From contig NZ_VHLG01000007.1 of the NCBI RefSeq assembly GCF_006516955.1, positions 62,001-126,000 on the forward strand: a stretch of DNA of 64,000 nt, read 5' to 3'. Numbering within the stretch: position 1 is the stretch's first letter; each line of letters starts with the position of its first letter. Shown piece by piece: positions 1 through 64,000 of this stretch. The DNA comes from Martelella alba (GTDB lineage: Bacteria > Pseudomonadota > Alphaproteobacteria > Rhizobiales > Rhizobiaceae). The notes beneath the pieces are model-generated. The model searched no databases. It was given only the letters and a program-made list of their open reading frames with translations, and was not told where the DNA came from. Made by a program: the position numbers and the translations under genes.

Positions 1-1
1 C

Positions 2-784
2 TATTGCGGTGTGCGCGAATTCGGCATGGGCGCGATCATGAACGGGTTGTTCCTGCATGGCGGTTTCCGGCCCTTCGGCGGCGGCTATGTCGTCTTCTCC
101 GATTATCAGCGCAATGCCATCCGCATGGCCGCGCTGATGAAGCTCGGTGTCATCTATGCGCTCTCGCATGATTCGATTGCCGTCGGCGAAGATGGCCCGA
201 CCCACCAGCCGATCGAACATCTGGGCTCGCTGCGGCTGATCCCGAACCTCGATGTCTGGCGTCCGGGTGATGCAGCGGAAGCAGCGGTGGCCTGGGATGT
301 GGCAATCAAGCATCGCGATACGCCGACGCTGATGTCGCTCAGCCGTCAGGTTCTGCCGCCGATCAAGCGCGAAACCTCGCAGGCCGCCCTCATCCACAAG
401 GGTGGCTATGTCCTGAGCGAGGCCAAGGGCAAGCTTGATGCCGTCATCATCGCCACCGGTGCGGAAGTGCGCCAGGCACTGGACGCGCAGGTGGCACTCG
501 CCGGCGAGGGCGTGAATGTCCGGGTGGTCTCGATGCCATCGACCTTCATCTTCGACCGTCAGGATGCCGCCTATAAGGCCGGCGTTCTGCCGGCCGGCGT
601 GCCGCGCATTTCCGTCGAGGCTGCGGGTACCGATTACTGGCGTAAATATGTCGGTCTTGAAGGTGGATGTGTCGGCATTGATCGCTTCGGTGAATCCGCG
701 CCGCCGCCGGTCCTGTTCGAACTGTTCGGCATCACCGCCAAGGGCGTTGCCGAGACGGTCAAGGCCACTATCGGCCGCGTTTGA
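2..784 (+). CDS. tkt: Transketolase, C-terminal part (5' end outside window)
   Basis: This thiamine-diphosphate enzyme moves two-carbon ketol units between sugar phosphates in the pentose phosphate and Calvin-type pathways, in the cytoplasm. The reading frame is open from base 2, so the gene begins upstream of the window. About 260 of the usual 650-670 residues are visible: the end of the pyrimidine-binding domain (GVREFGMGAIMNG, then FSDYQRNAIRMAAL, HDSIAVGEDGPTHQPIE) and the whole C-terminal transketolase domain. The GEDGPTHQP motif with its active-site histidine is intact. The ORF closes with TGA at 782. Two strong hairpins follow before galM, consistent with the end of a transcript. Identification is very secure; which of several tkt paralogues this is cannot be told. 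Confidence 0.96.
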   Translation, partial: YCGVREFGMGAIMNGLFLHGGFRPFGGGYVVFSDYQRNAIRMAALMKLGVIYALSHDSIAVGEDGPTHQPIEHLGSLRLIPNLDVWRPGDAAEAAVAWDVAIKHRDTPTLMSLSRQVLPPIKRETSQAALIHKGGYVLSEAKGKLDAVIIATGAEVRQALDAQVALAGEGVNVRVVSMPSTFIFDRQDAAYKAGVLPAGVPRISVEAAGTDYWRKYVGLEGGCVGIDRFGESAPPPVLFELFGITAKGVAETVKATIGRV

Positions 785-825
785 TCCTGATCCTTCAGGA
801 ATCAGCCACCGGCTGATATTGCTGT

Positions 826-897
826 GGTCCGGGCAACGCAGAGCCCCGGACCGCAGGCTGCCGCCGGACATGTTCTGGCAACGGCATGTCCGGCGGC
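826..897 (+). terminator. Two consecutive hairpins between tkt and galM
   Basis: An 8-bp stem (826-833 with 845-852) is followed directly by a perfect 13-bp GC-rich stem (860-872 with 885-897, 12-nt loop). There is only a weak T-rich tail (908-914), so this may be a terminator or an mRNA-stabilising element. It overlaps the upstream in-frame ATG of galM at 886, which argues that galM starts later, at TTG 937. Confidence 0.5.
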
Positions 898-936
898 CGC
901 AGCGCTTCAATCTTTAGACTACAGGAGCAAAGTGCC

Positions 937-1989
937 TTGGCACATCACGAGATCAAGCACGCCATCATCGGAACGATCGATGGTCAGGATGTTGATGCCT
1001 ATCGGCTCAAGGGTGGGGATACCGAGATCGAGGTCATGACCTATGGCGCGATCATGACCCGGCTGACCCGCCCGGACAGCGCGGGCAAGGTTGAGGATAT
1101 CGTCATCGGTTATGATGATCCGGCAAGCTATGTCGGTAATCCCGGCAATGCCAGCGCCATCTGTGGCCGGCTGTCGAACCGGCTTGCCTATGGCAAGTTC
1201 AGCCTGGACGGCGTCGATTATCAGCTGCCGACCAATTCCGGCCCGCATCATCTGCATGGCGGCCTTCCGGGTTTTGGCAAGAGGTTCTGGCGCGCCGAGA
1301 TCGATGAAGCGCGCAATGCCGTGATCTTCCGGCTCCATTCCCCTGATGGCGATCAGGGCTATCCGGGCGCGCTTGAAGCGACCACGACCTATAGGCTTGA
1401 TGATGACGGGGCGCTGGAACTGACCATGGAAGCCGTCAGCGACCGGGCCACTATCGCCAACATCATCTATCACGGTTATTGGAACCTCGGTGGGCACGGC
1501 AGTGGCAGTGTTGAGGATCAGATCCTATGGATCGGAGCTGATCACTACACCAAGGTGACGGAGGAGAAGATCCCGACCGGCGAGATCGTTTCGGTCACGG
1601 GCACGCCTTACGATTTTACCACCGCGCACCGGATCGGCGATCATATTGCCGAGACCTGGCCGGGCATCGGCTATGATCATAATCTCTGCCTGTCAGCCTA
1701 TGATGGCGAGATGCATCTGGCGGCCGAAGCGCATGATCCGGCGACCGGCCGCGCCATGGCGCTTTATACCAATCAGCCCGGCGTCCAGCTTTATACGGCA
1801 GCGCATTACCAGGCAGCTCCCACCACCGGCAAGGACGGCGTGACCTACCACGCTTATGCCGGTTTCGCGCTGGAGACGCAGAAATATCCTGACAGTCCGC
1901 ATCACCCGAATTTCCCTTCGGTTGTGCTGAAGGCTGGCGAACACTATGCGCATCGCATGCGCTTCGTCTTCTCCACGCTGCCCGCCTGA
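937..1989 (+). CDS. galM: Aldose 1-epimerase (mutarotase)
   Basis: It interconverts alpha and beta anomers of aldohexoses such as galactose and glucose in the cytoplasm. The family signatures are present: an N-terminal GAIMTRL strand, the HHLHGGLPGFGKRFW segment with the catalytic histidine region, and the C-terminal FALETQKYPDSPHH motif carrying the catalytic glutamate. The frame is open from ATG 886, but an AGGAG box at 922-926 sits about 10 bases before TTG 937, and the ATG lies inside a strong hairpin, so I take TTG 937 (350 residues, the normal family length). It follows tkt on the same strand by about 150 bases. The function is secure; the start is an inference. Confidence 0.93.
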   Translation: MAHHEIKHAIIGTIDGQDVDAYRLKGGDTEIEVMTYGAIMTRLTRPDSAGKVEDIVIGYDDPASYVGNPGNASAICGRLSNRLAYGKFSLDGVDYQLPTNSGPHHLHGGLPGFGKRFWRAEIDEARNAVIFRLHSPDGDQGYPGALEATTTYRLDDDGALELTMEAVSDRATIANIIYHGYWNLGGHGSGSVEDQILWIGADHYTKVTEEKIPTGEIVSVTGTPYDFTTAHRIGDHIAETWPGIGYDHNLCLSAYDGEMHLAAEAHDPATGRAMALYTNQPGVQLYTAAHYQAAPTTGKDGVTYHAYAGFALETQKYPDSPHHPNFPSVVLKAGEHYAHRMRFVFSTLPA

Positions 1990-2184
1990 GCTTTGTATCT
2001 GCCCCGGCCGGTGCCTGGTTGCGACCGGCCGAAGGCGAAAATTGTGACTGCGGCAATTTGGCCGTGCGGTCCTTTGATCCTGATCCTTGATATTGCGCTG
2101 CGGTAGCCTTACGCGCATGATATGCCGTCAGGGGATCGCAAAGCCGCGCGACCTGCCGGGTATGGGCGGCGTCCGGGGCATTTC

Positions 2185-3480
2185 ATGACGGTCAGTTCGG
2201 TGTCTTCAGCCAGTGTAAACAAGCACCTCATCAAGATGGCGCTTGCTGCGGGCATGGCGTCCTATCTTGGCTCTTCCCTCATCGTGTCCGTCGGCATTGC
2301 GATTGCCATCTGGCAGATTTCCTTCGCCATGAGCGCCTGGTCCGTCGGTATTGTCAGCGGCGGGTTGACGCTTGCCATTGCTGCCGGTGCGCTTGTCGGC
2401 GGGCCGCTGGCCGATCGCTTCGGCCACCACCGCATCTTCAACATCGCGATCATCGTTTTTGCCCTGGGTGCTGCACTGATGGCGCTGGCCAGCAACGCGG
2501 ATATGCTTGTTCTGGCGGCGGTGATCGGCGGTTTGTCCTCCGGTGCAGCACTTCCGGCCTCGGTTGCGCTTCTGTCTGAGCGGGCCCCGCAGGATGCGCA
2601 GGCGCGGTTGGTCTCTTTCACGCAGGTCATGTGGACCGTCGGTATTGCCGGGTCCATGGGGTTTGGCTTTGTGTTTTCCGGCGTCGGCCTCACAGGTGCG
2701 CGCATCATCTTTACCATGCTTGCACTGACCGGGCTTGTCACCTTCGTAGCGAGCGCCTTTGGCGGCGTGTTTGGCGCCGCCCCGGTGTCATCGGTGCCGG
2801 ATGAGGGCATGGATAGTGCGCCGTCGGGCTTTGCGCTTGCTCGCCTGTTTCGTGATCCGGTGCTGCGGCGCACCACGGTGCTGATCATTCTTTTTTATAT
2901 CTGCTGGGGCTTGCTCGCCAACACCTTCGGCCAGTTTCAGAACTATTTCCTTGTTATGGTGTCCGGCGCTTCGCAGACCTTTGCCACCGGTCTCAGTGTG
3001 GCAATCGAGATCGTCGTTCTGGCGCTTGCGGTCACTTATGTCCGTCTCGTCGATACGCGTTTCAGAAATCCGGTTTTCTACGTCGGCGCCGCTGCCATCG
3101 TTGTTGCGATGGTCATGCTGGCGGTTTCCGGGGGCAGCCAGCTCAGCCTCGTGATCATTGGCCTTTGCCTCTACCAGTTCGGCTGCTGCTTTGCCGGTGA
3201 GGCCACCTACAAGGTCTGGACCCAGGAGAGCTTTCCGGCCCGTGCCAGAGCAAGCGCGCTCGGTCTTTCCTATGCCGTTAGCCGTTTCGTCTGTGCCGGA
3301 TTTGCCTTTGTCACGCCCAGCATTCTCGCCGCCAGCGCCACCCTGTTCCTGTGGACGCTTGCGGGACTGGCGCTCGCAGCCCTCGTCTTCGGTGCCGGCG
3401 TGATCGCCAATCTCAATCGCCGCGGTATCGTACCCGGCCCGCGTCATGCGGCTTCCGCCATATCGAAAGCGCTCGCCTGA
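2185..3480 (+). CDS. MFS transporter (sugar/drug type)
   Basis: An inner-membrane major facilitator of about 431 residues. It has roughly twelve hydrophobic segments, with the family loop motif between helices 2 and 3 (GGPLADRFGHHR, near residue 75), followed by the usual amphipathic central loop (residues about 205-230) and a second set of six helices. The ATG at 2185 was chosen because the 21 residues upstream of it in the frame are polar and arginine-rich and lack similarity to an MFS N-terminus. The substrate cannot be read from the sequence. It stands 200 bases after galM on the same strand, so a role in sugar traffic is possible but not shown. Confidence 0.85.
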   Translation: MTVSSVSSASVNKHLIKMALAAGMASYLGSSLIVSVGIAIAIWQISFAMSAWSVGIVSGGLTLAIAAGALVGGPLADRFGHHRIFNIAIIVFALGAALMALASNADMLVLAAVIGGLSSGAALPASVALLSERAPQDAQARLVSFTQVMWTVGIAGSMGFGFVFSGVGLTGARIIFTMLALTGLVTFVASAFGGVFGAAPVSSVPDEGMDSAPSGFALARLFRDPVLRRTTVLIILFYICWGLLANTFGQFQNYFLVMVSGASQTFATGLSVAIEIVVLALAVTYVRLVDTRFRNPVFYVGAAAIVVAMVMLAVSGGSQLSLVIIGLCLYQFGCCFAGEATYKVWTQESFPARARASALGLSYAVSRFVCAGFAFVTPSILAASATLFLWTLAGLALAALVFGAGVIANLNRRGIVPGPRHAASAISKALA

Positions 3481-3549
3481 AAGCAGCACTTGCCTCGCCG
3501 CGGCCGTGACGGCAAAGTCTTCGCCTTCAAATCAGCGTGGAGACTTTCT

Positions 3550-4224
3550 ATGTCCAAACCGGTCCTTGCCTCGCTTCTGAGCTTTAATGGCGGCTATGTC
3601 GATACGATGGGCTTTGTCACGCTGAACGGGCTGTTCGTGGCCCATGTCACCGGCAATTTCGTCACGCTGGGGGCCTCCATTGTCAACGGTACGGGCGGGG
3701 AATTTTCCAAGCTTCTGGCCATTCCGGTCTTCTGTCTTTCCATCTTCGCTGCCCGTATCTTCGGGCAGTGGCTGAAGGAGAAGGACTATCCGGTGGTGAC
3801 GATCCTGCTGGTGACCAAGTTCATCCTGTTTTCGATCGCCGCTGGCATGGCGTTTTCGATCACCTTGGGCAAGACCGCAAGCACCGCCGAGATTGCACTC
3901 GGCATGGTTCTGGTCGTCGCAATGGCCATGCAGAACGCACTGCACCGCGTTCACTTGCCGGAGCGGCCGCCTTCAACATTGATGACCGGTACGACGACGC
4001 AGATCATGCTGGATCTCGCCGATATCCTGTTCGGCCACGATATTGATCGGGACAAGGTGAGCGGGCGGCTGAAGATGCTCGTTCCCGCTCTGGTCGCCTT
4101 TGGCATTGGCTGCGCAACAGCGGCGCTCATCTATCTGGTCGCGGGCAAGCTCTGCTTTTTTGTGCCGCCAGCGCTGATCGCTGTAAGTTTCATTCTCCAC
4201 TGGCGCTCCGGCGAGAATTTTTAA
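3550..4224 (+). CDS. DUF1275 (YoaK-like) membrane protein
   Basis: A 224-residue integral membrane protein of the DUF1275 family, recognised from its opening LLSFNGGYVDTMGF, the following HVTGNFVTLG segment, and the later MAMQNALHRVHLPERPPSTLMTGTTTQ segment, all characteristic of the family. About six membrane helices are visible. The function of the family is not established. ATG 3550 is preferred over the upstream frame opening at 3490 because a GGAG box lies at 3538-3541 and the family starts at this point. It follows the MFS gene on the same strand and ends tail to tail with the minus-strand ABC permease nine bases away. Confidence 0.85.
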   Translation: MSKPVLASLLSFNGGYVDTMGFVTLNGLFVAHVTGNFVTLGASIVNGTGGEFSKLLAIPVFCLSIFAARIFGQWLKEKDYPVVTILLVTKFILFSIAAGMAFSITLGKTASTAEIALGMVLVVAMAMQNALHRVHLPERPPSTLMTGTTTQIMLDLADILFGHDIDRDKVSGRLKMLVPALVAFGIGCATAALIYLVAGKLCFFVPPALIAVSFILHWRSGENF

Positions 4225-4233
4225 GACCTCGCT

Positions 4234-5055
4234 TCAGCCTTTCACCGCGCCGGCCGTCATAGAGCCGAAGATCTGCTTGTACATCAAAAGCCCGATCACT
4301 GAGGGCGGCAATGCGCCGATGATCATCACCGCCGACGCCGTGCCCCAGTTCACACCACCGCCGCTTGCGGCGAAGAAGAAGGAGGCGCCGACCGTCATCG
4401 GCACGGCATGGTTGGTCGTCAGCATCAGCCCGAAGAGAAACTCGTTCCAGGCGGTGATGAAACCGAAGATGAAGGTGGTCAGAAGGGCAGGGCGCACCAC
4501 CGGCCAGATCACCCGGCGCAATGTGTGCAATGTGCTGGCGCCATCCACCTTGGCGGCTTCGTCCAGTTCGATCGGCACATCGGAGATGGCGTTGACCAGA
4601 ATGACCAGGGCCAGCGGAATGTTGACAATGGTGAGGATCAGGCCGAGGCCGATACGGGTGTCGAGAAGACCGGCCCACTGATACATCATGTAAAGCGGAA
4701 TGGCGAAGATGATCAGCGGCACGGCGCGCAGGTTGACGACGACGGGGAACAGCACCTTGCGGCCCGTTTCGCTGCGGGCAATCACATAGGCTGCCGGGAA
4801 GGTCAGGATCATTGCCAGCACGGTGGCGATCAGCGAGGCGACCGTGGAGTTCCAGAGGTAGAGCCAGATGTTGAAGCGTGACGTATCGGTCAGCACCGAG
4901 AGATAGTTGGAAAGCGTCGGGTGATTGATCCACAGTCCGGCATTGGTGGCGATCTCGCGGGCACTCTTGAAGGAGGTGATCAGCGTGACGATGACGGGGA
5001 AATTCATCGCCACGGCGGCGACCACGAAGACGATCCAGCGCAGTGATTTCAGCAT
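4234..5055 (-). CDS. Sugar ABC transporter permease, MalG type (CUT1)
   Basis: An inner-membrane permease subunit of a CUT1 carbohydrate ABC importer, 273 residues. It has an N-terminal helix, a periplasmic loop and five further helices. The EAA-loop that docks to the ATPase is visible as ELDEAAKVDGAS followed by the IWPVVRPAL segment, in the C-terminal half. Its ATG overlaps the stop of the upstream permease gene (ATGA type), so the two are translationally coupled. It is the last gene of the nan-type operon. No ATPase gene follows; the neighbour is a convergent, unrelated gene. Family assignment is secure; the substrate is inferred from the linked NanE-NanK enzyme. Confidence 0.93.
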   Translation of the reverse strand: MLKSLRWIVFVVAAVAMNFPVIVTLITSFKSAREIATNAGLWINHPTLSNYLSVLTDTSRFNIWLYLWNSTVASLIATVLAMILTFPAAYVIARSETGRKVLFPVVVNLRAVPLIIFAIPLYMMYQWAGLLDTRIGLGLILTIVNIPLALVILVNAISDVPIELDEAAKVDGASTLHTLRRVIWPVVRPALLTTFIFGFITAWNEFLFGLMLTTNHAVPMTVGASFFFAASGGGVNWGTASAVMIIGALPPSVIGLLMYKQIFGSMTAGAVKG

Positions 5056-5924
5056 CAGCGATCTCCCTTGCGGCGGCCGAGCGCCGTCAGGCTGTAAAGC
5101 ACGATCAGTGAAACGATGAACAGGATGACGGAGGCGGCAACCGCCTTGCCGATGGCGCCTTCCTTGAAAAAGGCCTGATAGATGTAGATCGACAGCGACG
5201 TGGTCGAACCACCGGCGCCAGCGCCCGTCAGCGCATAGATATTGTCGAAAACCCGGAAGCCGTCGATAAAGCGGATGAAGAAGGCGACCACAAGCGTCGG
5301 CTTGATCAGCGGCAACTCCACCTTGGTCAGAAGCGTCCAGCCTGTCGCGCCATCAAGGGCTGCTGCCTCGCGCACATCAAGCGGAATGGCGGAATAGGCG
5401 GTATGGAACAGCAGGAAGGCGAAGGGCGTCCATTGCAGCGTTTCGATTACCACCAGCGTGCGGAAGGCATTTTCTGCGTCGAGAAAGGCGGGGCTGTCAC
5501 CGAACCAGAGATAAAGATAATAGGGGACGGGTCCGGCAAATTCATGCAGAACGAGCCGGTACATCAGACCGACCATGGCGGGCGCGACCATCAAAGGCAG
5601 CATCAGCGGCGCCATCAGCCAGGAGCGCTTGGCAAGAAGCGGCGACAGGAAGATCGCCAGAAACAGGCCGATCACACATTCCAGCACGGCGGTGACGATG
5701 CCGAAGCGTAGAGAGAACCATGAGGCGCGCCAGAAATGACGGTCGCTCAGGACGTCGGCATAATTGCCGAAACCGCTGATATGCGGCGCGCGCAGGGTTT
5801 CAAACGACACATTCGAGACCGAGTAAACAAGGTTCACGATTGCCGGAAATCCGAGGAACAGCAGCAGGAAAATGACAAGCGGTGACAGAAACAGGCGTCC
5901 TTCGCCGGGTTTTATAAGGTGCAT
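5055..5924 (-). CDS. Sugar ABC transporter permease, MalF type (CUT1)
   Basis: The partner permease of the CUT1 importer, 289 residues, with six hydrophobic segments and an EAA-loop (DVREAAALDGATGWTLLTKVELP) in the C-terminal half. The ATG at 5924 is preceded by an AGGCGAG box and gives the usual family N-terminus; the longer frame back to 6020 adds only arginine-rich residues encoded by the hairpin region. The start codon region lies downstream of a perfect 14-bp hairpin that separates it from the binding-protein gene. Both permeases should form the membrane channel for the sugar bound by the upstream solute-binding protein. Confidence 0.93.
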   Translation of the reverse strand: MHLIKPGEGRLFLSPLVIFLLLFLGFPAIVNLVYSVSNVSFETLRAPHISGFGNYADVLSDRHFWRASWFSLRFGIVTAVLECVIGLFLAIFLSPLLAKRSWLMAPLMLPLMVAPAMVGLMYRLVLHEFAGPVPYYLYLWFGDSPAFLDAENAFRTLVVIETLQWTPFAFLLFHTAYSAIPLDVREAAALDGATGWTLLTKVELPLIKPTLVVAFFIRFIDGFRVFDNIYALTGAGAGGSTTSLSIYIYQAFFKEGAIGKAVAASVILFIVSLIVLYSLTALGRRKGDR

Positions 5925-5973
5925 TTCATCTCGCCTGGTCAATCGTGACAATAACGCCGGGGTGATGCGTTTT

Positions 5974-6008
5974 CGGACCACGCCTCGTTTTGGCCGAGGC
6001 GTGGTCCG
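5974..6008 (-). other. Intercistronic hairpin between binding-protein and permease genes
   Basis: A perfect 14-bp inverted repeat (5974-5987 with 5995-6008) with a 7-nt loop lies about 57 bases after the stop of the binding-protein gene and 50 bases before the permease start. There is no T-run following it in the direction of transcription. Such elements often protect the upstream binding-protein message from 3' exonucleases and so raise its level over the permeases; that role is inferred here. Confidence 0.75.
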
Positions 6009-6064
6009 GTTCCGGCGCACCCGGAGATTGAGCGGCGGAGGGGGCGCCGCCCGAATTGAAGATG

Positions 6065-7387
6065 CTACTGCTTCAGAAGCTCTTCCATACCGGATTTCGT
6101 GTTGGCCAACGCTTCATCCAGCGTTTCCTGACCTGACCAGTAACCGGTGAATTCGCGGGCCTGAAGCTCGTAGATCGACAGCGCATTGGCGGAGGTTCCG
6201 CCATTCATGACATAGCCGTACTTGCTTGCAAACTGGCCGAGATCGACGAGATCGGGGCGCTGATCGGCAATTTTGGCAACGACATCAGGCATCAGCGCCG
6301 GCGAACCGCCATTGGTGGCGTAAAGAAGTGCAGCATCCTCGGTGGAGAGCCATTTCAGGAACTTGATTGCCCCATCCTTGTTCTTGGCATTCTTGTTGAG
6401 GCCAAGACCGAGGCCGTGAATATGGTCGGCACGGCCGTCGGGACCGGCAGGCGGTGCGACAATGCCGGTGGCATCGGCAACCGCAGGCGACTTTTCCGGA
6501 TCCATCAAATCAGCGGCGGCGGCGTTCCATTGCAGCGCGGTTGCGACCTGGCCAGAGGTGAAGGCGGCATTGGTTTCAGGATATTCGTAAGACAACGAAT
6601 CCTTCGGCGTCGCACCGGCATCATAGAGCATCTTGTAGAGTTCAAGACCCTTGCGATAGCCCTCCGAGTCGATGGTTACATTGCCGCTGGCATCTTCCCA
6701 GTCCGCACCATAGGAACGCGGCAGCGACTGGAACACCATCATGTTGAACAGCAGGTTCTTCATCTGCAGCACGGTACCGTAGCGCACGGGGCTGGCCTTG
6801 TTGACCGACTTGGAGAAATAGAGCGCGGTGGCCGCCCAGTCGTCCCAGGTCCACTCATCGGCAGGCTTGGGCTGCATCGGCTTGCCGAGATATTGTTCCG
6901 CAATCTTGGAATATTCGGCCTTTTCGTCGTCATTGGCCAAAAGCTCGTCCATCAGGTCCGTGCGGTAATACATGAAATGCAGCGACAGGTCGGTTGGCAC
7001 ACCATATTGCTTGCCGTCATACTGCATGGTCTTCAAGACGGCATCGCCAAAGACCGTTTCTGCCTCGGGTCCGAGCTCGATCGGTTCCATATAGGGCGCG
7101 TAGCGGCCGATTGAATAGGTGGCGATCAGGTTGATGTCGAAGGCATCGGAACCGGCGGCAAGGTCGGCCTGGAGCTTGTCGTAAAAGCCATCACGGCTGA
7201 AGAAAATCAGGTCGACATGATCGTCGTCGCTGGCTGTCTGGTTATAGGTGTCGACCACGGCGCGCAATGCGGTCTCTTCCGAGCCGCCGGGCCAGCCGAG
7301 CACGGTGACATTGGCATTGGCAAGACCCGGCAGCGCCGTGCCGGCAAGAAGGGCGGCAAAAGCCGCGAAAGCTGTTCTTCTGATCAT
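6065..7387 (-). CDS. Sugar ABC transporter substrate-binding protein (CUT1)
   Basis: A periplasmic solute-binding protein of family 1 (about 440 residues). It begins with a signal peptide: MIRRTAFAAF, a hydrophobic core, and a probable cleavage after GLANA. The mature protein opens with VTVLGWPGGSEETALRAVVDTYN, typical of sugar-binding proteins. The ATG at 7387 has an AAGGGA box close upstream; a second in-frame ATG at 7405 would put that box inside the gene. It lies between the NanE-NanK gene and the two permeases on the same strand, so the bound sugar is probably N-acetylmannosamine, sialic acid or a related amino sugar. That substrate is an inference from context. Confidence 0.92.
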   Translation of the reverse strand: MIRRTAFAAFAALLAGTALPGLANANVTVLGWPGGSEETALRAVVDTYNQTASDDDHVDLIFFSRDGFYDKLQADLAAGSDAFDINLIATYSIGRYAPYMEPIELGPEAETVFGDAVLKTMQYDGKQYGVPTDLSLHFMYYRTDLMDELLANDDEKAEYSKIAEQYLGKPMQPKPADEWTWDDWAATALYFSKSVNKASPVRYGTVLQMKNLLFNMMVFQSLPRSYGADWEDASGNVTIDSEGYRKGLELYKMLYDAGATPKDSLSYEYPETNAAFTSGQVATALQWNAAAADLMDPEKSPAVADATGIVAPPAGPDGRADHIHGLGLGLNKNAKNKDGAIKFLKWLSTEDAALLYATNGGSPALMPDVVAKIADQRPDLVDLGQFASKYGYVMNGGTSANALSIYELQAREFTGYWSGQETLDEALANTKSGMEELLKQ

Positions 7388-7453
7388 CGATTGTTCCCTT
7401 TTCATGCATTATTGTTCAGTTGTCGTCATGCGGGGCACTGCTGAGACGCCGCT

Positions 7454-8977
7454 TCAGGCGTCCATCAGGGCCAGATCGGCTGCACCGAGAATGCCTGCTG
7501 CCGTTCCTGAACGGGCGGCGGCAAGCCTCGGCTTCAGTCTTTCGTCAAGGCGCTGATGTTCAGCCTTGATGCGGGCGAGAAAACCGGGCGCAAGGCCGAT
7601 CCCACCGCCAATCACGATTTCATCGGGGTCGAACATCAGCTGGATATCAGCCGTCAGGGCCGCGACTTTCTGGGCGGTCTTCGCGACAATGGCCTCGGCC
7701 CAGTCTTCGCCGCGCGCCTCGGCGGCAAAAACGGAGATCGCATCACCGGCATGGCCTGCACGTTCGGCTTCGCTGGCGATGAAACGGCCGGAGACACGGT
7801 CTTCGAGCGGCGCCATGCCGCCGGTCAATCCAAAATGACCGGCAAGGCCGGTGAGAAGCCGGCCGTTGATCACGACACCGCCGCCGATCCCGGTCGAGAT
7901 CGTGAGGAAGACCAGAGAGGAGCCCGGGCGACCTGAGACGAGATATTCGCCCCAGGCGGCAGCCTGGGCATCATTGAAGGCGCGGGCAGGGGCGGCAAAA
8001 ATCGTGCTGGCGCGTTCTTCCAGCGGGTAATTGCCGGGAATGGCAAGTGTTTTGGGGTTGAGCGCCTGCCACATGCCCTGCCGGATCAGCCCGGTTGCGG
8101 CGATGCCGACATATTCGTAGCGGCCGCGCCAGGCTGCTGTTTTCTCGGCGATCGCGGCAAGCCAGGCATCCGGGCCATCCGCGCGCGCCGTGGCGATGGT
8201 GACGGTCTCGGCGACCTCTCCGGCGGTGACCAGCGCCGCCATGGATTTCGTGCCGCCGATATCGAGCGCTAGAACTGAGCTGCTGCGCCTGCTCCCCGCC
8301 TTTTCCACGGCTTCGCGGAACCAGGTGGTCGCGTGCTCGGTGCGGGTGATCGCCGAACCGACCACGACATTGCGGGCGCCGGCGGCAATGGCCGCGGCGG
8401 CCTGATCCGGGGTGCGGATGCGCCCTTCGGCAATCACATTCGGCGTCAGGGCGCGCATCGTGGAGATGAGTGCGAGATCGGGGTCGACAGGCTCTGGCCC
8501 GGGACCGGTATAGCCGGAAAGCGTGGTGCCGACGAAGTCGACGCCCAGTGCCAGGGCGCGTCTGGCATCATCCAGGCATGCGCAATCGGCCATGGTCATT
8601 TTGCCATGGGCCTTGGCTGCCTTCACCAGATCCGCCACGCTCACGGGGCGGGGGCGATCGGTCGCGTCAAAGGCAATCACATCGGCGCCAGCGGCAACCA
8701 GATCCTCGACGTCGGACAGAAATGGCGTGATGCGAACGGGACTGTCATCGAGATCACGCTTGACGATGCCGATGATCGGAATTTTGACCGCAGGGCGGGT
8801 TGCCCTGACATAGGCTGCCGATTCCACCCGCAGCGCCACGGCACCGGCCGCTTCTGCCGCGCCAGCGAAGGCGGCCACGAAGATGCCGTCATCCATCGGC
8901 CCGTCCGGTACGGGCTGGCATGATACGATGAGACTGTCTGGACGAAATGCGCTCTCCACGGCGTACCCTCTTGTCAT
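7454..8977 (-). CDS. nanEK: Fused N-acetylmannosamine-6-P 2-epimerase / N-acetylmannosamine kinase
   Basis: A bifunctional cytoplasmic enzyme: the first ~235 residues are a NanE-type TIM barrel and the last ~275 are a ROK-family sugar kinase. The NanE half shows VSCQPVP near the start, GIVKRD with the catalytic lysine, AFDAT, ADC and IAEGRI with the catalytic glutamate. The kinase half opens with LALDIGGTK, the phosphate-binding loop, and has STGIGGGVV. Together they would turn ManNAc into ManNAc-6-P and then GlcNAc-6-P. The usual ROK zinc motif with three cysteines after the GH pair is absent here (GHFGLTGGMAPLEDR). Possible starts are ATG 8977 and GTG 8959; the latter has a better AGAGGG box. 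No nanA is next to it. Confidence 0.9.
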   Translation of the reverse strand: MTRGYAVESAFRPDSLIVSCQPVPDGPMDDGIFVAAFAGAAEAAGAVALRVESAAYVRATRPAVKIPIIGIVKRDLDDSPVRITPFLSDVEDLVAAGADVIAFDATDRPRPVSVADLVKAAKAHGKMTMADCACLDDARRALALGVDFVGTTLSGYTGPGPEPVDPDLALISTMRALTPNVIAEGRIRTPDQAAAAIAAGARNVVVGSAITRTEHATTWFREAVEKAGSRRSSSVLALDIGGTKSMAALVTAGEVAETVTIATARADGPDAWLAAIAEKTAAWRGRYEYVGIAATGLIRQGMWQALNPKTLAIPGNYPLEERASTIFAAPARAFNDAQAAAWGEYLVSGRPGSSLVFLTISTGIGGGVVINGRLLTGLAGHFGLTGGMAPLEDRVSGRFIASEAERAGHAGDAISVFAAEARGEDWAEAIVAKTAQKVAALTADIQLMFDPDEIVIGGGIGLAPGFLARIKAEHQRLDERLKPRLAAARSGTAAGILGAADLALMDA

Positions 8978-9017
8978 TCTTTTGCAAGGATTGGATCGCA
9001 AAAAAGACCAGATGGCA

Positions 9018-9038
9018 ACCAGTTAATAACTGGTATTA
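9018..9038. promoter_or_regulatory. Candidate GntR operator upstream of nanEK
   Basis: A perfect palindrome, ACCAGTTA-A-TAACTGGT (9018-9034), ends two bases before the gntR stop codon and lies about 40 bases upstream of nanEK. The 10-mer ACTGGTATTA at 9029-9038 recurs in the same orientation upstream of gntR at 9826-9835. HutC-type GntR proteins that control amino-sugar genes are known to bind ACTGGT-type palindromes, so the match is meaningful, but binding is inferred. Confidence 0.6.
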
Positions 9039-9788
9039 TCGTTGCAGCTCGAAGACGAAATCATAAACATCACCGCGATAGTTGGTTTCGCAATATTCAA
9101 CCACCTCACCGGTCATGAGGAAACAGCGCCGCTCCGTCACCAGAAGCGGTGAGGCGGGCATGCAGGAAAGATAGCGGGCATCTTCCGCGGTTGCCGGGCG
9201 TGCGCGCATGCGTTGCACGGCGCGATCTGGCAGAAAACCGCGTGCGGCAAGTGCCTCGTAGAGCGAATTCTTAACCATATCCGCTGCGGGCAAGAACCGC
9301 TGGGGGATGGTTGCCGTTTCCACTGCGATCGGCTTGTCGTCAGCGGTTCTGACCCGGCGCATACGCATCACCATTTCATGGCTGCCGAGGCCCAATGCCA
9401 TCATCTCTGTCGGTGAAGGCCGTGTGATTATCTTTGAAATCCATATACATCCGGGCTCCATGCCGCGCGCGCGGATATCTTCGGAAAAGCTTGTCAGCGT
9501 GGATAGCGATTTTTCCACCCGCGAGCCAATTTCCGTGCGCGCACCATGGCGCCTCAGCAGAAACCCTTCGTCTTCCAGCAGGGAAAAACTTTTGCGTACC
9601 GTGACCCTGGACAGCGAAAGCGCATCCGCCAGCGCGCGCTCACCAGGCAGCGTTTCACCCGCCTTGAGTGCATTTGAAAGGATGACGCCCTCAAGCGCTG
9701 ATTTCAATCTCTTGTAGAGCGGGATATCGGGTGATGACTGGCCGAGATCCTGTTTCAGGATATCGAGAAGCTGGGGTGAAACGGGCAT
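9036..9788 (-). CDS. GntR-family regulator, HutC type (UTRA domain)
   Basis: A 250-residue transcription factor. Residues about 20-90 form the winged helix-turn-helix (LKAGETLPGERALADALSLSRVTVRKSFSLLEDEGFL), and the C-terminal ~150 residues form a UTRA ligand-binding domain that in relatives senses phosphorylated sugars. It precedes nanEK on the same strand, separated by a short gap that holds a palindrome resembling its own predicted operator. It is therefore the likely repressor of the nanEK-ABC operon and of itself, probably released by an amino-sugar phosphate. The ligand is inferred from the neighbours. Confidence 0.92.
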   Translation of the reverse strand: MPVSPQLLDILKQDLGQSSPDIPLYKRLKSALEGVILSNALKAGETLPGERALADALSLSRVTVRKSFSLLEDEGFLLRRHGARTEIGSRVEKSLSTLTSFSEDIRARGMEPGCIWISKIITRPSPTEMMALGLGSHEMVMRMRRVRTADDKPIAVETATIPQRFLPAADMVKNSLYEALAARGFLPDRAVQRMRARPATAEDARYLSCMPASPLLVTERRCFLMTGEVVEYCETNYRGDVYDFVFELQR

Positions 9789-9825
9789 GGCGAGGATCCG
9801 GATGAAAAATCTTTATTGGATCCAT

Positions 9826-9842
9826 ACTGGTATTAATCCGGT
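9826..9842. promoter_or_regulatory. Candidate GntR operator upstream of gntR
   Basis: ACTGG-TATTAAT-CCGGT is an imperfect palindrome 38 bases before the gntR start, sharing ACTGGTATTA exactly with the site before nanEK. It overlaps the end of the glycosyltransferase gene (stop at 9833-9835). It would allow autoregulation. Confidence 0.5.
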
Positions 9843-10819
9843 TTGGCAAATCCACCATGCATATACTTCTCCGGGCCGGAGCACGCCCGTCGCGCACCAA
9901 GGGATCTGGACGGGAATGGGTTGACCTTATCCACCAATGCGGCAAGGACGAGCAATCCCAGCTGCGGCTGGCGGAAGAACAGGGCCGGGCTGAGCTGCAG
10001 CGCTGCGGCCACCATTTGAAAGGCAAGGCCACGTCCGGCACCTGTGCAAAGAGCATGTCGGGCAAGCCTGCCCAGATGCATGGCCTCCGCTGTTTTCAAG
10101 GTTGCAGGAGAAAGCTTTCTTTCAACCCGTGCCGCAGTGTCGAGGACCGCTTTCCAGCCTTCACGCAGATCGGCGAGGTTGTTCGAAAACTGATCCTTCC
10201 GCATCATGCTGAAGACCAGAATGGCATCCATGCCGACAAGTCTTTTGCCTGAAGCGGCAAGGCGGATCAGCCATTCTGTAGCGGCACCATCACGCGCTGC
10301 CGGGTCAAACCCGCCCGAGGCAACAAATGCATCGCGGGTAACGACGACGTTGGACAGCGTGCAGGTGATATTGCCAGCGATGAGGTCGCTGACAGAGAGT
10401 GCATTGGTCGCGACGCTCGAGTGGGTCTCAGCCTGTTCCGGTCTGTCACGGAAGAAGGCGACCTTGCCGTAGAGGAGATCAGGTGCATCTGTCTTTTCCA
10501 TCCGTCTTGCTACCAGATCGAGCTTGTCCAGCGACCAGAGGTCTCCGGCCTGTAAAAAGGCGAGAAAGCGCCCGCTGGCATGATTGAAGGCCGCGCGGTT
10601 TTGCGCAGCACTCGGGCTGTCCTGTATTTCGGTGATGAGCTTGATGCGGCTGCTGCGGCTGGCATAGGCGTGGGCAATTTCCAGTGTACCGTCCGTCGAG
10701 CCGCAATCCACCAGAATGATCTCCAGATCCCAGAAGCTCTGATCCAGTACGGTGGTGAGTGTCCGGGCCAGCGTCGATTGGGCGTTGAAACACGTTATGA
10801 TGACCGAAAATGTTGGCAT
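9833..10819 (-). CDS. Family 2 glycosyltransferase
   Basis: A cytoplasmic or membrane-associated GT2 enzyme of 328 residues. The N-terminus FSVIITCFNAQSTL and the nucleotide-binding LVDCGSTDGTLEI segment are typical of GT-A folds. The metal-binding region reads LQAGDLW rather than the usual DADD, keeping one aspartate. A hydrophobic patch near residue 280 (ALQLSPALFF and LLVLAALV) may be a membrane anchor. It stands alone between gntR and the hybrid kinase on the minus strand with a 245-base gap upstream. Neither donor nor acceptor can be named; a role in surface polysaccharide decoration would fit the family. Confidence 0.85.
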   Translation of the reverse strand: MPTFSVIITCFNAQSTLARTLTTVLDQSFWDLEIILVDCGSTDGTLEIAHAYASRSSRIKLITEIQDSPSAAQNRAAFNHASGRFLAFLQAGDLWSLDKLDLVARRMEKTDAPDLLYGKVAFFRDRPEQAETHSSVATNALSVSDLIAGNITCTLSNVVVTRDAFVASGGFDPAARDGAATEWLIRLAASGKRLVGMDAILVFSMMRKDQFSNNLADLREGWKAVLDTAARVERKLSPATLKTAEAMHLGRLARHALCTGAGRGLAFQMVAAALQLSPALFFRQPQLGLLVLAALVDKVNPFPSRSLGARRACSGPEKYMHGGFAKPD

Positions 10820-11064
10820 GACCAGTCTCCAAGAACCGGGTTGCTTGGCGAAGCGGGCGCAAGGTTAGGCATTTGCGGGCATGCCGCTAGTGCCGTTGCA
10901 ATGACCGTGTAAACAAGCATTGCATGCGCCGTGCCTCTCCGGGCGGTTATATGTCGTGAGCTCTGTTCTAGCGCCGTCAAGCGGAGCGCGGGCAGGTGCC
11001 GAAGGTCATCTACGGGCCTATTCGGTGGACCCGTCTACACTTTCGTATAGATGACTGAGAACGG

Positions 11065-13674
11065 TCACGCGGTGGGGCGGTGTTCGCGGGTGAAGGTTTC
11101 GATTGCGGCAAGTGTGTGCTCTGCCGTCATATGCGCGCTTGCGCAAAGAGGGGGGATCTGCTGCATATCGCCGTGCTTGGCCGCCGACTCCACCTCTATG
11201 AGCTTGATCCGGAGCATGGTCGCGCCAAAGACGGCGGCCGAACCCGCCATTTTATGCGCGCAAGCCGCCAGCTCTTCGAGATCGCTTTCGGCTGTGGGGG
11301 CATCGCAGAAGCGATGGCGCGAGTTGGTTAACTCATCGACGAATCGGGAAAGCTGATGATCGAAGATCTGACGGGGCAGAGCCTCCGCCAGTTCTCCAAG
11401 CGTTTGCAGGTCAAGCAGGTCTGTCGGGGCGATTTCAGCCGCCGGCTGGCCTTCGCCTGTTCCCGCTGATGCGTTGGCAAAGCGCGCGACAATCGCTGAA
11501 ACGGTTGCTGCGCGCAGTGGTTTGAGAATGAATTCCTGCATGCCAGCTTCGCGAAACTTATCACCGTCTTCGGGCAGCGCATGGGCGGTAAGTCCGATAA
11601 TGGGGGTCTGCCGGTTGGGGCCATTGCCATTGCGGATCATGCCGGTCGCCGCAACGCCGTCGAGACGGGGCATGCTGACATCCATGAAAATGAGATCGAA
11701 ACGCGTGCTTTCCGCCAGTGCGACGCCTTCTTCGCCATCTGTTGCTTCCATGATCCGGCAGCCGTGACGCTTCAGCATCTCCCGTGCGACAAAACGGTTT
11801 GTCTCATTATCCTCGACCAAAAGTACGGAAAGGGAGACGGCCTTGCCAGGAGCGGCATTGGCTACCGGTGCGGCCGGTGTGGTTTCATCCTTGGCCTCAG
11901 GCAAAGCGAGCGGTGGCAGCCGAAGGAAGAAGCGGCTTCCATGGCCTGGTTCACTGGTCACGCCAAGCGTGCCCCCCATCAGCTCGGTGATCCGTCGCGA
12001 AATGCCAAGGCCGAGGCCGGAGCCCGGTGCCGTGCGCTTGTAGGAAGGGTCCAGCATCACGAAATCATCGAAGATCCGTGCCACGTCCTCTTTCGAGATG
12101 CCGATACCGGTATCGCTGACTGAAAATTCGAAACTGCCATCCTCTTCAATCCGTGTTGCCTTCAGCAGGATTGTGCCGTTCTTGGTGAATTTGACGGCAT
12201 TGCCGACAAGGTTGATCATCACCTGCCGCAGAGCCTGACGGTCCTGAACAAAGCTGTCAGCCCCGCTGGATATCTCTGTCTCGATCCGGTTGCCGCGCGC
12301 TTTCGCCGCTGGCTCGTTGATTTTCCGAAGTTCGGTGAGAAGTGGCGCCACTGAAAACCGGGTCGGTTGCAGCCGGGTCACGCCAGCCTCGACCCGGTTG
12401 ATGTTCAAGACATCGTCGATATGGCGTTGCAGGATCTCGCCGGATGTAATCGCCGTCTTCACATAGTCGCGCTGCCTTGCGGTCAGTCGGGTTTCGCTCA
12501 GCATATCCAGGAGGCCCATGACACCGTTCAGTGGCGTGCGCATTTCGTGGCTCATGACGGCGAGAAAATCGGATTTCGCCTTGGCCATGGCGAGCGCGTC
12601 GTCGCGCGCCTTGGCCATGGCCTGCTGCGCTGAACGGCGCTCGGATATGTCGCGTAAATAGGTGGTCAGGATCTGTCCGTCGCCATGACGGGTCAGGCCG
12701 AGTGAAAGCTCAACCGGAATGATTTCGCCATCGGCGCGCATGGCATCGATTTCATGCCGCCCGGACAGCAGGATATCATCCGGTGCCTGCTGCAGAAGCT
12801 GTCCCCGTCGCCTGCGATGAAGCTGTCTGTCACCGGGCGGGATGATCAGGTTTTCCGCAGGCTTGCCGATCACGCTGTCACGTGTGTAGCCGAACAGCCG
12901 CTCGGCTGCCGGATTGAAATCGAGAATGATCCCGGCTTCGTTGGAGACGACAATGGCATCAAGGGATGCATTGATTGCACTCTCGTAGAGTCGGTTGCGG
13001 GCCTGCAAGTCATCGCTTCGCTGTCTGGCAATGCGGAATTGCCATATCAGCATGAAGAGCGCCAGCAGCATGGCCAGTATCACGCCGCATGCAAGCAGGA
13101 CCGTCTGTGTCAGAAGATGCGAAAAAGTCTCCCGCTCGTAATCGGCATTGCGCGCAAGGATCTCGACGCCAGCCAGTGCGATCTCACGGGTGTTTGGCTG
13201 CATGGCGGCAAAATTGCGCTCCAGCCAGGAGATCCCTTCACGCAGCACGGTATCGCTGCCATCAATCATCGGCAGTGCGCCATCCAGAAGCGACCTGATT
13301 TCTTTCAGGGAAGCGCTGGTTTTCTCATTCGCTGTCACATCGGCAAAGACAGAGCCGGTCTGCAGTGTTTCGATGCGGCTGTAGAAAATGTCGAAGCGCT
13401 GGCGCAATTCGGCAAGCGCTTCGGCGCTGGGTGTGTGCCCGGCCTCATCGGCTGCTTCTCGCAGGGTCAAAAGCTCGACCTGTAGCTGGGCGAGCGACCA
13501 CTGGATATTGTCCTTCGAGGTTTCGCGCAGCTCGTTAAGCTCACGCATAAGCTGGGAAACCAGCACGCCAAGCAGAATGGTGACAGCCAACAGGGCCATG
13601 CCCGAAGCGACGGAAAGGCGTTTCCAGTCGCGCCTTGCAGAGGTTGGGCGCGATGCGGCCATGCTCCGGCTCAT
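11065..13674 (-). CDS. Hybrid sensor histidine kinase with PAS, REC and Hpt domains
   Basis: An 869-residue inner-membrane phosphorelay protein. Order of parts: membrane helix at about 20-43, an alpha-helical periplasmic sensor to about 185, second helix at 188-212, PAS domain at about 225-345, dimerisation domain with phospho-histidine H376 (SHEMRTP), ATPase domain at about 475-590 with N-box (NLVGNAVKF) and DTGIGI, receiver at about 615-732 with phospho-aspartate D665 (FMDVSMP), and a C-terminal Hpt domain with H807 (AHKMAGSA). All phosphorelay residues are intact, so it should pass phosphate to a separate response regulator; none is encoded next to it. The neighbouring diguanylate cyclase on the same strand suggests a common signalling theme. 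Confidence 0.93.
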   Translation of the reverse strand: MSRSMAASRPTSARRDWKRLSVASGMALLAVTILLGVLVSQLMRELNELRETSKDNIQWSLAQLQVELLTLREAADEAGHTPSAEALAELRQRFDIFYSRIETLQTGSVFADVTANEKTSASLKEIRSLLDGALPMIDGSDTVLREGISWLERNFAAMQPNTREIALAGVEILARNADYERETFSHLLTQTVLLACGVILAMLLALFMLIWQFRIARQRSDDLQARNRLYESAINASLDAIVVSNEAGIILDFNPAAERLFGYTRDSVIGKPAENLIIPPGDRQLHRRRRGQLLQQAPDDILLSGRHEIDAMRADGEIIPVELSLGLTRHGDGQILTTYLRDISERRSAQQAMAKARDDALAMAKAKSDFLAVMSHEMRTPLNGVMGLLDMLSETRLTARQRDYVKTAITSGEILQRHIDDVLNINRVEAGVTRLQPTRFSVAPLLTELRKINEPAAKARGNRIETEISSGADSFVQDRQALRQVMINLVGNAVKFTKNGTILLKATRIEEDGSFEFSVSDTGIGISKEDVARIFDDFVMLDPSYKRTAPGSGLGLGISRRITELMGGTLGVTSEPGHGSRFFLRLPPLALPEAKDETTPAAPVANAAPGKAVSLSVLLVEDNETNRFVAREMLKRHGCRIMEATDGEEGVALAESTRFDLIFMDVSMPRLDGVAATGMIRNGNGPNRQTPIIGLTAHALPEDGDKFREAGMQEFILKPLRAATVSAIVARFANASAGTGEGQPAAEIAPTDLLDLQTLGELAEALPRQIFDHQLSRFVDELTNSRHRFCDAPTAESDLEELAACAHKMAGSAAVFGATMLRIKLIEVESAAKHGDMQQIPPLCASAHMTAEHTLAAIETFTREHRPTA

Positions 13675-13831
13675 GTCAGTTGTGCTCCTCCCCTGGACGG
13701 TGTCCGCCTGATCCTACGCGAATTCCGCGCGCGTGTCTCGGGGCGCCGGCAGGGGCAGGCGTGAAATCGCGGCTCTACAGATCACGCCTGACAAAGGCTC
13801 TGTCTTTTGCCGCGCGTGGGGCCATCTGCCC

Positions 13832-15283
13832 TCAGCGTTGTGAAAGGGTGTTGGTGGCCGCGGCGTAAAATGCACGTTTTTCACGGTACATTTCCCTGTC
13901 GGCCCGGCGGATCGCCACTTCCATGGGCTCACCCTCGACACAGACGGCAATGCCAAGGGAAATGCTCAACGGGTGTTGCGAATAATACTGGTTGTTGACG
14001 TGCAGAAGTCTGCCGATATCCTCGGCCATGAGGCTGGCCTCCTCCAGCTGTGCGCCTGGCATCAGCACGGCGAATTCATCCCCGCCGATGCGGGCGGCAT
14101 AATTGGGTAGCGACACGGCTTCATTCAGAACTTCTCCGAGCCGTCTGAGCAGGTTGTCGCCGACGTCATGGCCCAGCGTATCATTGGTGTCCTTCAACCC
14201 GTTCAGGTCGATAATCAGGATTGCGACCGGGCGGAAGGCCTTACGGTTCAGACGGTTGATTTCATCTGTGTAGAAGGCGCGGTTATAGAGCTTGGTCAGG
14301 ACATCATGCTTGCCGAGATATTCGAGATAGGCCTCCGCTTTCTTGCGGGCGGTGATGTCTGTCAGTGATACGAGCACGAGAGACCAGTCGTGTTCGCGTC
14401 CGGGAAAAACGGAAAACTGCAACAGGACATAGCGCTCCGTACCGTCCAGCGCGTAGTTCATCACTTCGCGCACATGCATCAACCGCCCCTCCCAGAGATC
14501 AATCAGCTGCTCGCGGAAGGGTTCATGCATGTCGTCGCGGAAAATGATATGCTGGTTTTGCAAGAGGGATTGCCGGTCAGGGGCGTTGAACAATTCCAGC
14601 GTGGCCTGATTGACATCGATGACCCGGATTTCGCTCATGCATTGCCGCACGAATTCGGGATGGACATCGGTGAAAACCCTCAGATCGGAAATGCCGCGCC
14701 GGCGCAGATCTTCCATCATCTGGCGAATGCGAGAAAAATCCTCGACCCAGAGCGATACCGGCGAATGTTCGAATAATCCCTTGGAATAGAACACCTGGTT
14801 TTGCTCGGCGCGGCGGGCATTCTCGCGTTCTGTCACATCTTCCGTCGTCACCAGTATCCGTTCGAGATTGTCTTTTGAGCCGGGCAGGACCGTGCCGTGA
14901 AGACGAATGTCCAGGCGTCTGCCGGTCAGCGTGTAATTGACGGTATCGCTTGAGAAACTGGTTTTTCCCTCGAAAAGCTGCACAAGCTCGTTGAGGTGGG
15001 TCTCCATCATGTCACCGGCGAACATGGTTTCGAGATTTGTAACCAGATGGTCGAAATCCCGTGCTTCGAAAAGTTCCAGCGTCCTGGCATTGATCCGCAG
15101 CACCTTGATGGCGCGCGCGCATTCGGTGACCAGAGCCGGATTTTGCGTGAGAAAGGCACGAATATCGCTCACGCCCTCGCGGCGCCATCCGTCGAAAAGG
15201 GCTTTGACGCCCGAAAAATCCTCGAGCCACATGGCGATCGGAGCCAGTTCGAACATCTGTGTTTCAGACGACGTATCGTTCAC
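13832..15283 (-). CDS. Diguanylate cyclase with two tandem PAS domains
   Basis: A soluble 483-residue enzyme that should make c-di-GMP from two GTP. Two PAS-like units (about 10-155 and 170-318) are clearly related to each other: both carry W(L/V)EDFS, a G(V/I)SD(I/L)R element, a P..V..C...I.V...N..TLELF block and a closing T.D(V/I)T segment. The GGDEF domain occupies about 320-480 with an intact GGDEF at 400-404. The position of the inhibitory RxxD site, just before it, reads SLPN, so product inhibition is probably lost. No membrane helix is seen. It lies 157 bases upstream of the hybrid kinase gene in the same direction and could be co-transcribed. Confidence 0.93.
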   Translation of the reverse strand: MNDTSSETQMFELAPIAMWLEDFSGVKALFDGWRREGVSDIRAFLTQNPALVTECARAIKVLRINARTLELFEARDFDHLVTNLETMFAGDMMETHLNELVQLFEGKTSFSSDTVNYTLTGRRLDIRLHGTVLPGSKDNLERILVTTEDVTERENARRAEQNQVFYSKGLFEHSPVSLWVEDFSRIRQMMEDLRRRGISDLRVFTDVHPEFVRQCMSEIRVIDVNQATLELFNAPDRQSLLQNQHIIFRDDMHEPFREQLIDLWEGRLMHVREVMNYALDGTERYVLLQFSVFPGREHDWSLVLVSLTDITARKKAEAYLEYLGKHDVLTKLYNRAFYTDEINRLNRKAFRPVAILIIDLNGLKDTNDTLGHDVGDNLLRRLGEVLNEAVSLPNYAARIGGDEFAVLMPGAQLEEASLMAEDIGRLLHVNNQYYSQHPLSISLGIAVCVEGEPMEVAIRRADREMYREKRAFYAAATNTLSQR

Positions 15284-15804
15284 AGCTTTTCTCTCGTTTG
15301 ACTGATATATCCGGTTCAGGATCAGCGAATTTCGGTTCGGACGTTCCAGAGGCTGAACGAAAGGATCTGTTCAGCCGTTCAGAAGGGCGACACTAATACG
15401 CTTTACGTACAAGTGAAAGCGCTGACATTTCGCTTCAAGGGTTGAGGACGATGTTTCATCCGTGTTTTTCATCGCTGCCAGATCAGATAAAACCCATTTA
15501 AGACCAATCGTGAAGAGCGTCATCGCGCATGCCTGTGCTGAACATCTTCGCGGGGAAAGCGCGACCGCCTGTCTATATCGATGACATGTGAGTGACGTTT
15601 GATACATGAAAACAGATCATTACCTCCTGGTCAGGGCCATTGAGGCGCTGGGGTGGGGTGTGTTTGCACACGTGTTTCATAGTGGAATCCACAGGCGCCG
15701 ACCAACGACATGAAGAGATATGTTATTCACCACTTGCCAATAGCACATTTCTGGTTCTTATTTGTTTTAGATTGGTATTGTTCTGTGCGATCGGGAGGGA
15801 GGCG
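15284..15804. other. Gene-poor region between diguanylate cyclase and GNAT genes
   Basis: About 520 bases between divergent genes, presumably holding both promoters. An 8-bp hairpin (15351-15358 with 15369-15376) lies upstream of the cyclase gene in its probable leader. A 78-codon minus-strand ORF (15371-15607) has no recognisable features and I do not call it. No clear sigma-70 pair or operator stood out. Confidence 0.6.
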
Positions 15805-16287
15805 ATGGCGGATCTTCTGGTGAATTTATATTCACAACGGTTTGAGGCGCTTTCTTCAGCTTGCATTGCCGAGGCGGTGACCGTCCGCAGAGCACTGCCA
15901 CCGGAAAGCCATTTCATTATTGAATGGGTTGAGAAAGATTTCAGCCGTTATTGGGCGAGTGAAGTTCAGGTCGCCATGGCGCAGAAACCGCCGGGCTGCT
16001 TTATTGCGACCGAAGCGGGCAGGCTCATTGGTTTTGCCTGCTATAATGCCACGGCACGCGGTTTTTTCGGGCCGACCGGGGTGGATGAAACCTCGCGCGG
16101 CAAGGGTGTTGGCAAGGCGCTGCTTTACCGGGCGCTTCTGGCGTTGAAAGATGATGGCTACGCCTATGCCATCATCGGCGCTGCCGGACCAACCGAATTT
16201 TACCAAAAGGCTGTGGGCGCGATTATCATTCCTTCCGATGGTGAGGATATCTATTGCGGTCTTCTCCGCGACAAACACCTAAGCTGA
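15805..16287 (+). CDS. GNAT-family N-acetyltransferase
   Basis: A 160-residue acetyl-CoA-dependent acetyltransferase. The acetyl-CoA binding loop is visible as TSRGKGVGKALLYRAL, near residues 97-112, with the preceding strand GFFGPTGV. A GGGAGGGA box at 15793-15800 sets ATG 15805 as the start; the longer frame to 15640 is hydrophobic noise. It is 12 bases from the NagZ-like gene and probably leads its operon. The substrate is unknown. Given the downstream glycosidase and transporter, acetylation of an amino sugar is an attractive guess but is not supported by a specific motif. Confidence 0.85.
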   Translation: MADLLVNLYSQRFEALSSACIAEAVTVRRALPPESHFIIEWVEKDFSRYWASEVQVAMAQKPPGCFIATEAGRLIGFACYNATARGFFGPTGVDETSRGKGVGKALLYRALLALKDDGYAYAIIGAAGPTEFYQKAVGAIIIPSDGEDIYCGLLRDKHLS

Positions 16288-16299
16288 AAGTCGTCTGCC

Positions 16300-17331
16300 A
16301 TGTCTTCAACACCGCTTGCGCTTTTCGTCGGGATGCCGGGCCTGTCCCTCAGCGCGGATGAAATCGCCTTTTTCCGTGAGGCCAATCCTTATGGCCTGTT
16401 CCTGTTCCGCCGCAACCTTGAGGAGCCGGATCAGATCCGCGCCATGGTTGATCAGTTTCGCGATGCTGTCGGCCGCGCCGATGCGCCGGTCTATATCGAC
16501 CAGGAGGGCGGGCGCGTTCAGCGGTTGAACAATGGCAACTGGCCGCTGTTTCGGGCGTTGGGGGATTTCGGCGCCCTGGCGATGAAGGATATCGAGGCGG
16601 CGAAACGCGCGCTGAAGCTCTCAACACAGGCCATGGGCTCAATGCTGTCCGAGCTGAAACTCGGTTCCGGCACAACGCCGGTGATCGATCTGCAGCTGAA
16701 GGGCATGCATGAGGTTATCGGTGGCCGTGCCTTTTCCGATGATCCGGAGATGGTCACCATGCTTGGCCGCATTGTGGTTGAAACCATGCTTGAAGTCGGA
16801 GCCATGCCGATCATCAAGCATATTCCGGGTTATGGCCGCGTCACCGTCGATCCGCATCTGGAGCTGCCGACGATCTCGACGCCGCTTGAGACCCTGTTTG
16901 CCTCCGATTTCAAGCCGTTTCTGGCGTTGAAACATGCGCCCTGGGCCATGGTTGCCCATGTGATCTATTCCGAGATCGATCCGACGACGGTGGCCTCCGT
17001 CTCTGCTCCGGTCTGCGATTTTATCCGCAAGCGCATGAATTATGACGGCGTGCTGATTTCCGACTGCGTGACCATGGAGGCGCTCAGTGGCTCATGGGCC
17101 TCGCGTGTCGCCGGTGTGCTCGATGCCGGCTATGACATTGCGCTGCACAGCCAGGGAACACTTGCAGACAGCGAAGCAGCTGCAAAAGCGGCGCGTCCAC
17201 TGAGTGTCGATACGCTTGTACGGCTTAGACGCGCCGATGCGATGCTCGGCGAAAAGCGCGTTGATGTGGTGAAGGCCCACGCGGAAGCCGAGGCGATCTT
17301 CAATACATTCAATATGGCCCGCAAGGCCTGA
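16300..17331 (+). CDS. NagZ-like family 3 glycosidase (beta-N-acetylhexosaminidase type)
   Basis: A 343-residue cytoplasmic glycoside hydrolase family 3 enzyme with a single TIM-barrel domain and no signal peptide, the architecture of NagZ. Landmarks: YIDQEGGRVQR at residues 65-75, PVID and GGRAFSDDPE at 127-150, KHIPGYG at 173-179, the acid/base pair D184-x-H186 (VDPH), and the probable nucleophile D255 (LISDC). Classical NagZ has GHG where this has GYG, and SDD where this has SDC. NagZ releases GlcNAc from cell-wall or chitin fragments. Its place ahead of an oligosaccharide/peptide transporter suggests it cleaves an imported amino-sugar oligomer rather than serving only wall recycling. Confidence 0.85.
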   Translation: MSSTPLALFVGMPGLSLSADEIAFFREANPYGLFLFRRNLEEPDQIRAMVDQFRDAVGRADAPVYIDQEGGRVQRLNNGNWPLFRALGDFGALAMKDIEAAKRALKLSTQAMGSMLSELKLGSGTTPVIDLQLKGMHEVIGGRAFSDDPEMVTMLGRIVVETMLEVGAMPIIKHIPGYGRVTVDPHLELPTISTPLETLFASDFKPFLALKHAPWAMVAHVIYSEIDPTTVASVSAPVCDFIRKRMNYDGVLISDCVTMEALSGSWASRVAGVLDAGYDIALHSQGTLADSEAAAKAARPLSVDTLVRLRRADAMLGEKRVDVVKAHAEAEAIFNTFNMARKA

Positions 17332-17359
17332 AAAATAATTCATAATGAGGGGTTCCATC

Positions 17360-19018
17360 ATGCCGAAATACCGTATCGTTTTCCCGCTTGCCCTGGCTCT
17401 TATGGCTTCGGCATCGATTGCCTCCGCCGAGACGGTCCTGACCGTCAACTCGGAAAACACCACCACCTGGGTGCGCAATTTCAACCCGTTCAACCAGACC
17501 TCGGCGCGTTATTCGACGCCCGATTTCATCTATGAGCCGCTGGTGATCTTCAACCGCATCGACGGCAACAAGCCGGTTTTCCGCCTGGCGGAAAGCTATG
17601 AGCTGGCGGATGATCTTACGAGCATCACATTCACGCTGCGCCCCGATCTGAAATGGTCCGATGGCACACCGCTGACGGCCGACGATATCGTGTTCACCTA
17701 TGATTATCTGAAAAAATTTCCCGCTCTCGATGCCACCAGCATCTGGGGGCAGCTTGCAAGCGTCGAAAAGGTCGATGATCGCACGGTGACGTTCAACCTC
17801 AATGCGCCGAATTCGCTGATCGCCAATCTGATCGTCGCCGTACCAATCGTGCCCGAGCATGTCTGGTCGAAGATTGATGACCCGGTGACTTTCGCCAATG
17901 AAAATCCGGTCGGCAGCGGACCGATGACGGAAATCACCCGTTTCACGCCGCAGGTCTATGAGCAGTGCCGCAACCCGAATTACTGGGACAATGCCACGCT
18001 CAAAGTTGATTGCCTGCGCTTCCCGCAGCTGGCCGACAACCCGCAGACGCTTGCTGCTCTTGCCGATGGCACGCTGGACTGGGCGACAAGCTTCATTCCC
18101 GACATCGACAATACTTTCGTCAAGAAGGATCCGGAGCATAATCACTACTGGCTGACACCGGCGAGCCTTGTCTCCTTCTCCTTCAACCTCCAGGCGCCGG
18201 ATGAGAATAATCGCAAGGCCTTCGACAATGTCGATTTCCGCCGTGCGGTGTCGATGATGATCGACCGTGAGGCGATCGTCGATATTGCCGGTTATGGCTA
18301 CCCGATCGTCAACGACGATCCGGCCGATCTCGGAGAGGTCTACAAGTCTTTCCTCAATCCGGAGGTGAAGGCCAAATATGGCCAGTACACGACCTTCGAT
18401 CAGGCCGGCGCCGAAGCGCTGCTCGACAAGGCAGGATTTGTCGATGCCGATGGCGACGGGTTCCGCGACAATCCGGATGGCTCGAAGATTTCCTTCTCGC
18501 TGGAAATCCCCAATGGTTGGACCGACTGGATTGATGCGGTGCAGATCGCCATCGAAACCATGCAGGACGCCGGGCTTGATGTGAATATGGCAACGCCGGA
18601 AGCGGCTGTCTGGACCTCCGATCTGATTGACGGGAAATATGACATGACGCTGAATGCGCTTGCCGCAGCGGCATCGCCCTATTTCCCTTACATGCGCGCC
18701 TTCAACCCGGATGATATCGGCAAGAGCCGCTTTGCCGCCCAGCGCTGGGAGAGCCCGGAACTGATGGCGGTGCTTGATGAGTACAAGCAGACCAAGGATC
18801 CGGCGAAGCAAAAGGAACTGCTCGACAAGGCGCAGTTGATTGTCGCTGAGGGGTTCCCGGTGATCCCGGTCTATAACAGCCCGGCCTTCTATGAATATTC
18901 GACCAAACGCTTCACCGGCTGGGCCAATGCGGACAACCCCTTTGTCATTCCGGTTGTCTCCAATTACAACCCCGCTCGCCTGCTGCAGCTTCTGGCACTG
19001 AAGCCGGTTGCCGAATAA
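17360..19018 (+). CDS. Opp/Dpp-type ABC substrate-binding protein, probably for oligosaccharides
   Basis: A 552-residue family 5 solute-binding protein. A signal peptide runs from MPKYRIV to a likely cleavage after IASAE. The mature part opens with TVLTVNSENTTTWVRNFNPF and has the family core LRPDLKWSDGTPLTADDIVFTYDY. An AGGGG box at 17347-17351 supports ATG 17360. Family 5 proteins bind peptides, but the subgroup with this N-terminus resembles cellobiose- and chito-oligosaccharide-binding proteins such as those of Thermotoga and Vibrio; this comparison is from memory. The linked NagZ-like glycosidase fits an amino-sugar oligomer. It is followed by a hairpin and then both permeases. Confidence 0.9.
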   Translation: MPKYRIVFPLALALMASASIASAETVLTVNSENTTTWVRNFNPFNQTSARYSTPDFIYEPLVIFNRIDGNKPVFRLAESYELADDLTSITFTLRPDLKWSDGTPLTADDIVFTYDYLKKFPALDATSIWGQLASVEKVDDRTVTFNLNAPNSLIANLIVAVPIVPEHVWSKIDDPVTFANENPVGSGPMTEITRFTPQVYEQCRNPNYWDNATLKVDCLRFPQLADNPQTLAALADGTLDWATSFIPDIDNTFVKKDPEHNHYWLTPASLVSFSFNLQAPDENNRKAFDNVDFRRAVSMMIDREAIVDIAGYGYPIVNDDPADLGEVYKSFLNPEVKAKYGQYTTFDQAGAEALLDKAGFVDADGDGFRDNPDGSKISFSLEIPNGWTDWIDAVQIAIETMQDAGLDVNMATPEAAVWTSDLIDGKYDMTLNALAAAASPYFPYMRAFNPDDIGKSRFAAQRWESPELMAVLDEYKQTKDPAKQKELLDKAQLIVAEGFPVIPVYNSPAFYEYSTKRFTGWANADNPFVIPVVSNYNPARLLQLLALKPVAE

Positions 19019-19034
19019 CAATGCCGCGAGTTTC

Positions 19035-19063
19035 GCAGGCGCGCCTTTTACTGGCGCGCTTGC
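19035..19063 (+). other. Intercistronic hairpin after binding-protein gene
   Basis: An 11-bp stem with one G-T pair (19035-19045 with 19053-19063, 7-nt loop) starts 17 bases after the binding-protein stop and precedes the permease gene. It has the same position as the hairpin in the nan-type operon and may stabilise the binding-protein mRNA or partly terminate transcription. Confidence 0.6.
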
Positions 19064-19101
19064 CTTCTCCTTCCATCTCCAAGTGAAAGGATGAGAGGCG
19101 C

Positions 19102-20082
19102 ATGGCCTTTCTGATGCGTCGACTTGGCTTCTATCTGGCAGCCTTTCTTGCGGCGGCAACGATCAATTTCTTTTTGCCGCGCATGATGCCGGGCGATCCC
19201 ATCCTGATGATGTTCGCCAGCGCCGGTTCGCAGCTCTCCGTCGAGAATATTGCCGCACTGAAGCTGACTTTTGGCTTCATTGATGCGCCGTTGTGGCAGC
19301 AATATATTGCCTATCTGCAAAGCGTCTTTACCGGCGATCTTGGCATGTCGATCAAATATTTCCCGCTGCCGGTGACAGCACTTCTGGCGCGGGCTGCGGT
19401 GTGGACCATCGGTCTGATGGGACTTGCGACCATTCTGGCCTTCGCGCTTGGCACCACGCTTGGCGTTGTCGCCGCCTGGCGGCGCGGTTCGCGCACCGAC
19501 ACTTCCGTTTCCATGCTGTCGATCTTTACCACCGCCATTCCCGCTGTGGTCGTGGCGCTGGTGCTGCTGTTCGTGTTTTCCTTCACGCTTGACTGGTTTC
19601 CCAACGGTTATGCCTTTGATCCGATGCTGGATCCCGGCTTTAGCCAGGCCTTTATCGGCAGCGTCGTCTATCATGGCTTCCTGCCCTTGATGACAATGCT
19701 GATTGTGCTGACAGGTGGTTTTGCCGTGACCATGCGCAACAATATGATCAATCTTCTTGGCGAGGATTACATCACCATGGCGCGTGCCAAGGGCCTGTCC
19801 GACAGCCGCGTCATGTTCTGGTATGCGGCGCGCAATGCGTTGCTGCCGACGGTTTCCAACCTGGCGATTGCGCTTGGCACGGTGCTAGGCGGATCGCTGG
19901 TCACCGAGGTAGTGTTCAACTATCCAGGTCTTGGCAATACGCTCTATCAGGCGATCCTGGCGCGTGACTATCCGGTGATCCAGGGGCAATTGCTGATCAT
20001 GACCGGGGCCATGCTGGCCGCAAATTTCATTGTCGATCTGTGCTATGTCCTGCTTGATCCACGTCTGAAGAGGGGGCAATAG
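19102..20082 (+). CDS. Opp/Dpp-type ABC permease, DppB-like
   Basis: An inner-membrane permease of 326 residues with the N-terminal helix and NFFLPRMMPGDPI segment typical of DppB/OppB proteins, six helices in all, and the EAA-type loop near the C-terminal half (DYITMARAKGLSDSRVMFWYAARNALLP). GAGAGGCGC precedes the ATG. It forms the channel together with the next gene, whose ATG follows this stop codon directly. Confidence 0.93.
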   Translation: MAFLMRRLGFYLAAFLAAATINFFLPRMMPGDPILMMFASAGSQLSVENIAALKLTFGFIDAPLWQQYIAYLQSVFTGDLGMSIKYFPLPVTALLARAAVWTIGLMGLATILAFALGTTLGVVAAWRRGSRTDTSVSMLSIFTTAIPAVVVALVLLFVFSFTLDWFPNGYAFDPMLDPGFSQAFIGSVVYHGFLPLMTMLIVLTGGFAVTMRNNMINLLGEDYITMARAKGLSDSRVMFWYAARNALLPTVSNLAIALGTVLGGSLVTEVVFNYPGLGNTLYQAILARDYPVIQGQLLIMTGAMLAANFIVDLCYVLLDPRLKRGQ

Positions 20083-20973
20083 ATGAGCGCGCTTCTCTCT
20101 GGGCTTCTCAGGAACCGCAAGGCTGCGATCGGCCTTTCGATCATCCTTGTCATTGTGCTGGCCGCGATTCTTGCGCCACTTCTGACGCCCTACGGGCCGA
20201 CGGCCCGTGTTGGCCGTCCGCATCAGGCGCCATCATGGGATCATCTGCTTGGCACCACCCGTGTGGGCCGCGATGTCTTCACGCAATTGCTTTATGGCGC
20301 CCGCACCTCGCTTGCCGTCGGATTTGGCGCGGGCTTTCTGATCACCGCCATCGGCACCATTCTCGGCATTATTGCCGGTTACCGGCGCGGCCTCACGGAT
20401 GAGATCATCAACTTCTTCACCAATATGGTGCTGGTCATCCCCAATCTGCCACTGCTTCTGGTTCTGGCGGCCTTTATCGGTCAGGCAAGCCCGCTCGTCA
20501 TTGCGCTGATCCTCGGCTTCACCTCCTGGGCCTGGGGTGTCCGGGTCACACGCGCCGAGACGCTTTCGGTGCGCGAGAAGGATTTCGTCAAATCGGCGGA
20601 AATGCTGGGTGAGCCGCAATGGCGGATCATGGCGTTTGAGATTTTTCCGAACCTGATCTCGATTGTCGGCATCAATTTCCTTGGTAGCGTCATCTTCGCG
20701 GTGATCACCGAGGCGACACTGGAATTTCTCGGGCTCGGTGATCCGAATGCCGTGTCCTGGGGTGTCATGCTCTATAACGCACAAAATTCCTCCGCGCTCA
20801 CCGTCGGTGCCTGGTGGGATATGCTGGCGCCCTGTTTCGGGCTTGCGCTTCTCGGTATTGCTCTGGCGCTCGTCAATTTCGCCATTGATGAGGTCGCCAA
20901 TCCGCGGCTGCGCACCGCGAGCAGGCTCGGGCGCTGGTTTGGCCTTGTACGGGCCGGGGAGGGACGGCTGTGA
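20083..20973 (+). CDS. Opp/Dpp-type ABC permease, DppC-like
   Basis: The second permease, 296 residues. It has the DppC/OppC hallmark after the first helix (HLLGTTRVGRDVFTQLLYGARTSL), six helices, and the ATPase-docking loop VRVTRAETLSVREKDFVKSAEMLGE. The start codon follows the preceding stop with no gap, and its own stop overlaps the GTG start of the ATPase gene by four bases, so the group is translated as a unit. Confidence 0.93.
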   Translation: MSALLSGLLRNRKAAIGLSIILVIVLAAILAPLLTPYGPTARVGRPHQAPSWDHLLGTTRVGRDVFTQLLYGARTSLAVGFGAGFLITAIGTILGIIAGYRRGLTDEIINFFTNMVLVIPNLPLLLVLAAFIGQASPLVIALILGFTSWAWGVRVTRAETLSVREKDFVKSAEMLGEPQWRIMAFEIFPNLISIVGINFLGSVIFAVITEATLEFLGLGDPNAVSWGVMLYNAQNSSALTVGAWWDMLAPCFGLALLGIALALVNFAIDEVANPRLRTASRLGRWFGLVRAGEGRL

Positions 20974-21782
20974 CGGATCCCATAGTTTCGGTTCGCAATC
21001 TTTCCATCGATTATGTCGGCGAGACTGACGATTTCCATGCCGTGTCAGATGTCAGTTTTGATATCGCCAGGGGCGAGTTCTTCGGTCTGGCGGGCGAAAG
21101 TGGCTGTGGCAAATCCACCATCGCCTTTGCCGTCAGCCGGCTGCACAAGCCGCCGGCGCTGATCCGGCAGGGTGAGATCATCGTCGATGGCCGCAATGTG
21201 CTCGATCTCGACAAAAAGGCGCTGGCAAAATTTCGCTGGGCCGAGGTGGCGATGGTGTTTCAAAGCGCGATGAATGCGCTCAATCCTGTTTTGACCATCG
21301 AAACCCAGTTCTACGATGTGCTCAGGACCCATCGCGGCATGAACCGGTCGCAGGCGCGCGAACGGGCGGCGGAACTGCTGGCGCTGGTGGATATTCCCGC
21401 CGACCGGCTGAAATCCTATGCGCATCAATGTTCCGGCGGCATGCGCCAGCGGATTGTCATCGCCATCTGCCTGGCGCTTGATCCGAAGCTTTTGATCATG
21501 GATGAGCCGACGACAGCGCTGGATGTGGTTGTCCAGCGCGAGATCATGCAGCGGATCGATCAACTGCGCCGTGAACGCGGTTTTTCGGTCCTGTTCATCA
21601 CCCATGATCTCGGCCTGATGGCACAGGTCTCAGACAGGATTGGCGTGATGCTTGAAGGCAGGCTGGTTGAGATCGGAACGGCCAGGCAGATCCATAGTGA
21701 TCCCCAGCATGCCTATACGCGCAAGCTATGGGCCTCCATGCCGCGTCTGCACGGGACGCAAATTCGCGGAGAGGAAGACTGA
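20970..21782 (+). CDS. Opp/Dpp-type ABC ATPase, DppD-like
   Basis: A cytoplasmic ATPase of 270 residues starting at GTG 20970. Walker A is GESGCGKST (about residues 40-48), the signature is CSGGMRQRI, Walker B is [12 protein letters not shown], and the switch histidine follows in FITHDLG. The C-terminal [12 protein letters not shown] is the usual tail of oligopeptide ATPases, although the extended iron-sulfur-type C-terminus of DppD is short here. It pairs with the next ATPase to drive the two permeases. Confidence 0.93.
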
Positions 21783-22669
21783 TGGACGCTGATGATGCAA
21801 TCCTGCAGCTCGATAATGTCTCCAAGATCTTTCCCGGAACGCCGCCGGTCTATGCTGCGCGTTCGGTGTCCTTTGCGCTCAGGGCCGGGCGCACGCTGGC
21901 GCTGGTCGGCGAATCCGGCAGCGGCAAGACCACCTGCGCCCGCCTGCTGATGCGTGAATATGCAGCCGATAGCGGTACGATCTCCTTTCGCGGTGCGCCG
22001 CTTTCCAGGCAGAGCATGGCTCAGTATCGCCGCGCGGTGCAGATGGTGTTTCAGGACCCCTTCGCATCGCTGAACCCGGCCCATTCGATCGCTTACCACC
22101 TCGAGCGGCCTCTGAAGCTGCATCGGCCTGGCCTGGACCGCAAGACGCGGCTGGCAGAGATGCGGCACCTGCTGGCCGAGGTTCGTCTCGATCCCGATCA
22201 GATGCTTGGCAAATTTCCGCATGAGCTTTCAGGCGGTCAGCGCCAGCGCATTGCCATTGCCCGTGCGCTTGCTGTCCGTCCGGAGGTCATCGTCGCCGAC
22301 GAGCCGACATCAATGCTCGATGTCTCAGTCCGACTCGGGATTCTCGATCTTTTGAACCGGATGAAGCGGGAGCACAGGCTGGCGCTCTTCTACATCACGC
22401 ATGACATTGCCACGGCACGCTATGTCGCCGACGATATCATGGTGATGTTTGCCGGGCAGGTGGTGGAATGGGGCCCGGTTGACGCGGTGCTGATGAACCC
22501 CGCCCATGCCTATACGCGCCTTTTGCTGTCCGCTGTCCCCGATCCCGAAATCCGGTTATCGGATAGCAGAGCTTTCGCTCCGGGCGAGGTGGCCGAAATC
22601 CGCTCCGATGCCGCAAACCTCCAGGGTAAGGCCGTGGCCGTCGGCGATGGGCATTTCATCCGCAGTTGA
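21782..22669 (+). CDS. Opp/Dpp-type ABC ATPase, DppF-like
   Basis: The second ATPase, 295 residues. Walker A GESGSGKTT, a Q-loop in QMVFQDPFASLNPAHS, signature LSGGQRQRIAIARAL, Walker B VIVADEPTSMLD and the switch in YITHDIATA are all present. The ATG at 21782 overlaps the previous stop by one base. The frame opens earlier (21728), but that part belongs to the preceding gene. It completes a full binding protein, two permeases and two ATPases importer. The operon appears to end here; a 196-base gap follows before the convergent porin gene. Confidence 0.93.
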   Translation: MDADDAILQLDNVSKIFPGTPPVYAARSVSFALRAGRTLALVGESGSGKTTCARLLMREYAADSGTISFRGAPLSRQSMAQYRRAVQMVFQDPFASLNPAHSIAYHLERPLKLHRPGLDRKTRLAEMRHLLAEVRLDPDQMLGKFPHELSGGQRQRIAIARALAVRPEVIVADEPTSMLDVSVRLGILDLLNRMKREHRLALFYITHDIATARYVADDIMVMFAGQVVEWGPVDAVLMNPAHAYTRLLLSAVPDPEIRLSDSRAFAPGEVAEIRSDAANLQGKAVAVGDGHFIRS

Positions 22670-22808
22670 CGAGCCGTCACATCGAATTTTGTCGCCAGTA
22701 GAAATGCGAGGCCCGGTTCACTGTCGATCAGAAACATGGCATGTGACAGATCGAGCGGAAAGCATCAGCCTTTGACCCGGATGGTGATGCCTGCCGAAAA
22801 CAGGCGAA

Positions 22809-22826
22809 AAGGCCCAAAAGGGCCTT
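22809..22826 (-). terminator. Terminator of porin gene
   Basis: A 7-bp stem (22809-22815 with 22820-22826) with a four-base loop, read on the minus strand as AAGGCCC-TTTT-GGGCCTT followed by TT, lies about 40 bases after the porin stop codon. This is a compact rho-independent terminator. Confidence 0.7.
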
Positions 22827-22865
22827 CTCAGCTTGATTTTTTTGTGGCTGGCGCGCAGCAGGAAA

Positions 22866-23930
22866 TCAGAAATCCCGCTCGAGACGGAACCACCCGAAAA
22901 CGTTTTGCTGGTTCCAGTCGTTGTCGAGGAAGGCGTAGTTGATGTTCGCCTTGGCGTGGAGATCCTTGACCACTTCCCAGTCAACCACCGAACCGGCTTC
23001 CCAGAACGTCCTGTTATTGCTCGCGACGTTATACTGGACCTGGGGAACGAGTACGATGTTGTCGGTGATGTTGAAGTAGTAATCCGCAGCGACGGCATAT
23101 TTCATATAGGTGCCTGCAATCGGCGAATCATTCCAGTTGCGAGCTGTGAAATCCGGTGCGTAGGGCGTCTTGCCGCTGGCATAAAGGCCAGCCAGTTCGA
23201 AAGTACCCGGGCCAAGTCCAAAGCCGGTCATCAGGCGGACAGCCGTGGCATCGTCATAATCATCATAAGCGCCATCCAGCTTGATATACTGGGAGCTGGA
23301 AAGCGCATAGGCGAGACGGCCAGACAGGCCAAGTTTGGCCGAGTTTGCGCCAGTGTCGCTTGCGCTCAGCGCGTCCAGTGAGAGGCCTGCGGTGAAGCCA
23401 TCAGCGACATAGGCAACGCGAATCGAGTTGTTCTTGGTGATGTTGTCGATGTTATCGAGTTCACCATAGAGGTCGTCATCCCAATAGGACTTGAAGTAAC
23501 CAGCGCGCAGCTGAACGGCGCTGCCCAAGTCGATGTAGGCATTGTCCAGCTCGACCTTTGTGCCGTCGCCATTGGCATAGGCGTAGATCATCGGCTGGAA
23601 GACCGAGGTCAGAACCCCGAGTTCCGTATCGGTCTTGGCGGTTATCGACAGCAGGCCCTTGGCGTAGGGCGACCAGTCGCCATCAACCTTTGAACCGGTG
23701 TCGATTCCCCCGATGCCGACTTCAAAACGCATATAGCCGCCGATCTGCAGGCAGGTCTCCGAACCCGGGATGTAGAAATAACCTGCTCCGAAGGCATCAC
23801 ATACCTCAACACTCTGGTGCGATACCGGCTCCACCATGATCGTCGTATTGTCGACCGAGTCGGCTGCATAGCCCGACGTCACCGTCGTAAGCGCAGCAGC
23901 GGATCCCCATAAAAGACTTTTGAAGTTCAT
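22866..23930 (-). CDS. Outer membrane porin, Omp2b/RopA family
   Basis: A 354-residue outer membrane beta-barrel protein that lets small solutes across the outer membrane. The signal peptide MNFKSLLWGSAAALTTVTSGYA is followed by a rhizobial porin signature: VEVCDAFGAGYFYIPGSETCLQIGGYMRFEVG, with its two conserved cysteines. The protein ends in FRLERDF, an aromatic C-terminus as needed for barrel assembly. An AGGGT box precedes ATG 23930. The reading frame is open much further upstream (to 24386), across the tRNA, but that is not coding. A TATAAT box and a palindrome lie about 100-130 bases upstream. Confidence 0.95.
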   Translation of the reverse strand: MNFKSLLWGSAAALTTVTSGYAADSVDNTTIMVEPVSHQSVEVCDAFGAGYFYIPGSETCLQIGGYMRFEVGIGGIDTGSKVDGDWSPYAKGLLSITAKTDTELGVLTSVFQPMIYAYANGDGTKVELDNAYIDLGSAVQLRAGYFKSYWDDDLYGELDNIDNITKNNSIRVAYVADGFTAGLSLDALSASDTGANSAKLGLSGRLAYALSSSQYIKLDGAYDDYDDATAVRLMTGFGLGPGTFELAGLYASGKTPYAPDFTARNWNDSPIAGTYMKYAVAADYYFNITDNIVLVPQVQYNVASNNRTFWEAGSVVDWEVVKDLHAKANINYAFLDNDWNQQNVFGWFRLERDF

Positions 23931-24027
23931 ACCCTGATCTCCGAACTTAGTTTGTTCTTGTTGTGCGCAGCCACCATGCCCCCCGGGTGCAGCGAATAAC
24001 GTGTAAAATTGATGGACTGCAGCCGGG

Positions 24028-24064
24028 ATTATACATTTCGTGATGTGACCTACAATCGATTGTA
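24028..24064 (-). promoter_or_regulatory. Porin promoter with palindrome over the -35 region
   Basis: On the minus strand a perfect TATAAT (24028-24033) is preceded, 16 bases away, by TTGTAG (24050-24055). The -35 element falls within one half of a perfect 14-bp palindrome, TACAATCGATTGTA (24051-24064). A leader of about 90 bases would result. The position suggests a regulator that competes with or replaces -35 contacts. Confidence 0.55.
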
Positions 24065-24145
24065 AGAAGAAATTCCGAGCGTTCAGCGATTCTTTCTGTA
24101 GATGTTGTTTGTCTGCAACGATAGTTCTTTGATTTGTCTGTTTTA

Positions 24146-24175
24146 TTGACTTTTTTCTTGCTGTTTTTCTAGCTA
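24146..24175 (+). promoter_or_regulatory. Candidate promoter for tRNA-Ala
   Basis: TTGACT (24146-24151) and TAGCTA (24170-24175) are separated by 18 bases, near the sigma-70 consensus, about 118 bases upstream of the mature tRNA. The leader between them would be removed during tRNA processing. Confidence 0.4.
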
Positions 24176-24292
24176 CCCTGCGCAGGGTCGGGCTCTCTTG
24201 GCGAGGGTGGCCGGTTGCAAAAACGCCGTTTGCAAAAAGCCGTTTGCAGTTCTTGCCTGTGATAATTGATTGGAGTATGAGCATTGCGCAAT

Positions 24293-24368
24293 GGGGCCGT
24301 AGCTCAGCTGGGAGAGCGCTGCAATCGCACTGCAGAGGTCGGCGGTTCGATCCCGCTCGGCTCCACCA
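24293..24368 (+). tRNA. tRNA-Ala (anticodon CGC)
   Basis: A 76-base cloverleaf with an encoded CCA end. The acceptor GGGGCCG pairs with CGGCTCC, the D arm is GCTCAGCTGGGAGAGC, the anticodon arm is CTGCA-ATCGCAC-TGCAG giving anticodon CGC (reads GCG codons), and the T arm holds GGTTCGATCC. The anticodon stem and T-loop are regular. It is an isolated tRNA gene with no sign of an integrated element at its 3' end. Confidence 0.95.
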
Positions 24369-24595
24369 TTTTTGCCCGCATATCAACGCATAAGTCTGCC
24401 TTTTGGGTCAGGGAATTTGCCTCGCCCGTGAATACGGTGGCATATATCTTCGAAGACCCCAGGCGGTGGCGTGCAGCCATGATCGACAAGATCATGCAGC
24501 AAAAACAGCTGGATATAGCGCCGTTCTGATCCATTCAGATCGAAAAGTGCTCAAGGTTCCTCACGCAAGACAGTATACGGAACGGGGCCGGGGCC

Positions 24596-25024
24596 TCAAT
24601 TGGCGTCTTCGGGGAGCTGCGGCAATGGCATGATCTCAATGCCTTCCTCCAGCAAGGCGCGCACTTCGTCTGACTTGGCTTCGCCGATAATGCCGCGTTC
24701 CCTGGCCTCGCCATAATGGATTTTGCGGGCTTCTTCGGGAAACCGTGTACCGACATCTTCGCTGTTGGCCCGGATGGCGGCAACGGCTTCGCGCAGCTTT
24801 CCGGCAGCTTCGCGCTCAGCCGTTTTCATCTGCAGTTGCTGCTTTTCCTCCTGCTTGCGCGCCGTGGAGACGGACGGTGCCATCAGCGATTTCTCCACCT
24901 TGGCCGAGCCGCAGACGGGGCAGGTGAGAAAGCCGCTCTGAACCTGCCGGTCAAAGTCATCGCTCCCGGCAAACCAGCCGTCAAAACCATGTCCGTTGTC
25001 GCAGGTAAGCGCGTAATGGATCAC
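24596..25024 (-). CDS. DUF1178 family protein
   Basis: A 142-residue protein of the DUF1178 family, common in alphaproteobacteria and of unknown function. The N-terminal half is a small metal-binding-like module: MIHYALTCDNGHGFDGWF with a cysteine and histidine, then LTCPVCGSAKVEKSLMAPSV with a CPVC pair. The middle is a charged, probably coiled helix (ARKQEEKQQLQMKTAEREAA). It is the last member of a minus-strand run of nitrilase, glutaredoxin and ComF genes, 15 bases after the nitrilase gene, an arrangement also usual in rhizobia. Confidence 0.9.
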   Translation of the reverse strand: MIHYALTCDNGHGFDGWFAGSDDFDRQVQSGFLTCPVCGSAKVEKSLMAPSVSTARKQEEKQQLQMKTAEREAAGKLREAVAAIRANSEDVGTRFPEEARKIHYGEARERGIIGEAKSDEVRALLEEGIEIMPLPQLPEDAN

Positions 25025-25039
25025 GCCGATATCTCCTTG

Positions 25040-25873
25040 TCAGGGCGCCGAAGGTTCAAGCTTGAAGGGGCGGATATTTTTCAGGTTGGGGATCTTGGCG
25101 CGGGCAGCCTTCACTGCGCCGGTATCGATCTCGGCCATCACGATCGCTTCGCCCTCACCATCGGCTTCCGCCAGAATGCGTCCCCAGGGATCGATAATGA
25201 TGGAGTGACCATAGGTCTCGCGTCCGTCCTCGTGCTGGCCGGCCTGGGCGGCGGAGATCATGAAGGCGCCGTTTTCAATGGCACGGGCGCGCTGCAACAC
25301 ATGCCAGTGGGCCTCGCCTGTCTGGCGGGTAAAGGCGGCAGGGGCGGAAAGGATTTCCGCACCGGCAAGCGCCTGGGCGGTAAACAGGTCGGGGAAGCGG
25401 ACATCGTAGCAGATCCCCATGGCAATCTTTGCCAGTGATGTGTCTGTCACGGCTGCTGTCTCGCCGGGCCTGTAGACAGCGCTTTCGCGCCAGCTCTCGC
25501 CATTATCGAGGTCGACATCGAACATGTGGATCTTGTCATAGCGCGCCAGAATGGAGCCTGCAGGCGAGAACAGAAAACCGCGATTGGCGATCATGCCGTC
25601 GTCCAGAGCAATTGCTGTCGAGCCGATGTGGAGATGAATGCCAAGGTCGCGCGCAAGAGCGCAGGCCTTTGCAACGATCAGGTCATCGGCTTCACCGCGC
25701 AATACAGCGCGCAACCCGGCACGGTCCTTTTGCACTGCACCCGTCATTTCCGGCGTCTGGATATAGGTCGCGCCGCGGCTTGAAGCCTCGCGCACCAGAG
25801 TTTCCAGCGTCTCGGCATTTTTCTCCGGGCTGACGGTTGAGCAAAGCTGGATGGCTGCTGCGACGAATGTCAT
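25040..25873 (-). CDS. Carbon-nitrogen hydrolase (Nit1/omega-amidase-like)
   Basis: A 277-residue cytoplasmic nitrilase-superfamily amidase. The catalytic triad is visible: glutamate in TPEMT, lysine in YDKIHMFDVDL, and cysteine in MGICYDVRFPDLF. The HMFDVDL and FPDLF segments place it with Nit1/Nit2-type enzymes, which hydrolyse deaminated glutathione or alpha-keto acid amides. Its start codon overlaps the stop of grxC (ATGA type). The pairing with a glutaredoxin gene is consistent with a glutathione-repair role, which remains an inference. Confidence 0.9.
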   Translation of the reverse strand: MTFVAAAIQLCSTVSPEKNAETLETLVREASSRGATYIQTPEMTGAVQKDRAGLRAVLRGEADDLIVAKACALARDLGIHLHIGSTAIALDDGMIANRGFLFSPAGSILARYDKIHMFDVDLDNGESWRESAVYRPGETAAVTDTSLAKIAMGICYDVRFPDLFTAQALAGAEILSAPAAFTRQTGEAHWHVLQRARAIENGAFMISAAQAGQHEDGRETYGHSIIIDPWGRILAEADGEGEAIVMAEIDTGAVKAARAKIPNLKNIRPFKLEPSAP

Positions 25874-26142
25874 TGTGCGCTTCCCTCCTGCGCGAGCATC
25901 GGGTCGAGCCGGCCCTGGGCGTCAAGGGCGAAGAGGTCGTCGCATCCGCCAACATGATGACCGTTGATGAAAATCTGCGGGAAGGTCGCCCGTCCACCGG
26001 AACGGCCAATCATTTCAGCCCGTGCAGTCGGCGTTTCGGTGGCATTGAACTCGGTGAAGTCGACGCCTTTTTCTGTCAGGAGCTGCTTGGCGCGCATGCA
26101 GAAGCCACAAAAATCGCGCGTATAGATCTCAATCTTGGCCAT
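25870..26142 (-). CDS. grxC: Glutaredoxin 3
   Basis: A 90-residue thiol-disulfide oxidoreductase that uses glutathione. The active site reads CGFC (residues about 12-15, in DFCGFCMRAKQLL) instead of the commoner CPYC. The TFPQIFINGHHVGGCDDL segment contains the cis-proline and the glutathione-binding GG. Length is that of GrxC. It lies between comF and the nitrilase gene on the same strand and overlaps the latter by four bases. Confidence 0.93.
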   Translation of the reverse strand: MAKIEIYTRDFCGFCMRAKQLLTEKGVDFTEFNATETPTARAEMIGRSGGRATFPQIFINGHHVGGCDDLFALDAQGRLDPMLAQEGSAQ

Positions 26143-26185
26143 TGCCTCGTCACTCTCATATGTTCAGTTGCTCTGTCATATAGGG

Positions 26186-26956
26186 TCAATAGAGGACGCG
26201 CGCAAAGGTCAAGACAAAGACGCGCCTTGCCCCGGCCTTTTTCAACACTCGCGTTGCCGCAGAGACGGTGGCGCCTGTGGTGAACACGTCATCGATCAGA
26301 ATCAGCGTCTTGCTGAAGATCTCGCCGTCCCGTCCTTTCGCTATTGCGAAGGCGCCGCGCACATTGTCTTCGCGGGCGGGCCGTGTGAGGCCAACCTGGT
26401 GATCGGTGTGGCGCCGCCGCTCGATCAGCCCGGCAAGGAAGGGCGTTCCGGAAAGCTTTGCCAGCTGACGGGCGAGTTCGGCAGATTGGTTGAAACGGCG
26501 GGCGACAAGACGGCGGCGGTGAAGCGGGATTGAGAGAATGGCGTCGGCCTCGGCAAAAATGCCATCGGCCGCGCGTGCCATGAAGCGCGCCATCATGGGG
26601 GCAAGGTCGGGGCTGTCACGATATTTCAGCGCATGGACCAGCGCCCGTGCCTTGCCGTCATAGGCAACAGCGGCGCGCAGTTTATCAAAGGGCGGAGGGT
26701 GTGCGATGGCTTCCGGCGAGAGAATGCCGGTGCCGAGATCGTGGGAAAAGGGCAGGCCGAGACGCTCGCAATAGGGTCGCTCGATAAAGCGGATATCCGA
26801 CCAGCATTCAGGGCAGAGTGCATGGGGCGTGCCTGTGCGCCGGCCGCAGCCTGGACAGATGGCGGGCAGCACCAGAGTGCCGAGCGAGGTCCCGAAAGAG
26901 CCAAGCGCCCGGCCAGCCGCCGAGAGTGGGTTTTGCAGCCGCTGCAACCTGTCCAT
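26186..26956 (-). CDS. comF: ComF family protein (phosphoribosyltransferase fold)
   Basis: A 256-residue protein of the ComF/GntX family. The N-terminal zinc-ribbon is visible as CPGC and, 16 residues on, CPEC. The C-terminal half is a PRTase domain with the PRPP-binding motif LILIDDVFTTGAT. ComF proteins assist uptake and use of external DNA in naturally competent bacteria; in others the role is unclear. It starts 74 bases from the divergent methyltransferase gene and leads the grxC-nitrilase-DUF1178 run. Confidence 0.92.
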   Translation of the reverse strand: MDRLQRLQNPLSAAGRALGSFGTSLGTLVLPAICPGCGRRTGTPHALCPECWSDIRFIERPYCERLGLPFSHDLGTGILSPEAIAHPPPFDKLRAAVAYDGKARALVHALKYRDSPDLAPMMARFMARAADGIFAEADAILSIPLHRRRLVARRFNQSAELARQLAKLSGTPFLAGLIERRRHTDHQVGLTRPAREDNVRGAFAIAKGRDGEIFSKTLILIDDVFTTGATVSAATRVLKKAGARRVFVLTFARVLY

Positions 26957-27030
26957 CGCTTGACATTAGCGTTGTCAGGCGTTCTTTGCGAGCAGGATTT
27001 TACCACGCCCGGCGTGAAGGAGGCAGGATC

Positions 27031-27915
27031 ATGGACGAAATTTTCGACACCGCGCTCGTGGCTGAGCGGCGGCGGAAGGCTGTTCAATCGGCCGTGCCCG
27101 GTGCTGATTTCCTGCTGAAGATTGCTGCCGATGAACTGGCGGAGCGGCTTGCCGTGGTTGAACGGCATTTCGAGCGGGGCGTGGAACTGCATGGCGTGAC
27201 CGGGCTGGCTGCCCGCACCGCTCTTGAAAGCGGAAAGGTTGACGCAATCGAGCGGGTCGAGGCCGACAAGGCCTTCTCCCAGACAGGAGAAACCATACGG
27301 GTGGCCGCACTGGAATGGCCGGAACTGCCGCCCCAATCCGTCAATCTGCTGCTTTCGCCGCTGGCGCTGCATCTTACCAATGACACGCCGGGCATGTTTA
27401 TCCAGATCCGCCGGGCGCTGAAGCCGGATGGCCTGTTCCTGGCCGCTATTCCCGGTGCCGGAACGCTTGGCGAATTGCGCGACTGTCTTCTGGCGGCAGA
27501 GGCCGAGCTTTATGGCGGCGCGAGCCCGCGGGTTATCCCCTTTGCCGATGTGCGTGATATTGGCGGTCTGTTGCAGCGTGCCGGGTTTACCCTGCCGGTT
27601 GTGGATCAGGAAAGCTATACGGTGCGCTATGACAATCTGTTCGCGCTGATGGCGGATCTGAAGGCCATGGGCATGACCAATCCGCTTGCCGGGCGGTCGA
27701 AAAAGCCGGTCGGACGCCGATTTTTCCTCCGTGCGGCTGAACTTTATGCCGAGCGTTATGCTGATCCTGACGGCAGGATCCGGGCGACCTTCTCCTTCAT
27801 CTATGTATCTGGCTGGGCACCGCATGAAAGCCAGCAGAAGCCGCTGAAGCCGGGATCTGCCAAGGCCCGTCTTGCCGATGCGCTCAACACAGCGGAAATC
27901 CCGTTGAAGCGCTGA
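27031..27915 (+). CDS. SAM-dependent methyltransferase, BioC/NDUFAF5-like
   Basis: A 294-residue class I methyltransferase-like protein. It opens with MDEIFDTALVAERRRKAV, typical of the alphaproteobacterial relatives of NDUFAF5 (a complex I assembly factor) and BioC. The central LLLSPLALHLTNDTPGMFIQIRRALKPDGLFLAAIPG corresponds to the motif near the SAM pocket. The usual glycine-rich motif I is weak, so catalytic activity is not certain. An AGGAGGCAGG box directly before ATG 27031 fixes the start; the earlier frame opening at 26818 lies over comF. Gene context, next to comF and grxC, is the conserved rhizobial one. Confidence 0.9.
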   Translation: MDEIFDTALVAERRRKAVQSAVPGADFLLKIAADELAERLAVVERHFERGVELHGVTGLAARTALESGKVDAIERVEADKAFSQTGETIRVAALEWPELPPQSVNLLLSPLALHLTNDTPGMFIQIRRALKPDGLFLAAIPGAGTLGELRDCLLAAEAELYGGASPRVIPFADVRDIGGLLQRAGFTLPVVDQESYTVRYDNLFALMADLKAMGMTNPLAGRSKKPVGRRFFLRAAELYAERYADPDGRIRATFSFIYVSGWAPHESQQKPLKPGSAKARLADALNTAEIPLKR

Positions 27916-27926
27916 GGAGCCCGTGT

Positions 27927-28430
27927 TTACCGGCGAAAATGGCGCCAGACGAGATCGTCAGGACGCGGGCGCGGGGCCTGCCTGTCCAGCACGGCGCCAA
28001 GCCGTCTGGCAACGGCGATGGACCCGGCATTGTCGGCGTCTGTATAGCTCACCAGCGTTTCAAGCTTCAGCGTTGAAAAGGCCCAGTCGCGCAATGCACC
28101 GGCTGCTTCCGTTGCATAGCCCTTGCCTTCGCTGCCATCATAGAGAAACCACCCCAGCTCCGGCTCGGGGTAAAGCGGTCCATGACTGATGCCGACCTGA
28201 CCGATGCATTCACCCGTTTCGGCAAGATCAACCATCAAAGCGCCATGTCCCAGCAAAGGCCATTGCGCCATGTCGTGGCAGAACATGTGCCAGGCCGCGG
28301 CTGCATCATGGGGGCCGCCCATGCCTTTCGCGCGTGGCGAGGCCATCAGCGCGGCATAGGCGCTGAAGTCGGCCATCACCATTTCTCGCAATATCAGGCG
28401 TTTCGTGTGAAGGCGCGGAATATCGAGCAT
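27927..28430 (-). CDS. GNAT-family N-acetyltransferase (RimJ/RimL type)
   Basis: A 167-residue acetyltransferase of the RimJ/RimL type. It begins MLDIPRLHTKRLILREM, the standard opening of that group, with an ELGWFLYDGSEGKGYATEAAGALRDWAF segment containing the acetyl-CoA loop, and ends in the usual region ADNAGSIAVARRLGAV. The substrate (a ribosomal protein or small molecule) is unknown. It follows mutT on the same strand by 11 bases. Confidence 0.9.
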   Translation of the reverse strand: MLDIPRLHTKRLILREMVMADFSAYAALMASPRAKGMGGPHDAAAAWHMFCHDMAQWPLLGHGALMVDLAETGECIGQVGISHGPLYPEPELGWFLYDGSEGKGYATEAAGALRDWAFSTLKLETLVSYTDADNAGSIAVARRLGAVLDRQAPRPRPDDLVWRHFRR

Positions 28431-28441
28431 GAGATCGGGCC

Positions 28442-28849
28442 CTAAAGGAGATCCTGAAGCATCGGGATCAACGGCTCATCTGCGGGTGGCATGGGGTAAT
28501 CGCGCAGGTTTGCTGCGCGCACCCATTTGATCGCCTGGCCTTCGCGACCTTCGGGAATGCCCTCAAACCGGCGGCAGACATAAAGCGGCATCAGCAAATG
28601 AAACGTCTCATAGGTGTGGCTGGCGAAGGTGAGGGGCGCCAGACAGGCGGGTTTGGTGGTTACGCCAAGCTCTTCTTCAAGCTCGCGGATCAGGCAGTCC
28701 TCCGGTGTCTCTCCGGGCTCGACCTTGCCGCCGGGAAATTCCCAAAGGCCAGCCAGCGTCTTGCCTTCCGGGCGCTGGGCCAGAAGAATGCGGCCATCGG
28801 TGTCGATGAGGGCGCAGGCGGCAACCAGCAGGATTTTGAAGTCAGTCAT
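28442..28849 (-). CDS. mutT: 8-oxo-dGTP diphosphatase (Nudix hydrolase)
   Basis: A 135-residue Nudix enzyme that removes oxidised dGTP from the nucleotide pool and so prevents mutations. The complete Nudix box is present, from GGKVEPGE through REL-EEELGV, and the start [23 protein letters not shown] is that of MutT. The ATG at 28849 overlaps the stop of the upstream GNAT gene by one base (ATGA). The longer frame to 29086 overlaps that gene and is not used. The order argJ-GNAT-mutT is the usual rhizobial one, but here a large HD-GYP gene is inserted within it. Confidence 0.94.
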
Positions 28850-29610
28850 CAGATCTCTGTTTCTCGCCAGTAGCGGTAACGATAGGCCTCGGTGAAGCCC
28901 ATATTGCGGTAAAGCGTGATGGCAGGCGTATTCGTGCCGGTCACCTGCAGCCAGGCAAGACGTGCAGCACGGGCTTTCGCCCAGTGCAGCATGGCGGTCG
29001 TGATGCTGCGTCCCAGGCCCTGCCGACGATGGTCTTCTGACACGGCGAGAAGCTCGATGCCAGCCATCTCGAAGTCCTGAACACACAGGCCGACCGCCAG
29101 CGGCGTTCGATCGCTTTCCTCGCGGATGAAAAAGCCGTGGGCCGGACGAATCCCGGTTACCACTTCGGCCAGGCCGGGCTTGGTCAGCCCGTCCTCGGGT
29201 TTTACCGCCAGAACGGCATCGGCAAAACGCCCGATATCCTGGCTCGGCAGCAGGTCCAGTGTCTCTTCGCTGCTGAACCGTGTCAGGTCGCGGGTCATGA
29301 CGATTGTCTCGTCAAAGGCCACAGCCCCTTCGTCTGAAAGATATTCGATCAGCATTGACGGCGTCAGCGGTGTTTCGCGCAAGAGCATCTGGCGACCGAA
29401 CGAGGCATAGTGGCGGCGGGCTTTCTCCAATCTGATTTCGATATCTGCGATATCCGACTGATCAAGCACGGTTATGCTGTTGAGCCTTTTGGACGGGTGA
29501 CCGGCTGTCAGCCGGTATTGCCAGGCGCCATCGTAGACGACGGTCTTTGCCGGCCATGCTCTGAGGCCCATGGCTTCTAGGCGCCGCACCAGCGGCAGGT
29601 CTGTATTCAC
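28849..29610 (-). CDS. GNAT-family N-acetyltransferase
   Basis: A 253-residue protein with a C-terminal GNAT domain: [41 protein letters not shown] contains the acetyl-CoA loop (RRQGLG), and the [23 protein letters not shown] segment closes the domain. The N-terminal ~100 residues ([33 protein letters not shown]) are typical of the protein encoded next to mutT in rhizobia. The substrate is unknown. Stop and mutT start overlap. Confidence 0.88.
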
Positions 29611-29857
29611 GTGTCTTTCGCTTCCGTGCCGGAACCCAAGTCATTGTTGTGACCGCAATAATAGGCCTGGTACGGTCTCTGTAAACACCGCGATGACCGT
29701 GGCCGTAGCAGTGTTGCCGCGCGGCAACTGAACATGTCATTCGCGGCATTTCCGATCTGGCGCGTTTTTCGATCTCAACGAATGAGATCGCTGATCTATC
29801 CGGTTGTTTTGCCAAATGATCCCGTCGATCCGTGCGTCGCTCCGGCCGGGTCAGCCG

Positions 29858-32776
29858 CTAGAGATAATCTTCGATACGAACCGTATCGACCTGCTCGGGC
29901 TTCATATTGGCTCTGGCATAGCTGAGGCAGGCCCCGGAGGTAAGGAAGAGGGCGAAAATATCGCCATCAATATGCCCCTCTGCCCGCATCGATGACATGA
30001 TGGAAAGCGCACGTGACAACGGCATGGCCCTGCGATAGGGCCGGTCTGCCGCGGTCAGCGCTTCGAAAACATCGGCAACGGCGATCATCCGCGCCGGGAT
30101 GCTGAGTTCGGCCGCGTCGAGGCTGCAGGGGTATCCTTTCCCGTCCATGCGTTCATGATGGGCACCGGCGAGATAGCGAATGCCGTTGAGATGAGCCGGG
30201 AAGGGGATCTTGTCGAGCATGCGTATGGTGGAGACCGCATGTTCCTTGATCTTGTAGAATTCCTCGTCGGTCAGCGTGCCGCGGCCGATGGAAAGGTTGT
30301 AGATCTCACCCCGGTTATAGAGCACCGTCGGAACGTTGATGGTGAAGCCCCACGGATTGTCCGGGTCGATCTTGTCGCGCTCCTGCCGCTCGATGATATG
30401 GTTCGGGCTGTCGGCCAGAAGCGGTTCAGCCACAGGCAGGTCGGGTGCATCGGTCCTGGCCATGCGCGCCTCTTCCTCCCATGACAGGCCAAGCCGGTCG
30501 CTTAATGTGCGGGTCCACGATTTGGCGGCAATGGCGTTCAGCCGTGCAATCGTTTCGGGATGGATGCTTTCCGCGCCGGTGTTGCAGCTGGCGACAAATG
30601 TAAAATCCGCGTCCAGTTCAGCCCATTGCTGCTCAAGCGCGTCAAGCCGCGCCTGCCTGTCCTCGCCTGTCAGCCCCTGTTCGGCAATATCTCGCCAGCA
30701 ATGCACCTCTGCCTCGCGCTTGGCGACCTCAAAACGTGTGCGGATTTCGTGAATACGATTGTGAATGGTTTCGAGCTTGGTCGATTTGTCGATGACATAT
30801 TCCGGTGTCGTCACCTTGCCGCAATCATGCAGCCATGCAGCCAGGTTGAGCGACTGCTGCTCGTCGGCGGTCATGCTGAAATCTTTGAGCGGCCCTTCCT
30901 TCGTTGCGATCGCGGCTTTGGCAATCATCTCGGTCAAGACCGGGACGCGCTGACAATGGGCACCGGTATAGGGGCTTTTCTGGTCGATGGCGCTGGCGAC
31001 CAGTTCCACCATGCCGAAAATGGTCTTGCGCTGGTCGTGTATCAGCCGTGCCGTCTCGATGACCGAGGAGGCGAGACCGGAAATGGCCGTCGTGAAAGCG
31101 AGGATATCCGCACGGTCGTGGCCGGGGTCACTGCTCGGAGCAAGAAACAGAAGCAGCGCACCAAGCCGCAGATCTTTGCGGTCCGACAGGCCAACACTCA
31201 TCAGTGTAAAATCTTCTGCCGGGATCGTTCCGGTATACCATCGGGATATCTCTGCTTCGCTGACTGCGAAAACCCGTCCGCTGGCGCCGTCTGTTGTCAT
31301 TGCCGGGTGATTTCGTTGCTGCCGGTCCAGAGCGGGGATCTGGTCGGGGTCGAGATGATTGCCGTCCATCATGGCGCAGGCCGGCTCAAGTCTGCCATCG
31401 GCGCCTGTGAGATAGAGGATTGCGCCCCGCGCCTCGGTCGCCTCGACGGTGCTGGACATGATCTGATCGAGAAGGGCGGTATAATCCTCTTCCGAAGTCA
31501 GCGCCTTGCTGACAGACAGCAACCGCTGGACCGTGGTTTCCAGCTTGTCGATTGCCATGCCGAGCCGGTCAACCTCAACGATGAAGGACCGGTTCTTGTG
31601 TCGGGTGTTGAAGCGCAGCAGGCCAATCTCATGCGCCTTGCTTTCCAGACGGCGCAAGGAACCGGCAATGATATGGGCAATCACCAGCGCCAGCGCGATC
31701 GAGACGGCGATGACCCCGATGCACCAGTAGAGGAGATTGCGGCGAATGCGCTCGGCCTCGGCCGTCAATTCGCTTTCCGGGCTGGCAATGACGAGGCGAT
31801 AGGAGCCCGAGCCGGAAAAGGTCTGGGCGAAAATGCGCCAGCGCTGCTGCCCTTCCATCAGCGCACGCGAGACCATGTTATCTTTATCCGTGGCCTGCAA
31901 AATGTCATCAAGCGTCTGCTTCCCCGCATTGGCAAGGGCAGGCGGCATGGCATAGCCATCTGTGGGCGAGAGGGCCTGCTCTGATCGCTTGCCGGCTTCG
32001 CTGCTCGCGACGACCAGATTTCCCGTGCCGAGAATGACGGCGACGGAGGATGTGGTCGGGCGATCATCTTCAAGGATAGTGTTGAGCTGTGCGAGTGTGA
32101 CATCCGCACCTGCAACGGCAGAGCCCGTCGGATCCTGCCGGCTGAAGGTCAGACCGAGCTCGCCGGTTGTGTAGAAGACATAGGGCATTGACTGGTGAAT
32201 GCCGACCGTATTGATCGCGGCCTTGTACCAGTCGCGCAGTCGCGGATCGAAACTATAGTCCGGTTCGACGCGGTTCTGAAGAATGTGAAGCGAGGCGTCG
32301 TAGAAGGTATAGCGTCCCTGTAATGGTGAGGATGGGCCGTCGCGCATGATTGTCTGCAGCAGGAAATGGCTGTCGGGCGGTGCCGCCAGACGATCGGCGC
32401 CTTTTTGTCCAGGCGTGACTTTTCGCATCAAGAAGAAGTCACCGTCACGGTATCCCATATAAACCGCAGAGATGGCCTCATCCTGACGCAGGATTTCAGC
32501 CAGCATGGCCGCGTATTTCTCTCTGCCCTCAAGATCTGTTTCATCAGCCAGCGATGATCTGGAAACAAGCGTGGCAGCCATGGCGGCCTTTTCCCCGATC
32601 GCATTCAGAGATTGGCTTGTATTGCTGCTGGCCCTGGCGAAAAGCTGCTCGGCAGAGACAATCAGCATGTTTCGCGTGGCATTGTACTGGACGATAACAA
32701 TGACGGCGAGTGACGTCAGCAACAGCGCCAGCAAGAGCGCCAGAACGTAGATACGCAGTGAGATCCTGTGCGTCAC
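29858..32776 (-). CDS. HD-GYP c-di-GMP phosphodiesterase with dCache, HAMP and GAF regions
   Basis: A 972-residue inner-membrane signalling protein. A first helix (about 8-30) and a second (about 348-372) enclose a large periplasmic Cache-type sensor with DPRLRDWYKAA near 178-187. A HAMP-like linker follows, then a GAF-like domain at about 425-580, and the HD-GYP domain. The HD pair is at 650-651 (HDCGK) and HHERMDGKGYP at 873-883, so the catalytic metal-binding residues are intact and c-di-GMP hydrolysis is likely. About 165 extra residues (roughly 668-833) split the domain where canonical proteins have a short KLT linker. It lies between the GNAT gene and argJ, interrupting a usually tight group. 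Confidence 0.92.
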   Translation of the reverse strand: MTHRISLRIYVLALLLALLLTSLAVIVIVQYNATRNMLIVSAEQLFARASSNTSQSLNAIGEKAAMAATLVSRSSLADETDLEGREKYAAMLAEILRQDEAISAVYMGYRDGDFFLMRKVTPGQKGADRLAAPPDSHFLLQTIMRDGPSSPLQGRYTFYDASLHILQNRVEPDYSFDPRLRDWYKAAINTVGIHQSMPYVFYTTGELGLTFSRQDPTGSAVAGADVTLAQLNTILEDDRPTTSSVAVILGTGNLVVASSEAGKRSEQALSPTDGYAMPPALANAGKQTLDDILQATDKDNMVSRALMEGQQRWRIFAQTFSGSGSYRLVIASPESELTAEAERIRRNLLYWCIGVIAVSIALALVIAHIIAGSLRRLESKAHEIGLLRFNTRHKNRSFIVEVDRLGMAIDKLETTVQRLLSVSKALTSEEDYTALLDQIMSSTVEATEARGAILYLTGADGRLEPACAMMDGNHLDPDQIPALDRQQRNHPAMTTDGASGRVFAVSEAEISRWYTGTIPAEDFTLMSVGLSDRKDLRLGALLLFLAPSSDPGHDRADILAFTTAISGLASSVIETARLIHDQRKTIFGMVELVASAIDQKSPYTGAHCQRVPVLTEMIAKAAIATKEGPLKDFSMTADEQQSLNLAAWLHDCGKVTTPEYVIDKSTKLETIHNRIHEIRTRFEVAKREAEVHCWRDIAEQGLTGEDRQARLDALEQQWAELDADFTFVASCNTGAESIHPETIARLNAIAAKSWTRTLSDRLGLSWEEEARMARTDAPDLPVAEPLLADSPNHIIERQERDKIDPDNPWGFTINVPTVLYNRGEIYNLSIGRGTLTDEEFYKIKEHAVSTIRMLDKIPFPAHLNGIRYLAGAHHERMDGKGYPCSLDAAELSIPARMIAVADVFEALTAADRPYRRAMPLSRALSIMSSMRAEGHIDGDIFALFLTSGACLSYARANMKPEQVDTVRIEDYL

Positions 32777-33172
32777 CTGTTGTCCTCAATGGCAGTTTTG
32801 CCGGGCCCGCTCATGCCTTTGATCGTGATGGCGACAGTTTCGGCTGCCGGGAGCAGCCCGATTGGCTGTCTGTCCCGCCGTTGATATCGCTGTCATTCCC
32901 GTTTCGCCCATATTCGTAACTGAGAAGTTAAGTTAATCCTTTACGAGAAAGAGTCATAGTCATTTTCTGACTTATGAGAATAATAAAAAAGTTGATGGCG
33001 GGAACGGGTTGCCGGGTTAATATTTGATTTTCGTAATATTAGATAATTTGTAATCGATTTATGCTCGGTCCGAGGCAACAACTACCGCATAAAATCCCCA
33101 AAATCCCGGCGCTCTGCGAGGGCTGCCGGGATCTGTCTTGTCCGCGTTTACATGCTTAAGCCGGATTGCAGC
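32777..33172. other. AT-rich intergenic region upstream of the HD-GYP gene
   Basis: Nearly 400 bases, strikingly AT-rich at about 32920-33065, separate the HD-GYP start from the argJ 3' end on the same strand. It should hold the HD-GYP promoter, and contains the argJ terminator at 33103-33132. No gene or repeat is evident. Confidence 0.6.
33103..33132 (-). terminator. Terminator of argJ
   Basis: An 8-bp stem (33103-33110 with 33125-33132, 14-nt loop) is followed on the minus strand by TTTTGGGGATTTTA, about 40 bases after the argJ stop. This is a plausible rho-independent terminator that separates argJ from the HD-GYP gene. Confidence 0.65.
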
Positions 33173-34414
33173 TTAGCTGCGATAATCGCCATTGATGGCG
33201 ACATATTCCTTGGTCAGGTCACAGGTGTAGACGGTCGCTGTCCCACTGCCGAGGCCAATATCGGCACGAATGGTGATTTCGTCCTGTTTCATGACGTCGG
33301 AGGCGGCTTCTTCGGAATAATCCGGATCGCGTTCGCCTTCGACAGCGACGCGGATATCGCCGAACCAGATGGCCAGCCGGTCGCGTTCAGCCTTCTCGCC
33401 AGCCTTGCCAACGGCCATGACAACACGGCCCCAATTGGCGTCCTCGCCGGCAACGGCAGTCTTGACCAGCGGCGAATTGGCGATGGAGCGGGCGATCACG
33501 CCTGCGGCCTGATCATCTTCAGCGCCGGTCACCAGAACCTTGACCAGCTTGCGCGCACCTTCGCCGTCGCGCACGACCTGAAGGGCCAGATCCATCATCA
33601 GGGCATGAAGGGCAGCGCGGAAATCGTCAAGCGCGGGATCGGCGACATCGGTCACGGGCGTCTGGCCGACCTTGGCTGCGGCCCCCGTGGCGAAGGCCAG
33701 CACGGTATCCGAGGTCGAGGTGTCGCTGTCGACGGTTACGGAATTGTAGCTAGGTCCGACGCCTTCCGACAGCAGTGCCTGCAGTACCGATGAATCAATC
33801 GCGGCATCGGTGACGATAAAGGACAGCATCGTCGCCATGTCGGGTGCGATCATGCCCGCGCCCTTGGCCATACCGTTGATGGTGACGGAAACCCCGTCAA
33901 TTGTTGCACCACGCGTGGCAAGCTTGGGATAGGTGTCGGTGGTCATGATGGCCTTGGCGGCATCAAACCAGAAATCCTCAACGGCCGCGCCAGCCATATT
34001 GTCAAGCACGCCCAGGAATTTCGAGGCATCCAGCGGTTCGCCGATAACGCCGGTGGAGGCGAGGAAGACCTCGCTTGTGGCGCAGCCGACAGCGGCAGCG
34101 GCGGCCTCACCGGTCAACCGGGTGGCCTCGGCGCCCTTTTTGCCGGTGAAGGCATTGGCATTACCGGAATTGACGACGACGGCGCGGGCGGTGCCATGGA
34201 CGAGGTTCTGCCGGCAGTAATCAACCGGGGCAGAGGGGCATTTCGAACGGGTGAAGACGCCAGCGACGCTTGCCGGTGCATCGAAGACCATCATCATGAC
34301 ATCGGTGCGGCCCTTATATTTGATTCCAGCGGCGGCCGTTGCGAGGCGAACACCGTTGACGGGCGGCATGGGCGGATAGGATTTGGGTGCAAGGGGCGAA
34401 ATGGCGGACGACAT
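33173..34414 (-). CDS. argJ: Bifunctional ornithine acetyltransferase / N-acetylglutamate synthase
   Basis: A 413-residue cytoplasmic enzyme of arginine synthesis that transfers the acetyl group from N-acetylornithine to glutamate. It is made as a precursor cleaved before the threonine of the ATM motif; here the site is [14 protein letters not shown], near the middle of the protein. Other landmarks are [11 protein letters not shown] and [15 protein letters not shown] in the alpha half, and the C-terminal [17 protein letters not shown]. Start ATG 34414 matches the family N-terminus. It follows the PPIase gene with a hairpin between them. Confidence 0.97.
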
Positions 34415-34439
34415 GATGGCTCCGTTCTGGATGGAGAAA

Positions 34440-34464
34440 CGGCCCGCTTGATCAGAGCGGGCCG
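34440..34464 (-). terminator. Terminator between PPIase gene and argJ
   Basis: A 9-bp GC stem (34440-34448 with 34456-34464, 7-nt loop) followed on the minus strand by TTTCTCC lies just after the PPIase stop and before argJ. The T-run is short, so read-through into argJ is likely. Confidence 0.5.
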
Positions 34465-34475
34465 CGGTCAGGCTC

Positions 34476-35408
34476 TTACTGCTGTGCCTGCTGCTGTTTA
34501 TTGACGTCGTCGTAGGCTTTCTGCAAGTCCTTATCTTCGATAACGACCGTATCTCCCTGCTTCAGTGCGTCCATGGCTTCCATGTACTTATCGCGCACCA
34601 CCATCTGGCGCACCTGCGGGGCAACCTGCTCGTAAGGCACGGGCTGCTTGTCGCGAATGTCCTCAACCTTGATGATGTGGTAGCCGAACTGGGTCTTGAC
34701 CGGGGTTTCGGTATACTGTCCCGGCTTCAGCGCGAAGGCAGCCTTTTCGAATTCCGGAACCATCTGGCCCTTGGAGAAATAGCCGAGATCACCGCCGTCG
34801 GAGGCGTTGGAATCCTTCGAATGTTCCTTGGCTAGTTCGGCGAAGTCTGCGCCGTCATCAAGCTGCTTGATGATGTCCTTGGCCTCATCCTCGCTCTGGA
34901 CGAGAATGTGCGCGGCCTTGACTTCTTCCTGCTTGGGCGCAGCTGCGATTTCCTTTTCGTAGCGGGCCTTGACCATGGCGTCGGTCACTTCCGCGTCGAC
35001 ATGGGCCTGGAAATACTCGTTGTAGAGTTCCTGGTCACGCAGCTCGGCCATGCGCGCCTTGAAAGCGTCAGTCTTGTCGAGGCCTTCTTCTTCGGCAGCC
35101 TTTGCCATCAGTTTCATGTTGATCAGGCTCGAAAGCGCCAGCGCCTTCAACTGCTCGGCGGGCATGTTGCCGACCTGGCCCTTGAATTCAGCAATTGCTG
35201 CGTCAAGCTCGGACTGGTGAACGTCCTGGCCGTTGACGGTTGCGATCACGGTTTCAGGAGCAGGGGCGGGGGCGGCAGCGCTAGCATCGGCTGCGGGTGC
35301 AGGCGTGGCGTCGGTGGCCGGCTGCGCTGCGTCCTGTGCGAAAGTGGGGAGGCCGAAACCGACGGTCGTCGCCAGCAGCGCAGCGGCTACCAAATATCGT
35401 TTTTGCAT
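34476..35408 (-). CDS. Periplasmic parvulin-type peptidyl-prolyl isomerase
   Basis: A 310-residue PpiC/SurA-type chaperone of the periplasm. The signal peptide [24 protein letters not shown] is followed by a low-complexity alanine/proline linker, a SurA-like N-terminal helical region, and the parvulin domain at about 170-265 ([18 protein letters not shown], then [37 protein letters not shown]). It should help fold exported and outer membrane proteins. AAGGTG before ATG 35408 supports this start; the frame extends upstream but without sense. The divergent neighbour is secA, a fitting partner. Confidence 0.93.
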
Positions 35409-35506
35409 GAAAACACCTTTATCTGACTGGTGGAAAAACATTGCACCGTTCACTTCCCCCCGACCGTGTTCATAAGAATGTGGCCAATATGGAACGGCGT
35501 TTGTCG

Positions 35507-35535
35507 TTGACATCCCTTAACCCCCCTCTTATCTG
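35507..35535 (+). promoter_or_regulatory. Candidate secA promoter
   Basis: TTGACA (35507-35512) and TATCTG (35530-35535) are separated by exactly 17 bases, a near-consensus sigma-70 promoter pointing at secA. A leader of about 110 bases would result, within which lies a 22-codon ORF. Confidence 0.5.
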
Positions 35536-35581
35536 TCTGCCTAGCCTGCGTCCAGTGACTAGGGGCGGCAAGCAGGTCCGC

Positions 35582-35650
35582 ATGCCAGGAAAAACAACGT
35601 ATGGCGTTACGTACGCAGCGAATATGACAACTTTCAGAAAGAGCGATTGA
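35582..35650 (+). CDS. Possible 22-codon leader peptide before secA
   Basis: A small ORF (ATG 35582, TGA 35648-35650) ends one base before the secA ATG, inside the predicted secA leader, with an AGCAGG box a few bases upstream of its start. The peptide reads [20 protein letters not shown] plus SD. The tight junction would allow translational coupling with secA. No known arrest motif is apparent. It could equally be chance. Confidence 0.25.
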
Positions 35651-35651
35651 A

Positions 35652-38462
35652 ATGGTCTCACTCGGAGGCGTAGCCCGCAAATTGTTCGGATCGGCCAATG
35701 AACGCCGGGTCCGTTCCTACCGACCGCGCGTTGCCGCAATCAACGCTCGAGAAGCAGAAATTTCGGCTCTCTCCGACGAACAGCTGAAAGCCAAGACTGA
35801 GGAATTCAAAAAGCAGCTCGCCGATGGCAAGTCGCTGGACGATCTGCTTGTTGAAGCCTTCGCCGTGGCGCGCGAAGCATCCAAGCGCGTCCTGGGGCTT
35901 CGCCCCTTCGATGTTCAGCTGATCGGCGGAATGATCCTGCATGAAAATGCAATTGCGGAAATGAAGACCGGTGAAGGCAAGACCCTTGTGGCAACGCTTC
36001 CCGTCTATCTGAATGCCCTGTCCGGCAAGGGCGTCCATGTCGTCACCGTCAATGATTATCTCGCCCGTCGCGACAGCGAGACCATGGCCCGCCTTTACAG
36101 TTTTCTTGGCATGAAAACCGGCGTTATCCATCACGGACTGTCGGATGAGCAGCGCCGCGAGGCCTATAACTGCGATATCACCTATGCCACCAATAACGAG
36201 CTTGGCTTCGACTATCTGCGCGACAATATGAAGATGCAGCGCAACGAGATGGTTCAGCGCGGGCACAATTATGCGATCGTCGACGAAGTCGACTCGATCC
36301 TGGTTGACGAGGCTCGCACGCCGCTGATCATCTCCGGTCCGCTTGACGACCGTTCGGATCTTTACGTGGCGATGGACGCCGTTATTCCCACGCTCGCGGA
36401 AGCGGATTACGAGATCGACGAGAAGCAGCGCTCGGCGAATTTCTCCGAAGAGGGGATGGAAAAGCTTGAGCAGCTTTTGAAGGCACAGGGCGTTTTGAAG
36501 GGCGATTCGCTCTATGACGTCGAAAACGTCGCCATCGTTCACCATCTCAATAACGCGCTGAAGGCCCATAAGCTGTTCTCGCGTGACAAGGATTACATCG
36601 TTCGCAACGGCGAAGTCGTGATCATTGACGAATTTACCGGCCGCATGATGCCGGGACGGCGTTATTCGGAAGGCCAGCATCAGGCGCTGGAAGCCAAGGA
36701 ACGCGTCAAGATCCAGCCGGAAAACCAGACTCTGGCCTCGATCACGTTCCAGAACTATTTCCGCATGTATGACAAGCTGGCCGGCATGACCGGTACGGCG
36801 GCAACGGAAGCGGAAGAATTCGGCAATATCTACAATCTCGATGTTGTCGAAGTACCGACCAATCTGCCGATCGCCCGTCTCGATGAGGACGACGAGGTCT
36901 ATATGACCGTCCACGAGAAATATCTGGCGATTGTCGAAGAGATCAAGATCGCCAAGGCCAAGGGCCAGCCGGTGCTGGTGGGTACGACTTCGATTGAGAA
37001 GTCGGAACATCTCGCCGAGGCGCTGAAGCGCGACGGCATCACCGATTTCAACGTGCTGAACGCCCGTTATCACGAGCAGGAAGCCTTCATCATTGCTCAG
37101 GCCGGTGTGCCCGGTGCGCTGACGATCGCGACCAATATGGCTGGCCGCGGTACCGATATTCAGCTCGGCGGCAATGTCGATATGCGCATCTTGGCCGAGC
37201 TTGGCCATCTTGAGCCTGGTTTCGACGTCACCACAAATGACAAGGGCGAGCGAATCGAGACCCCCTGGAAGGTGACCCCGGCAGGTCCTGAGCGCGATGC
37301 CCAGGAACAGGCGATCAGGGAAGATGTTGCCAGGCTGAAGCAACTGGCGCTGGAAGGTGGCGGTCTCTACGTCATTGCCACCGAGCGCCATGAAAGCCGC
37401 CGTATCGACAACCAGCTGCGTGGCCGTTCCGGCCGTCAGGGTGATCCTGGCCGTTCGAAATTCTACCTGTCGCTTCAGGATGATCTGATGCGCATCTTCG
37501 GTTCCGACCGTATGGAGGGCATGCTCCAGAAGCTCGGTCTGAAGGAAGGTGAGGCCATTGTTCATCCCTGGATCAACAAGGCACTGGAACGGGCGCAGAA
37601 GAAGGTCGAGGCGCGCAACTTCGATATCCGCAAGAACCTGCTGAAATATGATGACGTGCTGAATGATCAGCGCAAGGTGGTCTTCGATCAGCGCAAGGAA
37701 CTGATGGATTCGGATGATATTTCCGACATTGTCGCCGATATGCGCTCAGAGGTGATCGAAAATGCCGTCACCCATCGCATTCCCGAGCGTGCCTATGCGG
37801 AACAGTGGGATGTTGCCGGTCTGAAGGAAGACTGCCTGCGTCTGCTGAACCTCAATCTGCCGGTTGAGGAATGGGCCAAGGAAGAAGGCATCGCCGAGCA
37901 GGAGATTCTTGAGCGCGTGACCGCCGCGGCAGATGCGTCACGTCAGGCGCAGATTGAGCAGGCTGCCCAGTTCGGCCCGGATGTGCTGAAATATGTCGAG
38001 CGTCAGGTCGTCATGCAGGCGCTGGATCACCTGTGGCGTGAGCATATCGTCAATCTCGACCATTTGCGTTCGGTGATCGGCTTTCGCGGTTATGCCCAGC
38101 GTGATCCGCTGCAGGAATATAAGCGTGAGGCTTTTGAACTGTTCCAGGCGCTGCTGGGGAATATGCGCGAAGTGGCCGTTTCGCAGCTCTCCCGCGTGCA
38201 GCTGGTGCGTGAGGCGACCCCGCCGCAGCCGCCGCAGGCCCCGGTTGCGCCGCCGCAGCCCTCTGAGCTTCAGGCTCACCACACCAATCCGGATACTGGA
38301 GAGGACGAGGTTGCACAGGCCCCAGCACCCGGCGCTGCCGCAGCTGTCGCCGCCGGCCTTGTGGAGGAGATCCCCGAGGAGTGGAAGCATGTCGGGCGCA
38401 ATGATCCATGCCCCTGCGGCTCGGGTAAGAAATTCAAGCACTGCCACGGCCGTCTGGTCTGA
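35652..38462 (+). CDS. secA: Preprotein translocase ATPase SecA
   Basis: The 936-residue motor of the Sec translocon. Order of parts: start [20 protein letters not shown], Walker A in MKTGEGKTL (about residue 105), the preprotein cross-linking domain, [20 protein letters not shown], second nucleotide-binding domain with [14 protein letters not shown] and [18 protein letters not shown], helical scaffold domain, a proline-rich linker with several PPQP runs (about 840-860), and the C-terminal zinc motif [17 protein letters not shown]. All parts are intact. Its divergent neighbour is a periplasmic PPIase. A strong terminator follows at once. Confidence 0.98.
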
Positions 38463-38484
38463 AGCCAAGCGCTCGCTGAAATGC

Positions 38485-38513
38485 AAAACACCGCCCTTTC
38501 GGGGCGGTGTTTT
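38485..38513 (+). terminator. Terminator of secA
   Basis: A perfect 12-bp stem (38485-38496 with 38502-38513), AAAACACCGCCC paired with GGGCGGTGTTTT, with a 5-nt loop, lies 22 bases after the secA stop. The A- and T-runs on both sides make it usable in both directions, so it may also serve the convergent alpha-glucosidase gene. Confidence 0.85.
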
Positions 38514-38535
38514 CGTTTCGGCTTTTGCGTTTGCG

Positions 38536-40209
38536 TCAGAGGCAGCGCAGTACCAGCGCCTCCCATGGACCCAAAGTCAGCCTGTTGCCGCCAATGGTCC
38601 GGTTTTCCGTGTTGGCGCTTACCACTTCTGCGCCAGCGAGCCCGTCAATGGTGATTTCGGCAGGCTCTGTGGTGAAGTTGATCGCGGTCACGAGCCGGGT
38701 ATCGCCAAGCCTGCGTTCGAAGACATAAAGGCGCTCATCTGCCGGTGCGAGATCGGCATAGTGGCCATAGATGAGGGCGGGCGTCTTGTGGCGCAGCGTG
38801 ATCAGCCGGCGATAGTGATGGTAGATCGAGTTGTCGTCAGCCCGCGCAGCAGCGGCGTTTACATCCGGGTAACAGGGATTGACTGGCAGCCATGTTTTGT
38901 CACCCGTGGTGAAACCGGCATGGGCGCTGTCATCCCACTGCATTGGCGTGCGGGCGTGATCGCGGCAGACCTTGTTGAGGTTTTCGAGCAGCTCTTCGGG
39001 CGTTGCCTTGCCAGTGTCGATAAAATCCTGGCGGAAGCCCTTCACCTCGATGTCGTCGAACTGGTCGAGGTCGGTGAAGGGATAATTCACCATGCCGATT
39101 TCCTCGCCCTGATAGATGAAGGGCGTGCCACGCATGGTCAGCATCATGGTGGCAATCGCCTTGGCGGAGAGTACGCGATATTCAGGCGAGGGATCACCAA
39201 AATGATTGACGGCGCGCGGCTGGTCGTGATTGCCGAGAAAGACCGTGTTCCACCCCGTAGCACCAACGGCACGGTCGAGCCGGGCAAAGGTTGCCTTCAT
39301 GTCGGTGAGCTTACGCTCTTTCCAGCGCCAGCCATCGCGATCAAGCGTGACCACGGCAAAGTTGAAAATCATGTTGAGTTCGCCGCGCGCTTCATCGACG
39401 AAAAGCGGGGTTTCGACATCGTGAACGCCTGCGGCCTCGCCCACCGTCATGACATCGTAATGTGAGAGCACCTCGCGGTTCATCTCTTTCAGATATTCAT
39501 GCAGGCGCGGGCCAGCGGCATAGACATGGGCAAAATCCTTCATCTCGTCCGGTGTCATATCCGGGAAATCGAAGTTTTTCGAGATGAAGGGAATGACATC
39601 CATGCGGAAACCGGAGACACCCTTGTCGAGCCAGAAACGCATCAGGTCATAGACCTCGGCCCGCACGGCGTCATTGTCCCAGTTGAGATCCGGCTGCTTC
39701 TTCGCAAAGTAATGCAGGTAATAATCGCCTGTTGCGGCATCCTTCTCCCAGGCCGATCCACCAAAATAGGAGATGAAATTATTCGGCACGCCCTTTGATC
39801 CGTCGCGCCAGATGTAATAGTCGCGCTTGGGATTGTCGCGCGAGGAACGGCTTTCGACGAACCATTCGTGTTCATCACTCGAATGATTGACGACCAGATC
39901 GATGATCAGGCGCATGCCGCGCGCCTTGATCGCGGCGAGCAACCGGTCGAAGTCGGCCATTGTGCCGAATTCGGTCATCACCTTGCGATAGTCGCGGATG
40001 TCATAGCCGTTGTCGGCATTGGGGCTGTCAAAATGCGGGGAAAGCCAGATCACGTCGATACCGAGACCGGCGATGTGGTCAAGCTTTTCGATGATACCGG
40101 GAATGTCACCTATGCCGTCGCCATTGCTGTCGGCAAAGGAGCGCGGATAGATTTGGTATGCAACGGCCTCTTTCCACCAGCGGCGCGTCTGACCTTCGGC
40201 TTCAATCAT
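38536..40209 (-). CDS. Alpha-glucosidase / oligo-1,6-glucosidase (GH13)
   Basis: A 557-residue cytoplasmic glycoside hydrolase of family 13. The barrel motifs are all visible: YQIYPRSFADSNGDGIGD, DLVVNHSSDEHEWF (region I), GFRMDVIPFI with the nucleophile aspartate (region II), MTVGEA with the acid/base glutamate (region III), and FLGNHDQPR with the third aspartate (region IV). It should hydrolyse short alpha-linked glucosides such as sucrose, maltose, trehalulose or isomaltose. GGGAGA before ATG 40209 sets the start. Rhizobial relatives are called aglA and sit with an ABC transporter; here it stands alone. An inverted repeat lies about 90 bases upstream. Confidence 0.94.
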   Translation of the reverse strand: MIEAEGQTRRWWKEAVAYQIYPRSFADSNGDGIGDIPGIIEKLDHIAGLGIDVIWLSPHFDSPNADNGYDIRDYRKVMTEFGTMADFDRLLAAIKARGMRLIIDLVVNHSSDEHEWFVESRSSRDNPKRDYYIWRDGSKGVPNNFISYFGGSAWEKDAATGDYYLHYFAKKQPDLNWDNDAVRAEVYDLMRFWLDKGVSGFRMDVIPFISKNFDFPDMTPDEMKDFAHVYAAGPRLHEYLKEMNREVLSHYDVMTVGEAAGVHDVETPLFVDEARGELNMIFNFAVVTLDRDGWRWKERKLTDMKATFARLDRAVGATGWNTVFLGNHDQPRAVNHFGDPSPEYRVLSAKAIATMMLTMRGTPFIYQGEEIGMVNYPFTDLDQFDDIEVKGFRQDFIDTGKATPEELLENLNKVCRDHARTPMQWDDSAHAGFTTGDKTWLPVNPCYPDVNAAAARADDNSIYHHYRRLITLRHKTPALIYGHYADLAPADERLYVFERRLGDTRLVTAINFTTEPAEITIDGLAGAEVVSANTENRTIGGNRLTLGPWEALVLRCL

Positions 40210-40295
40210 CTCAGTCTCCCTATGACTTTGAATTTGTCTGCGATTGGTTCGTTTATGCCTTTTTCGTTCGCGCGCGCGTGCGACGCAATCGCATG

Positions 40296-40319
40296 AAAAT
40301 GAAAGGTATATTTCATTTT
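40296..40319. promoter_or_regulatory. Inverted repeat upstream of alpha-glucosidase gene
   Basis: AAAATGAAA-GGTATA-TTTCATTTT is a perfect 9-bp inverted repeat with a 6-base spacer, 87 bases upstream of the alpha-glucosidase start. Its AT-rich stem and the spacing fit a protein-binding site better than a terminator. A regulator is not encoded next to it. Confidence 0.4.
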
Positions 40320-40405
40320 TGAAGGGAAGGGGCGGGTCAACGGAATGCTTGCCTGACGCATATGGCGGCGGCATTGCTTTGCCAACCGCCACAAGACCGC
40401 GCCAT

Positions 40406-41143
40406 TTATCCTGCCAGTGCCATGGCATCGGCGCCAGCCGGATAACGCAGGCGTGGTGAGCCATCGGTTGCTGCCTGCCAGATGGCATCTGCGACATCGC
40501 TTTCCTTCGTCGTTAACGCCGGGCTGGCATATCCGGCAAAGATCGGTCCGGCAAAACCCGCATAGGCTTCCGGAATCAGATCCATCACCGGAATATCGGT
40601 GTTGGCGGCGAAGCGGGTTGTTGGCGCATAGCCGGGCTCCACCAGCTTGGCGGCGATCCCGAAACCCGCCAGTTCATGCGCCAGCGAGCCGGTAAAGCCC
40701 TCTATGGCCTGCTTGCTGGCGGTATAGGCGGCGGCAAGCGGCATAGGGGCGAGCGTGACGCTGGAGGTGACATTGATGATGATCCCTGAGCCGCGCCTGC
40801 GCATTGCCGGGATGATTGCCTGGGTCATCGCCATCATGCCGAATGTGTTGGTCTCGAACACTTTGCGGATATGCGCCATCGGTGTCGCTTCAAACGCGCC
40901 GACGACACCGATACCGGCATTGTTGACGAGCACGTCGATTGCGCCAGCGGCATCAATTGCCCCGGTGATACTGTCAGGACGGGTCACGTCGAGTGACAGA
41001 AGGCGCAACCGGTCTGAGGCCGGGAAAAGCGTGGCATCGGGATTGCGCATGGTGGCGATGACGTTCCAGCCCCGAGCCAGAAAATGCAGTGCGGTTTCGT
41101 GGCCATAGCCGGATGAGGTGCCGGTGATGAGGACGGTTTTCAT
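40406..41143 (-). CDS. Short-chain dehydrogenase/reductase
   Basis: A 245-residue NAD(P)-dependent oxidoreductase. The dinucleotide loop is TGTSSGYGHETA (residues about 7-18), followed by VLVNNAGIGVVG, the catalytic serine in NVTSSV, and YTASKQAIEG with the catalytic tyrosine and lysine. The first loop, TGTSSGYG, differs from the usual TGxxxGIG by a Tyr for Ile, common in a subgroup of classical SDRs. AAAGGAAA before ATG 41143 sets the start. The divergent AraC gene 100 bases away probably regulates it. The substrate is unknown. Confidence 0.9.
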   Translation of the reverse strand: MKTVLITGTSSGYGHETALHFLARGWNVIATMRNPDATLFPASDRLRLLSLDVTRPDSITGAIDAAGAIDVLVNNAGIGVVGAFEATPMAHIRKVFETNTFGMMAMTQAIIPAMRRRGSGIIINVTSSVTLAPMPLAAAYTASKQAIEGFTGSLAHELAGFGIAAKLVEPGYAPTTRFAANTDIPVMDLIPEAYAGFAGPIFAGYASPALTTKESDVADAIWQAATDGSPRLRYPAGADAMALAG

Positions 41144-41243
41144 GTCGGTTTCCTTTCGTTCTCGTGTTGACGGGAACGAATTTAGCGATAACACTGGAAC
41201 GATCATCAATGAATAGTGCCAATATTATTTGCAAAGGTTCCAA

Positions 41244-42137
41244 TTGTCCGATCCGCTCACGGAAATTGTCAGGCTGCTGCGGCCGAGCGCGGTCTTCTCT
41301 AAAGGGATCAGCGGGGCAGGGCGCTGGGCGGTTCGCTATGCGGCATTTGGTGCGCCCGGCTTTTGCGCAGTCACGGAAGGCTGCTGCCGGCTGATGGTGG
41401 ATGGTGAGGTGCCGGTTCTTCTCGAAACCGGTGATTTCGTGCTGCTGCCAGCAACGCCGGCCTTTACCATGGCAGGGCTGGAGCCGGCCCAGCCGGTTCA
41501 CCGCGATCCGCATATGGCATTAACGGCAACTGGTGACGTGCGCTACGGGCGCAAGGATGGTCCGCCGGATCTCCGGCAGTTCGGCGGCTATTTCTCCTTT
41601 GCCTCGCCAGATGCCGGTCTGCTTGTCTCGCTGCTGCCGGTGATGATCCATATCCGTGGGGTTCCGCGACTGGCGGAGCTGGTACGATATGTCGGGGAGG
41701 AGGCCGCCCGCGATGATATCGGCCGTGACCTCATTTTAGAGCGGCTGGTCGAAATTCTGCTGGTCGAGGCCTTGCGGTCGATCCCGGCAGAAAAGAGCCG
41801 GCCGGGCCTGTTGCGCGGGCTTGCCGATCCGCGCATCGCGCTCGCGCTGCGTCAGATCCATGCCGAGGTCGAACGGGCCTGGACCGTACACGCTCTGGCG
41901 GAGGTGGCGGGCATGTCGCGCACAAGCTTTTTCCGCCGTTTCGCTGCTGTCGTCGGTGTCAGGCCGATGGAGTATCTGCTGACCTGGCGCATGACCATTG
42001 CCAAAGACCTGCTGCGGGAGGGGCGTCTGGCGCTTGATCAGGTGGCCGAGCGGATCGGCTACGGCTCCGCCAGCACCTTTTCAACCGCTTTCAGCCGTCA
42101 TGTCGGCATGCCGCCGGGGCGGTTCAGCCGCAGATAG
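41244..42137 (+). CDS. AraC-family transcriptional regulator
   Basis: A 297-residue regulator. The N-terminal half is a cupin-like sensor (LLETGDFVLLPATPAFTMAG), and the C-terminal ~100 residues are the two helix-turn-helix motifs of AraC proteins (WTVHALAEVAGMSRTSFFRRFAAVVG, then LRQIHAEV before and LDQVAERIGYGSASTFSTAFSRHVGMPPGRF after). An AAAGG box at 41233-41237 favours TTG 41244 as the start; a TTG at 41229 is also in frame. It diverges from the SDR gene, which is the likely target. Confidence 0.9.
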   Translation: MSDPLTEIVRLLRPSAVFSKGISGAGRWAVRYAAFGAPGFCAVTEGCCRLMVDGEVPVLLETGDFVLLPATPAFTMAGLEPAQPVHRDPHMALTATGDVRYGRKDGPPDLRQFGGYFSFASPDAGLLVSLLPVMIHIRGVPRLAELVRYVGEEAARDDIGRDLILERLVEILLVEALRSIPAEKSRPGLLRGLADPRIALALRQIHAEVERAWTVHALAEVAGMSRTSFFRRFAAVVGVRPMEYLLTWRMTIAKDLLREGRLALDQVAERIGYGSASTFSTAFSRHVGMPPGRFSRR

Positions 42138-42145
42138 GAAAAGGC

Positions 42146-42901
42146 TCAGAACCGGTCCCTGAGTTCCTTAGCCTTTGCGCGAACGGCCTCGCCGTCCAGC
42201 CTGACGCGGCGATATTCCCGGTCCTCGGTGCCTTTGCCCATGGAGACATGCGGGTTGCGGTAACGCATTGGACTGTCGAAAAAGGCAGTGGCGCCGAAAT
42301 GGAAATCAATGCCGGTGACGGGACTGCCCTCGGCAAAGAGCGATTGCGGATCGGGATCGCCGCAAACCATGATGATGATCCCGCCATTGGCATGGGCGAT
42401 CATGGTCTTCAGAATGTCTTTTCCTGCCTCCGCCGTGATGCGCTGACCGGAGGACAATAGGCGGTCCACCCCGGCTTCGATCAGGTCATCAAGCGCTTCT
42501 AGCGGATCGCGGGCCATGTCGAAGGCACGGTGGCAGGTCACGCCCATCGGCCGGGCAGCGGCGACGGCCTTTTTCATGCGATCGACATCAATGCGGCCGT
42601 CTTCGGTGAGAATACCGGTCACCACGCCCGCCGCGCCCGCCTCTTTGGCCGCAGCGATATCAGCCAGGATCACGTCGAACTCCGCGTCGCTGTAGCAGAA
42701 ATCGCCGCCGCGCGGACGGATGATCGGGAAGACGGGTATGGAAAGGCGCGCGACCGCCAGCCGGATTTCGCCCATCGAAGGCGTGATCCCGCCTTCGCTG
42801 GCAAGTGCTGCGCAAAGCTCGATGCGTTCGGCACCTGCCTCTTCTGCTGCAAGCGCCTGTTCCAGACCCTCGACGCAGATCTCGATCATCGGTCTTGTCA
42901 T
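42146..42901 (-). CDS. cutC: CutC-family TIM-barrel protein
   Basis: A 251-residue protein of the CutC family, recognised by IEICVEGLEQALAAEEAGAERIELCAALASEGGITPS at the start, the PRGGDFCYSDAEFDVILADI segment, and HRAFDMARDPLEALDDLIEAGVDRLLSSGQ. The family was named for copper tolerance, but that role is disputed; the fold is a TIM barrel with a probable small-molecule site. Here it is the last gene of the leftward arm of a catabolic locus, nine bases after the amidohydrolase, which suggests an enzymatic step in that pathway and not copper handling. That is an inference. Confidence 0.92.
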   Translation of the reverse strand: MTRPMIEICVEGLEQALAAEEAGAERIELCAALASEGGITPSMGEIRLAVARLSIPVFPIIRPRGGDFCYSDAEFDVILADIAAAKEAGAAGVVTGILTEDGRIDVDRMKKAVAAARPMGVTCHRAFDMARDPLEALDDLIEAGVDRLLSSGQRITAEAGKDILKTMIAHANGGIIIMVCGDPDPQSLFAEGSPVTGIDFHFGATAFFDSPMRYRNPHVSMGKGTEDREYRRVRLDGEAVRAKAKELRDRF

Positions 42902-42909
42902 GGTCGTCC

Positions 42910-44115
42910 TCAGCAGCAGGCGCAGCGTGTCAGGAAACGCTCTTCGAAAGGCCTGCGGCCCACTTCCATCTCCTTGCCGCCGAGATAGCAGGCGACGGGC
43001 TGCAGCATACGCTTTCCGGGACGTTCCGTTCCGCGCACATCGGAGAAAATGAAGTCGGCCTCGCAGTCATCCAGTACGGTGATATCGGCATTGGCTCCGA
43101 CGCCGATATGGCCGAGATCGGGGCGGCGGATCGAAAGCGCCGGGCGGCTGGTCGACATGCCGATGACGTCGGGGAGTGACAGCCCGCAATTATAGAGCTT
43201 GCTCATCACATGCAGGAGGTCGTAGCCGGGTCCTTCGACGGCAACGACATGGACGTCGGAGGATATGATATCGGGCAGGAAATCCTGACGGATTGCCGGT
43301 TCGGCGGTCTCATAGGAAAAGGCACCCATGCCATGGGCGATATCGAACAGCACGCCGCGTTTGCGCGCCGCGATGATCTCGGGCAGGATCTCGCCATCCT
43401 CGGTCAGCGCCGAATTGGGCGAGGGACGATAGCAATGGGTGAGAATATCGCCGGGGCGCAGCATCGAGACGACGTCGGCATAGGATGGCGGCGGGCCGCC
43501 AATATGGGTCATCAGCGGCAGGCCGACCTTGTCGGCCGCTTCCAGCGCCAGTTCGAGCGCACCGAGCGCCAGTTCGCCGGTCGCAGGACCGCCGATACGG
43601 ACCTTGACGCCGATGATCTTGTCGCGGTTTTCCTCGATCTTGGCAACGCAGCGATCAACCGGCAGCATTTCGCGCAAGGTGGCTTCACCGATGAACAGCC
43701 CCTTGTCGAAGCCGAAGATGCCGGGAAACGAAATGTTGAGGAAGGCGAGAATGCGATAGGGCGAATTGGCCATGACATAGTCCCGGAAACCGTCATAGTT
43801 TCCGGCACCCGCACTGCCAGCATCGACGAGCGTGGTCATGGCCGAGCGGCGGGCAATCATGTTGGGATCGACGCTGAGCGAGGTCGCCTTGTGATAGACA
43901 TGGGTATGCAGGTCGATCAGGCCCGGCACAACCAGCTTGCCCGTCACATCCTCAACCCGCTTTGCGCCCTCGGTGCTGATATCGGCCGCGACCGCAGCAA
44001 TCTTTCCATGCGTGACCGCGACGTCGAAAATGCCATCCATGCCGTTTCGTTCATCGAGCACACGACCGCCCTTGAGGATCAGATCATAGGGTGCGGACGC
44101 AGTTTTGGTGGTCAT
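42910..44115 (-). CDS. Amidohydrolase-superfamily deacetylase (COG3964 type)
   Basis: A 401-residue metal-dependent hydrolase. The metal site is complete: HTHVY (residues about 68-72), the lysine to be carbamylated in GVKVRIGG, histidines in THIGGPPP and LTHCYRP, and the aspartate in ISSDVHV. The subgroup is the dihydroorotase-like one that includes Agrobacterium Atu3266 and Enterococcus EF0837, with activity on acetylated hydroxy-acids or amino acid derivatives in vitro and no firm physiological role. The gene sits between ridA and cutC in the leftward arm. A role in removing an acyl group from the imported compound is the best guess. Confidence 0.88.
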   Translation of the reverse strand: MTTKTASAPYDLILKGGRVLDERNGMDGIFDVAVTHGKIAAVAADISTEGAKRVEDVTGKLVVPGLIDLHTHVYHKATSLSVDPNMIARRSAMTTLVDAGSAGAGNYDGFRDYVMANSPYRILAFLNISFPGIFGFDKGLFIGEATLREMLPVDRCVAKIEENRDKIIGVKVRIGGPATGELALGALELALEAADKVGLPLMTHIGGPPPSYADVVSMLRPGDILTHCYRPSPNSALTEDGEILPEIIAARKRGVLFDIAHGMGAFSYETAEPAIRQDFLPDIISSDVHVVAVEGPGYDLLHVMSKLYNCGLSLPDVIGMSTSRPALSIRRPDLGHIGVGANADITVLDDCEADFIFSDVRGTERPGKRMLQPVACYLGGKEMEVGRRPFEERFLTRCACC

Positions 44116-44197
44116 TGAAGTGACTCCGTTAGAGCTCTGCCACGCAGAGGCGGTGGCAGATCTGTGTCGTTTCTTTGGTTCGAGGAAGCCCGGCCGC

Positions 44198-44584
44198 TCA
44201 GAGCGGCTTGTAGGCGATCGCCTCGATCTCGACGAGAATGTTGATCATCAGACGTGCCTCGCTGGTGGTGCGGGCCGGGAATTTTCCGGGCTCGAAGAAG
44301 GCAGCATAGGCCTTGTTGAAGCGGCCGAAATCGCGGGCATCCTGAAGCCAGGCAGTCGTCTTGCAGACATCCTTCATCTCGCAGCCAGCAAGCTTCAGCG
44401 CCTTTTCGATGTTCTTCATCACCTGGGTCGTCTGGGCTTCGATATCGTGCGGGGCGATCGAGCCATCCGCGCAGACCGGCACCTGGCCGGAGACATAGAC
44501 GAAGTCACCGGCGCGAACGGCGGGGCTCAGCGGTGCCGCGCTGGGCGAGGTTTCGGGGGCGTGGAAGTGTTTCAGTTCGGACAT
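44198..44584 (-). CDS. RidA-family enamine/imine deaminase
   Basis: A 128-residue Rid protein. The core motifs are FVYVSGQVP near residue 28-36, a helical middle with MKNIEKALKLAG, and PARTTSEARLMINILVEIEAIA containing the conserved arginine of the active deaminases. These enzymes hydrolyse reactive enamines such as 2-aminoacrylate released by PLP enzymes acting on serine or threonine. It lies in the same regulon as a PLP enzyme of the D-serine/D-threonine type (50.9 kb), which gives it a direct chemical reason to be here. Confidence 0.92.
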   Translation of the reverse strand: MSELKHFHAPETSPSAAPLSPAVRAGDFVYVSGQVPVCADGSIAPHDIEAQTTQVMKNIEKALKLAGCEMKDVCKTTAWLQDARDFGRFNKAYAAFFEPGKFPARTTSEARLMINILVEIEAIAYKPL

Positions 44585-44616
44585 TGTCTTAACTCACAGT
44601 CTTGAAATGAAAAGGA

Positions 44617-45447
44617 TCATCCCTTTACCGCGCCGCCGGAGAGCCCGGTGATCATGTGCCGCTGCAGCCACATGAACAGGATGGCGACGGGAATGGTGGC
44701 GACAAAGGTCGCGGCCATCACATGGTGCCATTCGATCTGGTAGCGGCCGGACGACAGGGCGGCGATCTTCAGCGGCAGGGTGTAATGTTCGGACGAGCGC
44801 AAGATGGCGAGTGCCAGCGCATATTCGTTCCAGGCACCGATGAAGGTGAAAAGCGCCGTTACCGCCACAGCGGGGGCGGCCATGGGAACGAACACGGTGC
44901 GGATCGCATGGAAGGGCGAGGCGCCTTCAAGCCAGGCGGCATGTTCCAGCTCGACGGGAATGGAGGCGAAATAGGAACGCAGCATCCAGACGGCGAAGGC
45001 GATGTGGAAGCAGCAATAGAGTACCGAAAGGGCGATCAGCGAATCGAGCGCGCCAATGCCGACCACGAGCCGGAACAGGCCGATCACCAGCACCACCGGC
45101 GAAAACATCTGCGTCACCAGAAGGAAGGTCTGGAAGGTGGACTTGCCCTTGAAGGTAAGCCGCACCATGGCATAGGCGGCAGGCACCGAGACGAGGATGG
45201 TCAGAACCGTCGTCAGTACGCCGACAACGAGCGAATTGGTAAGCGCCTCGCCGAAACCGACGGTCTGCCACATGTCCTTGAAGTTGACCCAAGCAAAATG
45301 GCTCGGGATCCAGCGCGGATCGCCGGACAGGACCTCGTCGCCCGGTGTCAGTGACGTCGAAATCATCACCGCAAAGGGGAACAGGTTGATGACGACCAGC
45401 GGAGACAGAATGATCCAGTAGATCAGGGAGCGACGGGCATCAGCCAT
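44617..45447 (-). CDS. Sugar-type ABC permease, MalG-like (CUT1)
   Basis: A 276-residue inner-membrane permease with six helices and an EAA-loop (ELEHAAWLEGASPFHAIRTVFVPMAAPA) in the C-terminal half. AGGAAAAA before ATG 45447 sets the start, which overlaps the stop of the MalF-like gene by eight bases. It is followed 32 bases on by ridA. It belongs with the binding protein at 47.6 kb and the ATPase at 49.9 kb, which together form a complete importer. Confidence 0.93.
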   Translation of the reverse strand: MADARRSLIYWIILSPLVVINLFPFAVMISTSLTPGDEVLSGDPRWIPSHFAWVNFKDMWQTVGFGEALTNSLVVGVLTTVLTILVSVPAAYAMVRLTFKGKSTFQTFLLVTQMFSPVVLVIGLFRLVVGIGALDSLIALSVLYCCFHIAFAVWMLRSYFASIPVELEHAAWLEGASPFHAIRTVFVPMAAPAVAVTALFTFIGAWNEYALALAILRSSEHYTLPLKIAALSSGRYQIEWHHVMAATFVATIPVAILFMWLQRHMITGLSGGAVKG

Positions 45448-46384
45448 TTTTTTCCTCCCGAACGAGGCGCAGATAGATGATGGCAAAGATGGTCAGAAAG
45501 ACGAACATCAAGAGCGATACGACAGACGCTTCGCCGAGCTTTCCATATTTGAAGGCGATCTTGTAAAGATAGGTCACCAGAATATCGGTTGAATTGGCTG
45601 GGCCGCCTTCCGTCAGGATCCAGATGATCGGGAAGGAATTGAAGACGTAGATCACGTTCAGGACGATGGCGATGTTGAGATAGGGCTTCATCATCGGCAA
45701 GGTGATGGTCTTGAAACAATGCCAGTTCGATGCCCCTTCCATCCTCGCCGCCTCGTAGAGATCCGAGGGCAGCGATGACAGTCCGCCGAGGAAGATCGTT
45801 ACCGTGAAGGGGATGGAAACGATGATACCGATCAGGACCATCACGGTGAAGGCTGTCGTCCCGCTTGAAAGCCAAACCACCGGATCGCGCAGGATACCAA
45901 GCTGTTCCAGAAGATGGTTGAGATAGCCGGTCTCACCGTTCAGCGCCCAGCGCCAGACAACCGTCAGCAGCGACAGGGATACCGACCAGGGCAGCATGAC
46001 GATCACCCGGGCAAAGCCGCGGCCGTGGAACTTGTCATTGAGGATCAGCGCCAGGCCGACCGAGCAGATCAGCGTGCCGCCGACCACCAGCAGCGTCCAC
46101 CAGACCGAGCGGATGGCAGCCTGCTGAAACAGCGGATCGGAGAAGACTGCGTGAAAATTGGCAAAATCATTCAAACCCTTCACCTGGCCAAAGCGCGTGA
46201 CCTTGCGCAGTGAGGTCTGGATCAGCGCATAGACCGGATAGATGATGATGAAGGCAGAGAGAATGAGGCCGGGGCCGATAAACAGAAGCGGCACCAGCTT
46301 TTTTGACCAGAGTGAGAGGGGAGTGGGGGCCGCAATGCCCCCGTCACGCGCCATCTCCGGGTCGGATACGGAATGAGCGGGCAT
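45440..46384 (-). CDS. Sugar-type ABC permease, MalF-like (CUT1)
   Basis: A 314-residue permease. A polar N-terminus of about 25 residues precedes the first helix (KKLVPLLFIGPGLILSAFIIIYPVY); the EAA-loop is LYEAARMEGASNWHCFKTITLPMMKPY. An AGGACAAGG box precedes ATG 46384. The gap to the binding-protein gene is only 13 bases and lacks the hairpin seen in the two other ABC operons of this window. Confidence 0.93.
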   Translation of the reverse strand: MPAHSVSDPEMARDGGIAAPTPLSLWSKKLVPLLFIGPGLILSAFIIIYPVYALIQTSLRKVTRFGQVKGLNDFANFHAVFSDPLFQQAAIRSVWWTLLVVGGTLICSVGLALILNDKFHGRGFARVIVMLPWSVSLSLLTVVWRWALNGETGYLNHLLEQLGILRDPVVWLSSGTTAFTVMVLIGIIVSIPFTVTIFLGGLSSLPSDLYEAARMEGASNWHCFKTITLPMMKPYLNIAIVLNVIYVFNSFPIIWILTEGGPANSTDILVTYLYKIAFKYGKLGEASVVSLLMFVFLTIFAIIYLRLVREEKNG

Positions 46385-46397
46385 TGCGGCCTTGTCC

Positions 46398-47654
46398 TCA
46401 GTTCTGCGAAATAACGTCGTTGACCTTGGTCTCAATGTCGGAAAGCGCCGCATCGGGCTCCATCTGACCGAGATAGGTCGACTGTAGATCGGTGATCGTG
46501 GCGTCGGCGATTTCTTCCCAGCCGGCGACCAGCGGAGCGAAATGCGCGCCTGCCAGAAGGTCGGTGAACACCTTCAGGTCTGCATTGTCAGCAAACATCG
46601 GGTTGGCTGCTTCTTCCTTGTTGACTGGCAGGAAGCCTTCGGCCTGATCGAACTTGACGCGCTGATCCGTGGTGAAGAGGAAGTCGAGGAAGGCCCAAGC
46701 CTCATCCTTGACCTTGGAATTCTGGAACATCACGATCGAGTCAGTCACACCGTAGGTCGCGGAGGTGGTGCCCTTCGGAACGGCGGCGAGGCCGTAGTTC
46801 AGGTCAGGCGCCTGTTCTTTGATCTGCTTGGACAGGAACGGGCCGGTGATGACCATGCCAAGCTTGCCCTGCTTGAACAGGTTCTCGATGTCAGCGCGCT
46901 GATAGTCGGTTACGCCCGGCTCTGTCAGGCCTTCCTTGATCATCGTCGTGTAGATGTCCATGGCCTTCTTGCCGGCATCCGAATTGACGGCCGACTTGCC
47001 ATCGGCATTGAGGATCGTGCCGCCATAGCTCCACATCGGGTAGTACCAGTAGACGTCCGTCTCGGTGCTCTTGCCCTGAATGCCATAGGCGTGAGTGCCG
47101 TCCTTGCCGAGATCCTTGATGGCGCGCGATACGGTCAGCATGTCGTCCCAGGTGGCCGGCGGGGCATCAAAACCGGCTTCCTTCAGCAGGTCCTTGTTGT
47201 AGAACATGGCGCGGGCCGAAGCGGCGATCGGCAGGCCATAGGTGGTGCCGTCGACGACTGAAGGCGTCAGGAAGGTCTGGAAGAAGCGATCCTTGAACGC
47301 ATCGTCCATATAGCTGTCGAGCGGTTCGACAACGCCCTGATCGGCGTAATCGAGGATCCAGCGGGTGCCAATGACGGCGAGGTCGGCGTTGACGCCACCC
47401 GAAATATCGGTGACGAGCTTCTGCTGCAGCGAGGCCCACGGCACCATTTCAAGTTCGATCTTGGTGTCGGGATTTGCCGCCATGAAGGCGTCAGCGGCCT
47501 GCTGGAAATACGGCATGGTGTTGGATGAATATTCCGGGATCGTCACCCGCACGGTGCCTGCCTCGGCGGCGCCTGCGGCAAGGATGGCGAATGTGGAAGC
47601 GGCAAGTGCGAGGCGCATTGCGCCCTTGAGCTTGCGCGTGGAAAGCTGATGCAT
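46398..47654 (-). CDS. ABC transporter substrate-binding protein (CUT1)
   Basis: A 418-residue periplasmic binding protein of family 1. The signal peptide has a basic start (MHQLSTRKLKGAMRLALAAS) and probable cleavage after AAEAG. The mature protein begins TVRVTIPEYSSNTMPYFQQAADAFMAANPDTKIELEMVPW. The bound compound is unknown. It leads the leftward arm of the locus and its promoter region is shared with the divergent unknown gene at 47831. The 175 bases between them hold a palindrome likely to bind the LacI regulator. Confidence 0.92.
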   Translation of the reverse strand: MHQLSTRKLKGAMRLALAASTFAILAAGAAEAGTVRVTIPEYSSNTMPYFQQAADAFMAANPDTKIELEMVPWASLQQKLVTDISGGVNADLAVIGTRWILDYADQGVVEPLDSYMDDAFKDRFFQTFLTPSVVDGTTYGLPIAASARAMFYNKDLLKEAGFDAPPATWDDMLTVSRAIKDLGKDGTHAYGIQGKSTETDVYWYYPMWSYGGTILNADGKSAVNSDAGKKAMDIYTTMIKEGLTEPGVTDYQRADIENLFKQGKLGMVITGPFLSKQIKEQAPDLNYGLAAVPKGTTSATYGVTDSIVMFQNSKVKDEAWAFLDFLFTTDQRVKFDQAEGFLPVNKEEAANPMFADNADLKVFTDLLAGAHFAPLVAGWEEIADATITDLQSTYLGQMEPDAALSDIETKVNDVISQN

Positions 47655-47737
47655 GATTTTTCTCCAGATTGGAGCCGGTCTTGTGCCGGCGTTCCCCTAC
47701 GACTTTAGCCTAGGCTGAAGATTTCCTTGCCGTCAAT

Positions 47738-47784
47738 GCAGGAAATGCAAAATTATGCAAAAAACAAATATTGCGCAATTTGCG
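47738..47784. promoter_or_regulatory. Candidate LacI-type operator region between divergent arms
   Basis: The palindrome ATTGCGCAAT (47770-47779), with the central CG favoured by LacI-family proteins, lies about 115 bases upstream of the binding-protein gene and 52 before the rightward arm. Direct repeats ATGCAAAA (47746-47763 region, TGCAAAATTATGCAAAA) and TTTGCG lie close by. The location could let one repressor control both arms. Confidence 0.5.
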
Positions 47785-47830
47785 TTACCGTGCCAGCATT
47801 CGCCGGACAGAAAGAGGGCAAGAAGCCACG

Positions 47831-49027
47831 ATGAATGGAACAGCAGATGACAAATACCGCGGTCTTTTTGCCTATGGCTGGGACATTGCGGAGATGGATG
47901 ATGACCGTTTTGTCGATGAAGCGCATCGGCTTGGCCTGAATACGATCACTTATGCGGCAGCCTATCACGCCGGAAAGTTTACCAGACCCAAAGGCGTCCA
48001 CGGCAAGATCTTCTTTCCCGAGGATGGGCGAACGCATTTCCGCTCTGATGCTTCGCGTTATGAGGCGATCAAGCCGGAAACCAGTGGTTTTGCTGCCGGG
48101 AATGACCTTTTCGAGCGGCTCTGTGCCCGTAGCGACGTTGCCGTCAGCGCCTGGACCGTGCTGCTGCACAATAGTTTCCTTGGCGCAAAGCATCCAGATT
48201 GCGTGGTCGAAAATGCTTTCGGCGATCGCTATGTCTACTCACTTTGCCCTTCCAATCCTGCCGTTCGGGCCTATGCGCGTAATCTGTGCTGCGATGTTGC
48301 CAATTCCCATGATGTTGAAGGACTGACGCTGGAGACGCCTGGCTTTCTGCCCTTCCGTCACGGCTATCATCATGAATTTGCACTGCTTGGCTCCATGCCG
48401 GGAACGGAAATGCTGCTTGGTCTTTGTTTTTGCGAACATTGCGAAAACCGTGCAAAATTTGCAGGCATTGACGTTGCCGGGCTGCGCGGCCGGGTGAAAA
48501 AGCATGTGGCAGGGGCCATGGACGCGGCTTACGAGCCGCATCCTGCCACCAACCGCGCCTGGGTTGAAGCGGATCTTGTGCTGGATGCCGATCTTGCTGC
48601 CTATCACCGCATGCGCTGCGAGGCGGTAACGAGCCTGGTCGGCGAAATTCGTGAAGCCGTGCGCAAGGATGCGAGCATCCACATCATTCCCTCGGTCAAT
48701 CAGCCGGTCGGTCTTTGCTATCTGGAAGGGTCTGACCTTGCGGCACTGTCAAAGGTCGCCGATGGGCTGGAAGTGTGTTTTTACACGCCGCCAGCTGAAA
48801 CGGCGCTGACGGAGCTTTCCGAGATCCGGGCGCGCACTGGAGACGATGTGTCTATCCGCGCCGTTCTGCGACCGGGCGTTCCAGATTACGCCAGCGAGGG
48901 CGGTTTTGCCGCGACGGTGGCGGCGCTTGAAAATGCCGGGGTTTCCGGCTTCGGCTTCTACAATTACGGTCATGTGCGCGCGAGCGGGCTCGAATGGGTC
49001 GGCCGCGCCATGCATGGCCTCAAATGA
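47831..49027 (+). CDS. Unrecognised protein, possibly TIM-barrel glycosidase-like
   Basis: A 398-residue soluble protein without signal peptide that I cannot assign to a named family. Alternating strand-helix pattern and phrases such as AHRLGLNTITYAA, GLTLETPGF (E168) and GVSGFGFYNYG suggest a (beta/alpha)8 barrel of the glycoside-hydrolase-like sort. Residues 199-204 form CFCEHC, a cysteine cluster like that seen in some uncharacterised GH-like families. Histidines cluster at 177-181 (HGYHH). GAGGG at 47813-47817 is a possible ribosome site, though rather far from ATG 47831. It is the first gene of the rightward arm, so it is probably the first or defining enzyme of the pathway. Confidence 0.75.
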   Translation: MNGTADDKYRGLFAYGWDIAEMDDDRFVDEAHRLGLNTITYAAAYHAGKFTRPKGVHGKIFFPEDGRTHFRSDASRYEAIKPETSGFAAGNDLFERLCARSDVAVSAWTVLLHNSFLGAKHPDCVVENAFGDRYVYSLCPSNPAVRAYARNLCCDVANSHDVEGLTLETPGFLPFRHGYHHEFALLGSMPGTEMLLGLCFCEHCENRAKFAGIDVAGLRGRVKKHVAGAMDAAYEPHPATNRAWVEADLVLDADLAAYHRMRCEAVTSLVGEIREAVRKDASIHIIPSVNQPVGLCYLEGSDLAALSKVADGLEVCFYTPPAETALTELSEIRARTGDDVSIRAVLRPGVPDYASEGGFAATVAALENAGVSGFGFYNYGHVRASGLEWVGRAMHGLK

Positions 49028-49058
49028 AAACCGTATAAAATAAGAACGGGGAACTGAC

Positions 49059-49853
49059 ATGAAGAGACTTGAAGGGCGCGTGGCGCTGGTGACCGGTGGC
49101 GTTGGTGGCATCGGAACGGCGGTGGTCAAGGATTTCCTCGCCGAAGGCGCCAAGGTCATCATTAGCGATATCAAGGCCGAAGCCGTGGATGCGGCTGTTG
49201 CTGGCTATAAGGCGGAAGGCTATCCGGTTGCCGGCGCTGCTGCCAGCATCATCGACCTTGACGCGCTGCAGGCCGCGGTCGATGCCGCCGTTGCCGAACT
49301 CGGACCGATCGATATCGTTGTTGCCAATGCCAATACCGGCGGTGCGACAACCACCATGGACAAGACCTCGCCGGAACGCTTCCGTCAGGATGTTGCCGAC
49401 AATTTGGCCGGGCAATACAACACCATCCGCGTTGCCATTGATGGCATGAAGGCTAAAAAACATGGCGCGATCGTTGTGGTTGGCTCGGTCAATGGCCTCG
49501 CCACCTTCGGTCAGCCCGCCTATAGCGCTGCCAAGGCCGGGCTTGTCAGCCTGACGCGCACTATGGCGACGGAATATGGCGAGCACAATATCCGCGCCAA
49601 TATCGTTTGCCCCGGCACAGTGCAGACACCGGCCTGGGATCATCGCATTGCCCGCAAGCCTGACGTGATGGACGGGTTGAAGAAATGGTATCCGCTGAAG
49701 CGCGTCGCCATGCCGGTCGATATTGCCAAGGCAATCACCTTCCTTGCCTCTGATGATGCCGGCTTCATTTCGGGCGTTACCCTTCCGGTTGATGGCGGGT
49801 TGATGGCTGGCAATCTGGCAATGTCACGCGAGCTGACGCTGGAGGATATCTGA
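49059..49853 (+). CDS. Short-chain dehydrogenase/reductase
   Basis: A 264-residue NAD(P)-dependent oxidoreductase. Cofactor loop TGGVGGIGTAVV (residues about 12-23), then IVVANANTGG where most SDRs have NNAG, catalytic serine in GSVNG, YSAAK with tyrosine and lysine, and the family-typical C-terminal DDAGFISGVTLPVDGG. The ATG overlaps no other gene; its stop overlaps the ATPase start by one base. It probably oxidises or epimerises a hydroxyl of the imported compound. Confidence 0.93.
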   Translation: MKRLEGRVALVTGGVGGIGTAVVKDFLAEGAKVIISDIKAEAVDAAVAGYKAEGYPVAGAAASIIDLDALQAAVDAAVAELGPIDIVVANANTGGATTTMDKTSPERFRQDVADNLAGQYNTIRVAIDGMKAKKHGAIVVVGSVNGLATFGQPAYSAAKAGLVSLTRTMATEYGEHNIRANIVCPGTVQTPAWDHRIARKPDVMDGLKKWYPLKRVAMPVDIAKAITFLASDDAGFISGVTLPVDGGLMAGNLAMSRELTLEDI

Positions 49854-50923
49854 TGGCGGATCTGGTTCTTTCGCAGATCAACAAGCATTACGGCGATCAT
49901 CAGGTCCTGCACGATATCGACCTGATGATCCCGGATGGCGAATTCGTCGTTCTGGTCGGTCCGTCCGGCTGCGGCAAGTCAACGCTGCTGCGCATGATTG
50001 CCGGTCTGGAAGAGGTGACCTATGGTGATCTGATCATTGGCGGGCATCGCTCCAACCATGTGACGCCGCAGCGGCGCAATATCGCCATGGTGTTCCAGTC
50101 CTACGCGCTGTTTCCGCATATGACGGTGCGTGACAATATCGCCTATGGCCCGAAGCTCAGAGGCGAAAAGGCAGGCGAGATCGACGTCAAGATCGCCCAT
50201 GCCGCCGAAATTCTCAACCTGACGCCCTATCTGGAGCGCTATCCGCGCCAGCTTTCCGGTGGCCAGCGCCAGCGCGTCGCCATGGGCCGTGCCATTGTGC
50301 GCGAGCCGAGCCTTTTTCTCTTTGATGAGCCGTTGTCCAATCTCGATGCGCAGCTGCGAGTACAGATGCGCACTGAAATCAAGGCGCTGCACAAGAAGGT
50401 TGGTCGCACCTCCATCTATGTCACCCATGACCAGATCGAGGCGATGACGCTTGCCGACCGGATCGTGGTGATGAATGCCGGCCATATCGAGCAGATCGGC
50501 ACGCCACTGGAACTTTACGACACGCCGAAAACGCTGTTCGTGGCGAAATTCATAGGTTCACCGGCGATGAATCTGCTGGATGCCAATATTGCCTCGTCTG
50601 ATGGTCAGACGCGCGCGCTGATCGGCGACAGCATTTCCATTGCACTACCCGGCGCCACGGGGCTGCAGCCGGGTGACACGCTGACGCTCGGTATCCGGCC
50701 TGAACATTTCGAACTCGCTCCCGACGGCGAGGGCCTGCCGCTCGCGGTCGATCTGGTCGAGCAGACCGGCGCCGATACCTATGTCTACGGCAAGATCGGC
50801 GGGCAGAGCGTGGTGGCGCTGTTCCGCCATCGCCTCGTTGTCGACAGCGATGCGGTCCTTTCGGTCCGCCCGCAGCTCGGCATGGAGCATCTGTTCAATC
50901 CCCAGACGGGAAAGCGCATCTGA
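49853..50923 (+). CDS. UgpC/MsmK-type ABC ATPase
   Basis: A 356-residue ATPase of the CUT1 group. Walker A GPSGCGKST, Q-loop MVFQSYALFPHMTV, signature LSGGQRQRVAMGRA, Walker B LFLFDEPLSNLD, switch histidine YVTHDQIEA; the C-terminal OB-like TOBE domain is present (residues about 240-350), with GIRPEHF. It is translationally coupled to the SDR gene (TGATG). It should energise the permeases of the leftward arm. As the only CUT1 ATPase in the window it might also serve the nan-type importer, which lacks one. Confidence 0.94.
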   Translation: MADLVLSQINKHYGDHQVLHDIDLMIPDGEFVVLVGPSGCGKSTLLRMIAGLEEVTYGDLIIGGHRSNHVTPQRRNIAMVFQSYALFPHMTVRDNIAYGPKLRGEKAGEIDVKIAHAAEILNLTPYLERYPRQLSGGQRQRVAMGRAIVREPSLFLFDEPLSNLDAQLRVQMRTEIKALHKKVGRTSIYVTHDQIEAMTLADRIVVMNAGHIEQIGTPLELYDTPKTLFVAKFIGSPAMNLLDANIASSDGQTRALIGDSISIALPGATGLQPGDTLTLGIRPEHFELAPDGEGLPLAVDLVEQTGADTYVYGKIGGQSVVALFRHRLVVDSDAVLSVRPQLGMEHLFNPQTGKRI

Positions 50924-50936
50924 AAGGGTGATCGCA

Positions 50937-51989
50937 GTGCATATTGAAGACATCGATACCCCGGCGCCGCTCGTCGATCTGGCAATCGTTGAAGCCAATC
51001 TGAAGCGGATGCAGGATTATTGTGATGCCCATGGCATCAAATTGCGTCCCCACATCAAGACCCACAAGATTGCCGAACTGGCCAGACGCCAGATGGCGCT
51101 CGGCGCCTGCGGTATCACCTGCCAGAAACTCGGCGAGGCCGAGGTGATGGCCGATGCCGGGATTGATGACATTCTGATCTCCTATCCGATCATCGGCCCG
51201 ATCAAGGCAAAGCGGCTTGCCGCGCTTGCCAAGCGGGTGAAGATGACGGTGGCGATCGACAATGATGTTGCCTTTGAAACCGTCGCATCCGCTGCCCGGA
51301 TGGCCGCTGCCAAGATTGCTGTTCTGGTCGAATTCGACAGCGGCATGGGGCGCACCGGCGTCATGTCGGTCGCTGAAGCGCTGCGGCTGGCGCAAAGGGT
51401 TGACGCAGAGCCGGGGCTGCATTTTTCCGGGCTGATGACCTATCCGGCCAATGAGGCGTCTGCCACCTTCGTCAAGGCGGCGCGCCCCGTCTTTGAGGCC
51501 GCCGGTCTGCCAATCCCGATGGTGTCGGGCGGTGGTACGCCTGCGTCGCTGCATATTCACGAACTCGGCGTCATCGATGAGCTGCGCGTCGGCACCTATA
51601 TCTACAACGACCGGATGATGATGGGGGCCGGTCATGCGACGCTGGAAGATTGCGCCTTTGATGTCATCGTCACCGTCGTCTCACGGCCCGAGCCCGATCG
51701 TGCGATCATTGATGCCGGCACGAAGTCTCTCACCAGCGATCCTTCGGGCAAAGGCGGTCCGGGACATGGCCTGATTCGTGAATATCCCGATGCGGTTATC
51801 GTCCGGCTGACGGAGGAACATGGCATGGTCGACCTTTCCGCCTGTCAGAAAAAGCCGGAAATCGGTGAGATCTTGCATGTTGTGCCAAATCACGTCTGTC
51901 CGGTTTCCAATCTCCACGATACCATCTTCGTCAAGGCGGGCGATGAATGTCTCACGTGGCGAGTCGATGCACGTGGTCTGACCCGGTAG
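50937..51989 (+). CDS. PLP enzyme of the D-threonine aldolase / D-serine dehydratase (DSD1) family
   Basis: A 350-residue alanine-racemase-fold enzyme that uses pyridoxal phosphate. The PLP lysine lies in the motif RPHIKTHK near residue 37-44; the phosphate-binding VSGGGTPAS and the late NHVCPV, a metal-site motif of this family, are present. Family members cleave D-3-hydroxy-amino acids to glycine plus aldehyde, or dehydrate D-serine. AAAGGG at 50923-50927 favours GTG 50937; GTG 50928 is also in frame. It lies 13 bases after the ATPase gene. Its presence in a regulon with RidA and a deacylase suggests D-amino acid catabolism. Confidence 0.9.
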   Translation: MHIEDIDTPAPLVDLAIVEANLKRMQDYCDAHGIKLRPHIKTHKIAELARRQMALGACGITCQKLGEAEVMADAGIDDILISYPIIGPIKAKRLAALAKRVKMTVAIDNDVAFETVASAARMAAAKIAVLVEFDSGMGRTGVMSVAEALRLAQRVDAEPGLHFSGLMTYPANEASATFVKAARPVFEAAGLPIPMVSGGGTPASLHIHELGVIDELRVGTYIYNDRMMMGAGHATLEDCAFDVIVTVVSRPEPDRAIIDAGTKSLTSDPSGKGGPGHGLIREYPDAVIVRLTEEHGMVDLSACQKKPEIGEILHVVPNHVCPVSNLHDTIFVKAGDECLTWRVDARGLTR

Positions 51990-52000
51990 GTTTTCTGAAA

Positions 52001-53215
52001 ATGTCTGCATCCACAAATCTTCGCTCGCTGTTTGGCCGGCGCGACTTCGGGCTCTATACGCTTGGCAATTGCGCGGGCTTGCTTGCCCAGTGGATGCTGA
52101 AAACCACGATCGCCTGGCTCGCCTGGGAAATGACCGGCAAGAGCCTGTGGGTCGGCCTGGCGGTGACGGCTGAAATGGTGCCGACTGTTCTGGTCGGTCT
52201 CTATGCCGGTGTCATTGCAGACCGGGCCGATCTGCGCCGCCTCCTTATGCGGATCCAGTTTTCCACGGTCTGCATCTATTCCGCCCTGGCGGTGATGGAT
52301 CTTCAGGGCCTGCTGTCGATCCCGATCATGCTGGCGCTACTCGCCTGTAATGGTGTGATTGTCGGCTTTGCCCAGCCGGCAAGCCAGGCGGCGATTACCG
52401 GGCTTGTCGACCGGGAGGAGCTCGGAACGGCGATCTCTTTGAACTCGATCCTGTTCAATCTTGCCCGTTTTGCAGGCCCGGCCATTGCCGGTGGGCTGAT
52501 TGCGGGCTTCGGTTCGTCCGTGGCGCTGACGGTGACGGCCTTCTTCGCCGGGCTGTTCTTTCTGTCGCTTCTGGTGGTGCATTTCAACGCTGTGCCGCGT
52601 CTGGCGCCTACCGGCTCGATCTTCAGCCAGATTGGCGAGGGTGCGCGCCATATTGTGACGGAGCCGACGGTCTATTTCGTTTTTCTGCTCTATGCCACGG
52701 CCGCCTTCCTGATTCGGCCGATCAGTGAACTTCTGCCGGAACTGGCGGATGCGGTTCTTGGCGGCGGAGCGGAAACGCTGGCCTGGCTGTCTTCCGCCAT
52801 GGGGTTCGGCGCGATCATTGCCGGTGTCATAAACATGGTCGGCGGAGAACGCGGCCAGGTACCGCTTGCCGTCTGGGGCACGCTGCTGGCCGTTATGGGG
52901 GCGCTGGTTCTGGCGCTGACATCCTCGCCGTCTGTCGCGCTTTTCGGTGCTGCCGTGTTCGGCGGGGCGCTTGCCGCGGGCGGCGTCGCCTCGCAGACGG
53001 TGCTGCAGCTCGGTTCACCAGCCCATCTGCGTGGCCGGGTCATGTCCATCCACGGTATCATTTTCCGCGTCGGCCCGGCGCTAGGCGCTGTCATTCTCGG
53101 CGGCGTGGGGGATGCGCTGAGCTTGCAGCGCGCACTACTTGGCGGTATTGCGGCGATGCTTGTAATCTGGTTCTGGCTGGTCAAGCGCAAGGGAGTGCGT
53201 CATGGCCTGCGATAA
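52001..53215 (+). CDS. MFS transporter (EntS-like)
   Basis: A 404-residue membrane transporter with about twelve helices and an early ADRADLRRLLM loop after the second helix. The GFAQPASQAAITGLVDREELGTAISLNSILFNLARFAGPAIAG segment is that of the EntS-type MFS exporters. It starts 11 bases after the PLP-enzyme gene and ends 42 bases before the LacI gene. In the locus it may export a product or a toxic by-product; import by this route would be redundant with the ABC system. The substrate is unknown. Confidence 0.88.
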   Translation: MSASTNLRSLFGRRDFGLYTLGNCAGLLAQWMLKTTIAWLAWEMTGKSLWVGLAVTAEMVPTVLVGLYAGVIADRADLRRLLMRIQFSTVCIYSALAVMDLQGLLSIPIMLALLACNGVIVGFAQPASQAAITGLVDREELGTAISLNSILFNLARFAGPAIAGGLIAGFGSSVALTVTAFFAGLFFLSLLVVHFNAVPRLAPTGSIFSQIGEGARHIVTEPTVYFVFLLYATAAFLIRPISELLPELADAVLGGGAETLAWLSSAMGFGAIIAGVINMVGGERGQVPLAVWGTLLAVMGALVLALTSSPSVALFGAAVFGGALAAGGVASQTVLQLGSPAHLRGRVMSIHGIIFRVGPALGAVILGGVGDALSLQRALLGGIAAMLVIWFWLVKRKGVRHGLR

Positions 53216-53257
53216 GGTGATTGCTGTCAGAACATGCGACAGGAAGGTGGAGGCAGG

Positions 53258-54280
53258 ATGAAGGAACGGGCCAGGCGCATCAATCAGGCCGATATTGCCG
53301 AGCTTGCCGATGTCTCCATCAGCACCGTCTCGCGTGCCCTTGGCGGCGCACATGGCATCTCGCCGGAGGTGCGCGAGCGGATCCGGCGGATCGCCGATGA
53401 ACTTGGCTATTCCGAGCGTCCGCCCGTGCAGCTTACCGCGCCTGCGATCAAGGCGGTGGTCTATCTGCCGATGCACCCGGTCACCGGTGGCCTGCATCCG
53501 ATCTTTCAGGAAACCTATGACGGTATTGTAGCTGCGGCAGCAGAAAACGCGTTCGAACTGTTTCCCAAGCTTCTGCCGGAGGAAGATATTGATCTGGCGC
53601 TGATCCGGGAGACTGCCGACTATCACGGAACGGCGACCGCCTTCATGTTCTATGTCGACCCTGTTCCGGAGGTTGCACGCTTCTTTCAGGAAAGCGGCAG
53701 TCTTGTTCTGGTCAACAATATCGATGCTGATATGCGTTTTGATAGTGTGATCGTTGACAATTATGCAGGTTCCAAGCTTGCGACACGAAAAATGCTGGCC
53801 GCTGGTCATCGCAATATCCTCTTTGTCGCAGGCAATTTGCGGTATTCCCCGCGCGAACGGTTGCGTGGTTTCTACGATGCGATTGCTGAATGCCCCGATG
53901 CCAGTGGTCAGCAGGTGGTCATTGGCTATGATCGCCATGAGACAGCGATGGACTATTTCAAGCGCTATTTCGAAAGCCGTGAAAGCTGGGACTGGACCGC
54001 GATCGTTTGCGGCAATGATCTGATGGCGATCGGCATTCTGCAGGCTGCGCGCGAATGCGGGCTTACCGTGCCGGACGATTTCTCCATTATCGGTTTTGAC
54101 GACATCAGCTGGTCGGCGATGACCACGCCGAGGCTCGCGACTGTCCGCTATGAGCGGGCCGGGCTCGGCGAGGAGGCCATCCGCCTGATGAAGCGCCGGA
54201 TCGAATATCCAGACGCGCCGGTCATCAAGGCCTCCGTCGGCGTAACCTTTGTCGATGGCGGCACGGTCGGGGGATTTTAG
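53258..54280 (+). CDS. LacI-family transcriptional regulator
   Basis: A 340-residue repressor. The helix-turn-helix and hinge run from NQADIAELADVSISTVSRAL to IRRIADELGYSER (residues about 8-58), and a periplasmic-binding-protein-like sensor domain follows, with the typical end GFDDISWSAMTTPRLATVR and GTVGGF. An AGGTGGAGGCAGG stretch precedes ATG 53258, so translation should be efficient. It is the last gene of the rightward arm and probably controls both arms through the palindrome near 47775. The ligand is presumably the imported compound or an intermediate. Confidence 0.94.
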   Translation: MKERARRINQADIAELADVSISTVSRALGGAHGISPEVRERIRRIADELGYSERPPVQLTAPAIKAVVYLPMHPVTGGLHPIFQETYDGIVAAAAENAFELFPKLLPEEDIDLALIRETADYHGTATAFMFYVDPVPEVARFFQESGSLVLVNNIDADMRFDSVIVDNYAGSKLATRKMLAAGHRNILFVAGNLRYSPRERLRGFYDAIAECPDASGQQVVIGYDRHETAMDYFKRYFESRESWDWTAIVCGNDLMAIGILQAARECGLTVPDDFSIIGFDDISWSAMTTPRLATVRYERAGLGEEAIRLMKRRIEYPDAPVIKASVGVTFVDGGTVGGF

Positions 54281-54396
54281 CAGACGGGCCGGGTTTCGCC
54301 GCAATATAGGCGGAAGCGATTTTGGCTTATGTGACTTTCTGGCTAGCCTGCGCTTTCTTGAAAAGCGACAGAGAAGACATAGCGCAGGAGATTGCC

Positions 54397-55053
54397 ATGG
54401 CATTGAAACCATTCGTTCAGCCGCATGTTGAAACGCGTGCAGCGGAGCGCAGTGAGGGGACCCCTGAAGATATCAAGCCCCAGTCGCGTAAACGCCGTGG
54501 CAGCATTGAAGATACAGAAAGATGTCTGGAAGCTGGCGTCGCTAAAAGGCCCGCTCCGGCAAGATGGAGTGTCTTCTACGCCCGACGTACGGAAGGCGAT
54601 GCGCGCCCGCGTATCAAGGTGTCCGACGAATGGGTTATGGATTTTGTGAGGGGCCGCATTTCGATGTTGAGTGAAGGCGCCCATGCTGAAAATAATCTGG
54701 GCGCCCTGATGGCTCAGGCGGATCAGGAACCCGTCTCATCGACAGGGACGCAGCGTTTACCGTTGGATGAAGATGCGGCGGGTTTCAATGTGGCGCCGGA
54801 TGAGGATACAGAGCCTTCCGTCTCGCCACTGAGCAGTATGCCCTCGCTGATGATGTCGCTTCCCGCGCCGTTCTCCAGGCGCCGGCATTCCCGTGCTGAC
54901 GATTTGGTTGCATCTTCGAACATGTCGCAGCACCGTCAGCCGCCGTGCCCTGACACACCCTTCGATGAGCAGGGCCGGGAAGTACTGAGGCATCCGGATC
55001 TTCTGGAAGAGGCGTTGTCCATCGTCCCGGAGCGGAACACATTCTCACCATGA
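54397..55053 (+). CDS. Orphan hypothetical protein
   Basis: A 218-residue protein of unknown function with no membrane helix and no signal peptide. It is polar, with serine/proline-rich and acidic stretches, and looks largely disordered except for a short arginine-rich and hydrophobic core around RWSVFYARRTEGDARPRIKVSDEWVMDFVRG (residues about 75-107). CAGGAG at 54384-54389 supports ATG 54397. It lies alone between the LacI gene and the convergent pyruvate kinase gene. I recognise no relative; it could be a lineage-specific gene. Coding status is likely but not certain. Confidence 0.6.
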   Translation: MALKPFVQPHVETRAAERSEGTPEDIKPQSRKRRGSIEDTERCLEAGVAKRPAPARWSVFYARRTEGDARPRIKVSDEWVMDFVRGRISMLSEGAHAENNLGALMAQADQEPVSSTGTQRLPLDEDAAGFNVAPDEDTEPSVSPLSSMPSLMMSLPAPFSRRRHSRADDLVASSNMSQHRQPPCPDTPFDEQGREVLRHPDLLEEALSIVPERNTFSP

Positions 55054-55070
55054 CCTGAAAAGCATGAAAA

Positions 55071-55093
55071 AGGGCCGCGAAACTCGCGGCCCT
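55071..55093 (-). terminator. Terminator of pyruvate kinase gene
   Basis: A 9-bp stem (55071-55079 with 55085-55093), read on the minus strand as AGGGCCGCG-AGTTT-CGCGGCCCT and followed by TTTTTCATG, lies about 27 bases after the pyk stop. It also closes the convergent orphan gene on the plus strand, where no T-run follows. Confidence 0.85.
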
Positions 55094-55119
55094 GTCTGCA
55101 TTGCATTTTGAATATCCGG

Positions 55120-56559
55120 TCAGACGCCGGACTGGCCGTCCATGCCAATATAGGCGATGCGCAGCATATTGGTCGCGCCCGGCGTACCAAGCGGTACACC
55201 GGCTGAGACGATCAGACGGTCACCCGGCTTGCCGAAGCCTTCGTCAACGACGATGCGGCAGGCCTCGTCAACCATGGTATCGAGACCGGTCGGCTCGGCG
55301 GCGACGACACAGTGCAGACCCCAGACAATGGCGAGGCGACGTGCGGTCTTGACGACCGGCGACAGGGCGATGATCGGAACATTCGGCCGTTCACGGGCAG
55401 CGCGAAGACCGGTGGTGCCGGAGGCGGTGTAGGTGACGATCGCCGTCAGCTTCAGCGTTTCGGCAATTTCGCGGGCCGCCAGCGAAATGGCGTCGGCGCC
55501 GGTTGCTTCCGGCTGCGGACGCTGGGCGTGGATGATGTTCGGGTAAAGCGCTTCCTTCTCGATCGTGCGGGCGATCGAGGCCATGGTGGTGACCGCTTCA
55601 ACCGGATAGTCACCGGCAGCCGATTCAGCCGAAAGCATGATCGCATCGGCACCTTCGAAGACAGCGGTCGCGACGTCGGACACTTCGGCGCGGGTCGGAA
55701 CCGGCGAAGTGATCATCGATTCCAGCATCTGGGTGGCAACGACGACCGGCTTGCCGGCGGCGCGGCAGGCGCGGATCAGCTTCTTCTGCAGGCCGGGAAC
55801 GGCCTCCAGCGGCATTTCAACACCAAGGTCACCACGGGCAACCATCAGCGCGTCGGACATTTCGATGATCTCATCGATGCGTTCGATAGCCTGCGGCTTT
55901 TCGATCTTCGACAGAAGGCCGACCTGGCCACGGGCGATCTTGCGGACTTCGGCCAGATCGTCGGGGCGCTGGATGAAGGAAAGCGCAACCCAGTCGACAT
56001 CACCTGTTTCGAGAACGGCATCAAGGTCGAGCCGGTCCTTTTCGGTGAGGGCGCCAACGCCGAGCAGCGTATCGGGCAGCGATACGCCCTTGCGGTCGGA
56101 GATCTTGTTGCCGGCGACAACGGTGCAGACGATGCTCTTGCCATCACACTTTTCAGCGCGCAGCTGCAGCTTGCCGTCGTCGATCAGCAGGCGGTGGCCC
56201 GGCTGAACCGATTGCAGGATTTCGGGATGGGGGAGGTAGACGCGCTTTTCGTTGCCGGGCTCGTCAATATCGTCGAGGGTGAAGGTCTGGCCGATTTCAA
56301 GTTCGACCTTGGAGTCGAGAAACTTGCCAACACGAAGTTTGGGGCCCTGAAGGTCGGCGAGAATGCCGATCGGGCGGCCACAGCGGGCTTCTACATTCCG
56401 AATGCGCTTGATCAGCGTACGCATCAGATCATGGCTTGCATGGCTCATATTGATGCGGAATACGTCAGCGCCAGCCTTGTGCAGCTTTTCGATGACTTCT
56501 TCTTCGGACGAGGCGGGACCAAGTGTGGCGAGAATTTTGACTTTTCTGTTACGTCTCAT
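55120..56559 (-). CDS. pyk: Pyruvate kinase
   Basis: A 479-residue glycolytic enzyme that makes pyruvate and ATP from phosphoenolpyruvate. Recognisable parts: KILATLGPASS at the start, DVFRINMSHA, the central LLSKIEKPQAIERIDEIIEMSDALMVARGDLGVEMP with the substrate- and magnesium-binding residues, TQMLESMITSPVPTRAEVSDVATAVFEGADAIMLSAESAAGDYPVEAV, and the C-terminal regulatory domain. The start overlaps the stop of the upstream DUF1036 gene (ATGA). Confidence 0.97.
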   Translation of the reverse strand: MRRNRKVKILATLGPASSEEEVIEKLHKAGADVFRINMSHASHDLMRTLIKRIRNVEARCGRPIGILADLQGPKLRVGKFLDSKVELEIGQTFTLDDIDEPGNEKRVYLPHPEILQSVQPGHRLLIDDGKLQLRAEKCDGKSIVCTVVAGNKISDRKGVSLPDTLLGVGALTEKDRLDLDAVLETGDVDWVALSFIQRPDDLAEVRKIARGQVGLLSKIEKPQAIERIDEIIEMSDALMVARGDLGVEMPLEAVPGLQKKLIRACRAAGKPVVVATQMLESMITSPVPTRAEVSDVATAVFEGADAIMLSAESAAGDYPVEAVTTMASIARTIEKEALYPNIIHAQRPQPEATGADAISLAAREIAETLKLTAIVTYTASGTTGLRAARERPNVPIIALSPVVKTARRLAIVWGLHCVVAAEPTGLDTMVDEACRIVVDEGFGKPGDRLIVSAGVPLGTPGATNMLRIAYIGMDGQSGV

Positions 56560-57068
56560 CAGTTCTGACTCTCTTGAGTGCTGGGCTTGTCGGAAAGCTG
56601 CACAGTCCAGCTTTCCTCCCGCCCTGTGTCATATTCGCTAAAACCCATTCTCTGGTAACCGCGGGCAAAGCAGTCCTGAACGCCGACGATTGTAAACTCG
56701 TCTTCTGCGACGCACATATTGGTATAGCCCGTCCAGCGTCCGCCTCCGGTCGCGTCTTCGGCATAGAGATAGTAGTAGCGTGCTTTTAGTGGGCCCGGCA
56801 CAACGGTCGCGCAGGTGGAGGCCGGGAGTTGCCACCATCCTTCCGAGACCCAACCCTTTTCTTCGCGATAGCCGACCGCAACGCCAACGATCTTGGCTGT
56901 ATCGTTGCAGACGCGGAATTCCGCATGGGCGATGCCCGGTGCGGCGAAGCCGGCAAGAATACCGCCGAGCACGACCGCACTTCCGAGCGGCATGACGTTC
57001 AGAAGAAGGGTAAGGGCCTTGGTACGGCGGCCGGTATCGGGAGCGTGTTGGGTCATTGAGTTGAGCAT
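56559..57068 (-). CDS. DUF1036 family exported protein
   Basis: A 169-residue protein of the DUF1036 family. An N-terminal signal or anchor helix (LTLLLNVMPLGSAVVLGGILAGFAAPGIAHA) is followed by the domain FRVCNDTAKIVGVAVGYREEKGWVSEGWWQLPASTCATVV, with conserved cysteines, and a second half with YTNMCVAEDEFTIVGVQDC. The function of the family is unknown; it probably acts in the periplasm. Starts at ATG 57068 or 57056 are both possible. The stop overlaps the pyk start by one base, so the two genes are probably co-expressed. The divergent neighbour is an N-formylglutamate amidohydrolase. Confidence 0.88.
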   Translation of the reverse strand: MLNSMTQHAPDTGRRTKALTLLLNVMPLGSAVVLGGILAGFAAPGIAHAEFRVCNDTAKIVGVAVGYREEKGWVSEGWWQLPASTCATVVPGPLKARYYYLYAEDATGGGRWTGYTNMCVAEDEFTIVGVQDCFARGYQRMGFSEYDTGREESWTVQLSDKPSTQESQN

Positions 57069-57090
57069 TTGTGTCGTTATCTTGTTTTTG

Positions 57091-57133
57091 CGTTGACCGT
57101 AGGAGAAAGTCAACGCGGCTTCAATCGATTGTA
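57091..57133. promoter_or_regulatory. Inverted repeats between DUF1036 and N-formylglutamate amidohydrolase genes
   Basis: CGTTGAC-N11-GTCAACG (57091-57115) is a perfect 7-bp inverted repeat. Directly beside it, 57121-57133 reads TCAATCGATTGTA, matching 12 of the 14 bases of the palindrome over the porin promoter (TACAATCGATTGTA). Both are in the divergent promoter region. Functional meaning is inferred only from position and recurrence. Confidence 0.35.
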
Positions 57134-57250
57134 ATGGCCCTTTCAGTTTTGCCGCCCCTCGGGGCGAATCTATGGCGTCAAGCCGTCTTGCCGAAAGCGC
57201 CGACTCCATGCCATCAACTGCTATTATCATCAATTCTGCAACGGATATCC

Positions 57251-58033
57251 ATGCCGAACGTCAACGCATTTGAGAGAATAGACGGAAATTATGACAATGG
57301 CATTGTTTTGCTCGGCGATCATGCCATGGCCACGGTTCCAATGGAATATGGCAATCTCGGGCTTGATCCTGCCGTTTTTGCCCGCCACATCGCCTATGAT
57401 ATCGGCGTTGAAAAACTGGTGCGCGGGCTCGCAATGCGGCTCGGTTGCCCGGCTGTCATATCCTGTTTCTCGCGCCTTTTAATCGATCCAAATCGCGGTG
57501 AAGATGATCCGACATTGATCATGAAGATCTCCGACGGTGCGATCATTCCTGCGAATCACCCCTTGAGCGAGGCGGAGCGGCAAAGGCGGCTCGATCTTTA
57601 TCATCGTCCCTATCATGCCGCGATCGATGAAACGCTCCGCAAGGCGGAGGCGGCGCTGGGTCGGCCGCCGCTGGTGCTGTCCATCCATTCCTTCACCCAT
57701 GCCTGGAAGGGCGTCATGCGTCCATGGCATGCCGGTGTTTTATGGGACAGCGATCCGCGCGCTGCCGGAGCGCTGATTGCCGCGCTTGAAGGGGTTGGCG
57801 GCCTCATCATCGGCGATAACGAGCCCTATGATGGCGCGCTCAAGGGCGACACCATGTATCGTCACTGCTCGCAGAAAGGCCTGCCCCATGCGCTTCTCGA
57901 AGTAAGGCAGGATCTGATTTCGGATGAGGCCGGTATTGATCTGTGGATTGACCGGCTCGCACCTGTTTTTGCCGCACTCAATGGTCAGGATGACTTACAT
58001 GAGATCCGTCATTATCGGTCCCGGGCGGATTGA
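57251..58033 (+). CDS. N-formylglutamate amidohydrolase family protein
   Basis: A 260-residue hydrolase of the FGase family. It has VLLGDHAMATVPMEYGNLGLDPAVFARHIAYDIG in the N-terminal half, the substrate region CFSRLLIDPNRGEDDPTLI, LSIHSFTHAW and the C-terminal LLEVRQDLI. Founding members hydrolyse N-formylglutamate in histidine degradation, but this group, often next to DUF1244 and gapR, has no proven substrate. ATG 57251 fits the family start; the frame open to 57071 lies in the regulatory region. It is 30 bases ahead of the DUF1244 gene. Confidence 0.9.
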   Translation: MPNVNAFERIDGNYDNGIVLLGDHAMATVPMEYGNLGLDPAVFARHIAYDIGVEKLVRGLAMRLGCPAVISCFSRLLIDPNRGEDDPTLIMKISDGAIIPANHPLSEAERQRRLDLYHRPYHAAIDETLRKAEAALGRPPLVLSIHSFTHAWKGVMRPWHAGVLWDSDPRAAGALIAALEGVGGLIIGDNEPYDGALKGDTMYRHCSQKGLPHALLEVRQDLISDEAGIDLWIDRLAPVFAALNGQDDLHEIRHYRSRAD

Positions 58034-58063
58034 AACGCTGGGTCAAACGAGAGGATGATAAGC

Positions 58064-58369
58064 ATGGCTGAGCTGAATGGAGTAGAGCGTGAGGCGCTGG
58101 AAGCGGCAGCCTTTCGCCGCCTGGTCGCACATTTGCGTGACAGAAGCGATGTCCAGAATATCGATCTGATGAACCTGGCCGGCTTTTGCCGCAACTGCCT
58201 CTCCAACTGGTATCGTGAGGCGGCGGAGGAAAAGGGGATTGCCCTTTCGAAGGAAGAAAGCCGAAAAATCGTCTATGGCATGCCCTATGATGACTGGAAG
58301 GCGCTTCACCAGCGTGAGGCCAGTCCTGAGCAGAAGGCTGCTTTTGAAGTGAACAAACCCGCCGAATGA
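58064..58369 (+). CDS. DUF1244 family protein
   Basis: A 101-residue small protein of the DUF1244 family, with FRRLVAHLRDRSDVQNIDLMNLAGFCRNCLSNWYREAAEEKGI and the conserved YGMPYDDWKALHQ. The central CRNC pair may bind a metal. The function is unknown. GAGAGG upstream gives ATG 58064 a better spacing than ATG 58055. It follows the N-formylglutamate amidohydrolase gene, its usual neighbour in alphaproteobacteria. Confidence 0.92.
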   Translation: MAELNGVEREALEAAAFRRLVAHLRDRSDVQNIDLMNLAGFCRNCLSNWYREAAEEKGIALSKEESRKIVYGMPYDDWKALHQREASPEQKAAFEVNKPAE

Positions 58370-58505
58370 GGCTTCGCCCCATTTGAGTGCTTGACCTTGA
58401 CGGCACTTCGCGGCAGGCAAGGGCCCGTTTCTGAATTTTTGAATATGTCGCTTTCGGCGCAAAACTGCCGGCAGCGACAGGATGACAGTCCAACAGGAGA
58501 AAGAC

Positions 58506-58769
58506 ATGTCTGACGCACAGGGTGTTGCGCGCGACCAGCTGCGCTCGTTTGTCGAACGCATCGAGCGCCTGGAAGAGGAAAAGAAGACGATTGCCGATGA
58601 CATCAAGGATGTCTATGGCGAGGCCAAGGGAACCGGCTTTGACACCAAGGCGCTGCGCAAGATCATCGCTCTGCGCAAGAAGGACGAGCAGGAACGCATG
58701 GAAGAGGAGGCGATCCTCGATACCTATCTGATCGCGCTCGGCATGCTCGCCGCTGGCGAACAGGAATAA
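58506..58769 (+). CDS. gapR: GapR-like nucleoid-associated protein (DUF2312)
   Basis: An 87-residue DNA-binding protein, almost wholly helical: [59 protein letters not shown]. In Caulobacter GapR encircles overtwisted DNA and aids replication and transcription. The length and sequence match the family throughout. CAGGAG just before ATG 58506 sets the start. Terminator directly after. Confidence 0.95.
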
Positions 58770-58778
58770 TTTTCCGTC

Positions 58779-58804
58779 AGGGCCGGAGCGATCCGGCCCT
58801 TTTG
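58779..58804 (+). terminator. Terminator of gapR
   Basis: A perfect 9-bp stem (58779-58787 with 58792-58800, loop GCGA) followed by TTTT lies 10 bases after the gapR stop. It partly abuts the stop of the convergent TauE/SafE gene. Confidence 0.85.
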
Positions 58805-59563
58805 CTACAGGCCGTCCACCACCAGTTTCAGCCCCGCCAGGAAGGCCATGATATACATGAAGGGGTAGAAAACCTCCATCTTCATGTGCTTGACCACCAG
58901 GGCTCCGAGAAAGGTGGCGATGATGGCGACGGGCAGCAGGCTGGCCGATGCGATGAGGTTCGAGACCTGTAACTCGCCGAGCGCGTAATAGGGCAGAAGT
59001 TTCACGACATTGACAATGGCGAAGAAGCGTACGCTCATGCCGGTATAGGATCTGACGTCCAGTTTCAGCGGCAGCGTATAGATCTGAAATGGCGGGCCGC
59101 CCGAATGGGAAATGAAGCTGGTATAGCCGGAAACAAGGCTCCAAACCGTCGCCTTGACAGGGCGCTGCGGAGCAGGCGGGGCCTCTTCCTTCGGCCCCGG
59201 CCGGAGGCGATCGAAGAAGTATTTGCCGGCGAAGCTCACGGTTGCCAGTCCGACAAGAAGCTTGGTCAGTGAATAGGGGACCATGGAAAAGGTCATCCAG
59301 CCGAGCACAATACCGATCATGGCGCCGGGCAGCATGATCTTCATTGTCGGCCAGTGATTGTCATGGCGCCAGGACCAGAGCGCTACGCCATCCATAACGA
59401 TCAGGATTGGCAGCATGATCGCGGCTGCTGTCACCGGATCGACAACAAGGGTCAGGATCGGAACGCCGAGCAGGGCAAGCGCGCCGCCCATGCCGCCTTT
59501 CGTCAGGCCGACAAGCATCACCGCCGGAATGGCGGCTGCATAAAATAAAGGATCGGGTAGCAT
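58805..59563 (-). CDS. TauE/SafE family membrane permease
   Basis: A 252-residue inner-membrane protein with about eight helices and an internal repeat, typical of the TauE/SafE family of sulfite, sulfoacetate or organosulfur exporters. Motifs: MLVGLTKGGMGGALALLGVPILTLVVDPVTAAAIMLP and the second-half GYTSFISHSGGPPFQIYTLPL, both with the family's glycine pairs. ATG 59563 gives the normal start; the reading frame extends to 59650 but adds no hydrophobic segment. No sulfur genes are near, so the substrate is open. Confidence 0.88.
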   Translation of the reverse strand: MLPDPLFYAAAIPAVMLVGLTKGGMGGALALLGVPILTLVVDPVTAAAIMLPILIVMDGVALWSWRHDNHWPTMKIMLPGAMIGIVLGWMTFSMVPYSLTKLLVGLATVSFAGKYFFDRLRPGPKEEAPPAPQRPVKATVWSLVSGYTSFISHSGGPPFQIYTLPLKLDVRSYTGMSVRFFAIVNVVKLLPYYALGELQVSNLIASASLLPVAIIATFLGALVVKHMKMEVFYPFMYIMAFLAGLKLVVDGL

Positions 59564-59717
59564 ATGGACAAAGACTCGGTTGAAACTGACGTCTAACGGA
59601 TTTATCGGAGTTTTGCGAGTGTCGCGCCTGTCCCGGTAGGCAGGCGGCACTGGTCACGGTCCTGCGGCTCCTGTCCCGCCGCAGCCGGTCGAGAATGAAA
59701 GGACAGGGGAGGCTGAC

Positions 59718-60371
59718 ATGGAAAGTGCCGAAACACGCTGCCGACTGGTTCTGATCGTGCCTGATATCGCAGATGCTGCAGAACAGGAAAAGCTTCTGGG
59801 GGATGCGCTGCGTGGCGGTGATGTCGCCTCTGTCATCATTCCGCAATATGCGCTTGGCCTGGATGAATTCCAGATGCGGGCGGAAAAGCTGGTGGCTCTG
59901 GTGCAAAACTACGATGCCGCGGCAATCATTGCCGGTGACAGCCGGGTTGCCGGGCGCGCCCGGGCCGATGGCATTCATATTGATGGTGGCGCGGAAGCCG
60001 TGGCGGAGGCGGTGGAGAAATTCTCACCGAAATTCATCGTTGGCGCCGGGCATTCGGGCGATCGCCACGAGGCCCTGGAGATCGGTGAAAAATCGCCGGA
60101 CTATATTCTTTTCGGCAAGCTGGACGGTGACAGCCGGCCACAGGCCCATCCGAAAAATCTCGAACTGGGTGAATGGTGGGCCTCACTGGTCGAAATTCCC
60201 TGTATTGTGATGGGTGGAGGCGATCCCGCAAGCGCCATGGATGTTGCCGCTACATGGGCGGAATTTGTCGGGCTCGGCCGCGCCATCTTCTCCGCACCCG
60301 GCGGGCCGGCGGCCATGGTTGCCCAGATCAATGCCGTGCTTGACGAAAAAGCGCCACGATTTGAATATTGA
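59718..60371 (+). CDS. ThiE-like (thiamine phosphate synthase fold) protein
   Basis: A 217-residue TIM-barrel protein of the TenI/ThiE group. The order of strands fits: RLVLIVPDI, AAIIAGDSRVAGRARADGIHIDGG, FIVGAGHSGDRHEALEIGEKSPDYILFGKL, IPCIVMGGGD. Key ThiE motifs are degenerate: the NDR of the substrate loop reads GDS, the LGQxD motif after HI is replaced by DGG, and SxH reads GHS. Real thiamine phosphate synthase activity is therefore unlikely. It sits ahead of a Sel1-repeat gene (7 bases between) in an arrangement common in rhizobia. I give no gene name for this reason. Confidence 0.85.
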   Translation: MESAETRCRLVLIVPDIADAAEQEKLLGDALRGGDVASVIIPQYALGLDEFQMRAEKLVALVQNYDAAAIIAGDSRVAGRARADGIHIDGGAEAVAEAVEKFSPKFIVGAGHSGDRHEALEIGEKSPDYILFGKLDGDSRPQAHPKNLELGEWWASLVEIPCIVMGGGDPASAMDVAATWAEFVGLGRAIFSAPGGPAAMVAQINAVLDEKAPRFEY

Positions 60372-60378
60372 TGGCAGT

Positions 60379-61479
60379 ATGATGAATCGGAACAACGGTC
60401 TTGCGGCCGCCCTCCTGATGAGCGGAATTGCCATCGCCGCGCCAGCTCTGGCGCAGGCCGATGCAACGACATCCACCGTTGATACCCCGGCAGCGCTGGC
60501 AGCCCCCGTGCCGGAGCGCGGCAGCCGGCTTGTCTCTCCGGATGATCTCAATATTGCACGCACGCCATCCGGGCTGGAACTTTATGATCGCATGGGCAGC
60601 CCGCTTCCCGAGCTTCCGCCGGAAAAAACCTATGACGGTCCCGTCGATGAAGCCTATGGCGCCTATCAGCGTGGCATGTTCCAGACCGCCTATTCCGAAG
60701 CGCTGAAGCGGGCGCATCGCGGCGATGCGGATGCCGAGACGCTGATTGCGGTCATGCTGGACAAGGATCTCATTTCAAAAGCGCGGGCGGGGCGTTCTGC
60801 CGACTGGTATCGCATGGCGGCGGAAAGCGATGATCCGGCGGCGAAAAACCGCTACGGCATGATGCTGCTTTCCGGTCAGGATGTCGCCAAGGATCCGGTC
60901 AAGGGGGAAGCGCTTGTGCGCGCGGCGGCCGAGGCGGGCAATGCCGAAGCGGCCTATAATCTGGCCACGCTTATCATTTCCAAGGGCAAGGGAAGCGCAG
61001 ACGGCACCAATGACGCTTTGCCGTGGTATGAACGTGCTGCCAATGCGGGGATTCCCGAGGCGGAATATGCGCTCTCGCAGATCTATCTTGCCGATGCCAG
61101 CCTGCCGGAAGAAAAGCGGATCACCAACGGCTTCTGGCTTTACAGTGCCGCCAAGGGCGGGCTTGATACGGCCCAGATCGATCTGGCCCTGCGGCTCGTC
61201 AATGGACGCGGCGGGCAGGGGGCGGATCCCGATCAGGCCTTCGAATGGATGCATCGCGCGGCCATTTCCGGCAATCCCGCAGCGCAGAACAAGCTCGGCG
61301 ATATGTTCCGTGACGGTGTTGGTACGAAGAAGGACCCGGTTTCGGCTGCAACCTTCTATCTGCTTGCCAAACGGTCCGGCCTTTCTGAACCAAAGGTTGA
61401 GGCCTTTCTGAAGCAATTGCCGGCAGATCAATTGAAACAGGCCGAAGCGCGGGCCAATACCGCTGCAGGAAAATTCTAG
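60379..61479 (+). CDS. Exported Sel1-repeat (TPR-like) protein
   Basis: A 366-residue periplasmic repeat protein. The signal peptide MMNRNNGLAAALLMSGIAIAAPALAQ precedes a low-complexity stretch and then five or so Sel1-like repeats, for instance KNRYGMMLLSGQDVAKDPVKGEALVRAAAEAG and NKLGDMFRDGVGTKKDPVSAATFYLLAKRSG. Such proteins mediate protein-protein contacts in the cell envelope. It follows the ThiE-like gene by 7 bases, so the two are likely co-expressed. ATG 60379 and 60382 are adjacent alternatives. Confidence 0.9.
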   Translation: MMNRNNGLAAALLMSGIAIAAPALAQADATTSTVDTPAALAAPVPERGSRLVSPDDLNIARTPSGLELYDRMGSPLPELPPEKTYDGPVDEAYGAYQRGMFQTAYSEALKRAHRGDADAETLIAVMLDKDLISKARAGRSADWYRMAAESDDPAAKNRYGMMLLSGQDVAKDPVKGEALVRAAAEAGNAEAAYNLATLIISKGKGSADGTNDALPWYERAANAGIPEAEYALSQIYLADASLPEEKRITNGFWLYSAAKGGLDTAQIDLALRLVNGRGGQGADPDQAFEWMHRAAISGNPAAQNKLGDMFRDGVGTKKDPVSAATFYLLAKRSGLSEPKVEAFLKQLPADQLKQAEARANTAAGKF

Positions 61480-61597
61480 TATTAAGCGATTTTCGACGCT
61501 GTTCAGCCGGGTGTAAATTGTGTATTTCTAAAGACAGCTTTTGGGGGAGCCTGTCCTGCCTCTGGTTTTTGGCGATGCATGATAGAGGTTGGCATAT

Positions 61598-62692
61598 TTG
61601 CAGCAACTGACTTCAATTGCCCAGCTTGTTTCGAGCCTCGGGCTCGGCGCTCTGGTCGTTCTCGGTTATTTCGCTTTGCTGCGATATTACCGGGAACGGT
61701 TTTCGGGCGTGGTGATCAGCGGCGTGCTGTTTGGCTGTGGCGCCGTTCTGGCCATGCTCAATCCGATCCAGGTCTCGCCCGGTGTCTTTTTTGATGCGCG
61801 CAGCGTTTTTCTGGCGCTGGCCTCGCCCTTTGCCGGGCCGATTTCAGGCCTGATCGCGCTTGCCATGGCCGTTACCGCGCGTTTCTCCTTTGGCGGCAGT
61901 GGCGCTTTTGCCGGTTCAATCGGTCTTGTGATCGCCTGTGCCGCCGGCATGCTTCTGTGGTATTTTGGTCCGAGGCGCTATCGGCTGAAGCATTTCCTCA
62001 TTCTGGCGGCCATGGCTTCAATGATGGTCTTTTCTGCCTTCGCAATGGGGGTTGCCGCTGGTTTCGCGATCATCGCCGCGGCGCTGATCCCGCTGATCAC
62101 GATCAATTTCCTTGGCGTGGTGCTGCTGGGACTGTGTCTGGAAGCGGCGCGATCGAATAATGAATATATGCGGATCATGGCCTTCGAGGCCGAGCGCGAT
62201 CCGCTGACCCATCTGTTCAACCGGCGTATCCTGGATGATGTCGAGCTGAAGCTGGAACGTTCGATCACCAGGGATGCCCGTCAGATCTGTGTCATTCTCT
62301 TCGATATCGACCACTTCAAGGCCATTAATGACCAATTCGGGCATGCCCGGGGTGATGATGTGCTGCTCAAGGTGGCTGGCACCATTACCAGCCGCGTGCG
62401 CCGTAGCGATACAGTGGTGCGTTATGGCGGTGAGGAGATCGCCGTCATTCTTGAAGATACGCTGATTGAGAATGCCGTTCAGGTGGCTGAACATGCACGG
62501 AAGATGGTCGAAAGACTGACATTTGAACACGGCGACGAGCGCTTTTCAGTGACCGTCAGCGCCGGTGTGGCCGCATTCATGGCTGGTGATGGCGCGCTGC
62601 GCAATGCTCTCGATCAGGCCGATCAGGCGCTCTATCGAGCCAAGAATGCCGGCCGGAATCGTGTCGAATCGCTCATGCAGGCGGCCGCCTGA
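61598..62692 (+). CDS. Membrane diguanylate cyclase with LytS-YhcK-type 5TM sensor
   Basis: A 364-residue inner-membrane enzyme. The N-terminal ~190 residues hold about five helices of the 5TMR-LYT type (GVLFGCGAVLAMLNPIQVSPGVFFDARSVFLALASPFAGPISGLIALAM). The C-terminal GGDEF domain starts at DPLTHLFNRRILDD; its active site reads GGEEI and an RxxD inhibitory site (RRSD) precedes it, so activity with product feedback is likely. Starts are TTG 61598 or 61589, neither with a clear ribosome site; AGAGG at 61582 fits 61598 better. It stands alone, 110 bases after the Sel1 gene. Confidence 0.92.
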   Translation: MQQLTSIAQLVSSLGLGALVVLGYFALLRYYRERFSGVVISGVLFGCGAVLAMLNPIQVSPGVFFDARSVFLALASPFAGPISGLIALAMAVTARFSFGGSGAFAGSIGLVIACAAGMLLWYFGPRRYRLKHFLILAAMASMMVFSAFAMGVAAGFAIIAAALIPLITINFLGVVLLGLCLEAARSNNEYMRIMAFEAERDPLTHLFNRRILDDVELKLERSITRDARQICVILFDIDHFKAINDQFGHARGDDVLLKVAGTITSRVRRSDTVVRYGGEEIAVILEDTLIENAVQVAEHARKMVERLTFEHGDERFSVTVSAGVAAFMAGDGALRNALDQADQALYRAKNAGRNRVESLMQAAA

Positions 62693-62808
62693 GGCATGTC
62701 GGCGGTTTTGCACACTTGAATTTGCCCCTATTCTGTGTTCATGAACCGTAAAACACCGCATTTCCTCGCTGTCTCTTGCTGATGGCGCAATAACAAGGAT
62801 ATTCTTTC

Positions 62809-63606
62809 ATGGCCCGTTCCGCCCTCCTTAACGTGATGGTTCAGGCCGCCCTCAAGGCGGGCCGCTCGCTGACGCGTGATTTCGGCGAAGTGCAGAACCT
62901 GCAGGTTTCCGTCAAGGGACCGGCCGATTTCGTTTCGCAGGCAGACCTCAAGGCGGAAAAAATCCTGCGGACCGAACTTTTGCGGGCCCGCCCGACCTAT
63001 GGCTTCCTCGGTGAGGAGGGTGGCGAGGAAGAGGGGACCGATGGTCAGCATCGCTGGATTGTCGATCCGCTTGACGGCACCACCAATTTTCTTCACGGCA
63101 TTCCGCAATTCGCCGTCTCGGTCGCGCTGGAGCGCTCCGGTGAAGTGGTTGCCGGTGTTATCTACAATCCGGCGCAGGACGAATTGTTCGTTGCCGAAAA
63201 GGGTGGTGGCGCCTTCTGCAACGATCGCCGTATCCGCGTTTCCGCCCGCCGCAAGCTTGCCGATTGTGTCATCGGCTGCGGCGTACCGCATCTGGGCCGC
63301 GGTCACCACGGCAAGTTTCTGGTGGAGCTTCGTCACGTCATGGGTGAGGTTGCCGGTATTCGCCGCATGGGCGCTGCCTCGCTTGATCTGGCCTATGTTG
63401 CTGCTGGCCGTCTTGATGGCTATTGGGAAGAGTATCTCTCGGCCTGGGACATGGCTGCCGGCCTGATTCTTGTGCGTGAAGCCGGCGGTTTCATCTCGGA
63501 TATGAAGGGCGGACAGAATATTCTCGAAAGCGGCGGCGTGATCGCCGGCAATGAGATGATCCGCATCGCGCTGATGGATCAGATACAGCGCCGTCTGGAA
63601 AAATAA
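62809..63606 (+). CDS. suhB: Inositol-1-monophosphatase (SuhB type)
   Basis: A 265-residue magnesium-dependent phosphatase that hydrolyses inositol monophosphates. Metal-binding motifs: FLGEEGGEEEG (glutamate), WIVDPLDGTTNFLHGIPQFAVSVALE, and the C-terminal WDMAAGLILVREAGG. In enterobacteria SuhB also acts as an RNA polymerase/antitermination factor; whether that holds here is unknown. A 190-base gap separates it from the last gene. Confidence 0.95.
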   Translation: MARSALLNVMVQAALKAGRSLTRDFGEVQNLQVSVKGPADFVSQADLKAEKILRTELLRARPTYGFLGEEGGEEEGTDGQHRWIVDPLDGTTNFLHGIPQFAVSVALERSGEVVAGVIYNPAQDELFVAEKGGGAFCNDRRIRVSARRKLADCVIGCGVPHLGRGHHGKFLVELRHVMGEVAGIRRMGAASLDLAYVAAGRLDGYWEEYLSAWDMAAGLILVREAGGFISDMKGGQNILESGGVIAGNEMIRIALMDQIQRRLEK

Positions 63607-63797
63607 TCCGCCATTGGACAATTGTGTTCAGGACGGCAATTTCTGGGCTTCGCCCTTCAATTCGTCACCATTTTCGAATAGAGCTTGATGAGGGCCGGAA
63701 CAGGCAATGTTCCGGTCATTTCATGCGCGCCCCTCATTTCAAAGCCTGAATGGTCCCGGGGGTGTTTCGAAATCAGGTTTGCCGGAGGTGAGGCCCT

Positions 63798-64000
63798 ATG
63801 TCGGATGTCGAACTCGAGCAGTATGATGTGCGCGAAACCTCGCGACGCGGGTTCGCTCAGAAGATGTCGAGCCCGATGACCTTCTTCTGGACCATGGTCA
63901 TCTTTCTGATTCTGGTCGGATTTTGCATCGCGATCCTCTATCGTCAGGCCCACAACGCCTTTATGACCAATCCGGGTCTGAACGGGTTGATCCTCGGCGT
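63798..64000 (+). CDS. Probable MotA/TolQ/ExbB-type channel protein, N-terminal part (cut by window end)
   Basis: Only the first 67 residues are visible. They comprise a polar N-terminus (MSDVELEQYDVRETSRRGF), one membrane helix (MTFFWTMVIFLILVGFCIAILY) and NPGLNGLILGV, which leads into a second helix. Proteins encoded after suhB in rhizobia are often annotated as MotA/TolQ/ExbB proton-channel family members, and this beginning fits, but the defining domain lies beyond the window. GGAGGTGAGG at 63784-63793 is a strong ribosome site for ATG 63798. Confidence 0.55.
   Translation, partial: MSDVELEQYDVRETSRRGFAQKMSSPMTFFWTMVIFLILVGFCIAILYRQAHNAFMTNPGLNGLILG

Follow-up and report, generated by a model that had tools for sequence, protein, structure and literature searches.

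The gene at positions 47831-49027 of the 64,000-nucleotide stretch of Martelella alba DNA analysed here, which as a whole we call the window, belongs to an unnamed family whose products are barrel-shaped and probably act as enzymes on sugars, and we consider it likely that its product works in an oxidative route for N-acetylhexosamines akin to the ong pathway. Our leading, still tentative, reading of its product is that of a lactonase: a hydrolase of the cytosol, built as a GH-like TIM barrel, whose site of action is C1 of an oxidised N-acetylhexosamine. From the observed family membership, predicted fold, invariant residues and gene company we infer all of the reactions proposed below for this organism.

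47831..49027, plus strand: TIM-barrel protein of 398 residues, family unnamed (translation, homologues, AlphaFold2, Foldseek, VIA-align, hhalign)

Translation gives an intact frame of 398 residues on the plus strand, with no internal stop, and places E168, H177-G-Y-H-H181 and C199-F-C-E-H-C204 where the initial annotation had marked them. That annotation could name no family for the protein, and this holds: searches against Pfam (E<=10) and NCBIfam returned no family, comparison with PDB sequences gave no meaningful match, and the family profile found only chance matches in the PDB. Eighty homologues, 39-92% identical to the window protein, were fetched from one genome collection, the nearest named relative being that of Martelella sp. 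HB161492 (92% identical). Carriers of the family include many bacteria and some salt-loving archaea, and a homologue is present in 151 plasmid records, mostly of Rhizobium together with haloarchaea. No signal-peptide-like stretch was found at the N terminus. The same genome holds a paralogue, 36-37% identical, at another place (L093). A paralogue locus of this genome (L139, G000:C7:15000-34900) encodes a ribose-type ABC importer, a creatininase-family protein, a PTE-family protein and an FGGY kinase, a cluster unlike that of the window.

AlphaFold2, supplied with an alignment of 79 sequences, confidently predicts a TIM barrel (mean pLDDT 93, pTM 0.92), with strands 1-8 at residues 9-14, 38-44, 104-110, 164-168, 282-286, 312-316, 341-346 and 373-376. 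The barrel suspected from periodicity, and the strand-end position proposed for E168, are both recovered in this model, in which E168 closes strand 4. Two stretches stand out:

48332..48334, plus strand: codon for E168, last residue of strand 4 (unchanged in 89/89 homologues and kept in four haloarchaeal ones)
48359..48376, plus strand: H177-G-Y-H-H-E182, loop after strand 4 (H177, H180, H181 and E182 invariant in the bacterial family)

E168, H177, H180, H181 and E182 are invariant in all 89 homologues, so that the histidine cluster at 177-181, singled out earlier, is no chance feature. Invariant positions at strand ends and in the loops that follow them also include W17, Y45, H46, H113, N114, Y318, R347 and Y377, and among 79 sequences there are 28 invariant columns, many of them at strand ends. 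Key invariant residues are kept across proteobacterial classes and haloarchaea: four haloarchaeal homologues retain W17, H46, W108, H113, C139, E168, C199, C201, C204, R262, Y318 and Y377, and have lost R347. This arginine directly follows strand 7 (341-346), and the first conserved acid beyond it is D352.

The same alignments bear on the cysteine cluster, for which a zinc ion had been suggested, and reveal a fourth partner, C139, that had been overlooked.

48245..48247, plus strand: C139, which completes the probable zinc site as its fourth cysteine (co-conservation)
48425..48442, plus strand: C199-F-C201-E-H-C204, holding the other three cysteines of this probable site (co-conservation)

C199, C201 and C204 are each conserved in 96-98% of the 89 homologues, and all four cysteines occur together in 85 of them. 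The remaining four sequences, a single clade in the tree and hence one or two events, have lost C139, C201 and C204 together, two of them also C199. That the four cysteines are lost or retained in a nearly all-or-none manner is as a shared metal site would predict, and zinc binding by this cluster is probable. By analogy with some GH42 enzymes, in which a cysteine-zinc cluster is held to be structural (PMC8573354), a zinc ion at C139/C199/C201/C204 would probably be structural and not catalytic. H203 was considered as a further ligand and ruled out, being unconserved (histidine in 44 and alanine in 36 of 89 sequences).

With the window model as query, Foldseek placed PgaB (GH153) at the top (E 1.9e-11), with Cwp19 and GH42 next, and VIA-align scored Cwp19 best (Z 26.8, rmsd 2.9 over 291 residues), followed by PgaB (25.1) and GH42 (about 23). 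As barrels are common, a shared barrel fold alone is little proof. In profile comparison, hhalign aligned the family with GH153 over 283 columns (residues 14-381) at P 1.3e-5, versus 0.11-0.82 for reversed or shuffled controls. A remote relationship links the window barrel to GH153 (PgaB) and to GHL10; a confident match to a characterised family, the outcome which the initial annotation had named as contrary to its reading, was absent for the window protein, and this distant kinship was found in its place.

The likeness to GH153, the C-terminal domain of PgaB, lies in its being the top Foldseek match and in its activity on amino sugars, the kind of substrate proposed for the window protein. 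The catalytic acid of GH153 stands at strand 4, the strand that E168 closes; in the alignment E168 falls one residue before the catalytic Asp of BbPgaB (D474), and one residue off the HDD motif of PgaB. PgaB differs in being periplasmic, with a polymer groove, and is 14-16% identical to the window protein, and the GH153 model PF14883 matches neither the window protein in the Pfam search nor anything in its own genome. The GHL10 model (PF02638) weakly matches 18 of 79 family members over strands 3-4, and two homologues (L056 and L070) exceed its Pfam cut-off (30.4 and 30.3 bits vs 27.9). The window protein itself falls below the curated cut-off, with no match at E<=10; kinship to GHL10 at the level of the family appears likely from these matches, although by the cut-off rule the window protein is no member. 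The characterised GHL10 members known to us, among which we count DigH as a PF02638 protein, are exported cell-wall enzymes. Cwp19 is a GHL10 lytic transglycosylase (PMC6016235). With the GH42 beta-galactosidases the window protein shares the strand 4 Glu, a CxCxxC motif after it and an earlier Cys, as in Gal42 (C113/C153/C155/C158; PMC8573354), a four-cysteine cluster that only part of GH42 has; it differs from them in lacking the nucleophile Glu at strand 7, where Arg347 stands instead. Profile comparison gave no significant match to GH42 (P 0.03-0.17), and the alphaproteobacterial GH42 proteins used for it were without the CxCxxC cluster.

The window gene heads the rightward arm of a divergent locus, the genes of which are as follows.

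42146..42901, minus strand: CutC-family TIM barrel (among the fetched loci, only in Martelella and Maritimibacter, 5/80)
42910..44115, minus strand: amidohydrolase/deacetylase-family metallohydrolase (PRK09237), proposed N-acetylhexosaminate deacetylase (family match)
44198..44584, minus strand: RidA-family protein, cf. OngD (family match)
44617..45486, minus strand: MalG-like permease (family match)
45440..46453, minus strand: MalF-like permease (family match)
46398..47654, minus strand: sugar ABC solute-binding protein, SBP_bac_1 (family match)
47763..47786, no strand assigned: palindrome, core TTGCGCAA, between the two divergent arms (recurs at this position in five related loci)
49059..49853, plus strand: SDR dehydrogenase, glucose 1-dehydrogenase-like, proposed to carry out C1 oxidation (family match; directly downstream in 63/80 loci)
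49853..50923, plus strand: MalK/UgpC-type ABC transporter ATPase (family match)
50928..51989, plus strand: PLP enzyme of fold type III (Ala_racemase_N + D-ser_dehydrat), by family like OngC (estimated start codon)
51947..53215, plus strand: MFS transporter (called from sequence; conserved in Martelella and Maritimibacter loci)
53234..54280, plus strand: LacI-family regulator (family match)

The CutC-family gene ends the leftward arm of the sugar operon and might encode a pathway enzyme; CutC proteins are annotated for copper. Between the window gene and the divergent solute-binding protein gene lie 176 bp, for which a shared promoter had been assumed. A consensus search of these 176 bp found no sigma-70-like promoter. 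The region is nevertheless plausible as a shared control region for both arms, given its length and the recurring TTGCGCAA palindrome, which is retained in five related loci despite diverged flanking DNA and is a possible LacI-family operator.

The gene company of the family was assessed across 80 homologue loci, in which neighbouring genes were called mechanically and assigned by homology, and those at <=6 kb (888 kb in all) were compared with those farther away within the same loci (595 kb). An SDR gene is near in 63 loci, always directly downstream, vs four loci in which one is far and never in that position; the near and far counts are 49 and 3 loci for the deacetylase, 43 and 2 for RidA, and 41 and 1 for the D-Ser-dehydratase-like PLP enzyme. 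Deacetylase, PLP deaminase and RidA occur jointly within 6 kb in 29 of the 80 loci, and by family all three are present in the window. The simplest operon, that of Undibacterium (L040), consists of dgoK, ridA, the window-gene homologue, sdr, a NagP-like importer and ongC-like and ongB-like genes, with no additional sizeable same-strand gene inside it; another locus (L059) has an ABC-importer version of this operon plus an aldolase. The kinase neighbour is PF05035 DGOK (2-keto-3-deoxygalactonate kinase), and the OngB-like neighbour matches PpOngB (E 2.8e-135). Some loci carry a GH31 gene upstream, and the one GH31 neighbour tested (L037) matches an alpha-N-acetylgalactosaminidase in the PDB (E 1.7e-118). 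A Haloferax locus combines an enolase-superfamily enzyme, SDR, RidA, a KDPG aldolase and a KDG/KDGal kinase. Five chitin-degrading Chitinibacteraceae lack the SDR and have KdgK in place of DgoK; LPMO_10 is encoded in all five of these SDR-less KdgK genomes vs 0 of 14 others tested, the five forming one clade and hence one evolutionary event, and the presence or absence of the SDR changes only twice on the tree. These clusters look like an ong pathway fed by an SDR or an LPMO, often in the galacto series.

Other members of the family keep different company. In Devosia, Mesorhizobium and relatives (e.g. L008, L012, L020), an NMT1/THI5-type importer and Gfo/Idh/MocA dehydrogenases often join the gene and the SDR (26-27 loci), an association suggestive of another class of substrate. 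A Halorussus homologue (L100:9995-11170) lies among AnmK, NagZ, GH18 and peptidoglycan-recognition protein genes, that is, cell-wall or chitin amino-sugar genes.

In the route that we propose, the importer would bring the sugar into a non-phosphorylative amino-sugar pathway, in which the SDR would oxidise C1 of the N-acetylhexosamine (GalNAc where DgoK is present) to the 1,5-lactone. The window protein would open this lactone to the N-acetylhexosaminate, which the deacetylase, the PLP deaminase and RidA may convert to 2-keto-3-deoxy-gluconate or -galactonate, and a kinase and then an aldolase would complete the route. E168 would serve as the general base or acid, no nucleophile being needed, and zinc on the four cysteines may hold the strand 4 loop. 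GH31, NagP and kinase genes are all absent from the window locus, its PLP enzyme shares only 23% identity with that of Undibacterium, and its deacetylase belongs to an amidohydrolase group other than OngB's. Because of this deacetylase group, and because the kinase and aldolase genes of the same genome lie on contigs other than the window's, the route in Martelella is an extrapolation.

The lactonase assignment is reached by elimination. Names can be given to nearly all the other conserved neighbours, in agreement with the earlier view of the window gene as the pathway's unassigned step; the Undibacterium operon leaves one gene and one step, lactone opening, and this favours a lactonase, an activity that requires no nucleophile. 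We know of no lactonase with this fold, however, aminosugar lactones may open unaided, and the fold relatives are glycosidases or a lytic transglycosylase. The assignment is also weakened by other lactonase-like genes beside paralogues, namely Amidohydro_2 in Rhizobium and the PTE-family protein in Martelella.

These fold relatives allow another reading, which we hold possible but rather doubtful: a cytosolic glycosidase that cleaves an imported disaccharide or small glycoside to free its N-acetylhexosamine or N-acetylhexosaminate, E168 serving as the acid in an inverting or substrate-assisted (acetamido) mechanism. Such an activity is consistent with the structural and profile kinship to GH153 and GHL10 (to GH42 by structure only), with the location of E168 on strand 4, where the catalytic acid is expected, and with the MalEFGK-type importers of 15 loci, close relatives of the window among them; GH153, too, does without the usual sort of second catalytic acid (PMC5933820). 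Against a glycosidase speak the lack of an acid at the end of strand 7, the site of the GH42 nucleophile, and the importers of monosaccharide type: where a NagP-like MFS importer and a GH31 exo-GalNAcase are encoded together, the sugar delivered should be a monosaccharide, and the Martelella and Rhizobium paralogues lie beside ribose-type importers. Another metal-dependent enzyme (isomerase, epimerase or hydrolase), with its metal on H46, H113, E168 and H180/H181, seems improbable. The first three residues, at or just past the points where strands 2, 3 and 4 end, are invariant and also kept in the four haloarchaeal homologues, three of which also have H180/H181; yet we know of no metal in the catalytic centres of GH153, GHL10 and GH42, nor of any family that shares this ligand arrangement. 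A non-catalytic sugar-binding or scaffold protein, conceivable for a family without known activity whose gene Silvimonas carries without the pathway genes, is very hard to reconcile with the many invariant strand-end columns and their retention from proteobacterial classes to haloarchaea.

We cautiously prefer the lactonase over the cytosolic glycosidase. The wider claim, that a nucleophile-less GH-like barrel has turned N-acetylhexosaminono-lactonase, forming a new enzyme family that completes a widespread oxidative, non-phosphorylative GalNAc/GlcNAc catabolism, is more speculative than the assignment itself. Literature searches found no description of such a GalNAc/GlcNAc pathway and nothing relevant on a galactosaminate or N-acetylhexosamine dehydrogenase, and a term search of a haloarchaeal glycosaminoglycan paper gave nothing corresponding to the window locus. 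If true, the claim would name a family now annotated 'hypothetical protein' in plant-associated rhizobia, marine bacteria, chitin degraders and haloarchaea, and would define an amino-sugar pathway with oxidation first and phosphorylation last, in which mucin-type GalNAc and LPMO-oxidised chitin converge on one downstream enzyme set. The adjoining SDR would become a candidate gene for N-acetylhexosamine 1-dehydrogenase activity, which we take to be EC 1.1.1.240.

In the ong pathway, GlcNAc1A is deacetylated and deaminated to KDG, which is then phosphorylated (PMC9537276). The clusters described here resemble this pathway (OngB, OngC, OngD and KdgK, acting on GlcNAc1A in Pseudoalteromonas; PMC9537276) in their clustered deacetylase, fold-type III PLP deaminase, RidA and sugar-acid kinase and, in some relatives, in an RpiR-type regulator. 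They differ in that the eight described ong genes include neither a homologue of the window protein nor an SDR, whereas the window-type loci mostly have an SDR instead of an LPMO to supply the oxidised sugar, and often DgoK for KdgK. The SDR, the candidate lactonase, DgoK and the aldolase recall De Ley-Doudoroff-type oxidation (dehydrogenase, lactonase, dehydratase, KDG/KDGal kinase), the dehydratase step of which would here be replaced by deacetylation and PLP-dependent deamination.
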